Translations under genes and position numbers: made by a program
The notes under the pieces: model-generated
Seen by the model: the letters and a program-made list of their open reading frames with translations, nothing else
Database searches by the model: none
Told to the model about the DNA's origin: nothing
Source: Cobetia sp. cqz5-12
GTDB lineage: Bacteria > Pseudomonadota > Gammaproteobacteria > Pseudomonadales > Halomonadaceae
Direction of reading: 5' to 3'
Length of the DNA: 64,000 nt
NCBI RefSeq assembly: GCF_016495405.1
Contig: NZ_CP044522.1
Span: 2,695,876 to 2,759,875, forward strand
In this document: piece after piece, positions 1-64,000 of the stretch
Position numbering within the stretch: position 1 is the stretch's first letter
Layout: each line of letters starts with the position of its first letter

Positions 1-690
1 TCCGCCCAGGATGATGACCGGCAACGTCAGCGCCCAGAAGGCTTCCCGGAATGCCTTGCCAAGCGCCGACAGCGAGAAGGCAGCCTCACGCGGCATGTCG
101 TACTTGCGGGCATAGTAGTAGCAGAGCACTGCCAGGCCGAATCCCCCCAACAGGCCCGGAATGATCCCCGCCACGAACAGTTTGACGATGGAGGTATCCG
201 CGATGGCGCCATACAGGATCATCGACAGCGACGGCGGAATGATGATCGCCAATGACGCGGAGGATGAGGTGATGGCCGCCGAGAACTCTGGCGTGTACTT
301 GCGCTTCTTCATCTCGGGAATCAACACCGACCCCGTGGCTGCCACGTCCGCGACAGCCGAGCCGGAAATCTCGGCAAAGAACAGTGACACCCCGACATTG
401 ACCATGGCCAGGCCACCGCGCACGAACCCCACCATCGCCGTGACGAGATTGATCAGCCGCATGGAGATGCCTGACGTGTTCATCAGCGCACCGGCGAGGA
501 TGAACAGCGGAATCGCGATCAGCGGAAACTTGGTCGCGCCATTGAAGAGCGTCAGCGGCACGTTCACCAGCGCGTCCACACCCATGAAGATCACCACCCC
601 CACGACCCCCACCGTGCCGATGGCAACCGCGATGGGCACGTTGATCAGCACCAGTGCGAACAGGGCCGCGATAATGATCAGTAGCGTCAT
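1..690 (-). CDS. dctM: TRAP transporter large permease DctM (partial, C-terminus outside window)
   Basis: Large membrane subunit of a tripartite ATP-independent periplasmic transporter; it forms the sodium-driven translocation channel in the inner membrane. The first 230 residues are present and the frame stays open to base 1, so the gene is cut by the window edge (family length is about 425 residues). The translation shows the DctM signature directly: a hydrophobic N-terminal helix, the conserved FAEISGSAVADVAATGSV segment near residue 107, the IPEMKKRKYTPEFSAA stretch, then SSSASLAIIIPPSLSMILYG. The start ATG at 690 overlaps the dctQ stop by four bases (ATGA), which indicates translational coupling. 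The substrate cannot be read from this subunit. Confidence 0.93.
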   Translation of the reverse strand, partial: MTLLIIIAALFALVLINVPIAVAIGTVGVVGVVIFMGVDALVNVPLTLFNGATKFPLIAIPLFILAGALMNTSGISMRLINLVTAMVGFVRGGLAMVNVGVSLFFAEISGSAVADVAATGSVLIPEMKKRKYTPEFSAAITSSSASLAIIIPPSLSMILYGAIADTSIVKLFVAGIIPGLLGGFGLAVLCYYYARKYDMPREAAFSLSALGKAFREAFWALTLPVIILGG

Positions 691-1316
691 GAGCGGTGCT
701 CCTTGAGGTCTTCCTCGGCCAGGCGGATGGCTTCCGCGATCTCTTCCTCTTCGCTGTTGACGCCTTCACACATCTTGCGCCATGCGTGGGGCAGGCTCAG
801 CAGCTCACACACGATGAAGAGTGCCGCACTGAGCGGGATCACCGACTGGGTGACATCCAGGCCGATGCTCGGCAAGGCGATCAAGGCATCCCAGGCCAGC
901 ACGTCCAGCACCTGATACCCGAACCAGCCCACCACGGCAAAGAATCCGATCACGATTAGCTCAGAGGTAATGAACAGCGTGCTGCGCAGTGCGATGGGCG
1001 CCTTGGTGATCAAGCCGGGAAAGCCCATGTGCGAACGCTTCAAGGCCGCGAGACAAGCGCCATAGAAGCTGAGCCAGGCCAGATTGATCGAGGCGACCTC
1101 GTCATACCACGGCAAGGAGCCACCGAAGGTACGCAAGGCCACTGCCGCCAGCACGATCACCGTCAGCGACAACAGCAGGCCGACGGTAAATACCTCAAGG
1201 CAGCGTTCTACCACACGGTTGATCCTGTCCAGCACTGTCAAGTCAGCCTTGGCCGTCAGTCCTTCCCCACTCTCGGTGGGGAAGGTTGCCTTGGCCGCAT
1301 GGGAATGCGAGCTCAT
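687..1316 (-). CDS. dctQ: TRAP transporter small permease DctQ
   Basis: Small integral membrane subunit (209 residues) of the TRAP transporter, partner of DctM. Four hydrophobic segments are visible after a soluble N-terminus of about 35 residues, with the family-typical WYDEVASINLAWLSFYGACLA region around residue 70 and an acidic C-terminus (EEEEIAEAIRLAEEDLKE). It lies between dctP (gap of 3 bases) and dctM (4-base overlap), so all three are one transcript. Sequence divergence among DctQ proteins is high, so the call rests on topology, motif and position together. Confidence 0.9.
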   Translation of the reverse strand: MSSHSHAAKATFPTESGEGLTAKADLTVLDRINRVVERCLEVFTVGLLLSLTVIVLAAVALRTFGGSLPWYDEVASINLAWLSFYGACLAALKRSHMGFPGLITKAPIALRSTLFITSELIVIGFFAVVGWFGYQVLDVLAWDALIALPSIGLDVTQSVIPLSAALFIVCELLSLPHAWRKMCEGVNSEEEEIAEAIRLAEEDLKEHRS

Positions 1317-1319
1317 GAC

Positions 1320-2294
1320 TTACTCCTCGGCCAGTGCCATGGCCCGGTCAACCAGCGCCTGGCCGCCATCGACCTTGTCGGAGAACGCCTGATAGACCGG
1401 CGCACTTGAAGTGACGAAGGCATCCCGGTCCACCTCGTTGACGGCCATGCCACCCGCCTTGAGGCTTGCCAGAAGCTTGTCATCAAGCTCCGCACCCTTG
1501 GCGAAGGCCCAGCTCTGGGTCTCGGCGGAGACTTCGGCAATCGCTGCCTTCACGTCCTCGGGCATCTTGTGCCAGCCAGCCTGACTGCTGGTCAACCAGA
1601 TGGGCGAATAGACATGATTGGAGAGTGACAGGTACTTCTGCACCTCCTGGAACTTGGCGCCATCGATGTTGGACAGCGGGTTCTCCTGACCATCGACGAC
1701 CCCGGTCTGCAGCGCCACGAAGACTTCCGAGAAGGCCATCGGTGTCGGGTTGGCGCCCCAGGCGTTGAACATGCCGGTCCGCCATTCGCTCTGTGGGGTA
1801 CGCAGCTTCAGCCCGTCCAGATCTTCTGGCGCAACGATCGGATGCTCGTTGTTGGTGATCTGACGGAAGCCGTTCTCCCAGGTGGAGACCAGCTTGAGGC
1901 CCTTGGACTTGGCATCCTCGGCCAGATCCGTCATCACGATCGCGTCATCGATGCGCTTGAGGTGCTCGCGGTCCTTGACCATGAACGGCATGTCGAACAG
2001 GGCGAAGCTTGGTGACACGGACGACATCACCGAGGAAATCGCGGCCAGGTCGACCGTACCCAGGCGCAGCTTCTGGATCAGCTGGCGCTCATCCCCCAGC
2101 TGCCCACTGTGGTAGTACTCGACCTGATGCTCATCGCCGAGCCGGGCTTGCAGGCTATCGGCGAAGTACTGCGCGGTCTGGCCCTGCAGACTGTTGGGAC
2201 TTCCCCCGATGGCAAACACGATCTTCTCGGCATGCGCGGTCGTGGTACCCAAGGCGGCGGCTAACAGCGTGGCGGCAAGCATGACTCGCTTCAT
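1320..2294 (-). CDS. dctP: TRAP transporter substrate-binding protein DctP
   Basis: Periplasmic solute receptor that delivers the substrate to DctQM. From the chosen ATG it is 324 residues with a clear Sec signal peptide (MKRVMLAATLLAAALGTTTAHA). An AAGGGA ribosome-binding site lies about 8 bases upstream; the same frame is open 43 codons further upstream without a signal peptide, so the internal start is preferred. DctP landmarks include the YFADSLQARLGDEHQVEYYHSG region, the ALFDMPFMV segment, and the conserved Arg-containing LKLRTPQSEWRTGMFNAWGANPTPMAFSEVFVALQTGVVDGQENP in the middle of the protein. The ligand is not decidable by eye; organic acids are typical for the family. First gene of dctPQM. 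Confidence 0.93.
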   Translation of the reverse strand: MKRVMLAATLLAAALGTTTAHAEKIVFAIGGSPNSLQGQTAQYFADSLQARLGDEHQVEYYHSGQLGDERQLIQKLRLGTVDLAAISSVMSSVSPSFALFDMPFMVKDREHLKRIDDAIVMTDLAEDAKSKGLKLVSTWENGFRQITNNEHPIVAPEDLDGLKLRTPQSEWRTGMFNAWGANPTPMAFSEVFVALQTGVVDGQENPLSNIDGAKFQEVQKYLSLSNHVYSPIWLTSSQAGWHKMPEDVKAAIAEVSAETQSWAFAKGAELDDKLLASLKAGGMAVNEVDRDAFVTSSAPVYQAFSDKVDGGQALVDRAMALAEE

Positions 2295-2498
2295 TGTCGA
2301 ATCCCTTTGATTGTTCTGATTATGGGTATGGACGTATCGCGTCTGGCATGACGCTTGAGGACGGTGAGCGTGTGCTGGTGACGGAGCTTCGAGCGCTTCA
2401 CGCGCAAGAGCCGCTTCCCTCAAGTGGACTGCAAACCATACCAGATAGAGCAGAACTTAGACGCCTTCCGACTCAAGGGTCAATCCAATTGGCGCAGA

Positions 2499-2527
2499 AA
2501 TAGACCTTTGTCTAGACAAATACGCAA
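2499..2527 (-). promoter_or_regulatory. Candidate dctPQM promoter with 14-bp palindromic operator
   Basis: On the minus strand TTGCGT (2522-2527) and TCTATT (2499-2504) are separated by exactly 17 bases, as for a sigma70 promoter with weak hexamers. The spacer holds the perfect palindrome TTTGTCTAGACAAA (2507-2520). This resembles TTGT-N-ACAA operators bound by GntR/FadR-type repressors that commonly control TRAP operons. No GntR gene is present in the window. The palindrome is seen; the promoter and regulator are inferred. Confidence 0.45.
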
Positions 2528-2602
2528 CATATCGCTCTACACCATAACATCTGGCCTGTTTTGCAAACCACATGATGCCTGATGGCGGTGCTCCAGACGC
2601 GA

Positions 2603-2631
2603 AGGCCCCACCGGCATCGCCGGCAGGGCCT
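2603..2631. terminator. Inverted repeat downstream of folE2
   Basis: Two interrupted stem arms (AGGCCC..CCGGC and GCCGG..GGGCCT) flank a three-base loop, about 80 bases beyond the folE2 stop. There is no T-run on either side, so it is at most a weak terminator. Confidence 0.3.
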
Positions 2632-2708
2632 GGACAGATCAGGACATCAACCTCGATATCTCTTCAGCGGGGCCATGAGCTGGCACTCACCATGGCGCAG
2701 GGGGGGTC

Positions 2709-3608
2709 TTACGCACCACCTCCCCAGGCCACGGCATCATGGGGGTGAAGGCTCTCGATATGCCGCACATGGACATGCGCCTCACCCTGTGAGACCGCCA
2801 GGCCATTGATCAAGCGGCGCGCGGCGTCCTCGACGAACATCAGATTCTGACCATTGAGCGCGGCAAACGCCTGCTCATCGGCGCGTTTCACGGCCGTCTG
2901 GACAGGCGTCGCCACGGCCTGCTCGATGGCATCGATCAGCGCGATCAGCCCCAGATCTTCGGCTTCAGGCTTGAGCGTGACCTGGACAATCGCTTCACTG
3001 CGCTGGCTGTGGGGCGTGGCCAGGGTGGCATGGTGGGTGAGCCACTCGGCGACCTGCTCAGGCGTCAGCGTTGCATCATGGCGGTGAGCCTCCAGGAACG
3101 CCTGCTCGATCAGCTGACGCGACAGGGCCGCCGAGCAGGGACAGGTGGAGGAATAGCCCACCGTGACACTGGCCTGCAGCGTGAACCTCCCCTCGTGCAG
3201 ACTGGCCTCCAGCGTGACGGGATACGACTTCCATCCGTAGAGTGCCGGCGTGACTAGCGCCGGACGCTTCACCAGCAGTGCGAACGCCATCTTCACGCGG
3301 GCATTGCGCGAGGCGCAGTCATGATGGCTCTCCACCATTGCAGCGAGCACATCCCGCAGACTGCCGGGGGTCAGCGCCTTGCCCTCCGCCAGCCCATCCA
3401 GCAGACGATAGAGGCGCGACATGTGAATGCCCTTGGTGTGCGGCATCGACAGGTCGACCTGCGCATCCACGCAGGCATGCAATTCACGGCGGTAATCGCC
3501 CTCCTCGATGAGCACGGGCAGATCGATCCCCTGCATGCCCACCCACTCAAGGGGGCTCAGGGAACGGGAGCGCTCGGTCAGGGAAACGTCGGGGAGTATT
3601 GCGGTCAT
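2709..3608 (-). CDS. folE2: GTP cyclohydrolase FolE2 (type IB)
   Basis: Converts GTP to 7,8-dihydroneopterin triphosphate, the first step of tetrahydrofolate synthesis. It is the metal-promiscuous isozyme that replaces zinc-dependent FolE1 when zinc is scarce. The protein has 299 residues, normal for FolE2, and carries the family hallmark [14 protein letters not shown] (Cys156-Pro-Cys158), plus [16 protein letters not shown] near residue 56 and [13 protein letters not shown] near residue 93. It is the last of three minus-strand genes starting from znuA, with 140 bases between it and the preceding DUF4440-like gene; I see no Zur box directly upstream. Placement next to znuABC fits Zur control of a zinc-sparing enzyme. 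Confidence 0.95.
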
Positions 3609-3748
3609 TCGTCAGATATCCAGAGCGGCTCTCATCAGTACCGCCTCCCTCACGCCGGTGGCAGGCAGGCACTGAGTTCCGCCGAAGTGTGGGGGAGTAT
3701 CAGGAGAGGTGAAGAACACAGCGCGGACGGCTCGCCGTCAGCGCTGGA

Positions 3749-4177
3749 TCATCCCGCCAGTCGCGAGGAGTGATGGCCGGTGATCCTCCACTCGCCGAGG
3801 ATCTCCTCGAAGGTGAACAGAAAGCGGGCCGGAATCGTGACCGTCTCGTCAGCGACGCGATACTCGAAGGTGTAATGCCCGCCGATCACCACGGTGCCCA
3901 GCTTGCGACTGACCCGTGGCGAGTACTCACCCAGCTCGCAGGCCAGCGCCTCATTGGCGAGAAAGCCATCGAAATAGGCCTGCCGCTGCTGGCGATTCTC
4001 ACGCACATCATCGGCGACCGTCGGCACCAGAATCGCGTCCTCGGCATACAGCGAGAGAAGCGTTTCCTTTTCCCCACGCGTGACGGCGATCGCCCAGCGC
4101 TCAAGCGTGCGCGTCGCGGCATTGATGCAGAATTCAGCGTCACGTTCCGTCAATGGAGGGGACGTCGGATGGGGCAT
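3749..4177 (-). CDS. SnoaL/DUF4440-like (SgcJ/EcaC-type) small protein
   Basis: A 142-residue protein with the cystatin-like alpha+beta fold pattern of the NTF2/SnoaL/DUF4440 group: an N-terminal helix ending in ERWAIAVTRGEKETLLSLYAEDAILVPT, a middle segment RQQRQAYFDGFLA, and C-terminal strands ending FLFTFEEILGEWRITGHHSS. The function is unknown. Starts further upstream are in frame, but the ATG at 4177 has an AAGGGAGAG ribosome-binding site and matches the family N-terminus. It sits between znuA and folE2, so it may belong to the zinc-starvation response; a hairpin separates it from znuA. It could be a lone enzyme of unknown reaction, and position is the only functional hint. Confidence 0.8.
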   Translation of the reverse strand: MPHPTSPPLTERDAEFCINAATRTLERWAIAVTRGEKETLLSLYAEDAILVPTVADDVRENRQQRQAYFDGFLANEALACELGEYSPRVSRKLGTVVIGGHYTFEYRVADETVTIPARFLFTFEEILGEWRITGHHSSRLAG

Positions 4178-4225
4178 GCTGTAGCTCTCCCTTGAGGATG
4201 AGGCTCTTGAGGATTTGGAAGGAAA

Positions 4226-4251
4226 GACGGGGACCTGCCGGCCTCCCCGTC
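4226..4251 (-). terminator. Hairpin between znuA and the DUF4440-like gene
   Basis: Arms GACGGGG and CCCCGTC enclose a 12-base loop that has internal CCGG pairing. Read on the minus strand the stem is followed by TTTCCTTCC. It could be a partial terminator that reduces expression of the two downstream genes relative to znuA. Confidence 0.5.
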
Positions 4252-4269
4252 CTGATGTCACGTGATCGC

Positions 4270-5304
4270 TCAGGCGTCGGCACACTGCAGGATGCCCTGC
4301 CCCAAACGCTCGATCAGCTGCGGATAGAGTGTCTCGCCCAGCGGCAGCCCGACCCCCAGCGGCTCGAAGACGATGGAGGTCTTGACGCCGGTCCCCTCGA
4401 AGACACTCTCGATCAACGCAGGGTTGTACTGTGGCTCACGGAAGACGCACTGGATGTTGTCCTGCGCCACGCGCGCCTGGATCTCCTTGACGCGCGCCGG
4501 GCTGGGCGTGGAGGCATCCCCCAGTGAGATGGCACCGGACGCGGGAGCATCGAAGCGGTGCTCGAAGTACTGGTAGGCATCATGGAAGACGATGTAGCGA
4601 GTGCCCTGCACCTGTGCCAGACGCGCTGACAGTGACTCTGTCATGGCGTCGAGCTCCCGCTGGCCCGTCTGGGCATTGCTGCGATAGGTCGCAGCATGCT
4701 CCGGGTCCTGCGCTGCCAGCGATTCCGCGATCGCCGCCAGCCAGAGACGCGCATTCATCGGGTCCAGCCAGCCATGCGGGTTCATGCCGGCGTGGGCATG
4801 CTCATGGTGCTCGTCATGTCCGCCATCATGATGCTCGTCATGGTCACCGTGCTCTTCATGATCACCATCGTGATGCTCTTCGTGATCGCCATGCACTTCA
4901 TCATGTTCGGAAGATGCCTCGTCATCATGATGATGTGCTTCGAAGGTGGCGCCCTCGCGATAGCGCAGATGAAGGGTGCCGGGCACTTCCATCAGCTCGA
5001 GGGTGTCGGCATCCGCGGCCAGCGACGCACGCGCCTTGGCAAGCCAGGGCGTCAGCTCATCACTGACGAAGACCAGGACATTCGCGTCGGCCAGTGATCT
5101 GGCCTCCGAGGTCCGCATGGAATAGCCATGCGGCGAGGCGCCGGGCTGGATGACAAGCTCGGGACTGCCCAGCTCCCCCATGACGCGCGAGACCAGTGAA
5201 TGCACCGGCGGGATGTCTACTGCGACGGATGGCACCTCCGCCATGGCCACGGCGGGCAGCATCAACACTGGCAGCGAGAGGAAAGGCAGCAACCGATTGC
5301 GCAT
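4270..5304 (-). CDS. znuA: Zinc ABC transporter substrate-binding protein ZnuA
   Basis: Periplasmic high-affinity zinc receptor (344 residues) that feeds ZnuBC. It has a Sec signal peptide (to about residue 22, AVAMAEVP), the conserved PHGYS ligand segment near residue 58, and a long His/Asp/Glu-rich loop from about residue 124 to 171 (repeated HDEHHDGDHEEH-like units) typical of ZnuA. Then follow MNPHGWLDP, the YIVFHDAYQYFEHRF helix and the C-terminal FREPQYNP/IVFEPLG motifs. It is transcribed away from znuCB, with a Zur-like box between the two start codons. The charged loop is thought to store or sense zinc in the family. Confidence 0.96.
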   Translation of the reverse strand: MRNRLLPFLSLPVLMLPAVAMAEVPSVAVDIPPVHSLVSRVMGELGSPELVIQPGASPHGYSMRTSEARSLADANVLVFVSDELTPWLAKARASLAADADTLELMEVPGTLHLRYREGATFEAHHHDDEASSEHDEVHGDHEEHHDGDHEEHGDHDEHHDGGHDEHHEHAHAGMNPHGWLDPMNARLWLAAIAESLAAQDPEHAATYRSNAQTGQRELDAMTESLSARLAQVQGTRYIVFHDAYQYFEHRFDAPASGAISLGDASTPSPARVKEIQARVAQDNIQCVFREPQYNPALIESVFEGTGVKTSIVFEPLGVGLPLGETLYPQLIERLGQGILQCADA

Positions 5305-5370
5305 GACGGTTCTCCAGAAGATGCGATGACACGGAAGGAAGTTCGGAGACGCTACCGCCTCGACTCAATA

Positions 5371-5385
5371 TGTTATAACATAACA
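5371..5385. promoter_or_regulatory. Zur box between znuA and znuCB
   Basis: TGTTATAACATAACA matches the gammaproteobacterial Zur consensus TGTTATANTATAACA at all but one defined position, and contains a 12-bp perfect palindrome, ATGTTATAACAT (5370-5381). It lies 67 bases upstream of znuA and 52 bases upstream of znuC, suitable for repressing both directions when zinc is replete. Confidence 0.85.
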
Positions 5386-5436
5386 CTTACGATCACTAAA
5401 CCGTCAACGTTGTCATTCTTCAAGGGCCTGCTCCCC

Positions 5437-6249
5437 ATGCCGCTGTTATCGATCGAGAACCTCTGCGTCACCCTCGGCAAGCATCGCATTCTCGAGGAGA
5501 TCGAGCTACAGGTGGAACGCGGTGAAATCGTCACCCTCGTAGGCCCCAATGGGTCCGGCAAGTCCACGCTGCTTCGCAGCATCATCGGGTCCATTGCCCC
5601 ATCGCACGGTCGGATACAACGAGAGCCGGGACTCAAGATCGGCTATGTCCCTCAACGTCTGAGCCTTGACCCGACGCTGCCGATGACGGTGGAACGCTTC
5701 CTGAACCTGCCACATCGACACTCGCTGGATGCCGTGGCGCATGCCCTCCTGCAGGCCGGCATTCCCGGTGCCGAGGTTCAGCAGATCGCCAGTCTCTCCG
5801 GTGGTCAGTTCCAGCGAATTCTGCTGGCTCGTGCACTGCTGGATTCGCCTGATCTCCTGCTGCTGGATGAGGCGACCCAAGGCCTGGATCATCGTGGCAT
5901 CGCGGATTTCTATCGTCAGATCGACCGTGTCCGTCACACCCTCGGCTGCGGAGTGCTGATGGTCAGCCACGAACTGCATGTGGTGATGCGCGCCTCGGAC
6001 CGCGTCGTCTGCCTGCATGGGCACGTCTGTTGTCAGGGCACGCCTGAGCGCGTCATGGCCTCACCGGCCTATCAGGATCTGTTCGGACTCGACACCGCAG
6101 ACGCCCTCGCCTTCTACCGACATGACCATCGACACAGCCATCGACACAGTCATCACCACAGCCACACGGCGCCGCCGATGGATGACAGGGCGCCGCCTGC
6201 ACAGCCCCTCACGACACCCGCGACACCGATCACCGAGAGATTGCACTGA
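5437..6249 (+). CDS. znuC: Zinc ABC transporter ATP-binding protein ZnuC
   Basis: Cytoplasmic ATPase of the zinc importer, 270 residues from the ATG at 5437. The frame is open upstream, but that would run through the Zur box. Walker A GPNGSGKST lies near residue 37, the signature LSGGQFQRILLARALL is in the middle, Walker B is LLLLDEATQGLD and the switch His is in VSHELHVVM. The C-terminus is rich in His (HDHRHSHRHSHHHSH), a feature of ZnuC proteins that may bind zinc. The stop codon TGA shares a base with the znuB ATG (TGATG), so the two are coupled. Confidence 0.95.
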   Translation: MPLLSIENLCVTLGKHRILEEIELQVERGEIVTLVGPNGSGKSTLLRSIIGSIAPSHGRIQREPGLKIGYVPQRLSLDPTLPMTVERFLNLPHRHSLDAVAHALLQAGIPGAEVQQIASLSGGQFQRILLARALLDSPDLLLLDEATQGLDHRGIADFYRQIDRVRHTLGCGVLMVSHELHVVMRASDRVVCLHGHVCCQGTPERVMASPAYQDLFGLDTADALAFYRHDHRHSHRHSHHHSHTAPPMDDRAPPAQPLTTPATPITERLH

Positions 6250-7100
6250 TGCTGGACAATGTCATGGACGATTTCATGGTCCGCGCCGCTCTGGCAGGCA
6301 TTGCCGTGGCGCTTGCGGCAGCGCCCCTGGGCTGTTTCGTCGTCTGGCGGCGCATGGCCTATTTCGGTGATGCCACGGCCCACGCCGCGATTCTCGGGGT
6401 GGCGCTGTCACTGTTGATGTCCACCTCAATGCTGGCAGGCGTGCTCATCGTCTCGCTGATCATGGCGACGCTGGTGACCCTGCTCAGCGGACGCGGCTAT
6501 GCCATGGACACCCTGCTTGGCGTCATGGCGCACTCCGCGCTCGCCTTCGGGCTGGTCGCCGTCTCCTTCCTGCCTGGCGTACGGATCGACCTGATGGCCT
6601 ATCTATTCGGCGATATCCTGGCCGTCAGCAAGACGGATCTTGCGATCATCGCCACAGGCGGCCTGCTGGTACTCGGGCTGCTCCGCTGGCGCTGGTCGGC
6701 ATTGCTCACCGCCACGCTCAACGAGGACCTGGCGCGTGCCAGCGGCATCAACCCGCGACGCGAACAGCTGGTACTGACACTGTCGCTGGCCGTGGTGGTC
6801 GCGGTCGCCCTGAAGGTGGTCGGGGCGCTTCTGATCACCGCTCTGTTGATCATCCCGGCGGCCACGGCACGCCGCTTTTGTCACACCCCCGAACTCATGG
6901 CGGTTGCCGCTGCCATCATCGGCGGGATTTCCACCACCGGCGGACTGCAGGCGGCCTACTGGCTGGATACCCCCACCGGCCCGACCATCGTGTGTCTCGC
7001 CGCCTCGCTGTTTGCCCTGAGCAGCGTCTCGGCACAGCTCTCGCGTCTGGCCTCCCGCACAGCCCCCGACGCACCTGATCCACGAAAGCGAGTCGAGTGA
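6249..7100 (+). CDS. znuB: Zinc ABC transporter permease ZnuB
   Basis: Inner-membrane channel of the zinc importer (283 residues) with seven to eight hydrophobic segments and the ABC-3 family pattern: WRRMAYFGDATAHAAILGVALS near residue 34, AHSALAFGLVAVSF, LFGDILAV, and the C-terminal LLITALLIIPAATARRF. It starts within the znuC stop and has no further co-directional gene. No clear hairpin terminator lies before the convergent marR gene. Confidence 0.95.
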   Translation: MLDNVMDDFMVRAALAGIAVALAAAPLGCFVVWRRMAYFGDATAHAAILGVALSLLMSTSMLAGVLIVSLIMATLVTLLSGRGYAMDTLLGVMAHSALAFGLVAVSFLPGVRIDLMAYLFGDILAVSKTDLAIIATGGLLVLGLLRWRWSALLTATLNEDLARASGINPRREQLVLTLSLAVVVAVALKVVGALLITALLIIPAATARRFCHTPELMAVAAAIIGGISTTGGLQAAYWLDTPTGPTIVCLAASLFALSSVSAQLSRLASRTAPDAPDPRKRVE

Positions 7101-7147
7101 GCCTCTCAGACACTGACAGGATGCCGGAACGCCGAATGGCGAGACGA

Positions 7148-7633
7148 CTACTTTTCTGCGTCAATTAGCAGCTTGCGCAATAGACGGGCAAGCTGCTCCT
7201 GCTCCTCACTGTCCAGCACACTCGCCATCTGATGCAGGTTCTCGACATGCCCCGCCAGGGCATCGTCGATCAGATGACGCCCTTCCTTCGTCAGCACGAC
7301 GCGATTGCTACGCCGATCTTCATCACTGGCCTGTCGCTGCAACAGCCCTCGCTTTACCAACTGATCAATCCGCGTGCTCATGGCGCCAGAAGAGAGCATC
7401 AACGTCTGATACAGCTGAGTCGGCGTCAGCGGTTCTCGAGAACGTCGCAGTGTCGCCAGGATATCGAACTCGACAGCAGACAGGCCAAACCTCTCGAACA
7501 CCTGCTCCATGGCTGGACTGAACAATCGACCAGCTCGGCGAAGACGTCCGAAAATGCCCATCGGCCGACAATCCAGGTCGGGGCGAGCCACCTCCCACTG
7601 CGCAAGAATACGATCCACACCATCCGTCATCAT
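7148..7633 (-). CDS. MarR-family transcriptional regulator
   Basis: A 161-residue winged-helix regulator. The family pattern is plain: FGLSAVEFDILATLRRS, then the recognition region LTPTQLYQTLMLSSGAMSTRIDQLVKRGLLQR and the wing ASDEDRRSNRVVLTKEG, followed by a dimerisation helix at the C-terminus. It is divergent from the EamA transporter, and the shared 101-base gap contains two near-identical 18-bp palindromes. The simplest reading is autoregulation plus repression of the exporter and reductase, relieved by a small ligand. Two adjacent ATG codons (7633 and 7630) are possible starts. Confidence 0.92.
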   Translation of the reverse strand: MMTDGVDRILAQWEVARPDLDCRPMGIFGRLRRAGRLFSPAMEQVFERFGLSAVEFDILATLRRSREPLTPTQLYQTLMLSSGAMSTRIDQLVKRGLLQRQASDEDRRSNRVVLTKEGRHLIDDALAGHVENLHQMASVLDSEEQEQLARLLRKLLIDAEK

Positions 7634-7645
7634 GTCTCTCCTGAA

Positions 7646-7663
7646 TATCTTTTCAAAAAGATA
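7646..7663. promoter_or_regulatory. MarR-type operator 1
   Basis: TATCTTTTCAAAAAGATA, an 18-bp near-perfect inverted repeat starting 13 bases upstream of the marR start codon. It is almost identical to operator 2, which lies 53 bases away (start to start, about five helical turns). Confidence 0.75.
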
Positions 7664-7698
7664 CTTTGATCCCTGGAGATTTGCGAGTACTGTAAATA

Positions 7699-7716
7699 TA
7701 TCTTTTAAGAAAGATA
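7699..7716. promoter_or_regulatory. MarR-type operator 2
   Basis: TATCTTTTAAGAAAGATA, 18 bp, sharing both half-sites (TATCTTTT and GATA ends) with operator 1. It ends 18 bases before the EamA start codon, overlapping where the promoter or ribosome-binding site of that gene should be. Confidence 0.75.
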
Positions 7717-7734
7717 CTTTCAGGAGAGACAGCT

Positions 7735-8634
7735 ATGCCACTCACCAACGCCAGGAGCCTGGCCATGACCGCCATGGCCCCGATCATATGGGGCAGCACC
7801 TATCTGGTGACGCAGACCCTGCTGCCCCTGGATACCCCCTTCACTGCAGCGGCCATCCGCGCCATCCCCGCTGGGATACTCATACTTCTCTGGACTCGGC
7901 AGACCCTGACAGGTGGGTGGTGGTTGAAGGCCATGGTGCTCGGCACGCTCAATATCGGGCTGTTCTTCACTTGCCTGTTCGCCGCTGCCTACCGCATTCC
8001 CGGTAGCCTGGCCGCACTGCTGCTGGCCAGCCAGGCGGTGTGGGTACTGCTATTGAGCCGCTGGTGGCTAGGCACCGGCTTCAGCGTGACGGCAGTACTG
8101 CAATGTGGCTTCGGCGTGGGGGGTGTGGTGCTGCTGGTCACTCCCGATCAGAACGGGCTGGACCCGGCGGGACTCGGATTTGCCCTGCTCGGCGCGCTCT
8201 CGATGGCAGCCGGCATCGTCTTGAGCAAACGCTGGGCACGTCCGCCCGACGTCAGTCAATTGAGCCTGACTGGTTGGCAACTGGTGTTCGGCGGGCTCTT
8301 GCTGCTCCCCCTGGCTGCCTGGTCGGAAGGGATCCCCACCTCCCTCGATCCTCGTCATCTGCTTGGCTACGGATACCTGATCCTTCTGGGGGGCGTGCTC
8401 GGGTATGGGCTCTGGTTCGCCGGCATCCAGAAAATGTCCGCCTTCTCCGCCTCTCTGCTGGGGACCTTGAGTCCGCTGACCGCGACGGTATTGGGCTTCC
8501 TATGGATGGACGAGTCATTCGGACCGCTTCAATGGCTTGGCACCTTGTGCATTCTCACGGCCCTGACACTCCCTCTCGGATTCTCACTCAAGCGACATGT
8601 CGCTCAACGCAGCCAACCTGCACCTACCCAATGA
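7735..8634 (+). CDS. EamA/DMT-family transporter
   Basis: A 299-residue drug/metabolite transporter with ten predicted membrane helices in two EamA halves. Visible features are the N-terminal APIIWGSTYLVTQTLLP motif, IRAIPAGILILLW, the first-half ending QNGLDPAGLGFALLGALSMAAG, and a second-half SLLGTLSPLTATVLGFLWMDESF. Family members export amino acids, metabolites or toxicants; the substrate here is unknown. A CAGGAGAG ribosome-binding site precedes the ATG. It is divergent from the MarR regulator and followed 19 bases later by an FMN reductase, suggesting a small stress-inducible unit. Confidence 0.9.
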   Translation: MPLTNARSLAMTAMAPIIWGSTYLVTQTLLPLDTPFTAAAIRAIPAGILILLWTRQTLTGGWWLKAMVLGTLNIGLFFTCLFAAAYRIPGSLAALLLASQAVWVLLLSRWWLGTGFSVTAVLQCGFGVGGVVLLVTPDQNGLDPAGLGFALLGALSMAAGIVLSKRWARPPDVSQLSLTGWQLVFGGLLLLPLAAWSEGIPTSLDPRHLLGYGYLILLGGVLGYGLWFAGIQKMSAFSASLLGTLSPLTATVLGFLWMDESFGPLQWLGTLCILTALTLPLGFSLKRHVAQRSQPAPTQ

Positions 8635-8653
8635 CACTCCCAAGGAACTCACC

Positions 8654-9256
8654 ATGAACTTGCACCTGATGATCATCGTCGCCAGTCAACGCCCTGAATC
8701 CGCCAGCCTGCGATGCGCACGATTTCTGGAACGTCAGGCCCTTTCTAGCGGCTTTGCGGACTGTGACATTCTTGACCTTGGCAAGACACCACTCCCCTTG
8801 TGGGACACTGATCTTGACAGTCATGTAGGCCATTGGTCCGACATGCCGGACCTTCGACAACGGGTGCAGGCAGCCCATGCCGTGATTCTGGTCACGCCCG
8901 AGTGGCATGGCATGGCCACACCGGCGGCCAAGAACTTTCTCATGCTGTGCACCCAACATGAGCTGGGGCACAAGGCTGGATTGCTGGCAGGGGTATCTGC
9001 GGCAGACAACGGGGTGTATCCCATTGCTGAGCTTCGCATGAGCGGGACAAAGAACAATCACCTGTGCCTGATTCCGGAGCAGCTGATCTTTCGTCAGGTC
9101 GATAGCCTGATTGATGCTGATTCGTTGTGTCACGATGAACCGTTCGAGGCTCGGAGCCGCTACACCATGAGCCTGCTGGCCCACTATGCACGCGCCCTCA
9201 CGCCGATAAGAGACTTGCCGGGCGTCCCCTCAAGGAGCTTTGCCTTCGGGATGTAA
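8654..9256 (+). CDS. NAD(P)H-dependent FMN reductase-like flavoprotein
   Basis: A 200-residue flavodoxin-fold protein of the NADPH-dependent FMN reductase family. It begins with a beta strand (MNLHLMIIVASQRPESAS) whose S/T-rich loop binds FMN phosphate, followed by DILDLGKTPLPLWD and the AVILVTPEWHGMATPAAKNFL segment characteristic of the family (usually PEYN in other members). The start chosen has an AAGGAA site; an upstream in-frame start would overlap the EamA gene. The likely role is quinone, azo or FMN reduction under MarR control. The substrate is not known. Confidence 0.87.
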   Translation: MNLHLMIIVASQRPESASLRCARFLERQALSSGFADCDILDLGKTPLPLWDTDLDSHVGHWSDMPDLRQRVQAAHAVILVTPEWHGMATPAAKNFLMLCTQHELGHKAGLLAGVSAADNGVYPIAELRMSGTKNNHLCLIPEQLIFRQVDSLIDADSLCHDEPFEARSRYTMSLLAHYARALTPIRDLPGVPSRSFAFGM

Positions 9257-9301
9257 TGCTCTGGCCAGCAGGGATGGCGCTGACGTCTTCTCATCCACCA
9301 T

Positions 9302-9340
9302 GACAACGCCCCACTGACCGACGATCAGTGGGGCGTTGTC
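9302..9340. terminator. Bidirectional hairpin between the FMN reductase and the COG0523 GTPase
   Basis: A perfect 16-bp stem (arms 9302-9317 and 9325-9340) with a 7-base loop, GC-rich with GACAACGCCCC at the base. It lies between convergent genes. There is no strong T-run, so it is inferred as a terminator from its position and stability. Confidence 0.65.
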
Positions 9341-9392
9341 ATGGGGCGTTGTCGTGGCGCGCGAGAGTCATCGGGCACTATCTGCCCGTCAC

Positions 9393-10661
9393 TCACTCCC
9401 AGGCGGGGAACGGGTCCGGCAGGTCACGCCAGGCTTCCTTGCCCGCCAGCAGCGTGGCGTCATCAAGCAGACAGTCGTCCAGCGCCTGGCGGATACGGGC
9501 TTCCTCCAGGTTCTGACCGATGAACACCAGCTCCTGGCGCATGTCGCCGAAGGGCTCCTGCCATTTCTCCTGGATCGACGCCAGATACTCGGGGTCTTCG
9601 GGCCATTCGACCTTCGGTACCGCCTTCCAGAACATGCCGCCAAATCCGTAGTGGGCGATGCCACCGGCCTGGTTCCACTGCCCCGCGAACTGCGGGCGCG
9701 TGGCCAGCCAGAAGAAGCCCTTGGAGCGCAGCAGCTTGCCACCGAACCAGTCACCGTGGAGCAGCTGATAAAATTTCTCGGGATGGAACGGCACGCGCGC
9801 ATGGTAGGAGAAGCTCGAGATGCCGTACTCCTCGGTCTCCGGCACGTGCTCGCCGCGCATCTCCTTCAGCCAGCCCGGTGCCTGCTGTGCACGATCGAAA
9901 CTGAAGCGACCGGTATCCAGCACCTTGGAAAGCGGCACGGCGCCCTGCGCCATGGGCAGAATCTCGGCCTCCGGGTTGAGCGAGCGCAGCACGGCCGACA
10001 GCTCATCCAGCTGGGTTGCCTCGATCATGTCCGTCTTGCTGATCAACAGCACATCGCAGAACTCGATCTGGTCAACCAGCAGGTCGGCGACATTGCGCTC
10101 ATCGTCCTCGCCGAGGCTTTCCCCGGCGTCGGCCAGTGACTGCGCCTCGCGATACTGGGCAAGGAAGTTGGCGCCATCCACGACAGTGACCATGGTGTCG
10201 AGGCGCGCGACATCGGAGAGGCACTGGCCATCCTCATCCTCGAAGGTGAAGGTTTCCGCCACCGGCAGTGGCTCGGAAATGCCGGTGGACTCGATCACCA
10301 GGCAGTCGAAGCGCCCCTCCTCGGCCAGCCGGCGCACCTCGATGAGCAGGTCCTCGCGCAGCGTGCAGCAGATGCAGCCATTGCTCATCTCCACCAGCTG
10401 CTCCTCGGCGCGATTGAGCGCTACCTCGCTGCCTGTGCCGGGCGCGCCACGCACCATGGCAGCGTCGATATTGACCTCGCTCATGTCATTCACGATCACC
10501 GCCACCCGCCGCCCTTCGCGGTTGGCCAGGATGTGATTGAGCAGCGTCGTCTTGCCGGCGCCCAGAAAACCGGACAGCACAGTGACTGGCAGGGATTGTG
10601 GCAGGGGCCGCGACAGGGCTTGAGACGGGGATTGCGTTGGAGACACTCGGGGGGAAGTCAT
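9393..10661 (-). CDS. COG0523 GTPase, putative zinc metallochaperone (ZigA/YciC type)
   Basis: A 422-residue G3E P-loop GTPase. Walker A is [15 protein letters not shown] near residue 31, the metal motif GCICC follows near residue 96 (CxCC in [14 protein letters not shown]), then ESTGISEP and the guanine-specificity-type SKTD segment. The C-terminal CobW-C domain contains [12 protein letters not shown] and ends in an acidic tail. The length and C-terminus match the Zur-regulated ZigA/YciC subgroup, thought to deliver zinc to client enzymes under starvation. A Zur-like box lies 148 bases upstream of its start codon. It could instead be a nickel or cobalt chaperone (the urease operon is adjacent), but the Zur box argues for zinc. 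Confidence 0.92.
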
Positions 10662-10808
10662 CAGGCGGTACCTCGATAGGATAGGGTCTTGGCCACGTCG
10701 CTTTCGCCTGGAGGCATTCTTGCCGGCGCAGGGTCAGGGCGAGGGACAGGTGAGTGCCTGGACGTGGGGGACCGCTGGTTTCTCGATCATCAGATGCGGA
10801 AAATGATA

Positions 10809-10823
10809 CGTTATAACATAATC
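10809..10823. promoter_or_regulatory. Zur-like box upstream of the COG0523 GTPase
   Basis: CGTTATAACATAATC shares the GTTATAACATAA core with the znu box and matches the Zur consensus TGTTATANTATAACA at 10 of 14 defined positions. It sits in an otherwise non-coding stretch upstream of the minus-strand GTPase gene. Confidence 0.7.
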
Positions 10824-10887
10824 TTCCGTCAGCCATTTTCTGATGAACCGCCCCACCTCCTTGTCTCATCAGCATCAGAAAGAAAGA

Positions 10888-10919
10888 AAACGCCCCGCTG
10901 GCAAGCCAGCGGGGCGTTT
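10888..10919 (-). terminator. Rho-independent terminator of the urt-ure-hupE operon
   Basis: A perfect 15-bp stem (arms 10888-10902 and 10905-10919) with a 2-base centre. On the minus strand it is followed by TTTTCTTTCTTTC, a good T-rich tract. It lies 29 bases after the hupE stop. Confidence 0.85.
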
Positions 10920-10948
10920 CTCGTCGTGAGCAGAATGTCAGGTGACGA

Positions 10949-11533
10949 TCAGACCGCCATCATCACGGCAGAGGCCATCACAGCCCCACCCACCAGACGA
11001 GACGCGATGGGTGGCACGCTCATCAGTCGCTGACCCACTGCACGGCCCAGCAACGCCAGAGCCAGTGTCGCGACCACGAAGCCCGCCATGTAACCCATGG
11101 CACTGCCAGCCGCCGGCATTTCCAGCGCGTGGGCGAAGCCGTGGAAGGCCATGAAGCCGGCCACCATGACGGCGCCAGCCAGAGTCGGCAGACGCAGCAG
11201 CAGCGCCACCAGAGCACCGGACACCAGCACCGAGAGCAGGATGCCCTGCTCGGCGATCAGCGCATGCAGCGCCTGTCCACCGCTGAGAAGCGCAATACCG
11301 GCCCCCGCCAGCATGCCGAAGGCCATCAGCAGCGGCGTACCGACTCTCAAGGCCCGTGACTGGCGTGCACTCCAGATGCCGATGGCCAGCATGGCCAGCA
11401 GGTGATCCAGCCCGGTGAAGGGATGCGTCAGGCCGGCCATCAGTCCCTGGGCATCATGGCCGGGGTGTGCGGAGGCCGAGGTCGCCACCAGCAACAGTGA
11501 GGTGGCCAGCAGTGCGGAGTGAGAACGCTTCAT
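10949..11533 (-). CDS. hupE: HupE/UreJ family nickel permease
   Basis: A 194-residue membrane protein that probably imports nickel for urease. It has a cleavable signal sequence ending SASAHPGHD, whose mature N-terminus HPGH provides metal-binding histidines as in other HupE/UreJ proteins. Six hydrophobic segments follow, with family motifs THPFTGLDHLLAMLAIGIWS near residue 36 and FHGFAHALEMP near residue 129. It is the last gene of the urease operon, 104 bases after ureG and just before a strong terminator, consistent with a role in nickel supply. Confidence 0.93.
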   Translation of the reverse strand: MKRSHSALLATSLLLVATSASAHPGHDAQGLMAGLTHPFTGLDHLLAMLAIGIWSARQSRALRVGTPLLMAFGMLAGAGIALLSGGQALHALIAEQGILLSVLVSGALVALLLRLPTLAGAVMVAGFMAFHGFAHALEMPAAGSAMGYMAGFVVATLALALLGRAVGQRLMSVPPIASRLVGGAVMASAVMMAV

Positions 11534-11637
11534 GTGTCATTCCTGAACAAGATGATGATGAATTCACCCGATATCCGTCATGTGTCGACTACCGGGAGAC
11601 AATGGATTCCTGGCAAGCGGCAGAAAACGCTGCGCCG

Positions 11638-12276
11638 TCAGGCCTGTGCGGCCAGCTTTTCCGGGCGGCGCTCCGGCAGCATGCCGCGATCCAGAATGAA
11701 GGCGATGATCTCTTCCAGGCCGACGCCGTCATACAGGTTGGCGAACACGAAGGGCCGCTCGCCACGCATCTTGCGCGAGTCGCGGTCCATCACCTCAAGC
11801 GAGGCATGCACCTGCTCGGCGATGTCGATCTTGTTGATGATCAGAAGGTCGGACTTGGTGATGCCCGGCCCGCCCTTGCGCGGAATCTTGTCGCCTGCCG
11901 AGACGTCGATCACATAGAGCGTGAGATCGGAAAGTTCGGGGCTGAAGGTCGCGGACAGGTTGTCACCGCCGGATTCCACCAGCACCAGCTCCATGTTCGG
12001 ATGACGCGCCTGGAGATCATCGATGGCCGCCAGATTCATCGAGGCGTCTTCGCGGATCGCGGTATGCGGGCAGCCGCCGGTCTCGACGCCGAGAATGCGG
12101 TCCGCCTCCAGTGCTTCATGGCGCAGCAGGAAATCGGCATCTTCGCGGGTGTAGATGTCATTGGTGACCACCCCGATGTCGTAGTGATCGCGCAGGGCCA
12201 GACACAGCTGACGCAACAGCGCCGTCTTGCCGGAGCCCACCGGCCCACCCACTCCTACGCGTAGACAATGCTTCAT
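11638..12276 (-). CDS. ureG: Urease accessory GTPase UreG
   Basis: SIMIBI-class GTPase that drives nickel insertion into urease with UreDFE. The length of 212 residues is typical. Visible are the P-loop [12 protein letters not shown] near residue 9, [15 protein letters not shown], the nickel-binding Cys-Pro-His in [17 protein letters not shown] (near residue 68), [17 protein letters not shown] and the NKID guanine specificity motif. It is separated from ureF by 81 bases and precedes hupE. Confidence 0.97.
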
Positions 12277-12357
12277 GACAGCTTCCTTTCTCGTGAGATA
12301 TCAGGCGTTCGTGTCGGTCGGTTCAGGCGCCGCCGCCTCAGGACAGGCGGCGTTCAC

Positions 12358-13059
12358 TCAACTCCTGAACAGACGGGAATATTGGGTTTCGTGCTGGGCG
12401 GAGGCGAGTGCCAGCCCCGGCAGTATCGGGCCAAGCGCTGCATCCGGGCACTCAAGCGCCTGTGCGACGACCTCCACCACGCGGGGGCGCAGTTGCTCGG
12501 TCAGGCGCTGCGCGGCGGTATGCCCCAGCGGCATGGCCTTGCAGGCCACCGCCAGCTGGTTTTCCAGCCAGGCCCAGGCGAAGCCGATCAAGGTCTGGCG
12601 CAGTGGCACCCCACGCTGATGCGCCACCCAGGCGAACACCGTGACGTAGCCCGGTGTCTCGGGCATCAGCGCCGCTGGCGGTTCAAGCGCGAGGCTTCTG
12701 AGCAGGCGCAGCAGCGCCGCCCCGAGACGCGCGTCCTCATCGCTGAGTTCGGCGGTTTCGCGTGTCGCCTTGAGCCAGCCATCCCACTCATTGAGCGCCG
12801 CCGCATCCTCCTCGGCCCATGCCTGCTGCAGGCGCACCAGCAGCGGCAGTTCGCAACGGCCGAGCCCGTCTTCCAGCACGCCGTCGATCCACTCGCCAAG
12901 CTCCTGCTCCTGAGTGACCCACCCCAGTTCGAAGGCACTCTCCAGCCCCTGGGACCAGGCAAAGGCGCCGATGGGCAAGGCCGGACTCACCAGCTGCAGG
13001 AGCCCCAGCAGTGCCAGGTCCTCCTGAGCCGGCAGGCCCGCCATGGCATCAGTGCTCAT
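12358..13059 (-). CDS. ureF: Urease accessory protein UreF
   Basis: All-helical accessory protein (233 residues) that links UreD and UreG in the nickel-loading complex. Landmarks are LLQLVSPALPIGAFAWSQGLESA near residue 17 and the C-terminal YSRLFRS, both conserved in UreF. The start is set at the ATG at 13059, which overlaps the 3' end of ureE; a second ATG at 13044 (MAGLPAQ) is also possible. The frame continues upstream inside ureE but encodes only an Arg-rich shadow there. Confidence 0.93.
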   Translation of the reverse strand: MSTDAMAGLPAQEDLALLGLLQLVSPALPIGAFAWSQGLESAFELGWVTQEQELGEWIDGVLEDGLGRCELPLLVRLQQAWAEEDAAALNEWDGWLKATRETAELSDEDARLGAALLRLLRSLALEPPAALMPETPGYVTVFAWVAHQRGVPLRQTLIGFAWAWLENQLAVACKAMPLGHTAAQRLTEQLRPRVVEVVAQALECPDAALGPILPGLALASAQHETQYSRLFRS

Positions 13060-13648
13060 GCGTGTGCTCATGGCTGTGGCTGTGCGAATGACCGTGGCTG
13101 TGCTCATGCCCGTGCGAATGACCATGATCGTGAGAATGAGCCCCCTGTCCCGCCTGGGCATAGGCACCCGGCTCAGGATCAAAGGGCGCCTCGTGATGAG
13201 TGAGGGTCGCGCCAAGGCGCTCGGCCAGCGCTTCCAGCACGTGGTCCGGCGGGAAGCGCACCCAGCCGGTTTCGCCCTTGGCTTCAGCATCAGCGTCAGG
13301 CGTCTGCATGCCGATCGCCAGCTGCACATGGCGATTGCCCAGGTGATAGCAGAGTGCCGCCATCGGACGCCCGGCGGCGATGTGGGCAGTCACTACCGGC
13401 TCATCCGCGGCGCGGATGCGGATCACCTCGCCCTCGCGCGAGGCCAGCCGATCGCCGTCACGCAGCACCGGTCCGCGATCCAGAAACAGGCCGACCTCGC
13501 GCCCGCCGTCCGTGGTGGCACGTAGCCGCCCACGGATGCGCAGCTCCAGCGGCAGAGTCAAGGTATCCAGAGGCTCCGCCTCGGTGTGAGCGCTCGCTGG
13601 GTCGCCTGAGCCACTGGCGTCTGGCAGGCGATGTATCAGTTCCATCAT
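13049..13648 (-). CDS. ureE: Urease nickel chaperone UreE with His-rich tail
   Basis: Dimeric nickel-binding chaperone, 199 residues. The N-terminal peptide-binding domain contains RGRLRATTDGGREVGLFLDRG. The C-terminal domain has the conserved nickel-site region CYHLGNRHVQLAI, and the protein ends in a tail of about 30 residues made almost only of His alternating with Ser, Gly and Glu. UreE proteins with such tails bind several extra nickel ions. Its 3' end overlaps ureF. It is preceded by a 26-bp tandem repeat that separates it from ureC. Confidence 0.95.
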   Translation of the reverse strand: MMELIHRLPDASGSGDPASAHTEAEPLDTLTLPLELRIRGRLRATTDGGREVGLFLDRGPVLRDGDRLASREGEVIRIRAADEPVVTAHIAAGRPMAALCYHLGNRHVQLAIGMQTPDADAEAKGETGWVRFPPDHVLEALAERLGATLTHHEAPFDPEPGAYAQAGQGAHSHDHGHSHGHEHSHGHSHSHSHEHTHEH

Positions 13649-13670
13649 GGCGTCAATCTCGAATAGGGAA

Positions 13671-13722
13671 TCAGAACAAGCACTGGAAACAGGCCCTCAG
13701 AACAGGCACTGGAAACAGGCCC

Positions 13723-13732
<10 letters not shown>
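13671..13732. repeat. 26-bp tandem repeat at the ureC stop codon
   Basis: Two full copies (13671-13696 and 13697-13722, differing at one base) and a partial third copy (from 13723). The partial copy contains the ureC stop codon and last codons on the minus strand. The arrangement suggests duplication of the ureC 3' end into the ureC-ureE gap. Confidence 0.85.
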
Positions 13733-15426
<1,694 letters not shown>

Positions 15427-15528
15427 GGGTTGCCTCTTGATCCCTGAGCCGCAGTCTCTGAATGAGCTCCAAGGTAAATGCCTGTCGGCGCCATTGCCTG
15501 ACGCCTTGACGGAAAGGTTGTCACTCGC

Positions 15529-15861
15529 TCAGCGCTCGACACTGCCGTCATCCTTGAGCTGTCCCATCACCTCGCCACGGAAGCCATAGATATGGCGACT
15601 GCCGGCGAAGGGGATCAGCGTGACGTCACGCGTCTGCCCGGGCTCGAAGCGAATCGCCGTTCCGGCGGCGATGTCCAGGCGCTGTCCGAGGGCGGCCTCG
15701 CGATCGAACACCAACGCCGGATTGGCCTCGGCAAAGTGATAGTGCGAGCCGATCTGGATCGGTCGGTCGCCGCGATTGCCGACCGAGAGCGTGGTGCGCA
15801 GGCGGTCCTCACAGAGAGAGATCTCGCCGTCCGCCACCTGATATTCACCGGGAATCATCAT
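15529..15861 (-). CDS. ureB: Urease beta subunit UreB
   Basis: Structural beta subunit (110 residues) with the conserved [14 protein letters not shown]-terminus, [24 protein letters not shown] core and [23 protein letters not shown]. It is separated from ureA by 8 bases. As usual in Proteobacteria, the small subunits are encoded separately from UreC. Confidence 0.97.
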
Positions 15862-15869
15862 TGCTCACC

Positions 15870-16172
15870 TCACACGATGGGGTTGTGAACGGTCACCAGC
15901 TTGGTGCCATCCGGGAAGGTCGCCTCGACCTGCACCTCGGGAATCATCTCGGCGATGCCTTCCATCACGTCATCACGGGTCAGCACCTCTGCCCCGCGCC
16001 CCATCAGCTCAGCCACACTCAATCCTTCGCGTGCGCCTTCCAGAATCTCGGCGCTGATCAACGCGATGGATTCCGGATAGTTGAGCTTGAGGCCCTTGGC
16101 CTTGCGGCGTTCGGCCAGCAGCGCTGCGGTAAACAGCAACAGCTTGTCCTTGTCTCTTGGCGTCAGTTCCAT
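15870..16172 (-). CDS. ureA: Urease gamma subunit UreA
   Basis: Gamma subunit of 100 residues, the standard length: [34 protein letters not shown] at the N-terminus, then [22 protein letters not shown] and the C-terminal [18 protein letters not shown]. It is the first structural gene after ureD. Confidence 0.98.
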
Positions 16173-16214
16173 GTCGTGGCTCTTGTGGTTGTCATTGCGT
16201 GGGGGCTCTCGAGG

Positions 16215-17126
16215 TCAGGTCAGCCAGATACGTGGCACCTGTGCCTCGCGCCCGGTCATCAAGGGGCGCAGGATCTGCCATGCCTGCTGGCACAGTGCCC
16301 AGGCCTCGTTGCGTTCATGGCCGAGATAGCGCAGCAGCAGCACGCCCTCGCGGCGCGTCACCGCCCATCGCGGAGAGGCAGGCATCGCCTCGCGCAGGGC
16401 CTCGATGGCCTCCGGCTCATCGTTAAGTCCCACCGCCCACAGCGTGGCCTGGACACTGCAGCCACCCTGCCCCCAGCGCCCCATGAAGCGCACATGCAGC
16501 GGGTCCAGCGACTGACGCTCGATCCACACTGGCTTGCCGTCACGCGTCAGGCGAAAGCGTTGTTCCAGATGGCCGCTGACGAAGGGCAGCTCACCGACGG
16601 GCCGGCCCAGCGCCAGCACCTCCCAGCCCAGACAGCGAGCATTGCCCTCAAGCTCGAGGGTGGTGGTCTGCTCGCCGCGCGAGCCATTGAAGGCCAGCGT
16701 TTCCTGAGGCAGCCATTCCAGGGTGGCGCCGTCGGCGACCTTGAGGTGCGTATGCTGGCCCCAGGCCACGCCATTGCGATCCGCCTTGTAGAGCTTGGCC
16801 GCCGCCGGCGTGGTCAACAGCACCTGCGCGCCTTCCTCGATCTCTGCCGTGATATGCAGCGCATCACCACTGACCAGCCCGCCGGGAGGGTGCAGCAGAT
16901 AGACATGGCAGCAGCCGTGGCGGCCTTCCGGATAGAACGGGCGCTGCACGCGCAGCGGGCCGTGATGACGACGACGCGTCAGTCGCGTGATGGGGCCTGC
17001 GCCATCGCGGGTGTCGGTCTCGAAGCGCAGCGCCAGCGAGGCCTGCCACTGACGCTGATCATCGAAGCGATGGCCGGACGCGACATCCGTCGCGCCGTCT
17101 GCAGAAATCATGCGCTGGATCGTCAT
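16215..17126 (-). CDS. ureD: Urease accessory protein UreD
   Basis: Accessory scaffold that binds apo-urease and channels nickel (303 residues). Family motifs are GPLRVQRPFYPEG near residue 56, HVYLLHPPGGLVSGD, LLTTPAAAKLYK and LEWLPQETLAFNGSRG, all typical of UreD/UreH. The start codon overlaps the end of urtE by four bases (ATGA), so the urea transporter and urease genes are translationally linked in one transcript. Confidence 0.96.
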   Translation of the reverse strand: MTIQRMISADGATDVASGHRFDDQRQWQASLALRFETDTRDGAGPITRLTRRRHHGPLRVQRPFYPEGRHGCCHVYLLHPPGGLVSGDALHITAEIEEGAQVLLTTPAAAKLYKADRNGVAWGQHTHLKVADGATLEWLPQETLAFNGSRGEQTTTLELEGNARCLGWEVLALGRPVGELPFVSGHLEQRFRLTRDGKPVWIERQSLDPLHVRFMGRWGQGGCSVQATLWAVGLNDEPEAIEALREAMPASPRWAVTRREGVLLLRYLGHERNEAWALCQQAWQILRPLMTGREAQVPRIWLT

Positions 17127-17967
17127 ACGGTCAGGTGCTGCTTGATCAATTCATCGGACAGCGCCGCGATCTCGCCTTCGGCCACCCGCCGGCCGCGATC
17201 CATGATCACGAAGCGATCGGCGTACTTGCGCGCGAAGGGCAGCTTCTGCTCGACCAGCAGCACCGTCAGGCCGTCTTCCTTGATCAGGCGGCGAATGACC
17301 TCGCCTATCTGGGCGACGATATTGGGCTGGATGCCTTCGCCGGGCTCATCGAGGATCAGCAGCCGCGGCTCGATCACCAGCGCGCGGCCGATGGCGAGCT
17401 GTTGCTGCTGGCCGCCGGACAGGTCGCCCCCGCGCCGGTGGCGCATCTCCTTGAGCACGGGAAACAGCTCATAGATGCGCTCGGGAATCTGACGCAGCCC
17501 ATCACGACGTACGGCGAGCCCGGTGCGCAGGTTCTCTTCCACCGTCATCATCGGGAAAATCTGACGCCCCTGGGGGACATAGCCGACGCCCAGGCGGGCG
17601 CGCTCCTCGAGCTTGCGACGTGTCAGGTCAAGGGGCTCGTGGCCACTGGCATCGCCACTGATGTTCTCACCACTACCGCCCTCGCCCTCGGCGCGATACA
17701 GCAGCTTGCCGTCACGGACACTCTCCTCACCCATGATGCACTTCATCAAGGTGGTCTTGCCGACGCCGTTGCGGCCCATCACGCAGGTGCATTGGCCGGC
17801 GGGAATCTCCAGCGTGAGATCCCACAGCGTATGACTCTCGCCGTAGAACTGATTGAGCGACTCGATGCTCAGCAGCGGCGCCACGTCATTGGTCGCCGCG
17901 TCATTCGTCGCCGGGTCATGGGTCGGCGATGCGTGGGGCATCGGGGTATTGGTCATCTGCGCTTGCG

Positions 17968-17971
<4 letters not shown>
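17123..17971 (-). CDS. urtE: Urea ABC transporter ATP-binding protein UrtE
   Basis: LivF-like ATPase of the UrtABCDE urea importer. The protein has 282 residues, with Walker A VMGRNGVGKTTLMKCIMG, signature LSGGQQQQLAIGRAL, Walker B LLILDEPGEGIQPN and terminal ELIKQHLTV. Compared with typical UrtE (about 230 residues) it has a longer N-terminus rich in Asn/Ala/Thr and a short insertion after Walker A (EGEGGSGENISGDASGHE), which may be lineage-specific. The N-terminal extension could also be over-called. It overlaps urtD by four bases. Confidence 0.94.
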
Positions 17972-18791
<820 letters not shown>

Positions 18792-18795
<4 letters not shown>

Positions 18796-19961
18796 GCAGT
18801 GGCCTCCTGCTCGGTGGGACGAGTCGCGTTCGTCGGATCAATCTTCGCCCTGGACGACGAGCGTCTGCCCCAGCCACGCTGGGCGAACAGACCGGCGATG
18901 CCCTTGGGCAACAGCACGGTGACCAGCACGAACAGACCGCCGAGAGCGAACAGCCAGGCGTCCGGCATGATGCCGGTGAACACCGTCTTGGCGTAATTGA
19001 CGATCAACGCGCCCAGCACGGCGCCGTAGAGCGTCGCACGGCCACCGAGCGCCACCCACACCACCACCTCGATGGAGAACAGCGGCGAGAACTCGCCGGG
19101 ATTGATGATGCCGACCTGCGGCACATACAGCGCTCCCGCCACTCCGGCCAGCATCGCCGAGACCACGAAGATGAACAGCTGGACACGTTCGACGCGATAG
19201 CCCAGAAAGCGCGTGCGCGCCTCGGCGTCGCGACAGGCGATGCTCACGCGCCCGAGCTTGGAGCCGACGATGCCGCGACACAGCAGATAACCGAGCCCCA
19301 GCGCCACGCCACTGGCGATGAACAGCGCGATGCGTACCGCATCCGTGCGCAGATCGAAGCCGAGAATGTCCTTGAAGTCGGTCAGGCCGTTGTTGCCGCC
19401 AAAGCCCATCTCGTTGCGGAAGAACGCCAGCATCAAGGCGAAGGTCAGCGCCTGGGTGATGATCGAGAGATAGACGCCGGTGACGCGGGAGCGGAAGGCG
19501 AGGAAGCCGAACACCAGCGCCAGCAGCCCCGGTGCCAGCAGCACCATCAGGAAGGCGAAGGCCGGCATGTCAAAGCCCTGCCAGAACCACGGCAGCTCCT
19601 GCCAGTTGAGGAAGACCATGAAATCCGGAAGCTCCGGATTGCCATAGACGCCGCGATCACCGATCTCGCGCATCAAATACATGCCCATGGCGTAACCGCC
19701 CAGCGCGAAGAAGGCGCCGTGGCCCAGGCTGAGGATACCCAGGTAGCCCCAGACGAGATCCACCGCCACCGCCAGCAGCGCATAGCACAGGTACTTGCCC
19801 AGCAAGGTGACGGTGAAGGTGCTGACATGCAGCGGGTTATTCTCGGGCAGCAGCACATGCAGCAGCGTGATCGCGAGTACTGACAGTGTCAGCACCGCCA
19901 GGAATATCTGGGTGGAGCGCTCCGTGAAGGGGCGCGCCAGCCAGGAACGTGAATCAGGCAT
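18792..19961 (-). CDS. urtC: Urea ABC transporter permease UrtC
   Basis: LivM-like inner-membrane permease, 389 residues with about ten hydrophobic segments. Typical elements are VDLVWGYLGILSLGHGAFFALGGYAMGMYLM near residue 62, then GNNGLTDF, and the EAA-like loop SIACRDAEARTRFLGYRVERVQLFIF. The insertion with PELPDFMVFLNWQELPWFW is characteristic of UrtC. It sits directly after urtB (3-base gap). Confidence 0.95.
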
Positions 19962-19964
19962 GGA

Positions 19965-21596
19965 TCAACCCTCCGCGGCACGGCCCTTCTGCGGGAAGAG
20001 TCCCCGCGGGCGCTTTTGAATGAACAGGATGATGAAGACCAGCACCACGATCTTGGCGAGGACCGCACCCGCCCAGGGCTCGAGGAACTGATTGAGCAGC
20101 CCCAGCGACATGCCGGCCACCAGCGTGCCCCACAGATTGCCGACCCCGCCGAACACCACCACCATGAAGGAATCGATGATGTAGTTCTGGCCCAGGTTCG
20201 GCCCGACGTTGGTGATCTGCGAGAGCGCGACACCGGCAAGGCCGGCCACACCCGATCCCAGCGCGAAGGTCATGATGTCGACACGCGTCGCCTTGATACC
20301 CATCGAGCGTGCCATGGCACGGTTCTGGGTCACCGCCCGCACTTCCAGCCCGAGACGGGTGCGGCGCATGATCAGCATCAGGCCGGCGAACACGAACAGC
20401 GCGAAGCCGATGATGTAGAGGCGATTGAGCGTCAGTGACAGCGCCTCGTTGATCATCAGCGAGCCACTCATCCATTCCGGCGTGACCACGATGCGATTCA
20501 AGGGCGAGATGGTGGTACGCACCAGCTGCTGCAGGATCAGGCTGATGCCGAAGGTAGCCAGAAGCGTCTCCAGCGGTCGCCCCTTGAGATGCTGGATGAC
20601 GCTGCGCTCGATGATGACGCCCACCGCCGCCGCAACCAGAAACCCCGCCGGAATCGACAGCAGCAGTGCCAGCCCCGGCTGCCCGGGCAGCAGCTGCTGC
20701 ATACCCCAGGTGGTGTAGGCGCCCAGCATGATCAGTTCGCCATGCGCCATGTTGATCACGCCCATGACACCGAAGGTGATGGCAAGCCCAATGGCCGCGA
20801 GTACCAGTACCGAGCCCAGCGAGAGGCCGAAGTAGAGCGTCTCGAGCCCGCTGTTGAGCTTCAGCTTCTGCTCGATACCGGCCAGCGCCACCTTGGCGGC
20901 CTGGGCCAGCTGCGGGTCATCACTGGCCGCGGCGCCATTGATGGCGGCGATGGCGGCGGCGTTCAGGCTGCCGGAGAGCGTCTCCAGCGCCGCAGGGTCG
21001 CCAGTGGCTTCCAGCTGCTGGATGGCGAGCGCCTCCGCCAGGGTGTCGCGGATATCAGCATCGGCTTCCTGCTCGATCAGGCTTGGCAGCCGCTCGGCCA
21101 TGCGCTCATCGACACTGCCGCGCAGGCCGCGCGCCGCCGCGAGTCTGACCTCGGCTTCCGGGGACGACAGGTCGATCATCGACAGCACACCATCGATGTG
21201 GCCACGCAGCGTGTTGTTGCTGCGCAGCGTCTCGAGTTCACGTCGCGAGACCTTGCCGGCGGAGTCGCCGGACAGGGCGTCGGAAACGGCCCATTCGCGG
21301 CCGCGATTGTTGTCGATGATCAGGAAACGCTCGCCGCTCTTGAGGCGAGCCAGCTTGCTTGAGGAGAAGGCTTCCAGCCAGCCACGCGCGCGCTCATCAC
21401 CGCTCACGGCGATCTCATCGATCACGGCCGGCTTGGCGGGATTGCGCGCTTCGGCAAGTCGGGTCAGCAAGGTCTGGGCAGCGCTGTCAGACAGACGCGC
21501 TGACTGCCCAGTCGCGGATTCGGACTGGGCAGCGGCAAAAAGGGGGAAGGACAGAAGACAGATCAGCAGCATCCTCTGCCAGCACCAGCGGAACAT
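19965..21596 (-). CDS. urtB: Urea ABC transporter permease UrtB
   Basis: LivH-like permease with a long periplasmic N-terminal domain, as usual for UrtB. From the ATG at 21596 it has 543 residues: a signal-like helix (LLICLLSFPLFAAAQ), roughly 230 residues containing HEAT-like alpha repeats (VRLAAARGLRGSVDERMAERLPSL), then the membrane domain from about residue 255 with NMAHGELIMLGAYTTWG and the loop VRAVTQNRAMARSMGIKATRVD. In-frame ATGs also occur at 21617 and 21572, and none has a strong ribosome-binding site, so the start is uncertain by a few codons. Confidence 0.93.
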   Translation of the reverse strand: MFRWCWQRMLLICLLSFPLFAAAQSESATGQSARLSDSAAQTLLTRLAEARNPAKPAVIDEIAVSGDERARGWLEAFSSSKLARLKSGERFLIIDNNRGREWAVSDALSGDSAGKVSRRELETLRSNNTLRGHIDGVLSMIDLSSPEAEVRLAAARGLRGSVDERMAERLPSLIEQEADADIRDTLAEALAIQQLEATGDPAALETLSGSLNAAAIAAINGAAASDDPQLAQAAKVALAGIEQKLKLNSGLETLYFGLSLGSVLVLAAIGLAITFGVMGVINMAHGELIMLGAYTTWGMQQLLPGQPGLALLLSIPAGFLVAAAVGVIIERSVIQHLKGRPLETLLATFGISLILQQLVRTTISPLNRIVVTPEWMSGSLMINEALSLTLNRLYIIGFALFVFAGLMLIMRRTRLGLEVRAVTQNRAMARSMGIKATRVDIMTFALGSGVAGLAGVALSQITNVGPNLGQNYIIDSFMVVVFGGVGNLWGTLVAGMSLGLLNQFLEPWAGAVLAKIVVLVFIILFIQKRPRGLFPQKGRAAEG

Positions 21597-21751
21597 CGTT
21601 GCAACGGAGATAGACATCAAGAAGGCCATCCATGGTGAACGCGCGAAGGCGTCATCAGTCTCCGAGGGCGTCGCGACCTCGGAGCCGACACTCAGCGAGG
21701 CGGCACGCAGGTTCACATGCGCGCCGCCTCACTCTCAGAACGTGCTACGCC

Positions 21752-23050
21752 TCATTGCGTGGCGACGTTCTGTTGAGCCCCACAGGAATGGGTCACGACG
21801 TTGTAGTTGCCGCACTCCATCGGTTTGCGCCAGTCACTGATCAGGTCCTTGGAACCTTCCAGATAGTCTGACCAGGCATCGCCTGCCACGGTGGAAGGGG
21901 TCTGCCAGACGACGGAGAACTGACCGTTGTCCTGGATCTCGCCGATCAGCACCGGTTTGGTGATGTGATGGTTGGGCATCATGGTGGCGTAACCGCCGGT
22001 CAGGTTGGGGACGGATACGCCGATGATGGCGTCCTTGACCGCATCGACCTCGACACTGCCCGCCTTGCGAGCGGCTTCCATCCACATGTTGAAGCCGATG
22101 TAGTGGGCTTCCATCGGATCATTGGTGACCGCATCTTCCTTGCCGGTGTAGGCGATCCACTCATCGATGAAGTCGTAGTTGGTGTCGCTGTCCACGCTCA
22201 TGAAGTAGTTCCAGGCCGCGAGATGCCCGACCAGCGGTGCGGTATCGATGCCCGAGAGCTCCTGCTCGCCCACCGAGAAGGCCACCACCGGAATGTCCTC
22301 GGCATCGATGCCCTGGTTGGCCAGCTCACGATAGAACGGCACATTGGCATCGCCGTTGATGGTGGACACCACGGCGGTCTTCTTGCCCGCGCTGCCGAAG
22401 GACTTGATGTCCGAGACGATGGACTGCCAGTTGGAATGACCGAAGGGCGTGTAATTGACCATCACATCCTCGTCGGCCACACCGTGAGACTTGAGGTAGG
22501 CGGCCAGGATCTTGTTGGTGGTACGCGGATAGACATAGTCCGTACCTGCCAGCACCCAGCGCTCCACGCCCACATCGTTCATCAGATAATCCACTGCCGG
22601 AATCGCCTGCTGATTGGGCGCCGCCCCGGTATAGAAGACATTCTCCGAGGACTCCTCGCCCTCATACTGCACCGGATAGAACAGCAGGCCGTTGAGCTCC
22701 TCGACCACCGGCAGCACCGACTTGCGCGAGACGGACGTCCAGTTGCCGAAGATCACGTCGACCTTGTCCTGCGCCAGCAGTTCACGCGCCTTCTCGGCAA
22801 ACAGCGGCCAGTTGGAGGCCGGATCGACCACGACGGGCTCCAGCTTGCGTCCCAGCAGCCCGCCCTTCTCGTTCTGCTTCTTGATCAGCATCAACATGGT
22901 GTCTTTCAGTGTCGATTCACTGATCGCCATGGTGCCGGACAGTGAATGCAGGATGCCGACCTTGATCGGCCCCTCTTCCGCCTGGGCGACATTGGCCAGC
23001 GAGAAACCGACACAGGCGGACAGCATTGCGGCAGCGATTTTCTTGTTCAC
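21752..23050 (-). CDS. urtA: Urea ABC transporter substrate-binding protein UrtA
   Basis: Periplasmic urea receptor. I place the start at a GTG (23050) with a GAGGGAA ribosome-binding site. This gives 432 residues with a good signal peptide (KKIAAAMLSACVGFSLANVAQA) and keeps the sigma54 promoter upstream of the gene. Family features are IKVGILHSLSGTMAISE at the mature N-terminus, the VDVIFGNWTSVSRKSVLPVVEE segment, NGLLFYPVQYEGEESSENVFYTGAAPNQQ near the middle, and HYIGFNMW. It is the first gene of the urt-ure operon. Confidence 0.96.
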   Translation of the reverse strand: MNKKIAAAMLSACVGFSLANVAQAEEGPIKVGILHSLSGTMAISESTLKDTMLMLIKKQNEKGGLLGRKLEPVVVDPASNWPLFAEKARELLAQDKVDVIFGNWTSVSRKSVLPVVEELNGLLFYPVQYEGEESSENVFYTGAAPNQQAIPAVDYLMNDVGVERWVLAGTDYVYPRTTNKILAAYLKSHGVADEDVMVNYTPFGHSNWQSIVSDIKSFGSAGKKTAVVSTINGDANVPFYRELANQGIDAEDIPVVAFSVGEQELSGIDTAPLVGHLAAWNYFMSVDSDTNYDFIDEWIAYTGKEDAVTNDPMEAHYIGFNMWMEAARKAGSVEVDAVKDAIIGVSVPNLTGGYATMMPNHHITKPVLIGEIQDNGQFSVVWQTPSTVAGDAWSDYLEGSKDLISDWRKPMECGNYNVVTHSCGAQQNVATQ

Positions 23051-23096
23051 GACATTCCCTCGTATCTTGTTGTACTTGTTATCCCTCCTCGTGTAG

Positions 23097-23112
23097 TGCA
23101 ATTGATGTGCCA
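23097..23112 (-). promoter_or_regulatory. Sigma54 (RpoN) promoter of urtA
   Basis: On the minus strand TGGCACATCAATTGCA matches the -24/-12 consensus TGGCAC-N5-TTGCA at every defined base with correct spacing. Transcription would start near 23085, about 35 bases before the urtA GTG. Nitrogen-limited expression is inferred from this and the NtrC-like sites upstream. Confidence 0.85.
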
Positions 23113-23200
23113 GCAAAGCAGGCAATCGCACGAAACATCGGTGCCGTGCGTTGCCATCGTTCAGCCAAAAGGAAATCTCGATATCGTTTTGAATATAAGC

Positions 23201-23217
23201 CGCACCAAATATGCGCA
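23201..23217. promoter_or_regulatory. NtrC-like site, weaker
   Basis: CGCACCAAATATGCGCA resembles the NtrC consensus TGCACC-N5-GGTGCA with a good left half and a degenerate right half. It lies about 100 bases upstream of the sigma54 promoter and 42 bases (four helical turns) from the stronger site. Confidence 0.5.
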
Positions 23218-23242
23218 ATCAAAAATATGCCAGCCAGTCATT

Positions 23243-23259
23243 TGCACCAAACAGGTGAA
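23243..23259. promoter_or_regulatory. NtrC-like enhancer site
   Basis: TGCACCAAACAGGTGAA matches TGCACC-N5-GGTGCA at 11 of 12 defined bases. It lies about 140 bases upstream of the urtA sigma54 promoter, a normal enhancer distance. Confidence 0.7.
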
Positions 23260-23747
23260 TTACTGAATATCGTGCACAAAACTCACCCCCAGGATGGCGC
23301 AATGAGGAGATTACCAGTCAAAAGCATGACCTTGACTGGTGCAGACAAAAATTATCCCGAAATCAATGGCAGCACTCTGATACATCAATAGAGAAGGTGG
23401 GGAAGGCACGATGCAAAAGTGACGGTCACTCCATCACCAGCATCACGACAGTCGTTCCCCGAAGAATACAAGCGTCTGCGCTTCATCCCGCTGGCCGAGG
23501 TCCCCGAGAGTCGCGAGCCGCAAGGTCTCAAGTCTGTCACCGGCGGCGCAGGCCATGGAGAGCTTCATCATTGAAAGCCTCGCCGCGAGCAAAGAACCCT
23601 TAATGTCCCACCGACTGATCCTTGGCCCGCGTATTTCGATAGTGACGCTGTCGCCCACGGGATGTCGGCTCGGGTAGCGGCCATGCGAAGATAACGCTTT
23701 GAAACGCCCATGGCGTTACCCCCGCCAGTGTTTGACAGGAGGCATGC
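23260..23747. other. Gap between the urt control region and the metV-like gene
   Basis: I see no supported gene here. A further half-site GGTGCA near 23338 (within TGACCTTGACTGGTGCA) could be a third NtrC contact, but its left half is poor. The end of the stretch carries the ribosome-binding site (AGGAGG, 23738-23743) for the following gene. Confidence 0.45.
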
Positions 23748-24208
23748 GTGTATTCGATTCGTCTGTGGGCCGCACGTCACGCGCGACTGCTGGAGCTCAC
23801 CTATCAGGCCGTCGAGCCGGTGATCATCAAACTGCAGCCGTTGTGGAAGTCCGTCGGTTACGCACGCGCCGAGAAGCCTGTCGCCAGGCTGGAGCAAGCC
23901 TGCAAGGGCTTGCTGTTTGATTGTCAGATGTGTGGCCAATGCATTCTGAGTTCGACCGGCATGTCCTGCTCCATGAACTGCCCCAAGAATCTGCGCAACG
24001 GCCCCTGCGGCGGCGTCATGCAGAATGGCAACTGTGAAGTCGAGCCGGACAAGCGTTGTGTCTGGGTGGAAGCCTGGGAAGGTAGCCAGCAAATGAAGGA
24101 CAGCGACACGATCCAGATCGTGCAGTTGCCGGTGGACCATCGCCTGCAGGGCACCTCATCCTGGCTACGTGTAGCCCGTCAGGCGGCAGAGCGCCGAGAG
24201 AACCTGAA

Positions 24209-24212
<4 letters not shown>
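23748..24212 (+). CDS. MTHFR C-terminal-domain Cys-rich protein (MetV-like)
   Basis: A 154-residue protein of the methylenetetrahydrofolate reductase C-terminal domain family (MetV-type partner proteins). The central region holds the Cys cluster CQMCGQC, then SCSMNCPK, NGPCGG, and two further Cys (NC, RC), which could bind zinc or an iron-sulfur centre. It starts at a GTG with a perfect AGGAGG site 4 bases before. Its stop overlaps the next gene, a MetF-like reductase, by four bases. In acetogens MetV and MetF form the MTHFR complex, which makes an oxidation or reduction of methylene/methyl-folate likely. The electron donor and direction are unknown here. Confidence 0.88.
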
Positions 24213-25222
<1,010 letters not shown>

Positions 25223-25302
25223 TATGTCTCCGGGTCTAATCCATGAATCGCTATTCCGCCAGGCTCACCATCTCAACCTGCTCGCAACACTGGTAGTACT
25301 GC

Positions 25303-26241
25303 TCAACCGGCGGTCGCTGCCTCACGCGTTGTGACGACATCTGAATCGGTACCAACCTCAGCGCTCGCCTCCAGCGCCCCGACTTCCTCAAGCTTGCCCT
25401 TGCCGGTGACGATGGCTTCCAGATGATCGCAGAAGTCACTCAGCGCATCGCTGACATGACCCGGCGAGCGATGAAGCTCGATTTCCACATGGCCAAGCGG
25501 CGGCAAGCCTTCGTCATCGCCGACGATTCGACAGCCGGAGGGCACGCTGCGCGGTGTCTTGACGGTCAGTGCCAGTCCGGCCTTCACCGGTAGATTGATG
25601 CCTGTCGGCGACTGGCTCGAGTAACGCACATCCCACTGTCGATCATCCCGGCCCAAGGCGGCGAAGGCATGCGCGCGGAAGATGCAGCCTTCCGGATTGA
25701 GCGCGAGCGGCAGTACCTCCCAGTCTGCAAGCGACTGGTCTTCGGCGACTACCCACACCATGCGTTCGCGCCCCAACAGCCGCCCGGTCTGGGTCGGCCC
25801 GTGACGCACCACCAGGACTGCGTCCAGCAAGCCTTCCTGAAAATCATGCACCAGCGAGGCGCTGATCTTGCAGGTCACCTCGAGACGCACTTCGGGGTGA
25901 TCCGCGGCGAAGCGCGACAGCAATTCGGGCAGGTAGGTACTGGCCTGTTCCTCCGACGTGCCCAGCCGGATGAGCTCATTCTTGCGATCGACCCCGAGCA
26001 CCTGCCGCGCCTCATCCTGCAGCTTGAGAATGTGCCGCGCATAGGGCAGCAACCGCCCTCCCGACGCCGTGAGTTCTACCCGACGGCTGGTGCGGGACAA
26101 CAGCGCCCCGCCCATCTGATCCTCCAGCCGCTTGATCTGCAGACTGACGGCAGACTGGGTGCGATGCAGCACCTTGCCGGCGGCGCTGAACCCTTCACAT
26201 TCGGCCACCGTGACAAAGGCACGAAGCAGGTCGGTATCCAT
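25303..26241 (-). CDS. LysR-family transcriptional regulator
   Basis: A 312-residue LysR protein: N-terminal helix-turn-helix (FVTVAECEGFSAAGKVLHRTQSAVSLQIKRLEDQMGG) followed by a periplasmic-binding-type effector domain from about residue 90 (LIRLGTSEEQASTYLPELLSRF). The C-terminus is longer than usual and acidic (EVGALEASAEVGTDSD). It is divergent from the 2OG oxygenase gene at 26354 across 112 bases and convergent with the metF-like gene, so it likely controls the oxygenase/M24/dehydrogenase genes. Confidence 0.9.
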   Translation of the reverse strand: MDTDLLRAFVTVAECEGFSAAGKVLHRTQSAVSLQIKRLEDQMGGALLSRTSRRVELTASGGRLLPYARHILKLQDEARQVLGVDRKNELIRLGTSEEQASTYLPELLSRFAADHPEVRLEVTCKISASLVHDFQEGLLDAVLVVRHGPTQTGRLLGRERMVWVVAEDQSLADWEVLPLALNPEGCIFRAHAFAALGRDDRQWDVRYSSQSPTGINLPVKAGLALTVKTPRSVPSGCRIVGDDEGLPPLGHVEIELHRSPGHVSDALSDFCDHLEAIVTGKGKLEEVGALEASAEVGTDSDVVTTREAATAG

Positions 26242-26353
26242 GATCTATGAGCCCTCGCAATGCATTTGATCTTGACCATTCATTTCTATTATCAAAACAC
26301 GCCCTCTAACCTATTCCTACGTTATTTAGCGATCAGGGAACAGGAGGCCGGGC

Positions 26354-27235
26354 ATGAACGCAATCCAGCAGCAGGACAGTGATACCTCTCTCGATGGGCT
26401 GATAGATCTTGAACACTATCCCATCCATCGACTGACAGAAGCGCGGGGTCGCGAACTGATGCGCCAATGTCGCGAACAGCTCGCGCAGGATGGCTGCGTC
26501 GTGCTGGAGGGCTTCGTGCCGCAAGAGGCGCTGGCCCGACTGGAGCAGGAAACGGAGCGTCTTTCACCGCTGGCGCACTACAACCAGACCGTCACCAACC
26601 CCTACAACAGCGACGGTGATGACTCACTGCCCGCATCGCATCCGCGCAATCGCTTCGATGATCGCACCAACGGTTTCGTGGCGGGGGACCGCATCGGCTC
26701 GGACACCTTGATTCGCCAGGTCTACTCGCATCCCGATTTCCAGCACTTCATCGCCAGCGTCGTCGGCATGGACGACATTCACCAATACGCCGACCCGCTC
26801 GCGGATCTGGTCGTCAACGTGCTGCGCGATGGCTGCCAGCATCCCTGGCACTACGACACCAACGAATTCATCGTCACCATGATGACCCGCCAGTCCGATG
26901 CGGGTGGCCGCTTCGAATACGCCGCCGGTATCCGCAGTCCCGAGGGCGAGAACTTCGAGGGCGTCGAGAAGGTGCTCGACGGAGACCGCTCGCGCCTGAC
27001 CGCCATCGATCTGAAGCCGGGCGACCTGCAGATCTTCTTCGGTCGCTACTCCCTGCATCGCGTCACCCCGGTTCGCGGTGAGCGCGAACGCCATACCGTG
27101 ATCTTCGCGTACGCCAAGGAGCCCGGCTTCATTGGTCGCCCTGAGCGCGCCCAGCGAATCTTCGGCCGCATGGCGCCTATCCACGAGCGCCTGCTCAAGG
27201 AAGGCATGCAGCGCAGCGACAACCTGGCGGACTGA
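26354..27235 (+). CDS. HalD/BesD-like Fe(II)/2-oxoglutarate oxygenase with an intact HxD motif
   Basis: A 293-residue non-haem iron oxygenase resembling the ArpA/HalD/BesD group. The putative facial triad is His166-Tyr-Asp168 (in HPWHYDTNEFIVTMM) and His235 (in GRYSLHRV). A downstream Arg-rich stretch (RGERERH) is a candidate 2-oxoglutarate anchor. Halogenases of this group have Gly in place of the Asp; here Asp is present, so hydroxylation is expected. The substrate is unknown; neighbours (DddP-like protein, MmsA, betaine-type transporter) suggest an amino acid or osmolyte derivative. An AGGAGG site 6 bases upstream supports the start. Divergent from the LysR regulator. Confidence 0.85.
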   Translation: MNAIQQQDSDTSLDGLIDLEHYPIHRLTEARGRELMRQCREQLAQDGCVVLEGFVPQEALARLEQETERLSPLAHYNQTVTNPYNSDGDDSLPASHPRNRFDDRTNGFVAGDRIGSDTLIRQVYSHPDFQHFIASVVGMDDIHQYADPLADLVVNVLRDGCQHPWHYDTNEFIVTMMTRQSDAGGRFEYAAGIRSPEGENFEGVEKVLDGDRSRLTAIDLKPGDLQIFFGRYSLHRVTPVRGERERHTVIFAYAKEPGFIGRPERAQRIFGRMAPIHERLLKEGMQRSDNLAD

Positions 27236-27316
27236 CGCGCCAGAAGACGTACGTGATTCACCTTTGCCCAGCGCTTTTTCTGCCCTTCTTCATCAGACCG
27301 TGAGCCCAGACTACCC

Positions 27317-28600
27317 ATGAGCATCGTCGACTTTGAACGCCTGACCGACAGTGAACCCGCAAGTTTCCCGATCGTGCCGTCCGCGCCAATGGCCAATGGC
27401 GACAGCATTCCCACGGCCTTTGACCCTGTGCAGCTGCGCGGCGGTCGTTTGACCCGCCTGCGCGCCATGATGGCGGAGCAGGGCTACGCCGCCGTGGTGC
27501 TGTTTGATCCCAACAACCAGCGTTATGCCACCGGCTCGCGCAACATGTTCGGCTACTTCCTGCGCAACTCCACCCGCTACATCTATGTGCCCCTCGAGGG
27601 GCCGGTGATCCTGTTCGAATACCCCGGTAGCGCCCACGTCTCGACCTGGCTTGAAACCATCGATGAGGCGCGCACGTCCAAGGTGGTGTGGTCCGCCGTC
27701 AACCAGCGCGACAACCTCTCGAGCGACCCGTTCGGCATCGAGATCGCCCAGCTGGTCGAGGAACATGGTGGTGGCAATCGCAAGGTCGGACTGGATCGCT
27801 GCACCCTGAATCTGGCGCGCTCGCTGGAAGCGCAGGGGCTGGAAGTCTTCGACTGCATGCAGGACACCCTGCATTGCCGTCGCCTCAAGACACCTGAGGA
27901 AATTGCCTGCCTGGCCCAGTCGATGGCTGGAAGCGAGGCCGCGGTTGCCGCCGTGGAAGCCGCCATCAAGCCCGGCGTCACCGAAAATGAGCTGTTCGCC
28001 ATCATGTACGGCGATGTCATCCGCCAGGGCGGTGAGTTCATCGAGACCCGCCTGCTGTCGTCCGGGCCGCGCACCAATCCATGGTTCAACGAGGCCAGCG
28101 ACCGCGTGATTCGCCCCGGCGAGCTGGTCGCGCTGGATACCGACACCATCGGCTGCCACGGCTACTACTCCGACTTCTCACGCACCTTCCATGTCGGGCC
28201 GGGCCGACCCACCGCCTATCAGCAGAGTCTGTACCAGATGGCGCACGAGCAGGTGCACCACAACATGTCGATCCTCAAGCCCGGCATCAGCTATCGCGAA
28301 ATCGCCGAGAGCGCCTGGAAGATTCCCGAGCGTTTCCTTGATCGCCGTTACCCCTCGATCATCCACGGCGTCGGCATGCATGGCGAGACACCGCTGGTCG
28401 CGCACCACATGGACTTTGATCGCTTCTCCAAGGATGGCGTGCTGGAACCCGGCATGGTCGTCTCGGTGGAAAGCTATATCGGCGAAGTCGGTGCGGCCGA
28501 TGGGGTCAAGCTGGAGGAAGAGGTGCTGATCACCGAGACCGGCATCGAGAAGATCTCGCGCTATCCCTTCGATGAGGCACTGCTGGGGCGTCAATTCTGA
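27317..28600 (+). CDS. DddP-like M24-family metalloenzyme
   Basis: A 427-residue protein with the creatinase/prolidase fold. An N-terminal domain with LFDPNNQRYATGSRNM (near residue 62) is followed by EFIETRLLSSGPRTNPWF and the metal ligands: Asp274 and Asp276 (DTDTIG), Asp286 (YYSDFSRTF), His350 (HGVGMHGE), Glu385 (SVESYIGE) and Glu400 (KLEEEV). The Asp-x-Asp pattern and the spacing of all six residues equal what I recall for the DMSP lyase DddP (D295, D297, D307, H371, E406, E421). It is thus either a DMSP lyase or a related lyase/hydrolase such as those acting on ectoine or amidated osmolytes. It lies 81 bases after the oxygenase gene. Confidence 0.85.
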   Translation: MSIVDFERLTDSEPASFPIVPSAPMANGDSIPTAFDPVQLRGGRLTRLRAMMAEQGYAAVVLFDPNNQRYATGSRNMFGYFLRNSTRYIYVPLEGPVILFEYPGSAHVSTWLETIDEARTSKVVWSAVNQRDNLSSDPFGIEIAQLVEEHGGGNRKVGLDRCTLNLARSLEAQGLEVFDCMQDTLHCRRLKTPEEIACLAQSMAGSEAAVAAVEAAIKPGVTENELFAIMYGDVIRQGGEFIETRLLSSGPRTNPWFNEASDRVIRPGELVALDTDTIGCHGYYSDFSRTFHVGPGRPTAYQQSLYQMAHEQVHHNMSILKPGISYREIAESAWKIPERFLDRRYPSIIHGVGMHGETPLVAHHMDFDRFSKDGVLEPGMVVSVESYIGEVGAADGVKLEEEVLITETGIEKISRYPFDEALLGRQF

Positions 28601-28706
28601 GTACTGGTCAATCCAGGCTCACGGCAACCTCAGCTCAAGACAGAAAAAGACAGCGACTTTCCTCACCACATTCTCTGCGACTGAACACAAGGCTGAAAAC
28701 TGACCG

Positions 28707-30194
<1,488 letters not shown>

Positions 30195-30226
30195 GCCGCA
30201 TTGCCGAAAACGTAAACAAGACCGTA

Positions 30227-30268
30227 AACAAGACGCCCGCGCCAGAATTCTGGCGCGGGCGTCTTGTT
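30227..30268. terminator. Bidirectional terminator between mmsA and the nitrilase gene
   Basis: A perfect 21-bp inverted repeat with no loop bases (arms 30227-30247 and 30248-30268; centre GAATTC), very GC-rich and bordered by TTGTT. It lies 33 bases after the mmsA stop. Confidence 0.75.
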
Positions 30269-30316
30269 GCTCGACAGGCTTATCTGTCTTGCTGCTGGGC
30301 TTTCTCAGTGCCTGCT

Positions 30317-30372
30317 GCTCAGCGCCTGTTGCTCTACACCAATCGCTCAGCGCCTATTGATCAACACCAATC
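30317..30372. repeat. 28-bp imperfect tandem repeat
   Basis: Two copies (30317-30344 and 30345-30372) sharing GCTCAGCGCCT at the start and ACACCAATC at the end, followed by a third partial GCTCAGCGA that runs into the nitrilase stop codon. Confidence 0.75.
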
Positions 30373-30374
30373 GC

Positions 30375-31223
30375 TCAGCGATAGCCTAGCATCAGGTCAC
30401 GCACCAGCAGCGTATCGGCGTCGCGGTGCGTCGGTAGCTCGAAGCGGGCCTTGGCGATCGCGGTGCGCGACAGTTCAGCATGTATCAGCATCTCGCGGTC
30501 TTCCGCCTGGGCCAGCGTCTCCCCGCGCGGGCCAAGAATTCGCGACCCGCCCCAGAAATGACTGCCGCCTTCCGGCCCGAAGCGATTGGCCATGATGACC
30601 GGCGTGCCGTAGGTCATGGCGTAGAACTGGAGATTGATCGCCCAGTTCTGCTCATTGGAGAAATCATCGCTGACGATGCCCGAGGCCGAATTGATCGGCG
30701 CGCACAGCACGGTGGGACGCGCGAGCATGGCGGCGTGCACCAGGCCCGGATTCCACAGGTCCGCGCAGATCAGCGAGGTGGCTGACCAGCCTTCACGCAC
30801 ATCGTTCTGGGTCAGATCGCTGCCGTGGGTGAACAACTTGCCCTCCTCCAGCCCGCCGTAGGTCGGCAGATTCAGCTTGCGATGCACGGCCTGCAGCGCG
30901 CCATGCTGCAGAATCGCCAGGGCGTTGTAGTACTCCCCCGGACTGGCCTCCTCGACAAAGCCCACTACCAGCTGCATGTCGCCCGCGGCACGCGCGAGCA
31001 TCAGCAAACGCGGGTCATGCGGCGGAAAGGCCAGATCAATGACCCGGCTGCCCATGCCATAGCCCGTCAAAGAGAGCTCCGGGAAGACCAGCAAGTCCAG
31101 GTCGACATCCCGCGCCTGATGGATGATGTCGAGATGACGTTCCAGGTTGGCCTCAATATCGCCGAGGGTGGCGTTGATCTGGGCCGCGCCAACGCGCAGA
31201 TGATCTTGATGGTGCATGTGCAT
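30375..31223 (-). CDS. Carbon-nitrogen hydrolase (nitrilase superfamily)
   Basis: A 282-residue amidase/nitrilase-superfamily enzyme with the complete catalytic triad: Glu49 (LLVFPELSLTGYG), Lys116 (VHRKLNLPTYGG) and Cys153 (SLICADLWNPG). Members hydrolyse amides, nitriles or N-carbamoyl compounds; the substrate here is unknown. It follows a PrpD-family gene and a betaine-type transporter on the same strand. The 165-base gap to PrpD holds a degenerate repeat. The start could be either of two near-adjacent ATGs (31223 or 31217). Confidence 0.9.
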   Translation of the reverse strand: MHMHHQDHLRVGAAQINATLGDIEANLERHLDIIHQARDVDLDLLVFPELSLTGYGMGSRVIDLAFPPHDPRLLMLARAAGDMQLVVGFVEEASPGEYYNALAILQHGALQAVHRKLNLPTYGGLEEGKLFTHGSDLTQNDVREGWSATSLICADLWNPGLVHAAMLARPTVLCAPINSASGIVSDDFSNEQNWAINLQFYAMTYGTPVIMANRFGPEGGSHFWGGSRILGPRGETLAQAEDREMLIHAELSRTAIAKARFELPTHRDADTLLVRDLMLGYR

Positions 31224-31260
31224 GTCTCGGTGATGAAAAGAGAAGGCAACGAACAGCAGA

Positions 31261-31340
31261 AGCCAGGGTCAGGACCAGGGCCAGGATCAGAGCCAGGTAG
31301 AAAACCAGGCGAAAGGCCAGGGCCAAGGCCAGAAAGCAGG
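31261..31340. repeat. Degenerate CCAGG hexamer-like repeat
   Basis: About a dozen variants of (G/A)CCAGG and related words follow each other in this gap (for example GCCAGG, GTCAGG, ACCAGG, GCCAGG, ATCAGA). It looks like an eroded simple repeat without coding support. Confidence 0.55.
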
Positions 31341-31388
31341 CCAATGAGTATCAAGCGCCGCGCAGAATGTCAGCCGCGGCCGCCATAT

Positions 31389-32756
31389 TCAAGCCGGTGC
31401 GCCTAGAAGCGCCAGCAGCTCGGAGACCGGGCGTGACTCCAGGTCCATCACGACATCACGCAACCTGGCCGCGCGGTCTCCCAGCACCGGCTCCGCCAGG
31501 GCCTGATACTTGGCCAGCACCTGAGCATCCGTCAGCGGCTTGTCCGGATTGCCCAATGCTTCATGGTCTGCGCTTTCCAGCACCTCGCCACTTTTCAGCA
31601 CGATTCGCGCACGGGCCCAGCGCTCGGCAGGGAAACGGGCATTGAATGCAGCATCCTCCTCGATGACCACCTTGCTCGCCAGCGCCTTGAGCCCGTCATC
31701 GTCAAGGGCATCGCAGACACCTGCCACATCCACGCTGCCCCGCCCCAGGGCACAGGCGACCGACCACGGCAGGCTGTATTGCGCCTGCTCCGTGGTGTCA
31801 GGGTGCATGACATGCAGCCGCTTGCCCTCATGGAAGGTGATGATCTCGATACGCGTGATGTCGTCAGGCTCAGCCACGGCATCTGCCAATGACAGCACCG
31901 CCTCCACTGCCGGCTGCGCCCAGCGACACACCGGATAGGCCTTGAAGTACTGCTCGAACAGATAATGACGCTGACCGAGGTCCTGCCACAGCGCAGCGAC
32001 CTCCGGTGCCGTGACCGTCAATGCCGGCGCTCCGGTGAAGCCATCTTCCGCCAGCAGCGCCGCCGAGATGCCGGTCATCGCGCCCCAGCCGGAGCCATCC
32101 TTGAGCATGGTGGGATGATCGATGCAGCGCATCATCTGGCTGCGCGGCCCATAGAACTCGGCGATGCCCAGCGCGTGGTGCATCGTCTCACGATCAAAGC
32201 CGCGCAGACGCGCAGTCACTGCGGCCACGCCCAGCGCATTCCAGGCCCCCGACGTATGGTAATCGGGGCTCTGGGCATGCAAGGCGATGCCCGCACGCGT
32301 GGCGACTTCATAGCCATAGGCCAGCAACGCCAGAAACGCATGCCCGCTGAGCTGCCGGGTTTGCGGGAGTGCCAGCAGGCCGGGCAACAAGGCCACCCCC
32401 GCATGCCCCTTGGTCAGCACCTGGCCATCGTGGGCATCCAGCGCATCGATCAACCAGCCACCCTGCAGGGCGACACCACTGGAAGAGGCCGTACCGCTGG
32501 CGAACAACAGCGGCAAGTCGCCGCCGTGCTGGCGCGTGACGTAGCGCACCGCCTTGGCGGCCAGGGGAGTCCGCGTCGCACCTGCCGCGACGCCCAGCAA
32601 ATCCAGCAGGCAGCGCTTGGCCTGGTGCAGCTGCTCTGCACTGAGACGGGTGAGATCATATTCATGGATCAGGGACAGCGGCGCAGGCGCCAGGCGATCC
32701 TCGGCAGGTGCATGAGAGGTGGGTATAGCGTGAGGCAGACAATCCGGAGCAGACAT
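31389..32756 (-). CDS. MmgE/PrpD family protein
   Basis: A 455-residue protein of the PrpD/MmgE family (2-methylcitrate dehydratase, iminodisuccinate epimerase and cis-aconitate decarboxylase relatives). Family features are RCLLDLLGVAAGAT near the N-terminus, the HDGQVLTKGHAGVALLPGLLAL region, GFDRETMHHALGIAEFYGPRSQMMRC, KDGSGWGAMTGISAALLAEDGFTG and FKAYPVCRWAQPAVEA. The reaction cannot be assigned; many catabolic clusters carry a PrpD-like isomerase or dehydratase that is not involved in propionate. The start with GGAGAAG upstream was preferred over one 17 codons earlier. Confidence 0.88.
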   Translation of the reverse strand: MSAPDCLPHAIPTSHAPAEDRLAPAPLSLIHEYDLTRLSAEQLHQAKRCLLDLLGVAAGATRTPLAAKAVRYVTRQHGGDLPLLFASGTASSSGVALQGGWLIDALDAHDGQVLTKGHAGVALLPGLLALPQTRQLSGHAFLALLAYGYEVATRAGIALHAQSPDYHTSGAWNALGVAAVTARLRGFDRETMHHALGIAEFYGPRSQMMRCIDHPTMLKDGSGWGAMTGISAALLAEDGFTGAPALTVTAPEVAALWQDLGQRHYLFEQYFKAYPVCRWAQPAVEAVLSLADAVAEPDDITRIEIITFHEGKRLHVMHPDTTEQAQYSLPWSVACALGRGSVDVAGVCDALDDDGLKALASKVVIEEDAAFNARFPAERWARARIVLKSGEVLESADHEALGNPDKPLTDAQVLAKYQALAEPVLGDRAARLRDVVMDLESRPVSELLALLGAPA

Positions 32757-32920
32757 GGGACTTCTCCAATTTGGCAGACACGGAAATGACCAACGGGATG
32801 GCAGCAAATGCGAGCGAGGCAGACGCGGCCGCCAGAGACGACAAGACCGCCCGCAGGCGGCCTTGTCGTGCTGGCATGGCCCCTGAGCCTCGCTGTCAGA
32901 GGATCAGGCGTACCTGAAGG

Positions 32921-33805
32921 TCACTTGAGGCCGTGTTCCTTCAGGAAGTCCTCGGCGACCTGCTCGACAGATTTTCGATCTACATCTACTTGTGAATTCA
33001 AACCAGCCATAACGTTATCGTTGAGCTTTGCTGAGAGCTCATTCATCTGAGCTTCGAGCTCAGGATTGGCTTCAAGGATTTCCTCACGGACTACCGGTGT
33101 TAAAGCATAATCCGGGAAAAAATCCTTATCATCTTCTAGAACGGTTAAATCAAGCGCTGGAATACGGCCATTGGTAGCTGTAGTCATCGCCACATCAACT
33201 TCTCCGCTATCGAGGGATGGCAATGTTAAACCTTGATCCATGCGCTTGATATTCTTCCGCCCGAATTCAAATCCATATTTTTTCTGCATGGGCCGTAAGC
33301 CATCATCACGAGCATAAAATGTAGCATTGGACGCCAAAACTAATTTTTCGCCTGAATTTATTGCTCGCGCCAAATCAGAAATCGTGTTTATTCCTAGCTC
33401 TTTAGCATGTTTTTTACGCATTGCTAAAGCATAGGTGTTGTTAGCTTCTGAAGGGGAAAGCCAGATCAGCCCCTTCTCTCCATCCAGTTGTTTGACCCGC
33501 TGATAAGCTTTCTCTGGAGATAGCTTCTCTGTCACTTTATTATAGCTAATCAACGACGTGCCAGTATATTCCCAATATAAGTCCACCTGACCGTTTTCTT
33601 GGGCATTCCTCAGCACAGCCGTTCCCATACCAGAACGCTCCTGAACATCGTAACCTTTATCTTCAAGATACTGAGTTGTCATGCTGGATAAAATCAGCTG
33701 CTCTGTAAAATTCTTGCCACCCACTGATATTTCTTTAGCATATGCTTGGCTTGACAATATCGACAAAGCCACCGAAAAGCATACGAACAGTTTTGGAAAT
33801 TTCAT
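32921..33805 (-). CDS. Quaternary-amine ABC transporter substrate-binding protein, AT-rich second copy
   Basis: A 294-residue OpuAC/OpuBC-type receptor with signal peptide (MKFPKLFVCFSVALSILSSQAYA) and family motifs VGGKNFTEQLILSSM, QVDLYWEYTGTSL and NNTYALAMRKKHA. It is a diverged paralog of the next receptor gene. Its base composition is foreign: two 60-base samples I counted are about 40% and 47% GC, and codons end in A/T far more than in neighbours, suggesting horizontal acquisition. Yet the last coding bases (32937-32967) are identical over 31 bp to the end of the GC-rich paralog, hinting at recombination there. It ends the transporter operon; the ligand may differ from that of copy 1. 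Confidence 0.9.
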   Translation of the reverse strand: MKFPKLFVCFSVALSILSSQAYAKEISVGGKNFTEQLILSSMTTQYLEDKGYDVQERSGMGTAVLRNAQENGQVDLYWEYTGTSLISYNKVTEKLSPEKAYQRVKQLDGEKGLIWLSPSEANNTYALAMRKKHAKELGINTISDLARAINSGEKLVLASNATFYARDDGLRPMQKKYGFEFGRKNIKRMDQGLTLPSLDSGEVDVAMTTATNGRIPALDLTVLEDDKDFFPDYALTPVVREEILEANPELEAQMNELSAKLNDNVMAGLNSQVDVDRKSVEQVAEDFLKEHGLK

Positions 33806-33883
33806 CGCTGAATCCTTTCATAAACGACATCAAAGGCATTAGAGGGCCGACGCTCACGTCGACCCTATTGTTATAAGAACCAG

Positions 33884-34765
33884 TTATTTGAGGCCATGCT
33901 CCTTCAGGAAGTCCTCGGCGACCTGCTCGATGGTCTTTTTCTCGACATCGACCTGTGCGTTCAGACTCGCCATGGTGTCGTCATTGAGCTCAGCGGACAG
34001 CGCATTCATCTGCGACTCGAGTTCCGGGTTGGCCTTGAGCGACTCCTCACGCACCACCGGCGTCAGGGCGTAGGCCGGGAAGTAGCCCTTGTCGTCCTCG
34101 AGCACCGTGAAGTCGAACGCCGGGATGCGGCCATCGGTAGCGAACACCAGGCCGACATCGACCTGACCATCACGCAGTGCCTGGTAGACCAGACCGGAAT
34201 CCATGCGCTTGACGTCGGCGCGCCCGACACGGAAGTCATAGGCTTTCTGCAGCGGACGCCAGCCATCATCGCGCGCGTAGAATTCGGCGTTCAGTGCGAA
34301 GGACAGCCCCTTGTCGTCGTTGACCGCCTGCGCGAGGTCCGACAATGAGGCGATACCGCGCTCCTGGGCATCCGACTCACGCATCGCCAGTGCGTAGGTA
34401 TTGTTGGCCGCAGACGGCTCCAGCCACACCAGGCCCTTCTCGGCGTCCAGCTCCTTGACGCGGGCATAGGTGTCTTCCGGACTCAGGCGCTCACTGACAT
34501 CGTTGTAGTTGATCAGTGAGGTGCCGGTGTATTCCCAATAGAGATCGATCTGGCCGTTTTCCTGCGCCTGACGGAGTACGGCAGAGCCCATGCCGGAGCG
34601 TTCTTCCACGTCATAGCCCAGGCTTTCCAGATACTGCCCTGTCATGCTCGCCAGAATCTGTTGTTCAGTGAAGTTCTTGCCCCCCACCACGATCTCTTCG
34701 GCGTGCGCCGTCGAGAGGGAAGCGGCCAGTGCCGCGCCGGTCAGCAGAGTCGTCAAGGTCTTCAT
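33884..34765 (-). CDS. Quaternary-amine ABC transporter substrate-binding protein, copy 1
   Basis: Periplasmic receptor (293 residues) of the OpuC/OsmF class: signal peptide ending STAHAEE, VGGKNFTEQQILASMTGQYLE, ENGQIDLYWEYTGTSLINYNDV, FYARDDGWRPLQKAYDFRVG and a Lys-rich C-terminus EDFLKEHGLK. Typical ligands are glycine betaine, choline, carnitine or proline betaine. It has normal host-like GC content and lies 102 bases after the permease gene, so it is the original receptor of this transporter. Confidence 0.92.
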   Translation of the reverse strand: MKTLTTLLTGAALAASLSTAHAEEIVVGGKNFTEQQILASMTGQYLESLGYDVEERSGMGSAVLRQAQENGQIDLYWEYTGTSLINYNDVSERLSPEDTYARVKELDAEKGLVWLEPSAANNTYALAMRESDAQERGIASLSDLAQAVNDDKGLSFALNAEFYARDDGWRPLQKAYDFRVGRADVKRMDSGLVYQALRDGQVDVGLVFATDGRIPAFDFTVLEDDKGYFPAYALTPVVREESLKANPELESQMNALSAELNDDTMASLNAQVDVEKKTIEQVAEDFLKEHGLK

Positions 34766-34867
34766 GGTGTTCTCCTATCCTGTGAAAAGTCGGTCCAGCT
34801 GGTTGTTATTGTTCAGGTATTGCAGTCTGTCACCACGCGCCGAGCGGGCCGGCTCGTGGGTCTTCGT

Positions 34868-35599
34868 TCATGCCCGCGCCGGGTTGACGCCTCGCGGCAC
34901 CACGAGGAAGGCCACCAAGGCCACCAGCACATCCACCCCGATCGCCAGCAGCGCCGTGGGAATGGCACCGGACAGCATCATGATGGGGTCATAGAGATCG
35001 ATCCCGGTAAAGATCAGCTCCCCCAGTCCACCGGCGCCGATCAGGAAGGCCAACGGTACCGTGCCGACATTGATGGCCAGAGCAGTACGAATCCCGGCGA
35101 ACATGACATACAGCGCATTGGGCAACTCGACCCGCACCAGGCGCTGAAGTGGCGACATGCCGATCCCGGCCGCCGCTTCCTTCAAGGCAGGTGAGACTCC
35201 CTTGAGCCCCGTGTAGGTATTGCGGGTGATGGGCAGCAGGGTCGCGACGAACAGACCGAAGACCGCCGGCACGGTGCCGATGCCCAGAAAGCTCATCGAC
35301 AGTGCCAGCACCGCCAGCGTCGGGATGGTGGTGCCCACGTTGAGCACTTGCATGGCGGATTCGGCGTAGCGCGTCATGCTGGGTCGCGACAGGATGATGC
35401 CCAACGGGACCGCGACCAGGATCGCCAGCCCGCCTGAGAGTGCCGTCAACCAGAGGTGTTGTACCGTCAGGAACTGGATGTCGGGTATATAGAAGAGAAA
35501 CTCTTCGATCACGCCACTCGATTGGCTCCAGACCCCGGCCATGAAGATCGCGGCCACGGCCACCAGCCGCAGCAAGCCCGTGAATTTGAGTGTCGGCAT
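34868..35599 (-). CDS. Quaternary-amine ABC transporter permease (OpuBD/OpuBB type)
   Basis: Inner-membrane subunit of 243 residues with five or six hydrophobic segments. The ProW-family loop LLPITRNTYTGLKGVSPALKEAAAGIGMSPLQRLVRVELPNAL is complete near residue 125, and LIGAGGLGELIFTGI follows. The ATG at 35599 was selected because it lies just after the ATPase stop (4 bases); longer frames would overlap the ATPase. Together with the second permease at 36831 it forms the heterodimeric channel. Confidence 0.92.
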   Translation of the reverse strand: MPTLKFTGLLRLVAVAAIFMAGVWSQSSGVIEEFLFYIPDIQFLTVQHLWLTALSGGLAILVAVPLGIILSRPSMTRYAESAMQVLNVGTTIPTLAVLALSMSFLGIGTVPAVFGLFVATLLPITRNTYTGLKGVSPALKEAAAGIGMSPLQRLVRVELPNALYVMFAGIRTALAINVGTVPLAFLIGAGGLGELIFTGIDLYDPIMMLSGAIPTALLAIGVDVLVALVAFLVVPRGVNPARA

Positions 35600-35603
35600 G
35601 GGC

Positions 35604-36785
35604 TTACTCCTTGTGCAGCGTGGTCGCGGACATCTCAGCCTGCTGGCCCGCAGCCCCGCCACCTGAATGCGCCCGATAGCGAGACCCCAGATGGTGGGTG
35701 ATGGCGCGCTGCGTGATCTGCCCGACGATTCGTCCCTCATCATCGACGCACGGCATCCAGGTCATGTCGTTGGCAAACATCAGTGAGGCGACCTTGCGCA
35801 GGTCATCATCCAGGGTGACCACGACGGGCACGCTCTGGAAGTGATCACGGCAATGGCCCCTGGAGGTGCGTGCGATGGCAGCACTGATGATCCCGACCGG
35901 CTGACGCTTGTCGTTCACCATCACGATGCTGTTCTGGTAGCCATAGGATTCAATGCGCTCGAGCGCCGTGGTCAGGGTGTCATCGGGCGTGACCATGCCG
36001 ATACCTTCGCTGGCCAGATCACGCACCTTGACCAAGTTGAGGCGCTTCAGGGCACGGTCCTCGCCCAGGAAGGATTCGACGAACTCGTTCTTCGGCGCGG
36101 CCAGCAATTCATCGGGCGGTGAATACTGCACCAGCTTGCCGCCGCGGAAGATGGCGATGCGATCGCCCATCTTGATCGCCTCATCGATATCGTGACTGAC
36201 GAACATGATGGTCTTCTTGAGGTCCTGCTGCATCTTGAGGAACTCATCCTGGATCACCGCACGGTTGATGGGGTCAATCGCGCCGAAGGGCTCATCCATC
36301 AGCATCACGGGCGGATCTGCCGCCAGAGCACGCGCAACGCCGATACGCTGTTGCTGGCCACCGGACAGTTCACTCGGATAACGCTTGAGAAACGCATCAG
36401 GCTCCAGCGCGATCATGCGCATCATCTCGCGCGCACGCTCGCGATAGCGGGTCTTGTCCCAACCCAGCAGCTTGGGCACCACCGTGATGTTCTCCTCGAT
36501 GGTCATGTTCGGGAACAGGCCGATCTGCTGGATCACGTAGCCGATATTGCGGCGCAAGTCCTGGGTATTGAGGTTGGTAGTATCTTCACCGTTGATCAGT
36601 ACTCGCCCGGAAGTCGGGCGAATGATGCGATTGATCATCTTGAGGCTGGTGGTCTTGCCGCAGCCGGAGGGGCCGAGCAGGATGCAGATCTCACCGCTCG
36701 GGACCTTCATGCTGATATGGTCAGCCGCCGTCACGGCGCCTTTCGGGGTATCGAAGACTTTTGTCAGGTTGTCGAGTTCGATCAT
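35604..36785 (-). CDS. Quaternary-amine ABC transporter ATP-binding protein with CBS domains
   Basis: A 393-residue OpuBA/ProV-type ATPase: Walker [19 protein letters not shown] near residue 36, signature [16 protein letters not shown], Walker [14 protein letters not shown] and switch His VSHDIDEAI. Two CBS motifs follow ([26 protein letters not shown] and [26 protein letters not shown]); in OpuA these tandem CBS domains sense ionic strength or cyclic-di-AMP. The last 25 residues are poorly conserved. Linked to both permeases, with gaps of 45 and 4 bases. Confidence 0.94.
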
Positions 36786-36830
36786 GAAGCGTTCCTTGTC
36801 GTGTTGGCAGAATCGCGCGCGAATGACGCG

Positions 36831-37499
36831 TCAGGCGGCGGCCGCTGTCGTGCGGTCCATGCCCTTGGGCGTCAGGCGCTTCTGCAGCGCCAACAATGCA
36901 TAGTCGACGAGGATGGCCAGCACGCTGACCGCCACCGCCCCGACAATCAGCTGACGTGGATCTGACTGGGAAATGCCACGGCTGATGAAGGTGCCAAGCC
37001 CCCCGGCACCGATATAGGCCGCAATCGCCATCACCCCGATATTCAGCACCACGGCGGTGCGCACACCGGCCATGATGATCGGCACGGCCAACGGAATCTC
37101 CACCATCCACAGACGCTGATTCTGGCTCATGCCCACCCCTCTGGCCGCTTCACGCAGCGCCGGGTCGACATTGTTGATCGCGGTGTAGGTGTTGCGAATG
37201 ATCGGCAGCTGCGAATACAGCAACACGGCAATCACGGCCGGCACATAGCCGATGCCCTGCCCGATCAACGACAGGATCGGAATCATGATGCCGAACAACG
37301 CGATGGAAGGGATCGTCACGATGATCGAGGCGATATACAGAACGGTCTTGGCGGCTCGCTCGTTCTTGGTGATCGCGATACCGATGGGCACGCCCGTCAG
37401 GGTGGCGATTCCCACCGCCACCCCGACCAGCGAGATGTGCTCAAGCGTGCGTGTGGTCAAGAGCTCCAGATTGTCCAGAGCATACTGGATCAGTTCCAA
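36831..37499 (-). CDS. Quaternary-amine ABC transporter permease, first gene of operon
   Basis: A ProW-family permease of 222 residues. I place the start at a TTG (37499) with an AAGGAG site 7 bases upstream; longer in-frame starts lack a ribosome-binding site. Typical loop: LPIIRNTYTAINNVDPALREAARGVGMSQNQRLWMVEIPLAVPII near residue 125, then YIGAGGLGTFISRGI. It heads the operon permease, ATPase, permease, receptor 1, receptor 2, possibly continuing into the PrpD and nitrilase-like genes. Confidence 0.9.
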   Translation of the reverse strand: MELIQYALDNLELLTTRTLEHISLVGVAVGIATLTGVPIGIAITKNERAAKTVLYIASIIVTIPSIALFGIMIPILSLIGQGIGYVPAVIAVLLYSQLPIIRNTYTAINNVDPALREAARGVGMSQNQRLWMVEIPLAVPIIMAGVRTAVVLNIGVMAIAAYIGAGGLGTFISRGISQSDPRQLIVGAVAVSVLAILVDYALLALQKRLTPKGMDRTTAAAA

Positions 37500-38071
37500 G
37501 CGAGATCTCCTTGCTTTTATTGTGTTCTGCACAGACTCCACACCGCGACGCACGCCTGATGATCAAAGCTCGAAGCATCAGAGCCCGAAAGATCAGGGCA
37601 ACAAGGTCAGAGTCGTCAGGCACGACGGAAGCCGGTCGATGTGGGAATCTGCTTAGCTTAGCAAAGCGAGATAGCAGTTATTTATCGATTTGGATGAGCA
37701 TGCAAAATGCCAGTTATCAAGAACAGTGATCCTCCTTGCCCCATGCGACCCCGAGGGCACGACTGGCCCACCGACGGCAGGTGTCACTGATTCGCTTTGC
37801 AGGTTTAGGGCCAATTTGTCACCGCTATCCGCCTTGTACGCGACGATGGTAACAAAAAAGCCAAAACAATTTATAAATCATCCATTTAGCATATATAGGC
37901 AGGCCCTACCCCCAGCGAAATGACGGTCATGCAGCGGGCGCGAGCCTTCCACCCCCTCAACTCCATAAGAAAAATGCATACCCTCCAATAACACTCACCC
38001 CCTACTTAGGTCCCATGCCTCGCTCCCATAATGGCCACGATATACAACCGTGCTAATGGAGAGATGCCTGC
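37500..38071. other. Divergent control region between the betaine-type transporter and tmpAB
   Basis: No gene is supported in these 572 bases. The interval is AT-richer around 37845-37900. It should contain promoters for the minus-strand transporter and the plus-strand tmpAB pair, but I cannot name a convincing -35/-10 pair or operator. A GGAGAG ribosome-binding site lies just before 38072. Confidence 0.5.
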
Positions 38072-39241
38072 ATGTCCCTGACCAATGCCCTGTCCGACGC
38101 GCTGCCGCTGACCCTGAGCGAGTCGCCGCTGTCACTGAACCTGATCACCGCTGAAGGCCACGAGCCGGTCAGCCCGCTGTGGCTGCGCGAGCGCACCCAG
38201 GACCCGGAGCAGCTCGATGAGGTCACCACCCAGCGTCTGTTCGATTCGCATGCCATCGACGTCAATCTCGAGTTGACCGCGGCGCGCCCGGTCGATGAGA
38301 CGCACGTGGAATTCACTTTCAGTGACGGGCATTGCGAGGTGTATGACCTCACCCTGCTGGCGCATGAGCTGCAGGGCATCACGCCGTTCCCCAAGGCCGA
38401 GAGCTGGGATGCGGGCATCGATCAGCAGGCGCAGCGCGTCGACTGGGAGAAGATGGGCAACAATGAGGACTTCCAGAAGGCACTGGAGGCCTATCTGCGC
38501 TTTGGCTACATCATCGTGCAGAACGTGCCGACCGATCCGGAGCGCATTCTGGAAGTGGCCGGTCACTTCGGCTACGTGAAGGACACCAACTTCGGCAGCT
38601 ACTTCGAGGTGTATTCGCGCCCGACCGGCAACGATCTCGCCTATCGCAGCGTGGCACTTGGACCGCACACCGATAATCCGTATCGTGATCCGGTGCCGGG
38701 CATCCAGATGCTGCATTGCCTGGTCAACGAGACCACTGGCGGCCTGTCCACGCTGGTCGACAGCCTGAATGCGCTCAAGCAGCTCAAGGCCGAGATGCCG
38801 GAAGGCTATGAACTGCTGCGTACCACCCCGGTGGGCTTCCGCTTCCTGGATGCCGGTACCGAGCTGACCACCCGTCGCTGCGTGATCCGTGAGAGCGCCG
38901 ATGGTGAGCCGATCGGCGTCAACTACAGCCCGCGTCTTGATCATCTGCCGCACATGTCGCTGGAGAACACGCGCCGCTACCATCAGGCCCGCCAGCGTCT
39001 GGGGCAGCTGTTCCAGGACCCTGCCAACGAGATTCGCTTCCAGCTCGAGTCCGGTGAGTTGATGATGTTCGACAACACCCGCGTGCTGCATGGCCGTACG
39101 GCGTTCGACACCAATGAGGGGCATCGTCACCTGCAGGGCTGCTACATGGACAGCGACGGCCCGCGTGAGCGCTTCGCCACGACCCTGATGCGTCAGCGTC
39201 AGCAGCAGGCACAACAAGAAAACCGTGAGGAAATGGCGTAA
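38072..39241 (+). CDS. tmpA: TmpA-like Fe(II)/2OG dioxygenase (2-trimethylaminoethylphosphonate hydroxylase)
   Basis: A 389-residue oxygenase of the gamma-butyrobetaine hydroxylase/TauD superfamily, with an N-terminal DUF971-like domain (to about residue 110) and a catalytic domain. The facial triad is His199-Thr-Asp201 (LGPHTDNPYRDP) and His340 (VLHGRTAF), with Arg342 as candidate 2-oxoglutarate contact. Proteins like this were first annotated as betaine hydroxylases, but next to an HD-domain oxygenase they match TmpA, which hydroxylates trimethylaminoethylphosphonate at C1. The tmpB start shares the last base of the tmpA stop. A true gamma-butyrobetaine hydroxylase (carnitine synthesis) is the alternative; the HD partner argues against it. 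Confidence 0.85.
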   Translation: MSLTNALSDALPLTLSESPLSLNLITAEGHEPVSPLWLRERTQDPEQLDEVTTQRLFDSHAIDVNLELTAARPVDETHVEFTFSDGHCEVYDLTLLAHELQGITPFPKAESWDAGIDQQAQRVDWEKMGNNEDFQKALEAYLRFGYIIVQNVPTDPERILEVAGHFGYVKDTNFGSYFEVYSRPTGNDLAYRSVALGPHTDNPYRDPVPGIQMLHCLVNETTGGLSTLVDSLNALKQLKAEMPEGYELLRTTPVGFRFLDAGTELTTRRCVIRESADGEPIGVNYSPRLDHLPHMSLENTRRYHQARQRLGQLFQDPANEIRFQLESGELMMFDNTRVLHGRTAFDTNEGHRHLQGCYMDSDGPRERFATTLMRQRQQQAQQENREEMA

Positions 39242-39840
39242 TGGATCAGGTTTCATTCACCCAGATGAAGGACGGCACCGCAGAAGACTATGCGTTGCTC
39301 GAGCGTCTTGAAGACCAGTTCAATGAAGGGCTGGTGGAGCGTCTCAAGCTTGCCCTGCGCAAGCTCGATGATGGTCTGAGCGGCTACAAGGTCAGCCGTC
39401 TGGAGCACTCCCTGCAGTCAGCGGCACGTGCCGAAGCCGACGGTGGCGATGATGATCTCGTCGTCGCGACCCTCCTGCATGACCTGGGTGACGAGCTGGC
39501 GCCCTACAATCACTCGCAGCTGGCCGCCGCCATCATTCGCCCGTATGTGCGTGCCGAGGTCACCTGGATCATCCACCACCATGGACTGTTCCAGAAGTTC
39601 TACTACGGTCACTTCTACGGCGAGGACCGCAACGAGCGCGAGATCTACAAGGATCACCCCTGGTATCAGAAGTGTGTGGATTTCTGCGAGCGTTATGATC
39701 AGGCGGCCTTCGATCCGGACTATCCGACCCCGCCGCTGGAGCACTTCGAGCCGGCTCTGCGTCGCGTCTTCGCACGCAAGCCCTTCGATCCGGACGTGAT
39801 CGGCGAAGAGCCCGCCGGCGGTTTCGACAGCCGCGTCTGA
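39241..39840 (+). CDS. tmpB: TmpB/PhnZ-like HD-domain phosphonate oxygenase
   Basis: A 199-residue HD-domain protein of the mixed-valent diiron oxygenase group. Metal-ligand candidates are His56 (EHSLQSA), His80-Asp81 (TLLHDLGDE), His91 or nearby (YNHS), His112-114 (WIIHHHG) and Asp153 (ERYDQA), arranged as in PhnZ. With TmpA it would oxidatively cleave the C-P bond of hydroxylated trimethylaminoethylphosphonate, releasing phosphate and glycine betaine. It is coupled to tmpA by a one-base overlap and followed by a terminator. The related PhnZ uses hydroxylated 2-aminoethylphosphonate, but its partner PhnY is a phytanoyl-type oxygenase, unlike the neighbour here. Confidence 0.85.
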   Translation: MDQVSFTQMKDGTAEDYALLERLEDQFNEGLVERLKLALRKLDDGLSGYKVSRLEHSLQSAARAEADGGDDDLVVATLLHDLGDELAPYNHSQLAAAIIRPYVRAEVTWIIHHHGLFQKFYYGHFYGEDRNEREIYKDHPWYQKCVDFCERYDQAAFDPDYPTPPLEHFEPALRRVFARKPFDPDVIGEEPAGGFDSRV

Positions 39841-39897
39841 ACGTGTGGATGGCGGGCGCATGAATCGCGCCTGACCTCCTCCGCTCCTGTGCTTGAC

Positions 39898-39932
39898 CAT
39901 TGCCCCCACTGGCTCGCCCAGTGGGGGCAATG
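39898..39932 (+). terminator. Terminator after tmpAB
   Basis: A 15-bp perfect stem (CATTGCCCCCACTGG and its complement) with a 5-base loop, followed by TGGTTTGT, 57 bases after the tmpB stop. Confidence 0.7.
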
Positions 39933-40101
39933 TGGTTTGTGGGCGTTGCGTTGAGCGCACCACGCCAACAGGGGGTTGAACCTCGCCACTCAGCCTTCAT
40001 CATCGTGGGGCAAGGCAAATATCCATGAAGACTGTCCCTGATGATGCGGCAGTCTCGCTCCTTGAGACGCATTCCCCCTCCCCGACCCGACAGGCAGACA
40101 C

Positions 40102-40428
40102 ATGGAACACCTCTTCATCTATGGCCCGCTGGGGCCAGGCGGACTCAACGAACATGTCATCGCCAACATCGATGGCGAATGGCGCCCGGCCTATCTGCGC
40201 GGCCGACTCGAGAACAGCGATCAGGGTACCGAGCACAACTTCCCCGGGCTGGTGGTCGACAACACGGGGCAGGTGATACGCGGCCACGTCTTTTCCTCAC
40301 CGCAGCTGCCCGAGCATTGGGACGCTCTCGATGACTTCGAGGGCCCCATCTATCAGCGTCGCGTCACCACCGTCATTCTCGACGACAATCGTGAGCTCGA
40401 GGTCTATGTCTATGCACTGGCGATGTGA
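40102..40428 (+). CDS. Gamma-glutamylcyclotransferase (AIG2)-like protein
   Basis: A 108-residue protein of the gamma-glutamylcyclotransferase-like fold: N-terminal LFIYGPLGPGG (YGxLxPGG motif), PAYLRGRLEN, FPGLVVDN and the catalytic-type Glu in WDALDDFEGPIYQRR. Known members act on gamma-glutamyl amines or related amides. The substrate is unknown here. The protein is short but complete compared with bacterial YtfP-type homologues. It stands alone between tmpAB and the GFA gene. Confidence 0.85.
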   Translation: MEHLFIYGPLGPGGLNEHVIANIDGEWRPAYLRGRLENSDQGTEHNFPGLVVDNTGQVIRGHVFSSPQLPEHWDALDDFEGPIYQRRVTTVILDDNRELEVYVYALAM

Positions 40429-40567
40429 GAATCTCCTGCCGGGCAGGCAGAGCGACAAGTGACGGAGCGATCAGCCTGCCTCTGGATCGAGTCACCCTCT
40501 CAGTCCCCAGCTCTCAGCCCCCAGCCTTGCCAGCGCCCTTGCCCAAGCATCACAAGGAGAATGTCTC

Positions 40568-41044
40568 ATGCAGCTTGAAGGTTCGTGCCACTGCCAGGCC
40601 GTCACATTCCAGCTTGACTCGCCGCATCCCTACCCGTACCAGCGCTGCTACTGCTCGATCTGTCGCAAGACGGCAGGCAGCGGTGGCTACGCGATCAACC
40701 TGGCGGGCGACGCCGGCACCCTCAAGGTGGAAGGCCGCGAGCACATCTCGATCTATCACGCGGTGATCGACGGCGTCGAAAGTCCGGCGGAACGACATTT
40801 CTGCAAGCGCTGCGGCAGTGCACTATGGCTCTACGATGCCCGCTGGCCAGAGCTGATCCACCCGCAGGCGGGGGTGATCGACACCCCGCTGCCCGTGCCA
40901 CCGGAGCATGTCCACATCATGCTCGACAGCAAGACCAACTGGGTGGAAGTCGCACACGAGCCGCGTGATGCCCATCACGCCGAGTATCCCGACGAGAGCA
41001 TCGCGGCCTGGCATGCGCGAATTGCCGAGCGCGGCACTCGGTAA
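40568..41044 (+). CDS. GFA-family (Mss4-like) zinc protein
   Basis: A 158-residue member of the glutathione-dependent formaldehyde-activating enzyme family. Zinc-binding cysteines occur as GSCHCQAVTF, RCYCSICRKT near residue 35 and FCKRCGSALW near residue 79. Such proteins are commonly annotated as formaldehyde-activating, though the enzyme activity of the family is disputed. Its nearness to genes for demethylation-type metabolism (formaldehyde or C1 production) is suggestive only. An AAGGAG site precedes the ATG. Confidence 0.9.
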   Translation: MQLEGSCHCQAVTFQLDSPHPYPYQRCYCSICRKTAGSGGYAINLAGDAGTLKVEGREHISIYHAVIDGVESPAERHFCKRCGSALWLYDARWPELIHPQAGVIDTPLPVPPEHVHIMLDSKTNWVEVAHEPRDAHHAEYPDESIAAWHARIAERGTR

Positions 41045-41278
41045 GCTCAGGAACGCCCTTCAACAGGATTCGATGCGACCCTGGTCAGGCTCAGGTGCGA
41101 CCTCGCGGCCTGATCCGCCGGACTGAGCGTTGATGTCACTCGCTGCGTCGCGTATAAGTGCCGCCTATACAAGGCGGCGCTCTTGCCTGATATCCACGGT
41201 GTACGGCGTGAAGCCTCATGCAGGCCCGGATATTCCAGGACAGGGTCGCCGCGACAGTGCATCACAGCGAGGACTCCC

Positions 41279-42247
41279 GTGCCGGCCCGAAAGACACGCT
41301 CCCCTGCGCCAGACGATACCGCCAGTAGCCTGGATGACCTGCCCTCCCTGCGCGGGCTGGTCGCCTTTGACGTGACGGTTCGCCTGGGCTCGATGACGGC
41401 TGCGGCCAATGAGCTGGATACCACCCAGCCCACCATCTCCCAGCGCATCCGCGCGCTGGAGGAGCACCTGGGCCATCCGCTGTTCGATCGTCAGGGCGGC
41501 AGGCTGATACTCAACCACTACGGCGAGACCTTCCATGCCGAACTGGCCGGCGGACTTGGCCAGGTCTGCAGCGCCGTGGACGAAGCACGTCGCAAGGTGC
41601 ACAAGCCGACACCGCGCATCACCATCGCCGCGGGTGCCGGCTTCGCCCACGTCTGGCTGCGCCCGCGGCTGGAGCGATTGGAGCAGGCCTTTCCGGAGTG
41701 TCACTTCACGCTGCTGCCGATCGATCGCGATGAAGACCCGCAGATGCAGCAGGCCGATATCGCGATCCGCTTCGGCCCGCCACTGACGGGCGATCATCGC
41801 GATACGCTGGTGGTCGCGGAGCGCGCCTTTCCGGTCTGCTCGCCGGATTACGCGCGGCGTCATGAGCTGGAGAAGGGGCTGGATGCCGAGGCACTGTCGC
41901 GCATCACCCTGCTGCATCTGGACATGCGCGATAGCCGCTGGCTGGACTGGGCCACCTGGTGTCGTCATGCCGGACTGCCGGCACCGCGTCTGGACAAGGC
42001 CTTCCCCTTCAACAACTTCCCGCTGACGCTGAATGCTGCCGTCAACCATCAAGGGGTCGCGCTGGGCTGGAGTCACGTCATCCAGGACCTGCTCGACAAC
42101 GGCTCGCTGATCGCCCTGACGCCGCATATCTCGCGTGACCGTCATGGCTATCGCATGAGTGTCCGCCATCCCAACAGCGCCGTGATCCAACCCATCACCC
42201 GCTGGCTGACACGCGAATTTTCCGGCCTGACATTGCCTGACGCCTGA
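41279..42247 (+). CDS. LysR-family regulator (GcvA-like)
   Basis: A 322-residue LysR protein. The start is placed at a GTG (41279) with GAGGA 6 bases upstream; the frame extends another 32 codons without a matching site. The helix-turn-helix is FDVTVRLGSMTAAANELDTTQPTISQRIRALEEHLGHPLF, and the effector domain begins near residue 95 (RITIAAGAGFAHVWLRPRL) with the ADIAIRFGPP segment typical of the GcvA-like subgroup. It is convergent with the next LysR gene. The target is unknown. Confidence 0.88.
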   Translation: MPARKTRSPAPDDTASSLDDLPSLRGLVAFDVTVRLGSMTAAANELDTTQPTISQRIRALEEHLGHPLFDRQGGRLILNHYGETFHAELAGGLGQVCSAVDEARRKVHKPTPRITIAAGAGFAHVWLRPRLERLEQAFPECHFTLLPIDRDEDPQMQQADIAIRFGPPLTGDHRDTLVVAERAFPVCSPDYARRHELEKGLDAEALSRITLLHLDMRDSRWLDWATWCRHAGLPAPRLDKAFPFNNFPLTLNAAVNHQGVALGWSHVIQDLLDNGSLIALTPHISRDRHGYRMSVRHPNSAVIQPITRWLTREFSGLTLPDA

Positions 42248-42273
42248 CGCCCGCCCTCCTCACTCATCAGGTC

Positions 42274-43149
42274 TCAGAGACCGGCCTGAAGATCGCGCTG
42301 TACCCGTCTGGCACGCGCTGACAGCGGCCACTCCGCCCGCGTGATCCACCACAGCGTATCCACCACCTCGACATCCCCATCTGCGGGTGCCACCACCTTG
42401 ATGGCCTGAGGATTCTGGAAGGCCTCGCGTGCATGGCGAGGCACGACGCTGAAGCCCAGCCCTCGGGCGACCGGCTCCAGAATCAGGCTGATCTGGTTGG
42501 TGGAGCCACTGCGCGGCAGCGAGCTGATGCCCGGATTGCCCGGAAAGCGCCGACTCAACAGGCGCGATGCCATGTCCTGACCATCCGGGTGATCGATGAA
42601 GCCCAGTGTCTCGAGATCCCCCCAGTCATGGATCTCGACCCCCGCCGGCACTACCAGCTCGAGGGGTTCACGCGCCCATTCCGTCACGCTCAGGCGCGGG
42701 TCATCGGGCTTGAGCGTGACGATTCCCAGCTCGAAGCGATTCTCCAGCACGGCCTCCACCACCTCGCGCGTCGGCGCGAAACGATGGTGGACATTGAGGC
42801 CCGGTGACTCCTGCTGAAGCGCCAGCAAGCGCGGATAGATCGCCAGGCCGATGCTGCCCGGCGTGATCAACCGAATGTCGCCATGACTGTCTTCATTGCC
42901 CGCCAGACGCTGGGCCAGGCGCTGTTCGGCGGTTTCCATCTCGCGCGCGTAATCCAGCAACGCATGGCCGGCCGGCGTCAGCTCGATCTTGCGCGGATGA
43001 CGAATCAACAGCGTGCCAAGCCGGGTTTCCAGCTGGCGTACATGCTGACTGACGGCGGCCTGGGTCAGATCAAGCCGCTCCGCGGTGCGCGTGAAGTTGC
43101 CGACACTCACCAGAGTGCGGAAGGTGCGAAGCCATTGGGGTTGCAGCAT
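42274..43149 (-). CDS. LysR-family regulator divergent from the VOC gene
   Basis: A 291-residue LysR protein with helix-turn-helix LVSVGNFTRTAERLDLTQAAVSQHVRQLETRLGTLLI and effector domain from residue 91 (DIRLITPGSIGLAIYPRLLALQ). It is transcribed away from the VOC-family gene, and a LysR-type palindrome lies in the shared 225-base gap, so it probably regulates that gene. It differs in sequence from the two other LysR proteins of this window. Confidence 0.9.
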   Translation of the reverse strand: MLQPQWLRTFRTLVSVGNFTRTAERLDLTQAAVSQHVRQLETRLGTLLIRHPRKIELTPAGHALLDYAREMETAEQRLAQRLAGNEDSHGDIRLITPGSIGLAIYPRLLALQQESPGLNVHHRFAPTREVVEAVLENRFELGIVTLKPDDPRLSVTEWAREPLELVVPAGVEIHDWGDLETLGFIDHPDGQDMASRLLSRRFPGNPGISSLPRSGSTNQISLILEPVARGLGFSVVPRHAREAFQNPQAIKVVAPADGDVEVVDTLWWITRAEWPLSARARRVQRDLQAGL

Positions 43150-43243
43150 TCAAGCTCCTGGAGGGAAGAGTCAGGGGGCAGAGCCAGTGGACAGAATCAG
43201 AATGGCAGCGTCAGCAAGACTGCAAGGGTGAGTCCATATCACC

Positions 43244-43258
43244 ATAAGCAAGTCTTAT
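43244..43258. promoter_or_regulatory. LysR-type palindrome between the LysR and VOC genes
   Basis: ATAAGCAAGTCTTAT has 5-bp inverted arms and contains the T-N11-A core expected of LysR recognition sites. It is 95 bases upstream of the LysR start and 117 bases upstream of the VOC start. Confidence 0.6.
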
Positions 43259-43374
43259 CATTATCATAACAGCTACGTAGTTTTCATTATTGCTCATGAC
43301 GCCCAAGATGGCATCCAACGTCACGCAGGCAGTGACCGAGCCATTCCTTCACGACTCACATATCGAGGTGACTC

Positions 43375-43890
43375 ATGAGCAACGAAAAGAACACACCGTA
43401 TCCGCGCACCTTCTCCCACATCGGCCTGTCCGTCGGTGATGTGGAAGCCGCGGTCAAGTTCTACACCGAAGTACTGGGCTGGTACGTGGTGATGGAGCCG
43501 ACCACCATTACCGAAGATGACTCCGCCATCGGCGTGATGTGCAGCGATGTCTTCGGTCCGGGCTGGGGCAGCTTCCGCATCGCCCACCTGTCCACCGGCG
43601 ACCGTATCGGTGTCGAGATCTTCGAATTCCCGAACCACGAGACGCCGGAAAACAACTTCGAGTACTGGAAGACCGGCATCTTCCACTTCTGTGTCCAGGA
43701 CCCGGACGTCGAAGGACTGGCCGAGCGCATCGTGGCTGCCGGCGGCAAGCAGCGCATGCCGGTACGCGAGTACTTCCCGGGCGAGAAGCCGTTCCGCATG
43801 GTCTACATGGAAGACCCGTTCGGCAACATCCTCGAGGTCTATAGCCACAGCTATGAAATGACCTACGCCGCCGGCGCTTACCAGAACTGA
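43375..43890 (+). CDS. VOC-family protein (glyoxalase/dioxygenase fold)
   Basis: A 171-residue vicinal-oxygen-chelate protein. The metal-binding pattern is visible: FSHIGLSVGDVEAAVKFYTEVLGWY near residue 12, GVEIFEFPNHETP near residue 78, GIFHFCVQDPDVEGLAERIVAAGGK near residue 99 and MVYMEDPFGNILEVYSHSYE near residue 141. Lactoylglutathione lyases and ring-cleavage enzymes share this fold; the activity here is undefined. It is followed at once by a long perfect hairpin and preceded by the LysR palindrome. Confidence 0.9.
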   Translation: MSNEKNTPYPRTFSHIGLSVGDVEAAVKFYTEVLGWYVVMEPTTITEDDSAIGVMCSDVFGPGWGSFRIAHLSTGDRIGVEIFEFPNHETPENNFEYWKTGIFHFCVQDPDVEGLAERIVAAGGKQRMPVREYFPGEKPFRMVYMEDPFGNILEVYSHSYEMTYAAGAYQN

Positions 43891-43904
43891 GCACGGCCGC
43901 CAAC

Positions 43905-43952
43905 GTCAGATACAGCAAGGCCCCGCCATGGCGGGGCCTTGCTGTATCTGAC
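43905..43952 (+). terminator. Long perfect hairpin after the VOC gene
   Basis: A 48-base perfect inverted repeat with no loop bases (centre CCATGG) starts 14 bases after the VOC stop. It is a very stable stem and acts presumably as terminator, although a T-run is lacking. Confidence 0.75.
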
Positions 43953-44041
43953 ATATACGCTCGAGACATCCCGAAAGGCCTTCGCAACGATACGCGATGA
44001 GCGTTGCAGTGCGAATTCAGTGAAAGCCCTACCCATGAGCA

Positions 44042-44287
44042 TCAATGAATGACGGGCATGCTGCGCACACGACGGTAAAGACTCTGACTGGCGAGTTGTG
44101 GACTGAGCAAGGCAATCCGTGCCTTTTGCACTGCAAGCTCACGTTGCAACAATGACCAGGTGCCAATGAACTCGGCGCAATCACCACAATGCACCAGGTA
44201 ATCATCAGCGCGATCATGATACTGGTAATCCATGCTCAGGCAGTTACATACCGGGCAGGATAGAACGGCGTTGGCTTTCTCTTCCAT
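44042..44287 (-). CDS. Small Cys-rich (zinc-ribbon-like) protein of unknown function
   Basis: An 81-residue protein with two Cys pairs, LSCPVCNCLSMDYQYH and VHCGDCAEFIG, spaced as in a zinc ribbon, followed by a basic helical tail (SLLQRELAVQKARIALL). I do not recognise a family. The ATG at 44287 is chosen because the zinc-binding domain begins soon after it; a 16-codon extension is possible. It is isolated, transcribed toward the VOC gene. Confidence 0.65.
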   Translation of the reverse strand: MEEKANAVLSCPVCNCLSMDYQYHDRADDYLVHCGDCAEFIGTWSLLQRELAVQKARIALLSPQLASQSLYRRVRSMPVIH

Positions 44288-44736
44288 GATTCGATTCCCT
44301 GGCGTCACACTGATGGAATTCACGGCGATGATCACACACGTTCAGTCAATCATTACGGGTGTGAACATCGCCCATGCTGTGTAAAACCCACCCAACTCAC
44401 GCTACCTGTGATGTGATTTCTGTACAACTCTCTCTTGCCGGGATCATTTCTCGAAATGGTAACGAGGGGTAACTTGCTGGCGTGTTCAATACGTTGATCT
44501 GATCTCGAGTTGCCAGCCACCCTGGCCGCGACGAACATCCCGATAGCAAATCACATCGCGATAGTTACACAGCGATACCCAAGGCTACATTTTCTGGCCT
44601 CATGGAGAGCCAGCTTCAGATTCGCGTAACGACAAGACACGCTTACTCAGCAGGCTTCCTCGCCAAACGGGCATGAAAAAACCCACCCTGGAGGGTGGGT
44701 CTTGCGAGAATCCATTCGACCGTGATCGCCAGCAGA
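44288..44736. other. Gap between two small genes
   Basis: I see no gene that I would support here. The only clear element is the terminator at 44675-44700 for the small membrane protein gene. Confidence 0.5.
44675..44700 (-). terminator. Rho-independent terminator of the small membrane protein gene
   Basis: On the minus strand an 8-bp stem ACCCACCC/GGGTGGGT with a 4-base loop is followed by six T residues (44675-44680), the classic intrinsic terminator form. Its presence supports the short gene upstream. Confidence 0.85.
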
Positions 44737-44862
44737 TCATTTCATCCTGCGCGCCGGATCATCCTGCTCGATACGGGTCAGTAGCCTGTCGAAGACGCCA
44801 GTCGCCAACAGTACAAAGGTGACGGCCAAACCAAGCCCCATCCAGATAGCGATATTGCTCAT
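44737..44862 (-). CDS. 41-residue single-span membrane protein
   Basis: A short gene with one hydrophobic helix (IAIWMGLGLAVTFVLLATGVF) and a charged C-terminus (DRLLTRIEQDDPARRMK). It is supported by an excellent purine-rich ribosome-binding site (AGGGGGAAGGGG) and by an intrinsic terminator 36 bases after the stop. I do not recognise the family. Size and topology resemble small regulatory or accessory subunits of membrane complexes, but nothing nearby identifies a partner. The frame is open far upstream without plausible starts or protein-like sequence. Confidence 0.65.
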   Translation of the reverse strand: MSNIAIWMGLGLAVTFVLLATGVFDRLLTRIEQDDPARRMK

Positions 44863-45208
44863 TGCCCCTTCCCCCTGCTGTTTTCTTGGTTTATTCAGCC
44901 CTTCTGCGACGCAATATGGCGCAAATTCAATATTTGTACAACATTTGATCATAAAAATATCGACTGCAGCAGGCGCTGCGACCGCCGGTACCATTTCCGG
45001 CCTTTGACAGGTGTCATCGCACTGCCACCGGCCATGATTTGAGCAATCGTTCAACAACAGGTAGTCTGAGGCCATGAATGGAATGGCGTGAGCTTGCCAG
45101 CCCGGACGTCTTGACGCTGATCCGCTGGCGCTGCCCCCCTGGCGTCCCCGTCGGTCTGCCACCTCGCTTCGCGCCCTTCCTCTACCTGAAATCCTCCCGG
45201 GAGCCACC
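44863..45208. other. Gap between the small membrane protein and the HAD gene
   Basis: No gene is supported. An AT-rich segment around 44915-44970 probably holds the promoter of the small membrane protein gene on the minus strand, but I cannot define hexamers. Confidence 0.4.
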
Positions 45209-45904
45209 ATGTCTGACACGACCTTTCCTGACGTACTGGTATTCGACGTCAATGAGACCCTGCTCGACATCACCACCCTTTCACCGCTGTTCACACGCGT
45301 GTTCGGCGATGACGGCGTACTACGTGAATGGTTCGCGCAGCTGGTGCTGTACTCGCAGACCATGACACTCTCCGGGCGCTACACGCCCTTCGGTGCGCTC
45401 GGCGTGGGCGCTCTCAAGATGGTCGCCGACATCCATCAGGTCACGCTCAAGGACAGTGATATCGATGAGCTCAAGTCGCGCATGGCCGAGATGCCGGCCC
45501 ATCCCGACGTTGCACCGGCGCTCGAGCGCTTGAAGCAGGCCGGTTTCCGCCTGGTGACCCTGACCAACTCCCCCGCGGGTGCCTCACCGACACCGCTGGA
45601 GAAGGCCGGCATCAGCGACGCCTTCGAGCAGCATTTCAGCGTCGACAGCGTCAAGCAGTTCAAGCCGGCGCCAGCCACCTATCAGCATGTGGCCGAGCAG
45701 CTCGAGGTCGAGCTGGGCGACATGTGCATGATCGCCTGCCATGTGTGGGACACCATCGGTGCCCAGGCCGCCGGCATGCAAGGCGCACTGCTGACGCGCC
45801 CGCACAATGCCGTGCTGCCGGCCGAGAATGTGCCGACCCCGGACTTCATCGCAGCGGAACTGATGACCCTGGCGGACCAGCTGATCGCGGCCAGAGAGAC
45901 CTGA
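45209..45904 (+). CDS. Haloacid dehalogenase type II-like hydrolase
   Basis: A 231-residue HAD-superfamily enzyme of the L-2-haloacid dehalogenase type. The nucleophile Asp is in VLVFDVNETLLD (near residue 13), the Thr/Ser-Asn motif is LVTLTNSPAG, the Lys is in VKQFKPAPATYQ and the acidic motif is ACHVWDTIGAQAAGMQGALLTRP. True dehalogenases carry an Arg and SSN in these places; here the TNS variant suggests a dehalogenase-like hydrolase acting on an unknown substrate. Single gene. Confidence 0.88.
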   Translation: MSDTTFPDVLVFDVNETLLDITTLSPLFTRVFGDDGVLREWFAQLVLYSQTMTLSGRYTPFGALGVGALKMVADIHQVTLKDSDIDELKSRMAEMPAHPDVAPALERLKQAGFRLVTLTNSPAGASPTPLEKAGISDAFEQHFSVDSVKQFKPAPATYQHVAEQLEVELGDMCMIACHVWDTIGAQAAGMQGALLTRPHNAVLPAENVPTPDFIAAELMTLADQLIAARET

Positions 45905-46002
45905 GAGCACAAGCCGCTGAGCTCTCTTTCTGGACTCTCTCTAACTCCCTTTCCAGGCTCAGATTCTCAGCTCTGTCTCTGAGTGCTGCCCCATGACAAC
46001 AC

Positions 46003-46028
46003 GCCGCCCGCCCATTCGGACGGGCGGC
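46003..46028. terminator. GC-rich hairpin between the convergent HAD and IclR genes
   Basis: Arms GCCGCCCG and CGGGCGGC with a 10-base interval, sited in the 247-base gap between two convergent genes; a likely bidirectional terminator. Confidence 0.5.
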
Positions 46029-46151
46029 CTTGCTGTGCCTGCCTTCCTGTTCGCTCTTTCTTCGCCTCCTCTTCGACCTTGGCGCTCTGCGCATTCTCGC
46101 CGTTCGATCTGCCGCCGCACATGACAGTCCGACGGCCTTGCCGGGACAGAC

Positions 46152-46901
46152 TCACTTGAGTGAACGAAAGGCCTTGAGCATCTCGTCACGAGTCTGGCCG
46201 AGAGCCGTCTTTATCTCGGCATGCCGGCCGGTAATGCGCCACTCCGGCCCCAGTACCGAGATGGCGTAATGCCCCTGACTGGTCTCGAGCCCCATGGCGA
46301 TGGCCGCGACCCCACGGGTGTGCTCACCGGCGTCGTACGCGTATCCGCAGCGACGAATCTCCGCCAGCTGCTCAAGTAGCTCGGACATGCTCGCGGTCTT
46401 GTCCGTATAAGCCGTGAGATCCGTGCCCAGCAGGCGCTCCACCTGCTCGTCCTCGAGATGTGAGAGCAGCACCTTGCCGCTGGCAGTCGCATGCAAGGAC
46501 AGGAAATTACCGGCCATCGGCGATACCCGCAGGGGCTGCGGGGACAATACGGAGTGCAGTATCAGCAACTCGTTGCCGCTCAGGCTGCAGAGCACCACCG
46601 TCTCTTCGGTGGTGACACTCAAGGCTTCCAGAAATGACTTGGCGTGCGTAGTGATGTCGAGCTGACTATGGCGCGCCAGCCGCATCAAGGCAGACCCCAG
46701 CCGGATACCGCCATGCCCATGAATCTCCAGCAGATCCTCCTGCGCCAGCGCGTCCACCAGCCGTTTGACGGTGGAGCGCGGCAGCTCACTGCGCTGAGCG
46801 ATCTCCCCCAGACTCATACCCCGCTCATTGCCTTCCAGGCTCTTGAGAATCGCCGCGACCCTGGCCACGACCTGTACGCCACCACCTTCACGTGTGGTCA
46901 A
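46152..46901 (-). CDS. IclR-family transcriptional regulator
   Basis: A 249-residue IclR protein: N-terminal winged helix (VVARVAAILKSLEGNERGMSLGEIAQRSELPRSTVKRLVDAL) and a GAF-like effector domain with the conserved LSLHATASGKVLLSHL and AGEHTRGVAAIAM motifs. I place the start at a TTG (46901) preceded by AAGGAG 7 bases upstream; upstream codons in the frame would run through the operator region. It is divergent from the MFS/EmrA efflux pair, which it probably represses. Confidence 0.9.
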   Translation of the reverse strand: MTTREGGGVQVVARVAAILKSLEGNERGMSLGEIAQRSELPRSTVKRLVDALAQEDLLEIHGHGGIRLGSALMRLARHSQLDITTHAKSFLEALSVTTEETVVLCSLSGNELLILHSVLSPQPLRVSPMAGNFLSLHATASGKVLLSHLEDEQVERLLGTDLTAYTDKTASMSELLEQLAEIRRCGYAYDAGEHTRGVAAIAMGLETSQGHYAISVLGPEWRITGRHAEIKTALGQTRDEMLKAFRSLK

Positions 46902-46950
46902 GACACATCTCCTTAACAAGCTAACTACTTGCTCAACAAAACCACTGAAT

Positions 46951-46963
46951 GGTACAGTGTACC
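46951..46963. promoter_or_regulatory. Palindromic operator between the IclR and MFS genes
   Basis: GGTACAGTGTACC, a 13-bp perfect inverted repeat around a single central base, flanked by AT and GT. GTAC-N-GTAC-type palindromes are typical IclR-family targets. It lies 50 bases from the IclR start and 62 bases from the chosen MFS start. Confidence 0.65.
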
Positions 46964-47024
46964 GTATAACGAAACACCTGCCGCGATATCTTCCTGTCCT
47001 TCCGTCAGATGCGAGAACCTGCCA

Positions 47025-48602
47025 GTGGCTGCTGCTCAACCCTTCAATCTCAGAATCGCTCTCGGCCTCGTGGGTATCCTGCTCGCCTCGCTGATGTCCG
47101 GTGTCGGCGAGCGAGTCACTCAGACGGTGCTGACGGATGTGATCGGTCATTTCGGCTTTTACCATGATGAAGGCAGTTGGCTGACCACCCTCTACAGCGC
47201 TGCTGAAGTCTCGATGATGCTGCTGGCCGGCTGGCTGGCCGTGACCTTCAGCCTGCGCCGCTTCGCCATCGGTGCCTGCCTGTCACTGGCCGTGTTCTCA
47301 CTGCTGGTGCCACTGGCCGACAGCTTTCCGCTGATGGCGGGACTGCGCGTTGCCCAGGGCCTGGCGTCCGGCAGCATCCTGCCGTTGTTGATGATGTCGG
47401 CGCTGCGCTTTCTGCCGTGGCACAGCAAGCTCTATGGCCTGTCGGCCTATGCGATGACGGCCACCTTCGGCCCTTATCTGTCGGCACCGCTGGCTGCTCT
47501 CTATGGCGACCTGGGCGACTGGAAACTGGTGTTCTGGGAAACCGCACCGATGTGTCTTCTCGCCGCCGCGCTCGTCTCCTGGGGCCTTCCGCAGGACCCG
47601 CTCAAGCTGGAGCGCTGCAAGCAATTCGACTGGCTCGGGGCCTTGCTGGGCGTCACCGCCCTGTGCTCGTTGGTCGCCGGCATGACCCAGGGGGAGCGAC
47701 TCGACTGGGGCAACTCGCCGTTGATCGTCGCCCTGCTGACCACGGGTGGGCTGGTCTTCGTGGCCTTCCTGATCCATGAGTGGTTCCACCCGATGCCGCT
47801 CTACAAGCTGCAGTTGCTGGCACGCCGCAACTTTGCCTTCGGCATCATCACCTTGTGTATCTTCATGTTCCTGACTCTGGCCGCCGGCACCCTACCTGCC
47901 GCCTTCCTGGGGGAAGTGCAGGGCTATCGCCCCATGCAGCTGTTCCCGGTCATGTTGACCATGGCCCTGCCGCAGCTGCTGCTGGCACCGCTGGTGGCGA
48001 CACTGATCAATCGCAGGAGCATCGACAGCCGCTACGTGATGGCCACGGGCCTGGTGTTGATCCTGATCAGCTGCCTGCTGGGCTCACAGCTCACCAGCGA
48101 CTGGAATCGTGACAACTTCTATCTCATCGAGGTGCTCAACACCCTGGGCCAGCCGATGGTGGTAGTACCGCTCTTGATGAATGCCACCGGCGCCATCAGT
48201 CCGCTGGACGGCCCCTTCGCCACCGCGATGGTCAACTCGCTGCGCGCCCTGTTCACGGTGGTGGCCTCCACGGTCTACGCAAGCTTCCTCGTCACGCGTG
48301 AAGCCCTGCACACCACCCGCCTGGGCGAGGCACTCGGCCTGCAGGGCAATCAGCCCGCCGGACTCATCCAGGTCGATGCGGCAAGCGATATCACCACGCG
48401 CATCTCCGAGCAGGCCTCCGTGATGAGCTATGCGGATGCCTACCTCGCCATCATCCCCTTCGTGGTGGCGCTGCTGATACTGGTCATGGTGCTGCCGATC
48501 CGCGCCTATCCGCCACAACCGGCACCGGCACCGGCACCTCAACCAGAGCCAGCACAGCGCACTCAGTCTCAGCCCCCTCAAGCACAACCCTCCGGGGCAT
48601 AG
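47025..48602 (+). CDS. DHA2-type MFS efflux transporter (EmrB-like)
   Basis: A 525-residue, 14-helix transporter of the drug:H+ antiporter-2 family. Features are the motif region DEGSWLTTLYSAAEVSMMLLAGWLAVTFSLRR near residue 45, VAQGLASGSILPLLMM (motif C area), and DWKLVFWETAPMCLLAAALVSW. The C-terminus is an unusual Pro/Gln/Ala-rich tail of about 30 residues. I set the start at a GTG (47025) because earlier in-frame codons lie within the operator; the ribosome-binding site is weak, so the start is uncertain. It is followed by an EmrA-like protein after 86 bases, and together they form a pump across the inner membrane. Confidence 0.88.
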   Translation: MAAAQPFNLRIALGLVGILLASLMSGVGERVTQTVLTDVIGHFGFYHDEGSWLTTLYSAAEVSMMLLAGWLAVTFSLRRFAIGACLSLAVFSLLVPLADSFPLMAGLRVAQGLASGSILPLLMMSALRFLPWHSKLYGLSAYAMTATFGPYLSAPLAALYGDLGDWKLVFWETAPMCLLAAALVSWGLPQDPLKLERCKQFDWLGALLGVTALCSLVAGMTQGERLDWGNSPLIVALLTTGGLVFVAFLIHEWFHPMPLYKLQLLARRNFAFGIITLCIFMFLTLAAGTLPAAFLGEVQGYRPMQLFPVMLTMALPQLLLAPLVATLINRRSIDSRYVMATGLVLILISCLLGSQLTSDWNRDNFYLIEVLNTLGQPMVVVPLLMNATGAISPLDGPFATAMVNSLRALFTVVASTVYASFLVTREALHTTRLGEALGLQGNQPAGLIQVDAASDITTRISEQASVMSYADAYLAIIPFVVALLILVMVLPIRAYPPQPAPAPAPQPEPAQRTQSQPPQAQPSGA

Positions 48603-48688
48603 ACACAGACAAAGCCGGCGGCTGCCCGCCAGCCAGGATTCAGCCACTTCCCCCTTCTTCGACATAGACGACGAGATACGACACCGAC

Positions 48689-49720
48689 ATGAACAAGACA
48701 CGTACCACCCTGCTGTTGAGTGCTCTGGCGCTTCTGCTGGTCGCAACCTACGCGGGCCTCTACTGGAAGGGGCACGATGGCCGCGAAGCCACCAACAATG
48801 CCTATGTGCGCGCCGATAGCGTGATGGTGACCACACGCGTGGCGGGCCAGATCGACAAGGTGCTGGTGGAAGACAACGAAGTGGTCAAGGCAGGCCAGAT
48901 TGTGGCCACGCTGGATGACCGCGATTACCAGGCGTCCCTGCACTCCGCCCAGGCCGATCTCGCCGCCCAGCAGGCGGCGGTCGGTGATCTGGATGCCAAC
49001 ATCGAGCGTCAGCACGCCGTCGTGCAGCAGTCCATCGCCGAAGTGAAGTCCACCCAGGCCTCACTGCGTTATGCGCGCAATGATGCCAAGCGTTACCGCA
49101 GCTTGCGCATGACCAACGCCGCCTCCCAGCAGGACAAGGAAAAGGCCGATGAACAGCAGGGCATCTGGGAAGCCAATCTCGTGCAGGCCCAGGCGGCTCA
49201 GCGCTCGGCGGAAAAGCAGATCGGCGTCCTTGAAGCCCAGCGCGTGGAAGCCCTGGCCGAGGTCGAGCACTCACGTGCAGCGCTCGAGCAGGCGGAATTG
49301 AACACCGGCTATACCGTCGTTCGTGCGCCGAAGGATGGCATCGTCACCCAGCGCTCACTGCGTGTCGGCGCCTACGTGCAACCGGGTGATTCGCAGCTGG
49401 CCATCGTGCCGCACAAGGAAGCCTATGTCATCGCCAACTATCTCGAGACCCAGATGGCCGAGATGGCGCCGGGCCAACCGGTCGAGATGTCGCTGGATAG
49501 CCTGCCGGGCAAGACCTTCACTGGCCATGTCGACAGCATCGCGCCGGCCTCCAGCAGCGCCTTCTCGGCAGTGGCCAGCGAGAACGCCACCGGCAACTTC
49601 ACCAAGATCACCCAGCGCATGCCGGTCAAGATCGTGTTCGACCCGAACCAGCCCGACTTCGACAAGGTACGCATCGGCATGTCCGTGATCGCCCATGTCA
49701 CGACCCAGCAGCAGTCCTGA
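48689..49720 (+). CDS. HlyD/EmrA-family membrane fusion protein
   Basis: Periplasmic adaptor (343 residues) for the MFS pump: one N-terminal membrane anchor (LLLSALALLLVATYAGLYW), TNNAYVRADSVMVTTRVAGQIDKVLVEDNEVVKAGQIVATLDDRDYQ (lipoyl domain, first half), a long coiled coil rich in Ala/Gln (residues 90-190), and the second lipoyl half NTGYTVVRAPKDGIVTQRSLRVGAYVQPGD. No outer-membrane channel gene is nearby, so it would use a TolC encoded elsewhere. Confidence 0.93.
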   Translation: MNKTRTTLLLSALALLLVATYAGLYWKGHDGREATNNAYVRADSVMVTTRVAGQIDKVLVEDNEVVKAGQIVATLDDRDYQASLHSAQADLAAQQAAVGDLDANIERQHAVVQQSIAEVKSTQASLRYARNDAKRYRSLRMTNAASQQDKEKADEQQGIWEANLVQAQAAQRSAEKQIGVLEAQRVEALAEVEHSRAALEQAELNTGYTVVRAPKDGIVTQRSLRVGAYVQPGDSQLAIVPHKEAYVIANYLETQMAEMAPGQPVEMSLDSLPGKTFTGHVDSIAPASSSAFSAVASENATGNFTKITQRMPVKIVFDPNQPDFDKVRIGMSVIAHVTTQQQS

Positions 49721-49861
49721 TTCGACACCAGCCCAACAGGTGATTGCGCTGGCAACTTCCGGGCCATGCAACTCTGGCACGTATCATGGCCACCAGAGCT
49801 GCCATCCCCATGTCGCCACACGAGTCCGGAGTCAGCACCTGCGCCACCTGGCCTGAACCGA

Positions 49862-49896
49862 AAAGCCCCCGTACGTCACTGACGCACAGGGGCTTT
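49862..49896 (+). terminator. Hairpin after the efflux genes
   Basis: Arms AAAGCCCC and GGGGCTTT with a loop of about 19 bases that has internal pairing, followed by CCTTG. It lies between convergent genes. Confidence 0.6.
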
Positions 49897-49933
49897 CCTT
49901 GTTGACCGACACGACCTCAGACAGCGCGCTCGC

Positions 49934-50302
49934 CTACGACTGACACAGCTGCCAGGCGTCGTGATCGATATCGAGCATGGCGGCGATGGCGGCCGAGGCC
50001 ACGACATGCGTCTGGCCATTGGCTTCGTCATGCACGTCGAGACCGCCATGCACGACCGTCACTTCGGCGCGCCCACGCGGCAGCTCTCGTGTCACGACAT
50101 CCACATCGACGGCGTCGGGTTGCTGCACGCCGATGGTGACCTCGACGCGCATCTGCTGGTGATCGATGCCGAGTGACTGGAACATCACGATGGAGGAGTG
50201 ATGCAGGGCGTCCTGCACCGCACGGCAGGCCGCCTTGGTGTAGTCCTGACCGTAGAGGTCATTGCCGGTGCCCATCTCGAGAATGATGCGTTGCTCGCTC
50301 AT
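49934..50302 (-). CDS. Lin0512-family protein, copy 2
   Basis: A 122-residue protein of the conserved but uncharacterised Lin0512 family. Family pattern: ILEMGTGNDLYGQDYTKAACRAVQDALHHSSI at the N-terminus, VEVTIGVQQPDAVD in the middle, and a Gly/Val-rich C-terminus with VVHGGLDVHD. It is a paralog of the gene just upstream, which it overlaps by four bases (ATGA), and the two may form a heteromer. Function unknown. Confidence 0.88.
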   Translation of the reverse strand: MSEQRIILEMGTGNDLYGQDYTKAACRAVQDALHHSSIVMFQSLGIDHQQMRVEVTIGVQQPDAVDVDVVTRELPRGRAEVTVVHGGLDVHDEANGQTHVVASAAIAAMLDIDHDAWQLCQS

Positions 50303-50697
50303 GATTGACCTCCTGCGCCCTGCACGGGCATGGCCGCCTCAGCACCATCGCCAGCCGCGACCATATCGAAGGACACGATGATGGCGACATTGGCCATCAC
50401 GCTCACACCGCTGCCATCCGGCTTGGCGACGTCCAGCCCGCCCTTGACCACACGCACACTGGGCTGACCGTAGGGAAAGATACCCAGCAGGGCGTCACTG
50501 TCGACCTTGTCGGGCTGCTGCACACCGATCTCGACCTCGATCAGCATCGCCTCCTTGGGAAAGCCGAAGGCATCCGCCACATTCAGGGAGTTGTGCCACA
50601 GGGCATCTCGAATCCCGCGGGCCGCCGCCTCGGTGTAGTTCTGGCTGCGAATGGAAGTGCCCATGCCGAACTGGGTCACCATGCGTGTCTTGGCCAC
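50299..50697 (-). CDS. Lin0512-family protein, copy 1
   Basis: A 132-residue Lin0512-family protein: TQFGMGTSIRSQNYTEAAARGIRDALWHNSLN, IEVEIGVQQPDKVD and VRVVKGGLDVAKPDG. The start is set at a GTG (50697) with an AGGGGG site 4-5 bases upstream; a frame extension of 13 codons is less likely. It follows a small membrane protein gene after 51 bases and is transcribed in the same direction as the Fur-box-preceded ABC transporter. Confidence 0.87.
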   Translation of the reverse strand: MAKTRMVTQFGMGTSIRSQNYTEAAARGIRDALWHNSLNVADAFGFPKEAMLIEVEIGVQQPDKVDSDALLGIFPYGQPSVRVVKGGLDVAKPDGSGVSVMANVAIIVSFDMVAAGDGAEAAMPVQGAGGQS

Positions 50698-50748
50698 ATT
50701 ACCCCCTGATTTCCTGTCACGGAAAAGACGTACCACTCGCGCCGCCTT

Positions 50749-50919
50749 TCAGCGCGGATGCTTGAAAAGTCCGATCACCCAACCTGTCCCGCCCAGCAGC
50801 AGGGCGCCCTGCCAATCTCCCTGGAACAGCTCGATCAGCGCCAGGACGATCGCCACCAGCTGCGCACTGCGCACCGGGCTGATCGTCGAGGCCGGTCCAT
50901 GGTCATCGGGTTCGGACAT
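50749..50919 (-). CDS. Small membrane protein (56 residues) upstream of the Lin0512 pair
   Basis: The minus-strand reading from the ATG at 50919 gives 56 residues: a polar N-terminus (MSEPDDHGPASTISPVRS), a hydrophobic stretch (AQLVAIVLALIELF), then WQGALLLGGTGWVIGLF and a short basic end. This suggests one or two membrane helices. A GGGGGAG ribosome-binding site is 5 bases upstream. It fills the gap between the siderophore ABC operon and the Lin0512 pair on the same strand. Family unknown. Confidence 0.6.
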   Translation of the reverse strand: MSEPDDHGPASTISPVRSAQLVAIVLALIELFQGDWQGALLLGGTGWVIGLFKHPR

Positions 50920-51037
50920 GCAGACTCCCCCACGGGCCTGACGTACGAGTCAGGTGATCACGATGACTCCATCGTTTCAGGAAAGCCTCAATCAGGAAAT
51001 ACGACTTCCGAACCTTGACGCCAGGCTGTCGACAGAC

Positions 51038-52279
51038 TCACTCGGCGCCTCTGGTCTCCTCGTCGATGGCCAGCTGTCCCCAGAAGTGGCCGCTGTTGCG
51101 TGAAAGCGTCGGGTCATTCATCAGCCAGGCAAAGGTGGCCATGGGGTCGAGATCGGCAAAGGTCTCCGGGTGCAGCCAGCGCGCGATGGCCTCCAGCGCG
51201 ACGATGGCATAAGGCCCTTGATGGAAGCCATGCCATAGCGCCATCACCCGGCCCTGCTTGACGGCATCCAGCGACTGCCAGCCGGGCAGTGTCTGCACCA
51301 TGCGCGCCAGATCGTGCTGGATATCCTCACCCGAGATACCGATGCCGGCGCGCAGGCCATCGCCCTTGGCCCACTGGCCACCGGTATTGAGAATCGCCTC
51401 GGGCGGGTGTGCCAGCACCCACTCCTTGCTGAGAGTGGCACCGCTGACCGGCGCCAGTTCAGCGGCCAGATTGCGCCCACCGGCCCGCGTGACCAGGTCC
51501 GCCACGCCGTTGTGCAGATTGGTACGGCAGCAATCCACCTTCACGCCCGGTGCGATGTTGATCAGCACACGCGGCCGTTCGGTTATCGTCGCCAGACGTT
51601 CGTCAATCAGCGCCAGATGCGCCGCCATGGTGTCATCCACCTCGTGGGCACGCGCTTCAACACCGAGCACCTCGCCCAGCAGGCGCACGCTGACCGGGGC
51701 ATCCTGCAGCGGATGATGATTGAACTCGACATACAGCCAGGGAGTGCCGACCTCGTCCAGCAGTGCTGCCAGCGGCGAGCCTTCGATACGCGAACGCTGG
51801 GAGAGATCGAACAGTACCAGGTCCGGCGTCAGCGCCAGCAGCGCCTCGCCCTCAAGGCTCGGCGTCGAGGCGCGACTCAGCGCTGGCAGCGTGGCGAGTT
51901 GCGGCCAGCGCGCCTCGAGACGCTCGGTCATCGCGGGATCAAACACCGACAGGGGATAGGCCCAGCCGACGATACGCTCGAGTGGCGCATCCAGCAGCGT
52001 CAGCAGCGCATACAGCTGGCGCGGCTGGGCCAGGAAGATGCGCTGTGGTGAGGCCTCAAGCATAACCTTGCGCCCGGCAAGATCCGTCACCTGACGCGGG
52101 AAGCTGGCCTGAGCCTTTTCAGTAGCGAAAGGCACCTTGGCAACCGGCTCGGCCTCACGGGCGACGCTGTCCGAGGCGCTTGCGAGCCCCGCCGCGAAGA
52201 GACTCGTGAACGCCAGCAGGCAACCCCCGGCCCAGTGCCTGCCGCCACGCCGCATCGTCGTCATCGCCCCTACGTTCAT
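51038..52279 (-). CDS. Fe3+-siderophore/cobalamin-type ABC substrate-binding protein
   Basis: A 413-residue periplasmic binding protein of the FecB/BtuF/FepB class, longer than usual (about 300-340). It has an N-terminal signal region (GGCLLAFTSLFAAGLASASD), FPRQVTDLAGRKVMLEASPQRIFLAQPRQLYALLTLLDA, the PDLVLFDLSQRSRIEGSPLAALLDEVGTPWLYVEF lobe, and VDCCRTNLHNGVADLVTRAGGRNLA, followed by a C-terminal segment with WLHPETFADLDPMATF. Its start overlaps the ATPase stop by four bases. Iron or haem chelate uptake is inferred from the family and the Fur box. Confidence 0.9.
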   Translation of the reverse strand: MNVGAMTTMRRGGRHWAGGCLLAFTSLFAAGLASASDSVAREAEPVAKVPFATEKAQASFPRQVTDLAGRKVMLEASPQRIFLAQPRQLYALLTLLDAPLERIVGWAYPLSVFDPAMTERLEARWPQLATLPALSRASTPSLEGEALLALTPDLVLFDLSQRSRIEGSPLAALLDEVGTPWLYVEFNHHPLQDAPVSVRLLGEVLGVEARAHEVDDTMAAHLALIDERLATITERPRVLINIAPGVKVDCCRTNLHNGVADLVTRAGGRNLAAELAPVSGATLSKEWVLAHPPEAILNTGGQWAKGDGLRAGIGISGEDIQHDLARMVQTLPGWQSLDAVKQGRVMALWHGFHQGPYAIVALEAIARWLHPETFADLDPMATFAWLMNDPTLSRNSGHFWGQLAIDEETRGAE

Positions 52280-53127
52280 CGACGGACTCCAAGATCACGA
52301 GTGATCTGACCGATATCCGCCTGGGCCGAATCAGCGACGCGGTCGGTGAGCACCACCGGATGCCCCAGCGAGCAACTCTCGATCCGCGCCTCGATGCCGT
52401 AGGCCTCACGCAGATGCTCAGCGGTGATCACCTCCCGCGGTGCCCCGGTGGCCAGCAGGCCGGAGGGCGCGAACAGGATGATCTGATCGCAGAAACGCAG
52501 CGCCAGATTGATGTCATGCAGCGCGATCAGGCAGATGGCCTGCTGCTCCTGCACTACACCGCGCACGCCCTCGATCAAGGCCAGCTGCCAGCGTAAATCC
52601 AGCGCACTGGTCGGCTCATCCAGCAGCAGCAGTTGCGGCTGGCGCACCAGCGCCTGAGCGAGACCGACCATCTGACGCTGTCCACCGGAGAGCGTATCCA
52701 TGCGCCGGAAGGCCAGCGAATGCAGCGACAGGCGCGCGAAGACCTGCTCGACCAGCGAGTCGGTGGCCTCGCGACTCAATTCGGCACGCGCCGCGCGACA
52801 GGCGCTGGCCACGGCTTCATAGGCCACCAGACTGGTGGGCTGCGGCAGCGTCTGCGGCAGGTAGCCGACATGGCGCATGCGGTTCGCCCCGTGCAGCGAC
52901 GACAGCTCAAGCTCGCCGAGGCGGATCTCGCCCTTGGCCGGACGCATGCCGGCAATCGCCTTGAGGAAGGTCGACTTGCCCACCGCATTCGGCCCGAGCA
53001 CACCGACCAGTGAGCCCGCCGGCAACGCAGGCAGATCGAGACGATCGAAGATCAGCCGACGCTGATAGCCGGTGGTCAGCTGCGAGATCTTCAGCGCCGC
53101 TTGCGAATCAAAGACGTGATGATTCAT
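52276..53127 (-). CDS. Siderophore-type ABC transporter ATP-binding protein (FecE-like)
   Basis: A 283-residue ATPase of the iron-complex family. It has Walker A GPNAVGKSTFLKAIAG (Ala where most have Gly), signature LSGGQRQMVGLAQALVRQP, Walker B LLLLDEPTSALDL and the switch His ALHDINLALRF. The ATG at 53127 overlaps the permease stop (ATGA) and is preferred over an in-frame codon 14 residues earlier. The C-terminus ends with an unusual GQITRDLGVRR tail. Confidence 0.92.
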   Translation of the reverse strand: MNHHVFDSQAALKISQLTTGYQRRLIFDRLDLPALPAGSLVGVLGPNAVGKSTFLKAIAGMRPAKGEIRLGELELSSLHGANRMRHVGYLPQTLPQPTSLVAYEAVASACRAARAELSREATDSLVEQVFARLSLHSLAFRRMDTLSGGQRQMVGLAQALVRQPQLLLLDEPTSALDLRWQLALIEGVRGVVQEQQAICLIALHDINLALRFCDQIILFAPSGLLATGAPREVITAEHLREAYGIEARIESCSLGHPVVLTDRVADSAQADIGQITRDLGVRR

Positions 53128-54206
53128 GCCTGCCCCCTGCGCTGACCGAGCAGCAAGGCGAGGAAGCACGGAATGCCGATCAGGGACGTCACGATCCCCA
53201 CCGGCAGCACCAGCCCGGGCACCAGCGACTCACTGGCCGTGGCGGCCAGTGACAGCACCAGTGCCCCCGCCAGCGCACTGCCGGGCAGATAGAAGCGATG
53301 GTCTTCCCCCAGCGCCAGACGCGCCATGTGTGGCCCGACCAGGCCGATGAAACCGATGGTGCCGACGAAGGCCACCGCCACTGCCGCCAGCAGGCTGACG
53401 CGCAACAACGCCGTGCGGCGCAGGCGGGTGACCGGCACGCCGAAGCTGCGCGCATGGTCTTCCCCGGCACGCAGCGCCGTCAGCGCCCAGGCACGCCGCA
53501 TGGCGAAGGGCAGGCAGACGACCAAGACGCTTGCGATGATCGCGACCCGCTCCCACGAGGCTTCCGAGAGGCTACCCATGGTCCAGAACACCAGCTGTTG
53601 CAGCGCATCGGGACTGGCCACGAACTGCACCAGCGCATTGACGGCATTGAGCACGAAGACCAGCGCGATGCCGAACAGCACGATGACCTCGCGGCTGGCG
53701 CCATACAGCGATGCCACGGCATCGATGGCCAGAATCGACAGCGCCGCGAACACGAAGGCCATCAGCGCGATGGTGTAACTGGGCGGCAGGCCCGGCAGGC
53801 TGACATCCATGATGATGACCAGCGAGGCGCCAAGCGTCGCCGCTGCGCCCACGCCCAACGTGAAGGGGCTGGCCAGGGCGTTGTTGAGTACGGTCTGCAT
53901 CTCGGCACCCGCAAGCCCCAAAGCGGCACCGACCAGCGCCGCCATCACGGCGGTCGGCAGGCGAATCTGCCAGACGATGGCTTCATTGATGGGGCCGTGG
54001 GAACCGGGACTGAACAGTTCCCCCAGCAGATCACTCAACGCGAGATCCGCCGGGCCGGTCATGATGTCGCCGAAGATGGCCAGCAACAGCGCCAGGCCCA
54101 GCGCGGAGAGAATCACCACGCGTTTCCAGGCGAAGCGTCGGTATTGCTGGGCGAGCGTAGGCGACGAATCAGGCGCTGAGGCTTGAGCGTGCGCGGGGGG
54201 AGACAT
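53124..54206 (-). CDS. FecCD-family iron ABC transporter permease
   Basis: A 360-residue permease with about ten hydrophobic segments and the FecCD motifs IRLPTAVMAALVGAALGLAGAEMQTVLNNALASPFTLGVGAAATLGA near residue 85, LVFWTMGSLSEASWE, and TIGFIGLVGPHMARLALGEDHRFYLPGSALAGALVL. It is the first gene of the permease-ATPase-receptor operon. The start is placed at the ATG at 54206 (MSPPAHAQ); the ribosome-binding site there is weak, and two earlier ATGs exist, so the N-terminus is uncertain. A Fur-like box lies about 130 bases upstream. Confidence 0.92.
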   Translation of the reverse strand: MSPPAHAQASAPDSSPTLAQQYRRFAWKRVVILSALGLALLLAIFGDIMTGPADLALSDLLGELFSPGSHGPINEAIVWQIRLPTAVMAALVGAALGLAGAEMQTVLNNALASPFTLGVGAAATLGASLVIIMDVSLPGLPPSYTIALMAFVFAALSILAIDAVASLYGASREVIVLFGIALVFVLNAVNALVQFVASPDALQQLVFWTMGSLSEASWERVAIIASVLVVCLPFAMRRAWALTALRAGEDHARSFGVPVTRLRRTALLRVSLLAAVAVAFVGTIGFIGLVGPHMARLALGEDHRFYLPGSALAGALVLSLAATASESLVPGLVLPVGIVTSLIGIPCFLALLLGQRRGQA

Positions 54207-54546
54207 CGGACTTTTTTCAATCACCAGCAAGGTCTGCCAATCGGGAGAGGGAAGAAGCATGCAGGCCAGGAAGGCCAGCCAGCGGCTGTCACGACAGGTC
54301 ATGGAACACGCCTGCCAGCATGAGGAATGCGCAGATGATAATGATTGTCGCCTGCAGTCACAATGCACACGGCCGCGACTGGCAATATGCGCATCCCGGC
54401 TCACGTCCATTCAACCGTCAGGCTCAGGAAATGAGCAGCTCGGAAAATGACAGACTCAGCGAACAAGACGGCAAAAACTTGGTAGCGTCATGGCGGATTG
54501 CTATGTTCAAGATTCGCTCGTCCCTTCTCTTGCCCAGGAGTCTGAC
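54207..54546. other. Control region between the iron transporter and the YghX-like gene
   Basis: Divergent intergenic stretch of 340 bases. The only motif I can support is the Fur box at 54336-54350; the CAGGAG site for the plus-strand gene lies at the right end. Longer starts of either neighbour would reach into it. Confidence 0.5.
54336..54350. promoter_or_regulatory. Fur box upstream of the siderophore-type ABC operon
   Basis: TGATAATGATTGTCG matches the 7-1-7 Fur consensus TGATAATNATTATCA at 12 of 14 defined bases. It lies 130 bases upstream of the permease start and supports iron-limited expression of the transporter. Confidence 0.7.
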
Positions 54547-55434
54547 ATGACCCGTCTCACTGCAAAGGATTTTGCCCCCGAGTTGCTGGAGCTGTACGAC
54601 GGCTATGTTCATGGCCAGATCACCCGCCGCCAGTTTCTCGATCGCGCGGCGGCCTTTGCCGTCGCGGGCATGACGGCCACCTCGATTCTGGCAAGCCTCA
54701 GCCCCAACTACGCGCTGGCTTCTCAGGTCGAGTTCACCGACCCCGACATCGTCGCCGAATACATCACCTATCCCTCCCCCGAGGGTCACGGCGAGGTACG
54801 CGCCTACATGGTGCGCCCTGCCAACATGACCGGCCTGCTGCCCGGCGTGGTGGTGGTGCACGAGAACCGTGGCCTCAACCCCTACATCGAGGATGTCGCA
54901 CGGCGAGTGGCCAAGGCCGGCTACATCGCTCTGGCACCGGATGGACTCAGCTCGGTCGGCGGCTATCCGGGCAATGACCCCAAGGGCAAGGAGCTGCAGG
55001 CGCAGATCGCCCCCGAAAAGCTGATGAACGACTTCTTTGCCGCCATCGAATACCTGATGGCCGAGAACCGCACCACCGGCAAGATCGGCATCACCGGCTT
55101 CTGCTACGGCGGGGGCGTCTCCAATGCAGCCGCCGTCGCCTATCCGGAACTGGCCTGCGCCGTGCCCTTCTACGGCCGCCAGCCACGCGCCGAGGAAGTC
55201 GCAGCCATCCAGGCGCCGCTGCTGCTGCAGTACGCCGAGCATGACGAGCGCGTCAATGCCGGCTGGCCCGCCTATGAAGCCGCGCTCAAGGAGCACGACA
55301 AGGTCTACGAGGCCTATATCTACCCCGGCACCCACCACGGCTTCCACAACGACTCGACCCCACGCTATGACGAGGAAGCCGCCAAGCTTGCCTGGGACAG
55401 AACCCTTGAGTGGTTTGCCAAGTATCTGACCTGA
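54547..55434 (+). CDS. yghX: YghX-like dienelactone hydrolase family protein, probably exported
   Basis: A 295-residue alpha/beta hydrolase closely resembling Escherichia coli YghX in length and motifs. The N-terminus has a twin-arginine-like signal (ITRRQFLDRAAAFAVAGM). Catalytic elements are the nucleophile Cys in GITGFCYGGGVSNAA (about residue 185), the Asp near EHDERVNAG and His in GTHHGFHNDSTPRYD. LPGVVVVHENRGLNPYIEDVARRVAKAGY is strongly family-typical. The substrate is unknown. A CAGGAG site lies 6 bases before the chosen ATG. Transcription away from the iron transporter may share the Fur box, but the distance of nearly 200 bases makes that doubtful. Confidence 0.9.
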   Translation: MTRLTAKDFAPELLELYDGYVHGQITRRQFLDRAAAFAVAGMTATSILASLSPNYALASQVEFTDPDIVAEYITYPSPEGHGEVRAYMVRPANMTGLLPGVVVVHENRGLNPYIEDVARRVAKAGYIALAPDGLSSVGGYPGNDPKGKELQAQIAPEKLMNDFFAAIEYLMAENRTTGKIGITGFCYGGGVSNAAAVAYPELACAVPFYGRQPRAEEVAAIQAPLLLQYAEHDERVNAGWPAYEAALKEHDKVYEAYIYPGTHHGFHNDSTPRYDEEAAKLAWDRTLEWFAKYLT

Positions 55435-55469
55435 TCCGCTCGACGCAATATGACTCCTCGCTGAACCAC

Positions 55470-55510
55470 AAGGCCCGCACCCCATGCATCATCCATGGGG
55501 GGCGGGCCTT
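55470..55510. terminator. Bidirectional terminator between the yghX-like and nuclease genes
   Basis: A stem of about 17 bp with one mismatch (AAGGCCCGC and CCCCATG arms paired with their complements) and a short loop, placed between convergent genes, with TTGTC following on the plus strand. Confidence 0.75.
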
Positions 55511-55545
55511 GTCATGGGCATGTCAGGACACCATCGGGCCATCTC

Positions 55546-56772
55546 TCAGCTGCACAGCAGCCCGCTGGCGACGATCTTGCTCACGGTGCCCTGGCCGATG
55601 CCGCTGATACGGGTCAGCTGGCCGCTGGAACTCCACGGGCGCTGACGGATGATGTCGGCGGCGCGCGCCGGCCCGATATTAGGCAGCTGATCCAGCTGGT
55701 CGGCGTTGGCGGTGTTGAGGTCGATGCAGGTCTGACTCGCTGAACTGGAGGTACTGGACGCACGACTGGCCACCTCTGTGCCCGCCGCTTGGGGCTGACC
55801 ACCCTCCAGCGGCAGCAACGCAAGTGTCTCGCCGGTCACCGACAGATAGATCGGGGCGTGGTCCGAGACATCGGCACGCGCTGTCTCATGACTGATGCCC
55901 AGATAGTCCGGGAAGCGGAACACATCGCCATTGGCCTTGGGCCATTCACTCGGCACATACCAGATGTTGTCGTAGAGCGAGGCATAGCGGCCATCGGTCT
56001 TGGAGAGTGTCGTCGCACCCTCGGTGATCAATGGGCGCAGGCCGAGGGTGCGCAGATCTCCCCAGGCAGGCTCGGTCGGAGCCATGTTGAAGTCGCCCAT
56101 GATGATCGTCGGCGTGCCGGGCGAGATTTCCTTCATCAGGTCATAGATATCGGCCAGCGCGCGGATTTCCGGCGAGCGATCCGCCTTGCTGTCGCCATAG
56201 ACGATGTGCACGTTGGCGGCGCTGAAGGCTCGCCCAGTCTCCTTCTCGACGAAGGTGGCGAGCAGCGGCTCGCGCGAGAACACATCCTGCGGGTCGAGAT
56301 AGACCGCAGCGCCGCCCTGATAGCTGATGGCCTTGTCACGATAGAGATAGGCGTAACGCTCGGTATAGGTGCTGCGCCCGACCGCATGGCTGACCAGACT
56401 GTCCCACTCATCGCCGGTCAGCGCTTCCAGCTGATGTTCAAGCTCGGTGACGACCTCCTCCTTCATCACCTCCTGCAACCCTATCAGGTCCATGTGGCTG
56501 GCCACCGCCGCGACCTGCTCGAGATGCTTGCCGTTGTTCCAACCCGCATGCTTCAGATTCCAGCTGGCGATCACCGCGTTCGCCTGGCTGGCGGCGGCAC
56601 CGCCCAGCAAGACCGGGACCGACAGTGCCAGCAGTACCTTCTTGCCGACACTCCCCAGCCAGCGGCGCGCATGATGAGAGACGCATGTGCTGTTCTTGTC
56701 GAAAGTGTTCTTGTTGATCGAGTTCTTGATGACCAGATTGCTGGCGCTACCGAGATGACCTGTCTGTATCAC
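55546..56772 (-). CDS. Secreted endonuclease/exonuclease/phosphatase-family protein with ComEA-like HhH tail
   Basis: About 408 residues from the GTG at 56772 (AAGGG site 8 bases upstream); a GTG 10 codons earlier is an alternative, and no ATG start exists. After an odd polar leader a hydrophobic signal segment appears (KKVLLALSVPVLLGGAAASQANA). The DNase I-like domain carries SWNLKHAGWNN, DLIGLQEVMKEE, MGDFNMAP and SDHAPIYLSV, covering the metal and catalytic residues. A Ser-rich linker leads to a C-terminal helix-hairpin-helix pair (CIDLNTANADQLDQLPNIGPARAADIIRQRPW, then LTRISGIG) as in ComEA. The combination suggests an extracellular or periplasmic nuclease that binds DNA through its tail. 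Confidence 0.85.
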   Translation of the reverse strand: MIQTGHLGSASNLVIKNSINKNTFDKNSTCVSHHARRWLGSVGKKVLLALSVPVLLGGAAASQANAVIASWNLKHAGWNNGKHLEQVAAVASHMDLIGLQEVMKEEVVTELEHQLEALTGDEWDSLVSHAVGRSTYTERYAYLYRDKAISYQGGAAVYLDPQDVFSREPLLATFVEKETGRAFSAANVHIVYGDSKADRSPEIRALADIYDLMKEISPGTPTIIMGDFNMAPTEPAWGDLRTLGLRPLITEGATTLSKTDGRYASLYDNIWYVPSEWPKANGDVFRFPDYLGISHETARADVSDHAPIYLSVTGETLALLPLEGGQPQAAGTEVASRASSTSSSASQTCIDLNTANADQLDQLPNIGPARAADIIRQRPWSSSGQLTRISGIGQGTVSKIVASGLLCS

Positions 56773-57009
56773 TGCATGACCCTTGACTGATGACTCGTAC
56801 ACAAAAGACCGTAAGAGACTGTATCTTATGGACTTGTCGTCAAGGTTTATAGAACAACGATATTATTTATTATCCAATGCGCGACTCTTGATGGAGACCG
56901 AGAGCTACCGCGCGACGCCACCGTCAGCACCTGGCCTTGCCACTTGACCTTTCTGCACCAGCTTTTACTCTCGAACGCTGATGCTTCCTTTCTCCAGTCA
57001 CGAGATCCC

Positions 57010-57849
57010 ATGACCCCATCGTCATCCCTTTCTCCCGGCAGCCTGCTCCATCACCTGCGCCAGACAGCGCCACTGGTGCACAACATCACCAACCATGTCG
57101 CCATGACGCCGACCGCCAACACTCTGCTGGCCATTGGTGCCTCCCCCTTGATGGCGCATGCACAGGAAGAAGCACAGGACATATCCACCATCAGCGCGGC
57201 GCTGTCGATCAATATCGGCACCCTCTCCCAAAGCTGGATCGAGGCAATGCAGCTGGCGGCGATGTATGCCCAACGTGAGGGTAAACCCTGGGTGCTGGAC
57301 CCCGTCGGCATCGGTGCCTCGCGCCTGCGCCACTATGCCTGCCGCGTATTGCTGGAGCATCACCCCAGCGTGATTCGCGCCAATGCCTCCGAGGTACTCG
57401 CACTGGCCGGTGAAACCAGCCAGAGTCGCGGCGTCGATAGTGGCGATGACAGTGAAGATGCAGTGGACCGCGCCAGCCGCGCCGCCATCTCTCTGGCGCG
57501 CACGCAGAACTGCGTGGTGGCGATGACCGGCGCCATCGATGTCGTCACTGATGGCAAGCGCGTGATTCGTGTCCGCGGTGGTCATGCCTTGATGGGGCGC
57601 GTCACCGCCATGGGCTGCGCGCTGAGCAGCGTGGTCGCCGCCTTCCTCGCCGCCTCACTCGACGGACATGACGACACCTTGCAGGCCACCGCCGCCGCGC
57701 TGGCCTGCTACGCCGAAGCCGGTGAGACGGCGGGCCAGTCAGTAGAGGGCCCGGGCAGCTTCGTGCCACGTTTCCTGGATGCCCTGTATACTCTCGACGC
57801 CGATTCCCCCCTGATTGCCTCTCGTCTGGAGCTGACCGATGTCACTTGA
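57010..57849 (+). CDS. thiM: Hydroxyethylthiazole kinase ThiM
   Basis: Thiamine salvage kinase (279 residues) phosphorylating 4-methyl-5-(2-hydroxyethyl)thiazole. Family motifs are PLVHNITNHVAMTPTANTLLAIGASPLMAHA near residue 21, NIGTLSQSWIEAM, PWVLDPVGIGASRLR, IRANASEVLALAG and the C-terminal GGHALMGRVTAMGCALSSVVAAF catalytic loop. I see no TPP riboswitch in the upstream gap (56803-57009). It overlaps thiE by 11 bases. Confidence 0.95.
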   Translation: MTPSSSLSPGSLLHHLRQTAPLVHNITNHVAMTPTANTLLAIGASPLMAHAQEEAQDISTISAALSINIGTLSQSWIEAMQLAAMYAQREGKPWVLDPVGIGASRLRHYACRVLLEHHPSVIRANASEVLALAGETSQSRGVDSGDDSEDAVDRASRAAISLARTQNCVVAMTGAIDVVTDGKRVIRVRGGHALMGRVTAMGCALSSVVAAFLAASLDGHDDTLQATAAALACYAEAGETAGQSVEGPGSFVPRFLDALYTLDADSPLIASRLELTDVT

Positions 57850-58462
57850 TCTATCCCTTTACCTGGTCACCGACCCCGCGCTGTGCGCCGAGCGCGGCCT
57901 GGAAGCCACCGTGATGGCCGCCGTGCGCGGCGGCGTCAGTGTCGTGCAGCTGCGCGACAAGCACGCCAGTGACGAGGAGATGATCGCCCAGGCCATCCGC
58001 CTCAAGGCGCTGCTGGACGAGTACGAGGTGCCGCTGATCATCAATGACCGTATCGAGGTCGCGCTGGCCAGTGGCGCCGATGGCCTGCACATCGGCCAGA
58101 GCGATGGCGACCCGATCGAGGCGCGCCGCCGGCTGGGCGATGACGTGCTGATCGGCCTGTCGGTGCAGACGCTTGAACAGCTCAAGGATGTCGATATCGA
58201 ACGCATCGACTATCTTGGCCTCGGCCCGGTGTATGCCACTCCCACCAAGCCGGACCACGCCGCACCGCTGGGCATTGAGGGACTCACCCAGCTGGTGCGC
58301 TCAAGCCCGCTGCCGACGGTCGCCATCGGCGGTATCTCGTTGGCCAATGCGGGAGACGTCATGAGCAGCGGCACCGACGGCCTCGCCGTGGTTTCGGCAT
58401 TGTGTTCTGCCGCCGACCCAGCTGCTGCCGCTCAGGAATTTCTGGCGCAATACCCATTCTGA
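57839..58462 (+). CDS. thiE: Thiamine-phosphate synthase ThiE
   Basis: Joins thiazole phosphate and HMP pyrophosphate to thiamine phosphate. The 207-residue TIM barrel has SLYLVTDPALC, GGVSVVQLRDKHASDEEMI near residue 35, LIINDRIEVALASGADGLHIGQSD near residue 66, YLGLGPVYATPTKPDHAAPLG near residue 127 and VAIGGIS. Translationally coupled to thiM; together they form a salvage unit that can use exogenous thiazole. Confidence 0.96.
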   Translation: MSLDLSLYLVTDPALCAERGLEATVMAAVRGGVSVVQLRDKHASDEEMIAQAIRLKALLDEYEVPLIINDRIEVALASGADGLHIGQSDGDPIEARRRLGDDVLIGLSVQTLEQLKDVDIERIDYLGLGPVYATPTKPDHAAPLGIEGLTQLVRSSPLPTVAIGGISLANAGDVMSSGTDGLAVVSALCSAADPAAAAQEFLAQYPF

Positions 58463-58484
58463 TCTGATCCTGCCCATCAGATAG

Positions 58485-58530
58485 AGACGACAACGCCCGC
58501 CATGGTCAGCCATGGCGGGCGTTGTCGTCT
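58485..58530. terminator. Bidirectional terminator between thiE and the ethanolamine permease
   Basis: A 21-bp perfect stem (arms 58485-58505 and 58510-58530) with a TCAG loop, containing ACAACGCCCGCCATGG, between convergent genes. Confidence 0.8.
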
Positions 58531-58555
58531 TTGCCAAAGATTCTGCCTGAGCGGA

Positions 58556-59962
58556 TCAGCTGGCCGCAAGATCACTCTCGGCATTGGCCACCAGCGCAAA
58601 CTCTTCCTCAGCGGTCTTCGCCACCAGCTGATGGCGGCTGAAGATGGCGTAGTAGGCGATGCCCACCACGAACAGCACCACGGTGTAGTTGAAGGCACGC
58701 GGATCGAAGGCATAGACCCCGGTCAGCGCGATCAGCGAGAGCACCAGCGCGATGGAGGAGGTCACGATGCCACCCGGCGTGCGATAGGGACGCGCCATCT
58801 GCGGCTGGCGCAGGCGTAACAGGATGTGGCTGGCGGCCATCAGTGCGTAGGAGACGGTCGCCCCCACCACCGCCATGCCCAGGATCAGATCGCCTTCACC
58901 GGTCAGCGAGACCAGGAAGCCGAAGACGCCCGGCACCACCAGCGCCCAGGACGGCGCCTTGCGCTTGCTGGTCAGCGACAGCGCCTTGGGCAGGTAGCCG
59001 GCTCGTGACAGCGCGAACACCAGACGGCTGTAGCCGTAGATGATCGAGAAGAACGAGGCCACCAGCCCGGCCAATGCCAGCACGTTGACCAGCGTCGCCA
59101 GTCCTTCGCTGCCAGTCGCGTTCAGCGCATCCACCAGCGGCACGGCACTGCTGCCGATCGCCTCGGCGCCCGCGGCGCCGGCCAACAGGAAGACGACGAG
59201 CACGGCGGTGAACATCAGAAACAGCATGGCGCCGATGATGCCACGCGGAACATCACGAGCCGGATTGCGCGATTCCTCTGCCGCCAGCGGCACCCCTTCC
59301 ACGGCCAGGAACAGCCACATGCCGAAGGGCAGCGCGGCCCAGATGCCATACCACCCATTGGGCATGAAATCGCTGGCGCCCCAGGCATCCGTCGGCGCGA
59401 TGTCGAACAGGCGGCTGCTGTCGAAATCACCGATCAGCGCGACCGCGGTGGCGATGATAGCGAACACCGCCAGGCCGCTGATCACCATCATCACCTTGAG
59501 CGCCTCGCCGACCCCCGCCAGGTGGATGCCGATGAACACCAGGTAGAAGATGGCGTAGATGATCGGGCCATTGATGCCCAGAAGCGACTCAACCGCGCTG
59601 CCGATGAAGATGACGATGGCCGCAGGTGCCAGCGCATATTCGATCAATACCGCAAGGCCGGTGAGATAGCCTCCTGCAGGCCCCATGGCCTGGCGCGCGA
59701 AGCTGTATCCGCCGCCGGCGGCGGGAATGGCCGCTGACATTTCCGCCAGCGACAGCACCAGTGCCAGATACATGATGCCCATCAGCAACGCTGCGATCGC
59801 GAAGCCGCCCCAGCCTGCCTCCGCGATACCGAAATTCCAGCCGGCGAAATCACCGGAGATCACATAGGAGACCCCGAGTCCCGCCAGCAGAATCCAGCCC
59901 GCCGTGCCCTTCTTCAACTGGCGTCTGGCCAGATAGTCCTGCTCTTTCGTGTCGCGAGTCAT
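58556..59962 (-). CDS. eat: Ethanolamine permease (APC family)
   Basis: A 468-residue, 12-helix amino-acid/polyamine/organocation transporter. N-terminal features are LKKGTAGWILLAGLGVSYVISGDFAGWNFGIAEAGWGGFAIAALLMG and AAIPAAGGGYSFARQAMGPAGGYLTGLAVLIEYALAPAAI, characteristic of the ethanolamine subgroup; VEGVPLAAEESRNPARDVPRGI is also conserved. It is 72 bases after eutC and completes the unit eutB-eutC-permease, so it likely supplies ethanolamine to the ammonia-lyase. Confidence 0.93.
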   Translation of the reverse strand: MTRDTKEQDYLARRQLKKGTAGWILLAGLGVSYVISGDFAGWNFGIAEAGWGGFAIAALLMGIMYLALVLSLAEMSAAIPAAGGGYSFARQAMGPAGGYLTGLAVLIEYALAPAAIVIFIGSAVESLLGINGPIIYAIFYLVFIGIHLAGVGEALKVMMVISGLAVFAIIATAVALIGDFDSSRLFDIAPTDAWGASDFMPNGWYGIWAALPFGMWLFLAVEGVPLAAEESRNPARDVPRGIIGAMLFLMFTAVLVVFLLAGAAGAEAIGSSAVPLVDALNATGSEGLATLVNVLALAGLVASFFSIIYGYSRLVFALSRAGYLPKALSLTSKRKAPSWALVVPGVFGFLVSLTGEGDLILGMAVVGATVSYALMAASHILLRLRQPQMARPYRTPGGIVTSSIALVLSLIALTGVYAFDPRAFNYTVVLFVVGIAYYAIFSRHQLVAKTAEEEFALVANAESDLAAS

Positions 59963-60034
59963 GGTGCCGCCTTGTTGCCGTCAAGTATTGTCATTGTTGG
60001 ATCGGGAGATTCCCGCTGATGCGCTGCCATCCCG

Positions 60035-60922
60035 TCAGGACAGCAGGAAGTTCTGGATACCGCCCCCGCTCTCCAGCGAGTTGTCGCCACTTCTGTCCTT
60101 GAGCCCCACCCCGGTGAGGCCGAGCTTGCGGGCCTCGCGCAGCAGGTAATGCAGACGCTGGGCAGCCATCGCGAAGTCGAGCCCTGCCGGGCGCACGTTG
60201 GAGATGCAGTTGCGACTGGCATCACTGAGGCCGACGCGCGGCTGCCAGGTGAGATATAGCCCGAGGCTGTCCGGTGAGCTGAGACCGGGGCGCTCGCCGA
60301 CCATCACCAGCACCGCCCGCGCCTTGAGTAGCTCACCGACCTCATCGCCGATCGCGACCCGTCCCTGCTCCACCACGCTGATCGGTGTCAGCGTCCAGGC
60401 ATCCGGACCATCCTCGGCAAGCGTTTCCAGCAATGCCGCGATGAAGGGCGCGGCGTTGTTCTGCACCGCCAGAGACGACAGCCCATCGACGATCACGATG
60501 GCCAGATCCGCAGGCTCCGGTGCGAGGCTCGACAATTGCTCACACGAGGCCTCATCGAGCCGTCGCCCGTAGTCGGGGCGTTGCAGATAGGTGGTGCGAT
60601 CCACGGCGCGACTGTGCAGATGCTGGATGTCCGGGGCGTTCTCGAGGGCGGGCAGCTGCTGGAGATCCTCGATCAGTCGGGGAATCTCCAGTGGCAGATG
60701 GACGGCGTCCTGCGCGCGGGCGTGCGCCAGCTGAAATTCCAGCGAGCGGTTGGTCGGCAGGCTGATGCCGGCGCGGCCCAGGCCGATGCGCGCATCCGTG
60801 AACTGCCCCAGCAGCTGCCAGGCATTGGGCGTGACGATGGCGGGCGAATCGCTGACAGCCTTTCCCTGCTGGCCCTCGCGAGCCGCGGATGGCGCATCAC
60901 TGGGGGAGGAGTCGTGGCTCAT
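60035..60922 (-). CDS. eutC: Ethanolamine ammonia-lyase small subunit EutC
   Basis: Light subunit (295 residues) of the adenosylcobalamin-dependent lyase that converts ethanolamine to acetaldehyde and ammonia. Landmarks are TDARIGLGRAGISLPTNRSLEFQLAHARAQDAVH near residue 37, RPDYGRRLDEAS, LAIVIVDGLSSLAVQNNAAPFI, VVMVGERPGLSSPDSLGLYLTWQPRVG and SDASRNCISNVRPAGL near the C-terminus. The start overlaps the eutB stop (ATGA). No microcompartment genes are present in this window. Confidence 0.96.
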   Translation of the reverse strand: MSHDSSPSDAPSAAREGQQGKAVSDSPAIVTPNAWQLLGQFTDARIGLGRAGISLPTNRSLEFQLAHARAQDAVHLPLEIPRLIEDLQQLPALENAPDIQHLHSRAVDRTTYLQRPDYGRRLDEASCEQLSSLAPEPADLAIVIVDGLSSLAVQNNAAPFIAALLETLAEDGPDAWTLTPISVVEQGRVAIGDEVGELLKARAVLVMVGERPGLSSPDSLGLYLTWQPRVGLSDASRNCISNVRPAGLDFAMAAQRLHYLLREARKLGLTGVGLKDRSGDNSLESGGGIQNFLLS

Positions 60923-62325
60923 GCCTCACCTCCGGATACCTGACGCAGGGAGTCGGCAAAGCAGGACGGCATGTCAGCGGGCAGCTTCTGCTGGGCGACA
61001 TCGGTGAAGATCTGCATCTCCTCGAGCCAGGCGGCGAATTCCGGCGCCGGGCCCAGGCCCAGCACCCGTCGTGCATAGAGGGCATCGTGGAAGGAGGTGG
61101 TCTGATAGTTGAGCATGATGTCATCGGAGCCGGGGATGCCCATGATGAAGTTGCAGCCCGCCACCCCGAGCAGCGTCAGCAGGGTATCCATGTCGTTCTG
61201 GTCGGCATCGGCATGATTGGTGTAGCAGATGTCACAGCCCATCGGCAGCCCCAGCAGCTTGCCGCAGAAATGGTCCTCAAGCCCCGCGCGGATGATCTCC
61301 TTGCCATTGAACAGATACTCGGGACCGATGAAGCCGACCACGGTGTTCACCAGCAACGGCGAGTACTTGCGGGCCACCGCATAGGCGCGCGCCTCACAGG
61401 TCTGCTGGTCCAGTCCGTGATGGGCATCGGCGGACAGCGCACTGCCCTGGCCGGTCTCGAAATACATCACGTTGTCGCCCACCGTGCCGCGCTTGAGTGA
61501 CAGCGCCGCCTGCTGCGCCTCCGCCAGCACGGAAAGCTCGACACCGAAGCTCTCGTTGGTGGCCTGGGTGCCGCCGATGGACTGGAAGACGAGATCCACC
61601 GGGGCGCCCTGCTCGATGCATTCAATGGTGTTGGTGACGTGGGTGAGCACGCAGGACTGGGTGGGAATCGAATACTTCTGGATCACCTCGTCCATCAGAC
61701 GCATCAGCTTGATGCTCTGGGCCACGTTGTCGGTGGCCGGATTGATGCCGATCACCGCGTCGCCGTTGCCGTAGAGCAGCCCATCGAGAATGCTGGCGGC
61801 GATGCCCGTGACATCATCAGTGGGATGGTTGGGCTGCAGGCGAGTCGAGAGATGGCCGCTCTTGCCGATGGTATTGCGAAAGGCCGTGACCACCTCGCAC
61901 TTCCTGGCGACCAGAATCAGATCCTGATTGCGCATCAGCTTGCTGACCGCGGCGGCCATTTCCGGGGTGATGCCGGCACGTACCTGCGCCAGCACCGCCG
62001 GCGTCGCGAGGTCACTCAGCAGCCAGTTGCGGAAGTCGCCGACGGTGAGATGCGCGATCGGCAGGAACGCCACCGGATCATGCTCATCGATGATCAAGCG
62101 GGTGATGTCGTCCTGTTCGTAGGGAATCAGCACGTCTTCGAGGAAGGTCTTGAGAGGCAACTCCGCCAGACACAGCTGAGCGACGACTCGCTCCTCAGCG
62201 GTTTCCGCGATCACGCCAGCAAGACGATCTCCGGAGCGGGCGGGCGTCGCCTTGGCCATCAGCTCCGCCAGACTGGCGAAACGATGGACCTGACTGCCCA
62301 GGGTATAACGGTACTCGCGGCTCAT
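60919..62325 (-). CDS. eutB: Ethanolamine ammonia-lyase large subunit EutB
   Basis: Catalytic large subunit of 468 residues. Features include YRYTLGSQVHRFASLAELMAKATPARSGDRLAG at the N-terminus, ITRLIIDEHDPVAF, TRLQPNHPTDDVTGIAASILDGLLYGNGDAVIGINPATDN near residue 181, HVTNTIECIEQGAPVDLVFQSIGGTQATNESFGV and MGCDICYTNHADADQNDMD. Use of ethanolamine as carbon and nitrogen source is inferred; cobalamin supply genes are not in the window. Confidence 0.97.
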   Translation of the reverse strand: MSREYRYTLGSQVHRFASLAELMAKATPARSGDRLAGVIAETAEERVVAQLCLAELPLKTFLEDVLIPYEQDDITRLIIDEHDPVAFLPIAHLTVGDFRNWLLSDLATPAVLAQVRAGITPEMAAAVSKLMRNQDLILVARKCEVVTAFRNTIGKSGHLSTRLQPNHPTDDVTGIAASILDGLLYGNGDAVIGINPATDNVAQSIKLMRLMDEVIQKYSIPTQSCVLTHVTNTIECIEQGAPVDLVFQSIGGTQATNESFGVELSVLAEAQQAALSLKRGTVGDNVMYFETGQGSALSADAHHGLDQQTCEARAYAVARKYSPLLVNTVVGFIGPEYLFNGKEIIRAGLEDHFCGKLLGLPMGCDICYTNHADADQNDMDTLLTLLGVAGCNFIMGIPGSDDIMLNYQTTSFHDALYARRVLGLGPAPEFAAWLEEMQIFTDVAQQKLPADMPSCFADSLRQVSGGEA

Positions 62326-62370
62326 GGGAAATTCCTTGCACTGACAGATGTCATTTCATCTCAGTCGGTT

Positions 62371-62386
62371 TGCAGGAATCACGCCA
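62371..62386 (-). promoter_or_regulatory. Weak sigma54-like element before eutB
   Basis: The minus strand reads TGGCGTGATTCCTGCA, with the invariant GG and GC dinucleotides at correct -24/-12 spacing but three mismatches to TGGCAC-N5-TTGCA. It lies 46 bases before the eutB start. Low confidence. Confidence 0.28.
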
Positions 62387-62621
62387 ATTTCTTCAGGCCC
62401 CTCTTTGGTCCTGCATAGGCCTGCAGACCCCACGCTGCGAGACGTGTCTGCATGACTGACACGCCTAGACGGCGAGAGTGAACATCGCCGCGGCGACACC
62501 CCTCGCACCAGTTTGGCGCGCCTTCAGTCATTCGCGAACGGATGCGAGCAGACAGATGCTGCCAATTGGTGCGCTCGCCCAGTCATGCCGCGTGAGATGG
62601 GACAAGTGCATCGGCGCCGGA

Positions 62622-63554
62622 TCAGCGACGTGTGCCTCCCAGCTCCGTGATGATCGCCTCGCGCTGCTTGAGCGAGGCCACCCCGGCATCGCCCAGCTTG
62701 CTGGCCACCTCGCTGAGCAGGCCTTCGGCGAGGAACATGAAGGCGCTCATGCTGTTGCTGTAGAAGAGGCTGTGATTGGGCACATGGAAACTGTGGCGCG
62801 CCAGCGGCTCCAGCGGAGAGCTGGACGAGTCGGTCAACGCGATCACCGCGACGCCGCGCTTCACCGCCACCTCGGCGCAGGCCACCACGCTTGGGGTATA
62901 GGGGAAGCAGCTCGCCACCACCAGCACGTCATCGGCCGTCAGCTGGGCCAGCGCATCCGCCACGCCCTGACGACTGGCATCCAGCGGCGACACGTCCGGG
63001 CGCAGCATGCCAAGTCCATAGGCCATGAACAGTGCCAGAGAATTGAACTGACGCATGCCATGCACGCGCACGCGCGGTGCCTCGGCCAGCAAGGTGGTCG
63101 CGGCCTCGAAGTCCGCGGCGTCCACCCTCTCGAGCATGCCGAGGATGTTGGCGCTTTCCTGACGCCCCAGTCGTGCCAGCTGTGCCATGGCACCACTGTC
63201 GGCATCACGTGACGAGAGTCGCGCCGCCTGCTGACTGTAGAAGTGCTCGCCGTCCGTCACTGCCTGACGGAAGACATCCTGAAACCGGCTGAAGCCCTCG
63301 TAACCCAGCCGCTGGGCCAGACGCGAGAAGGTCGAGGCATTCACACCGGTCAATTCCGCCAGCTGGCTGATGGAAGACACCGCCGTGCGCTGCGGCGATT
63401 CGATCAGCACGGCCAGCACGCGTCGGGAACTCGCGCCGAGGCGGATCTCCACTTCACGGCGATCGATCGCCACCAGCAGCTGTTTCAACCCTTCCAGGGT
63501 TTCCGGCGGCGAATCAGGGGATGCGGGCCCGGGGGCTTGGGAGGATGGGGGCAT
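62622..63554 (-). CDS. RpiR/MurR-family transcriptional regulator (HTH + SIS)
   Basis: A 310-residue regulator: N-terminal HTH_6 domain (RVLAVLIESPQRTAVSSISQLAELTGVNASTFSRLAQRLGYEGFSRFQDVFRQA) and a C-terminal SIS sugar-phosphate-isomerase domain (RVRVHGMRQFNSLALFMAYGL, DDVLVVASCFPYTPSVVACAEVAVKRGVAVIALTDSSSSPLEPLA). The start has an AAGGAGG site; the frame stays open upstream but would cross the operator. It is divergent from a class III aminotransferase, which is its probable target. Ligands of the family include phosphosugars but also amino-acid-like compounds. Confidence 0.92.
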   Translation of the reverse strand: MPPSSQAPGPASPDSPPETLEGLKQLLVAIDRREVEIRLGASSRRVLAVLIESPQRTAVSSISQLAELTGVNASTFSRLAQRLGYEGFSRFQDVFRQAVTDGEHFYSQQAARLSSRDADSGAMAQLARLGRQESANILGMLERVDAADFEAATTLLAEAPRVRVHGMRQFNSLALFMAYGLGMLRPDVSPLDASRQGVADALAQLTADDVLVVASCFPYTPSVVACAEVAVKRGVAVIALTDSSSSPLEPLARHSFHVPNHSLFYSNSMSAFMFLAEGLLSEVASKLGDAGVASLKQREAIITELGGTRR

Positions 63555-63633
63555 GGGATGCCTCCTTGGCAAGGGACAGATGGCGGCAACGGTAGCATCT
63601 CTGACCGGTCGAGTCCGAAGGCACAGGCGATTA

Positions 63634-63654
63634 TATGCAATGACTGATTGCATA
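63634..63654. promoter_or_regulatory. Inverted-repeat operator between the RpiR and aminotransferase genes
   Basis: Arms TATGCAAT (63634-63641) and ATTGCATA (63647-63654) flank a 5-base spacer; the words ATGCA and TTTGCAT recur a few bases downstream (63663-63681). A likely RpiR binding site overlapping the promoter of the aminotransferase. Confidence 0.6.
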
Positions 63655-63714
63655 AAACATAAATGCACTACATATTTGCATAACACTCTCGCACCCCTGC
63701 CCCTCGGAGCCCGC

Positions 63715-64000
63715 ATGAGCCACGTACTGCATCGCAACCTCAATCAGGAATACCCCACCGCCGTGCAGGGTGATGGCCCTTACATCGTCGATCGAGAGGG
63801 TCGCCGTTATCTGGATGCCAGCGGTGGCGCTGCCGTGTCCTGCCTGGGGCACAGCGACGAGACTGTGGCACAGGCCATCAAGGACCAGGTCAGCCAGCTG
63901 GCCTATGCGCATACCTCATTCTTCACCAGCGAGCCGATGGAGCAGCTGGCCGACTTCCTCATCGAGCGCGCTCCCGAGGGGCTCGAGTCCGTCTACTTCG
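63715..64000 (+). CDS. Class III aminotransferase (partial, C-terminus outside window)
   Basis: The first 95 residues of a pyridoxal-phosphate enzyme of the acetylornithine/beta-alanine/omega-aminotransferase class: NLNQEYPTAVQGDGPYIVDREGRRYLDASGGAAVSCLGHSDETVAQAIKDQ, then LAYAHTSFFTSEPMEQLADFLIERAP, which form the small N-terminal domain typical of the class. The catalytic Lys lies beyond the window. The start is the ATG at 63715; a CGGAG-like site lies 7-10 bases upstream. Divergent from the RpiR regulator, which may control it. Confidence 0.87.
   Translation, partial: MSHVLHRNLNQEYPTAVQGDGPYIVDREGRRYLDASGGAAVSCLGHSDETVAQAIKDQVSQLAYAHTSFFTSEPMEQLADFLIERAPEGLESVYF

Follow-up and report, generated by a model that had tools for sequence, protein, structure and literature searches.

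Two overlapping genes of a marine Cobetia encode an Fe(II)/2OG oxygenase and an HD-domain protein that share their build with the phosphonate-degrading pair TmpA/TmpB, but according to our alignments the phosphonate-side positions of the known enzymes are changed in both proteins together. We consider it probable that the two proteins form a two-step oxidative module that acts on a non-phosphonate quaternary ammonium compound and cleaves a C-C bond, the product probably being glycine betaine.

The stretch of DNA analysed, referred to as the window, comprises 64,000 nucleotides (positions 2,695,876-2,759,875 of the 4.21 Mb genome). The genes for the oxygenase (38072..39241, + strand, 389 aa) and the HD-domain protein (39241..39840, + strand, 199 aa) have base 39241 in common, which according to the ORF calls belongs both to the stop of the former and to the start of the latter. 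The oxygenase consists of a TauD and a GBBH-like N-terminal domain, the second protein of a single HD domain. The nearest named relative, Cobetia amphilecti N-80, contains an oxygenase with 98% identity (best 80 of 205 relatives). The initial annotation had interpreted the pair as TmpA/TmpB and the divergent OpuB-type importer as its functional partner. Its genes, the one-base overlap, the Fe ligands and the composition of the importer are all borne out, whereas the match to TmpA/TmpB and a conserved partnership with the importer are not.

The oxygenase and its substrate pocket

The oxygenase belongs to the GBBH/TmpA family, as annotated, but it is nearer to TmpA than to GBBH. It yields 348.4 bits with the NCBIfam TmpA model (NF049936, cut-off 400), 245.6 bits with the GBBH model (TIGR02409, cut-off 414.75) and 181.9 bits with the trimethyllysine dioxygenase model (TIGR02410, cut-off 268.3), i.e. 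it stays below all three cut-offs. Among sequences in the PDB TmpA is matched with 5e-58 and GBBH with 4e-31, and the predicted structure most resembles TmpA, followed by BBOX, making TmpA the best characterised match by profiles, PDB sequences and predicted structure.

The Fe and 2OG sites are intact. The Fe ligands H199, D201 and H340 (with the HTD motif at 199-201) coincide in the alignment with the ligands of TmpA and BBOX; all three are invariant in 82/82 relatives, as is the 2OG-binding R352. The residues corresponding to the aromatic cage, F174, F178, Y191 and Y358, are also kept (Y191 in 80 of the 82 sequences, the other three in all of them). The alignment was restricted to sequences of at least 300 residues, and those alike across the last 300 were omitted.

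The opposite end of the pocket differs. According to the part of PMC9296572 that deals with them, the phosphonate ligands of TmpA are N187, N287 and R288 (the published number being the chain number minus 6). In the clade of the window oxygenase N187 is replaced by D188 (82/82) and N287 by P287 (81/82); moreover, S286 stands in place of TmpA N286 in the 82 sequences. R288 is retained in 80/82 oxygenases, and some anion may still bind there. The identity of the residue at the N187 position follows the type of HD partner: it is Asn in 13/13 oxygenases paired with an HD protein that carries the YxxE loop, and Asp in both oxygenases of a second clade that are paired with a YxxE-less HD protein, although this second clade is represented by these two paired sequences only and has an altered cage (W, A, M). 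Among 19 oxygenases without HD neighbour Asp occurs twice (L140, L161); the former groups with the second clade and the latter joins BBOX on long branches.

In the oxygenase tree the two Asp-containing ("D-type") clades unite to a third group (support 97/98) apart from TmpA and GBBH. Of the 13 oxygenases with a YxxE partner, 11 share a supported branch (97/97) with the solved TmpA and two are poorly placed. BBOX is found with GBBH-like proteins, and the window oxygenase is outside this group; the tree includes 28 of the 82 clade members and several of its long branches, BBOX among them, are flagged.

GBBH and trimethyllysine hydroxylase (TMLH) have the fold and the cage in common with the window oxygenase, but the latter stays below the cut-offs of both, lies outside the BBOX group and is accompanied by an HD protein. 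The residue of human TMLH that corresponds to D188 is D231 (mapped via the HTD motif, with an offset of 40 to BBOX), which is reported in the relevant part of PMC7764450 to be important for the substrate. Thus, an Asp at this position is compatible with a substrate that does not end in an anion.

The HD-domain partner

The HD-domain protein is a predicted diiron oxygenase with the putative metal ligands H56, H80, D81, H91, H114 and D153. The first five ligands of this H..HD..H..H set are present in 104/104 relatives and the last Asp in 103/104, as judged from an alignment of 104 distinct sequences of 150-320 residues (from 132 matches) and 12 of 15 YxxE proteins. Its predicted structure is confident (pLDDT 94), and chains of PhnZ and TmpB account for all ten Foldseek matches with E <0.001. 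Structural alignment of the model resulted in Z values of 17.4 for PhnZ, 16.0 for TmpB and 11.2 for MIOX, followed by 8.0 for the next entry, where only chains ranked by Foldseek were aligned and a Z of 11 may reflect nothing but a common helical arrangement. In contrast to this fold similarity, the sequence matches to TmpB and PhnZ span only ~45 residues both in profile searches and in phmmer, and the TmpB model (NF049941, cut-off 300) yields no more than 37.8 bits over 43 residues.

Three HD-domain oxygenases, MIOX, PhnZ and TmpB, are named in section 1.4 of a review from 2020 (PMC8177086). According to that section the YxxE loop is present in PhnZ and TmpB, unlike in MIOX, which cleaves a C-C bond. 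The loop is found in 12/12 TmpB-type proteins and in 0/104 relatives of the window protein, where L46 and Y49 replace Y24 and E27 of PhnZ. The Y24 position is mostly Leu (89/104) and the E27 position is Tyr in 99 relatives and Phe in the others. Further differences concern K108, H62, S126 and R158 of PhnZ, which we take to be phosphonate contacts. Gln is found at the K108 position in all 104 relatives, the R158 position is Glu in 87 and Arg in two, and H62 and S126 fall into alignment gaps; by spacing after HDLG, D84 of the window protein stands where H62 is located in PhnZ. The 12 TmpB-type proteins, in contrast, retain all six residues. The HD tree has a single split on a long branch (SH-aLRT 100) that separates PhnZ, TmpB and the YxxE proteins from the YxxE-less class, as obtained with a quick method and midpoint rooting, no outgroup being used.

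Given the fold and ligand set of PhnZ, TmpB and MIOX, the missing YxxE loop and the position in another clade, the HD-domain protein has the appearance of an HD oxygenase, though not that of TmpB. PhnZ, although being the best fold match, acts on 2-aminoethylphosphonate together with an oxygenase from a different family, and the window protein has neither its YxxE loop nor its phosphonate-side positions. PhnY, the partner of PhnZ, is a PhyH-type oxygenase. MIOX is similar in that it is an HD oxygenase devoid of YxxE, but it is found neither among the phmmer matches of the window protein up to E 1 nor among the 50 Foldseek matches listed for the model.

Taken together, the window pair and TmpA/TmpB (PDB 6npb, 6npa), which break down 2-trimethylaminoethylphosphonate (TMAEP), yielding glycine betaine and phosphate, both combine a GBBH-fold 2OG oxygenase with an HD oxygenase and have the aromatic cage and the Fe, 2OG and diiron ligands in common. 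Nevertheless, it is very improbable that the window pair is itself a TmpA/TmpB system, even though TmpA is the best characterised match of the oxygenase, the HD fold is PhnZ/TmpB-like and R288 is kept. Both TmpA Asn ligands and the PhnZ positions discussed above are changed, and the solved TmpA and TmpB are located in other clades. Moreover, a pair of the TmpA/TmpB type is encoded elsewhere in the genome, at 1.65 Mb; its HD protein contains the YxxE loop and matches the solved TmpB along the entire length (3e-50), although both members of the pair are below the NCBIfam cut-offs (oxygenase 368.7, cut-off 400; HD protein 237.9, cut-off 300). A weak point of the argument is the Pho box. There is no Pho-box-like site upstream of the window pair, the window containing three such sites (<=3 mismatches) as compared to 6.6 expected; at the 1.65 Mb locus there are four sites with 2.0 expected, but none just upstream of the pair either, so that the Pho-box search says little.

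The outcome for the initial annotation is therefore mixed. It had named as evidence against itself a phylogeny with the oxygenase among true GBBHs and the HD protein outside the PhnZ/TmpB clade; the HD protein is indeed outside that clade, and the oxygenase belongs to neither GBBH nor TmpA. A 2OG hydroxylase that cooperates with a PhnZ-like HD oxygenase, probably on a quaternary amine, is retained from the original interpretation, whereas its phosphonate specifics are not.

Gene pairing, quaternary amines and the proposed reaction

A gene of the HD family is located directly downstream of the oxygenase gene in 73 of the 80 loci analysed (best 80 of 205 relatives), often with a gap of a few bases, and at another place of the retrieved piece in five; of the remaining two, one belongs to a contig that stops 94 bases past the oxygenase gene. 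The pairing is well beyond chance. A hydrolytic or other role of the HD protein, with the locus as its sole link to the oxygenase, is unlikely, as both this direct adjacency and the fold and ligand set, which are closest to HD oxygenases, speak against it. In favour of such a role, 37/59 genomes with the YxxE-less HD class (59 of the 69 genomes, with a strong HD match) encode no GBBH-type oxygenase, and the contexts of the class are varied. The HD class is thus broader than the pair, and its substrate may be broader as well. Elsewhere it adjoins PhyH-type oxygenases (L044, L168, L169, L204) or class II aldolases (L055, L201), the Pfam check covering the partners in L044 and L055; in this survey the HD gene was found in 44/54 pieces, the gene caller having missed the rest.

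The Cobetia genome encodes five TauD/GBBH-family oxygenases, three of which have an HD neighbour. Besides the window pair and the one at 1.65 Mb there is a second D-type pair at 0.24 Mb with an HD protein of the same YxxE-less class; a receptor gene of the choline type (258 bits, cut-off 379) comes next. The D-type oxygenase of this pair exceeds the NCBIfam cut-off for TmpA, even though the HD protein next to it does not resemble TmpB. Hence, the oxygenase by itself is no safe basis for assigning such a pair to TmpA/TmpB.

A LysR regulator (41279..42247, + strand; alternative ORF start 41183) recurs as the third gene of the unit. Relatives of this regulator are present in 50/80 loci (best 80 of 205 relatives) as compared to 0/39 controls, i.e. 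pieces of ~20 kb around FadB-like genes of the window genome and of 38 genomes from this set. Its nearest model is that of a choline-sulfate regulator (TIGR03418), which it matches with 210 bits, less than the cut-off of 325.

The neighbours of the relatives point to a quaternary amine as substrate. In 128 proteins from 38 loci (of 167 candidates and 42 chosen loci; short ORFs and apparent shadows were removed by hand) LysR is found 25 times, BCCT eight times, MFS six times, TauD five times and class II aldolase four times, BCCT carriers for betaine, carnitine or choline being the commonest family after LysR, and no phosphonate family is among the neighbour families listed (top 25 of 143). In seven of the 80 loci (best 80 of 205; L077, L078, L109, L113, L100, L127, L105), from Pseudomonas, Marinomonas, Comamonadaceae and Steroidobacteraceae, the pair resides inside carnitine-type clusters, most gene labels being assigned by sequence resemblance. 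In L113, for instance, the carnitine dehydrogenase (315.7 bits, cut-off 414) and BKACE (236.8, cut-off 382) are below their NCBIfam equivalog cut-offs and the aldolase passes its subfamily cut-off. At least one of the quaternary-amine genes tested occurs in 22/80 loci (best 80 of 205), whereas most loci show none, which speaks against this reading. In matched genomes the ratio is 14/39 to 2/39 for the controls (Fisher p 0.0007), a difference that is biased upward by queries taken from the tested loci and that includes one "GBBH" match, L074, which is in fact a TmpA-type gene. A genome of the same family contains a second D-type pair near carnitine dehydrogenase-like and GBBH-type genes (L052), and in one genus of the phylum the HD class is found without D-type oxygenase in a carnitine-type operon, as named by resemblance (L173, L176, L205). 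The assignment as quaternary amine is based on the aromatic cage and on these neighbour genes.

Several of these observations might also fit a trimethyllysine-type hydroxylase, which would hold the alpha-amino group of its substrate by D188, while the HD protein would cleave the resulting 3-hydroxy amino acid and feed gamma-butyrobetaine into the carnitine pathway. In addition to the correspondence of D188 and TMLH D231, a GBBH-type gene is located beside the pair in Marinomonas and Pseudomonas, and the Cobetia genome encodes a carnitine dehydrogenase at 2.50 Mb that passes its cut-off (437 bits, cut-off 414). Nevertheless, we regard this alternative as quite unlikely, given the low TMLH profile score (182, cut-off 268) and the distribution of downstream genes. 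Carnitine dehydrogenase passes the cut-off in 26/47 pair genomes and reaches 315-385 bits in four more, counts that refer to pair genomes only. Of the 17 pair genomes without this enzyme 15 also lack a second GBBH-type oxygenase, which would render gamma-butyrobetaine a dead end; the product must thus be usable without the carnitine route, as is the case for glycine betaine. For the same reason the conversion of delta-valerobetaine or trimethyllysine to gamma-butyrobetaine was set aside as main reading.

If both enzymes of the module that we favour are active, the 2OG oxygenase would act first, holding the trimethylammonium head group of the substrate in its aromatic cage and hydroxylating the chain. 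In GBBH and TmpA alike, the hydroxyl group is placed on the carbon that is two bonds away from the ammonium nitrogen. If the same carbon is attacked here, N(+)-CH2-CH(OH)-X would be formed, and the HD diiron oxygenase would then cut the bond to X next to the new hydroxyl group, most likely a C-C bond, leaving the carboxylate N(+)-CH2-COO(-), probably glycine betaine. In the case of TmpA X is a phosphonate, whereas another leaving group is the candidate X in the window pair.

More tentatively, the YxxE-less HD proteins may constitute a fourth class of HD oxygenases that cleave C-C bonds of hydroxylated quaternary amines, their partners being D-type 2OG hydroxylases and, in other bacteria, perhaps those of the PhyH type. 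This would be an O2-dependent route to glycine betaine that has so far gone unrecognised. Possible reactions are the conversion of carnitine via a 2,3-diol to glycine betaine and glyoxylate, and the shortening by one carbon of beta-alanine betaine, in which a carboxylate takes the place of the phosphonate of TMAEP. In the open-licence literature, searched by titles and beginnings of abstracts, we found no earlier description of a YxxE-less HD oxygenase or of the pair. A further widespread HD class with a matched partner would extend oxidative C-C cleavage chemistry and enlarge the picture of how bacteria of marine, saline and freshwater habitats cycle betaine and carnitine.

Flanking genes of the Cobetia locus

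The pair is present in 5/6 Cobetia genomes, and the other strains carry other genes upstream of it. In the window this side is occupied by the divergent OpuB-type ABC importer (32921..37553, - strand) with two permeases, a CBS-type ATPase and two OpuAC receptors. The importer is a strain-specific neighbour and not part of the conserved unit, as it adjoins the pair only in the window strain among the five pair-carrying Cobetia genomes. It is located ~8 kb further from the pair in one sister genome (G448), the receptor is 1.2 Mb away in a second one (G447), and two others (G444, G446) have no close copy of the receptor, but only 39%-identical receptors elsewhere. Against this background, and with an importer in just 1/80 loci (best 80 of 205 relatives), there is hardly any chance that importer and pair form one uptake-and-degradation unit with one receptor tuned to the substrate, although the two are adjacent in the window and a related importer starts ~2.6 kb after the HD gene in that single locus, a Halomonas MAG (L058). 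Moreover, the second receptor gene (32921-33805) has a G+C content of 43.8% as compared to 62.4% and a close match in the window genome only.

On the other side of the pair two genes precede the LysR regulator. The GFA-domain gene (PF04828; 40568..41044, + strand) is present in 4/5 pair-carrying Cobetia genomes, and relatives are found in only 4/80 loci (best 80 of 205), for which reason a link to formaldehyde via this gene was rejected. The gamma-glutamyl cyclotransferase-like gene (40102..40428, + strand), located between the pair and the regulator, likewise occurs in 4/5 pair-carrying Cobetia genomes and is probably not essential.

Further oxygenase/HD pairs in the Cobetia genome

The same genome harbors a second pair of a D-type oxygenase, i.e. 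one with Asp where TmpA has N187, and an HD protein (L037:10238-12009), which is followed by a choline-type receptor gene. Although this oxygenase passes the NCBIfam cut-off for TmpA (418.5 vs 400), its HD partner lacks YxxE, the substrate loop of PhnZ/TmpB, and its cage, i.e. the aromatic residues around the trimethylammonium head, is altered, so that, judging from sequence, the name TmpA is likely a mis-naming. A TmpA/TmpB-type pair that has kept YxxE is located at 1.65 Mb (L036:11766-13435). By resemblance, LysR-like genes lie on both sides of this pair and ABC-transporter-like genes not far from it.

Surroundings of the HD class

In genomes from the same phylum, a PhyH-type oxygenase gene is found directly upstream of a YxxE-less HD gene in L044 (8670-10060; Pfam run) and in L168, L169, and L204, which were assigned by clustering with L044, and this combination is perhaps a parallel hydroxylase/HD module. 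In L055:8716-10108 and L201:6400-7799 the HD gene adjoins a gene for a class II aldolase, with the Pfam scan covering L055, and no GBBH-type oxygenase is next to it.

One operon (L176:3058-9120) combines genes that resemble those for BKACE, HD, carnitine dehydrogenase, acyl-CoA dehydrogenase, and CoA ligase; by the same naming, similar operons occur in L173 and L205. A Steroidobacteraceae locus (L105:7686-14111) contains both a D-type oxygenase with its own, non-adjacent HD gene and a TmpA/TmpB-type pair, with a carnitine dehydrogenase-like gene nearby.

Second importer receptor and other window genes

The second OpuAC receptor of the divergent OpuB-type importer (32921-33805, minus strand) is 69% identical to the first. 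As its G+C content is 43.8%, vs 62.4% in the window, and a close match is present only in the cqz5-12 genome among six Cobetia genomes compared, the gene looks recently acquired. Elsewhere in the window, ethanolamine ammonia-lyase subunit-like genes (60035-62325) are accompanied by a permease-like gene (58556-59962), all recognized by eye.
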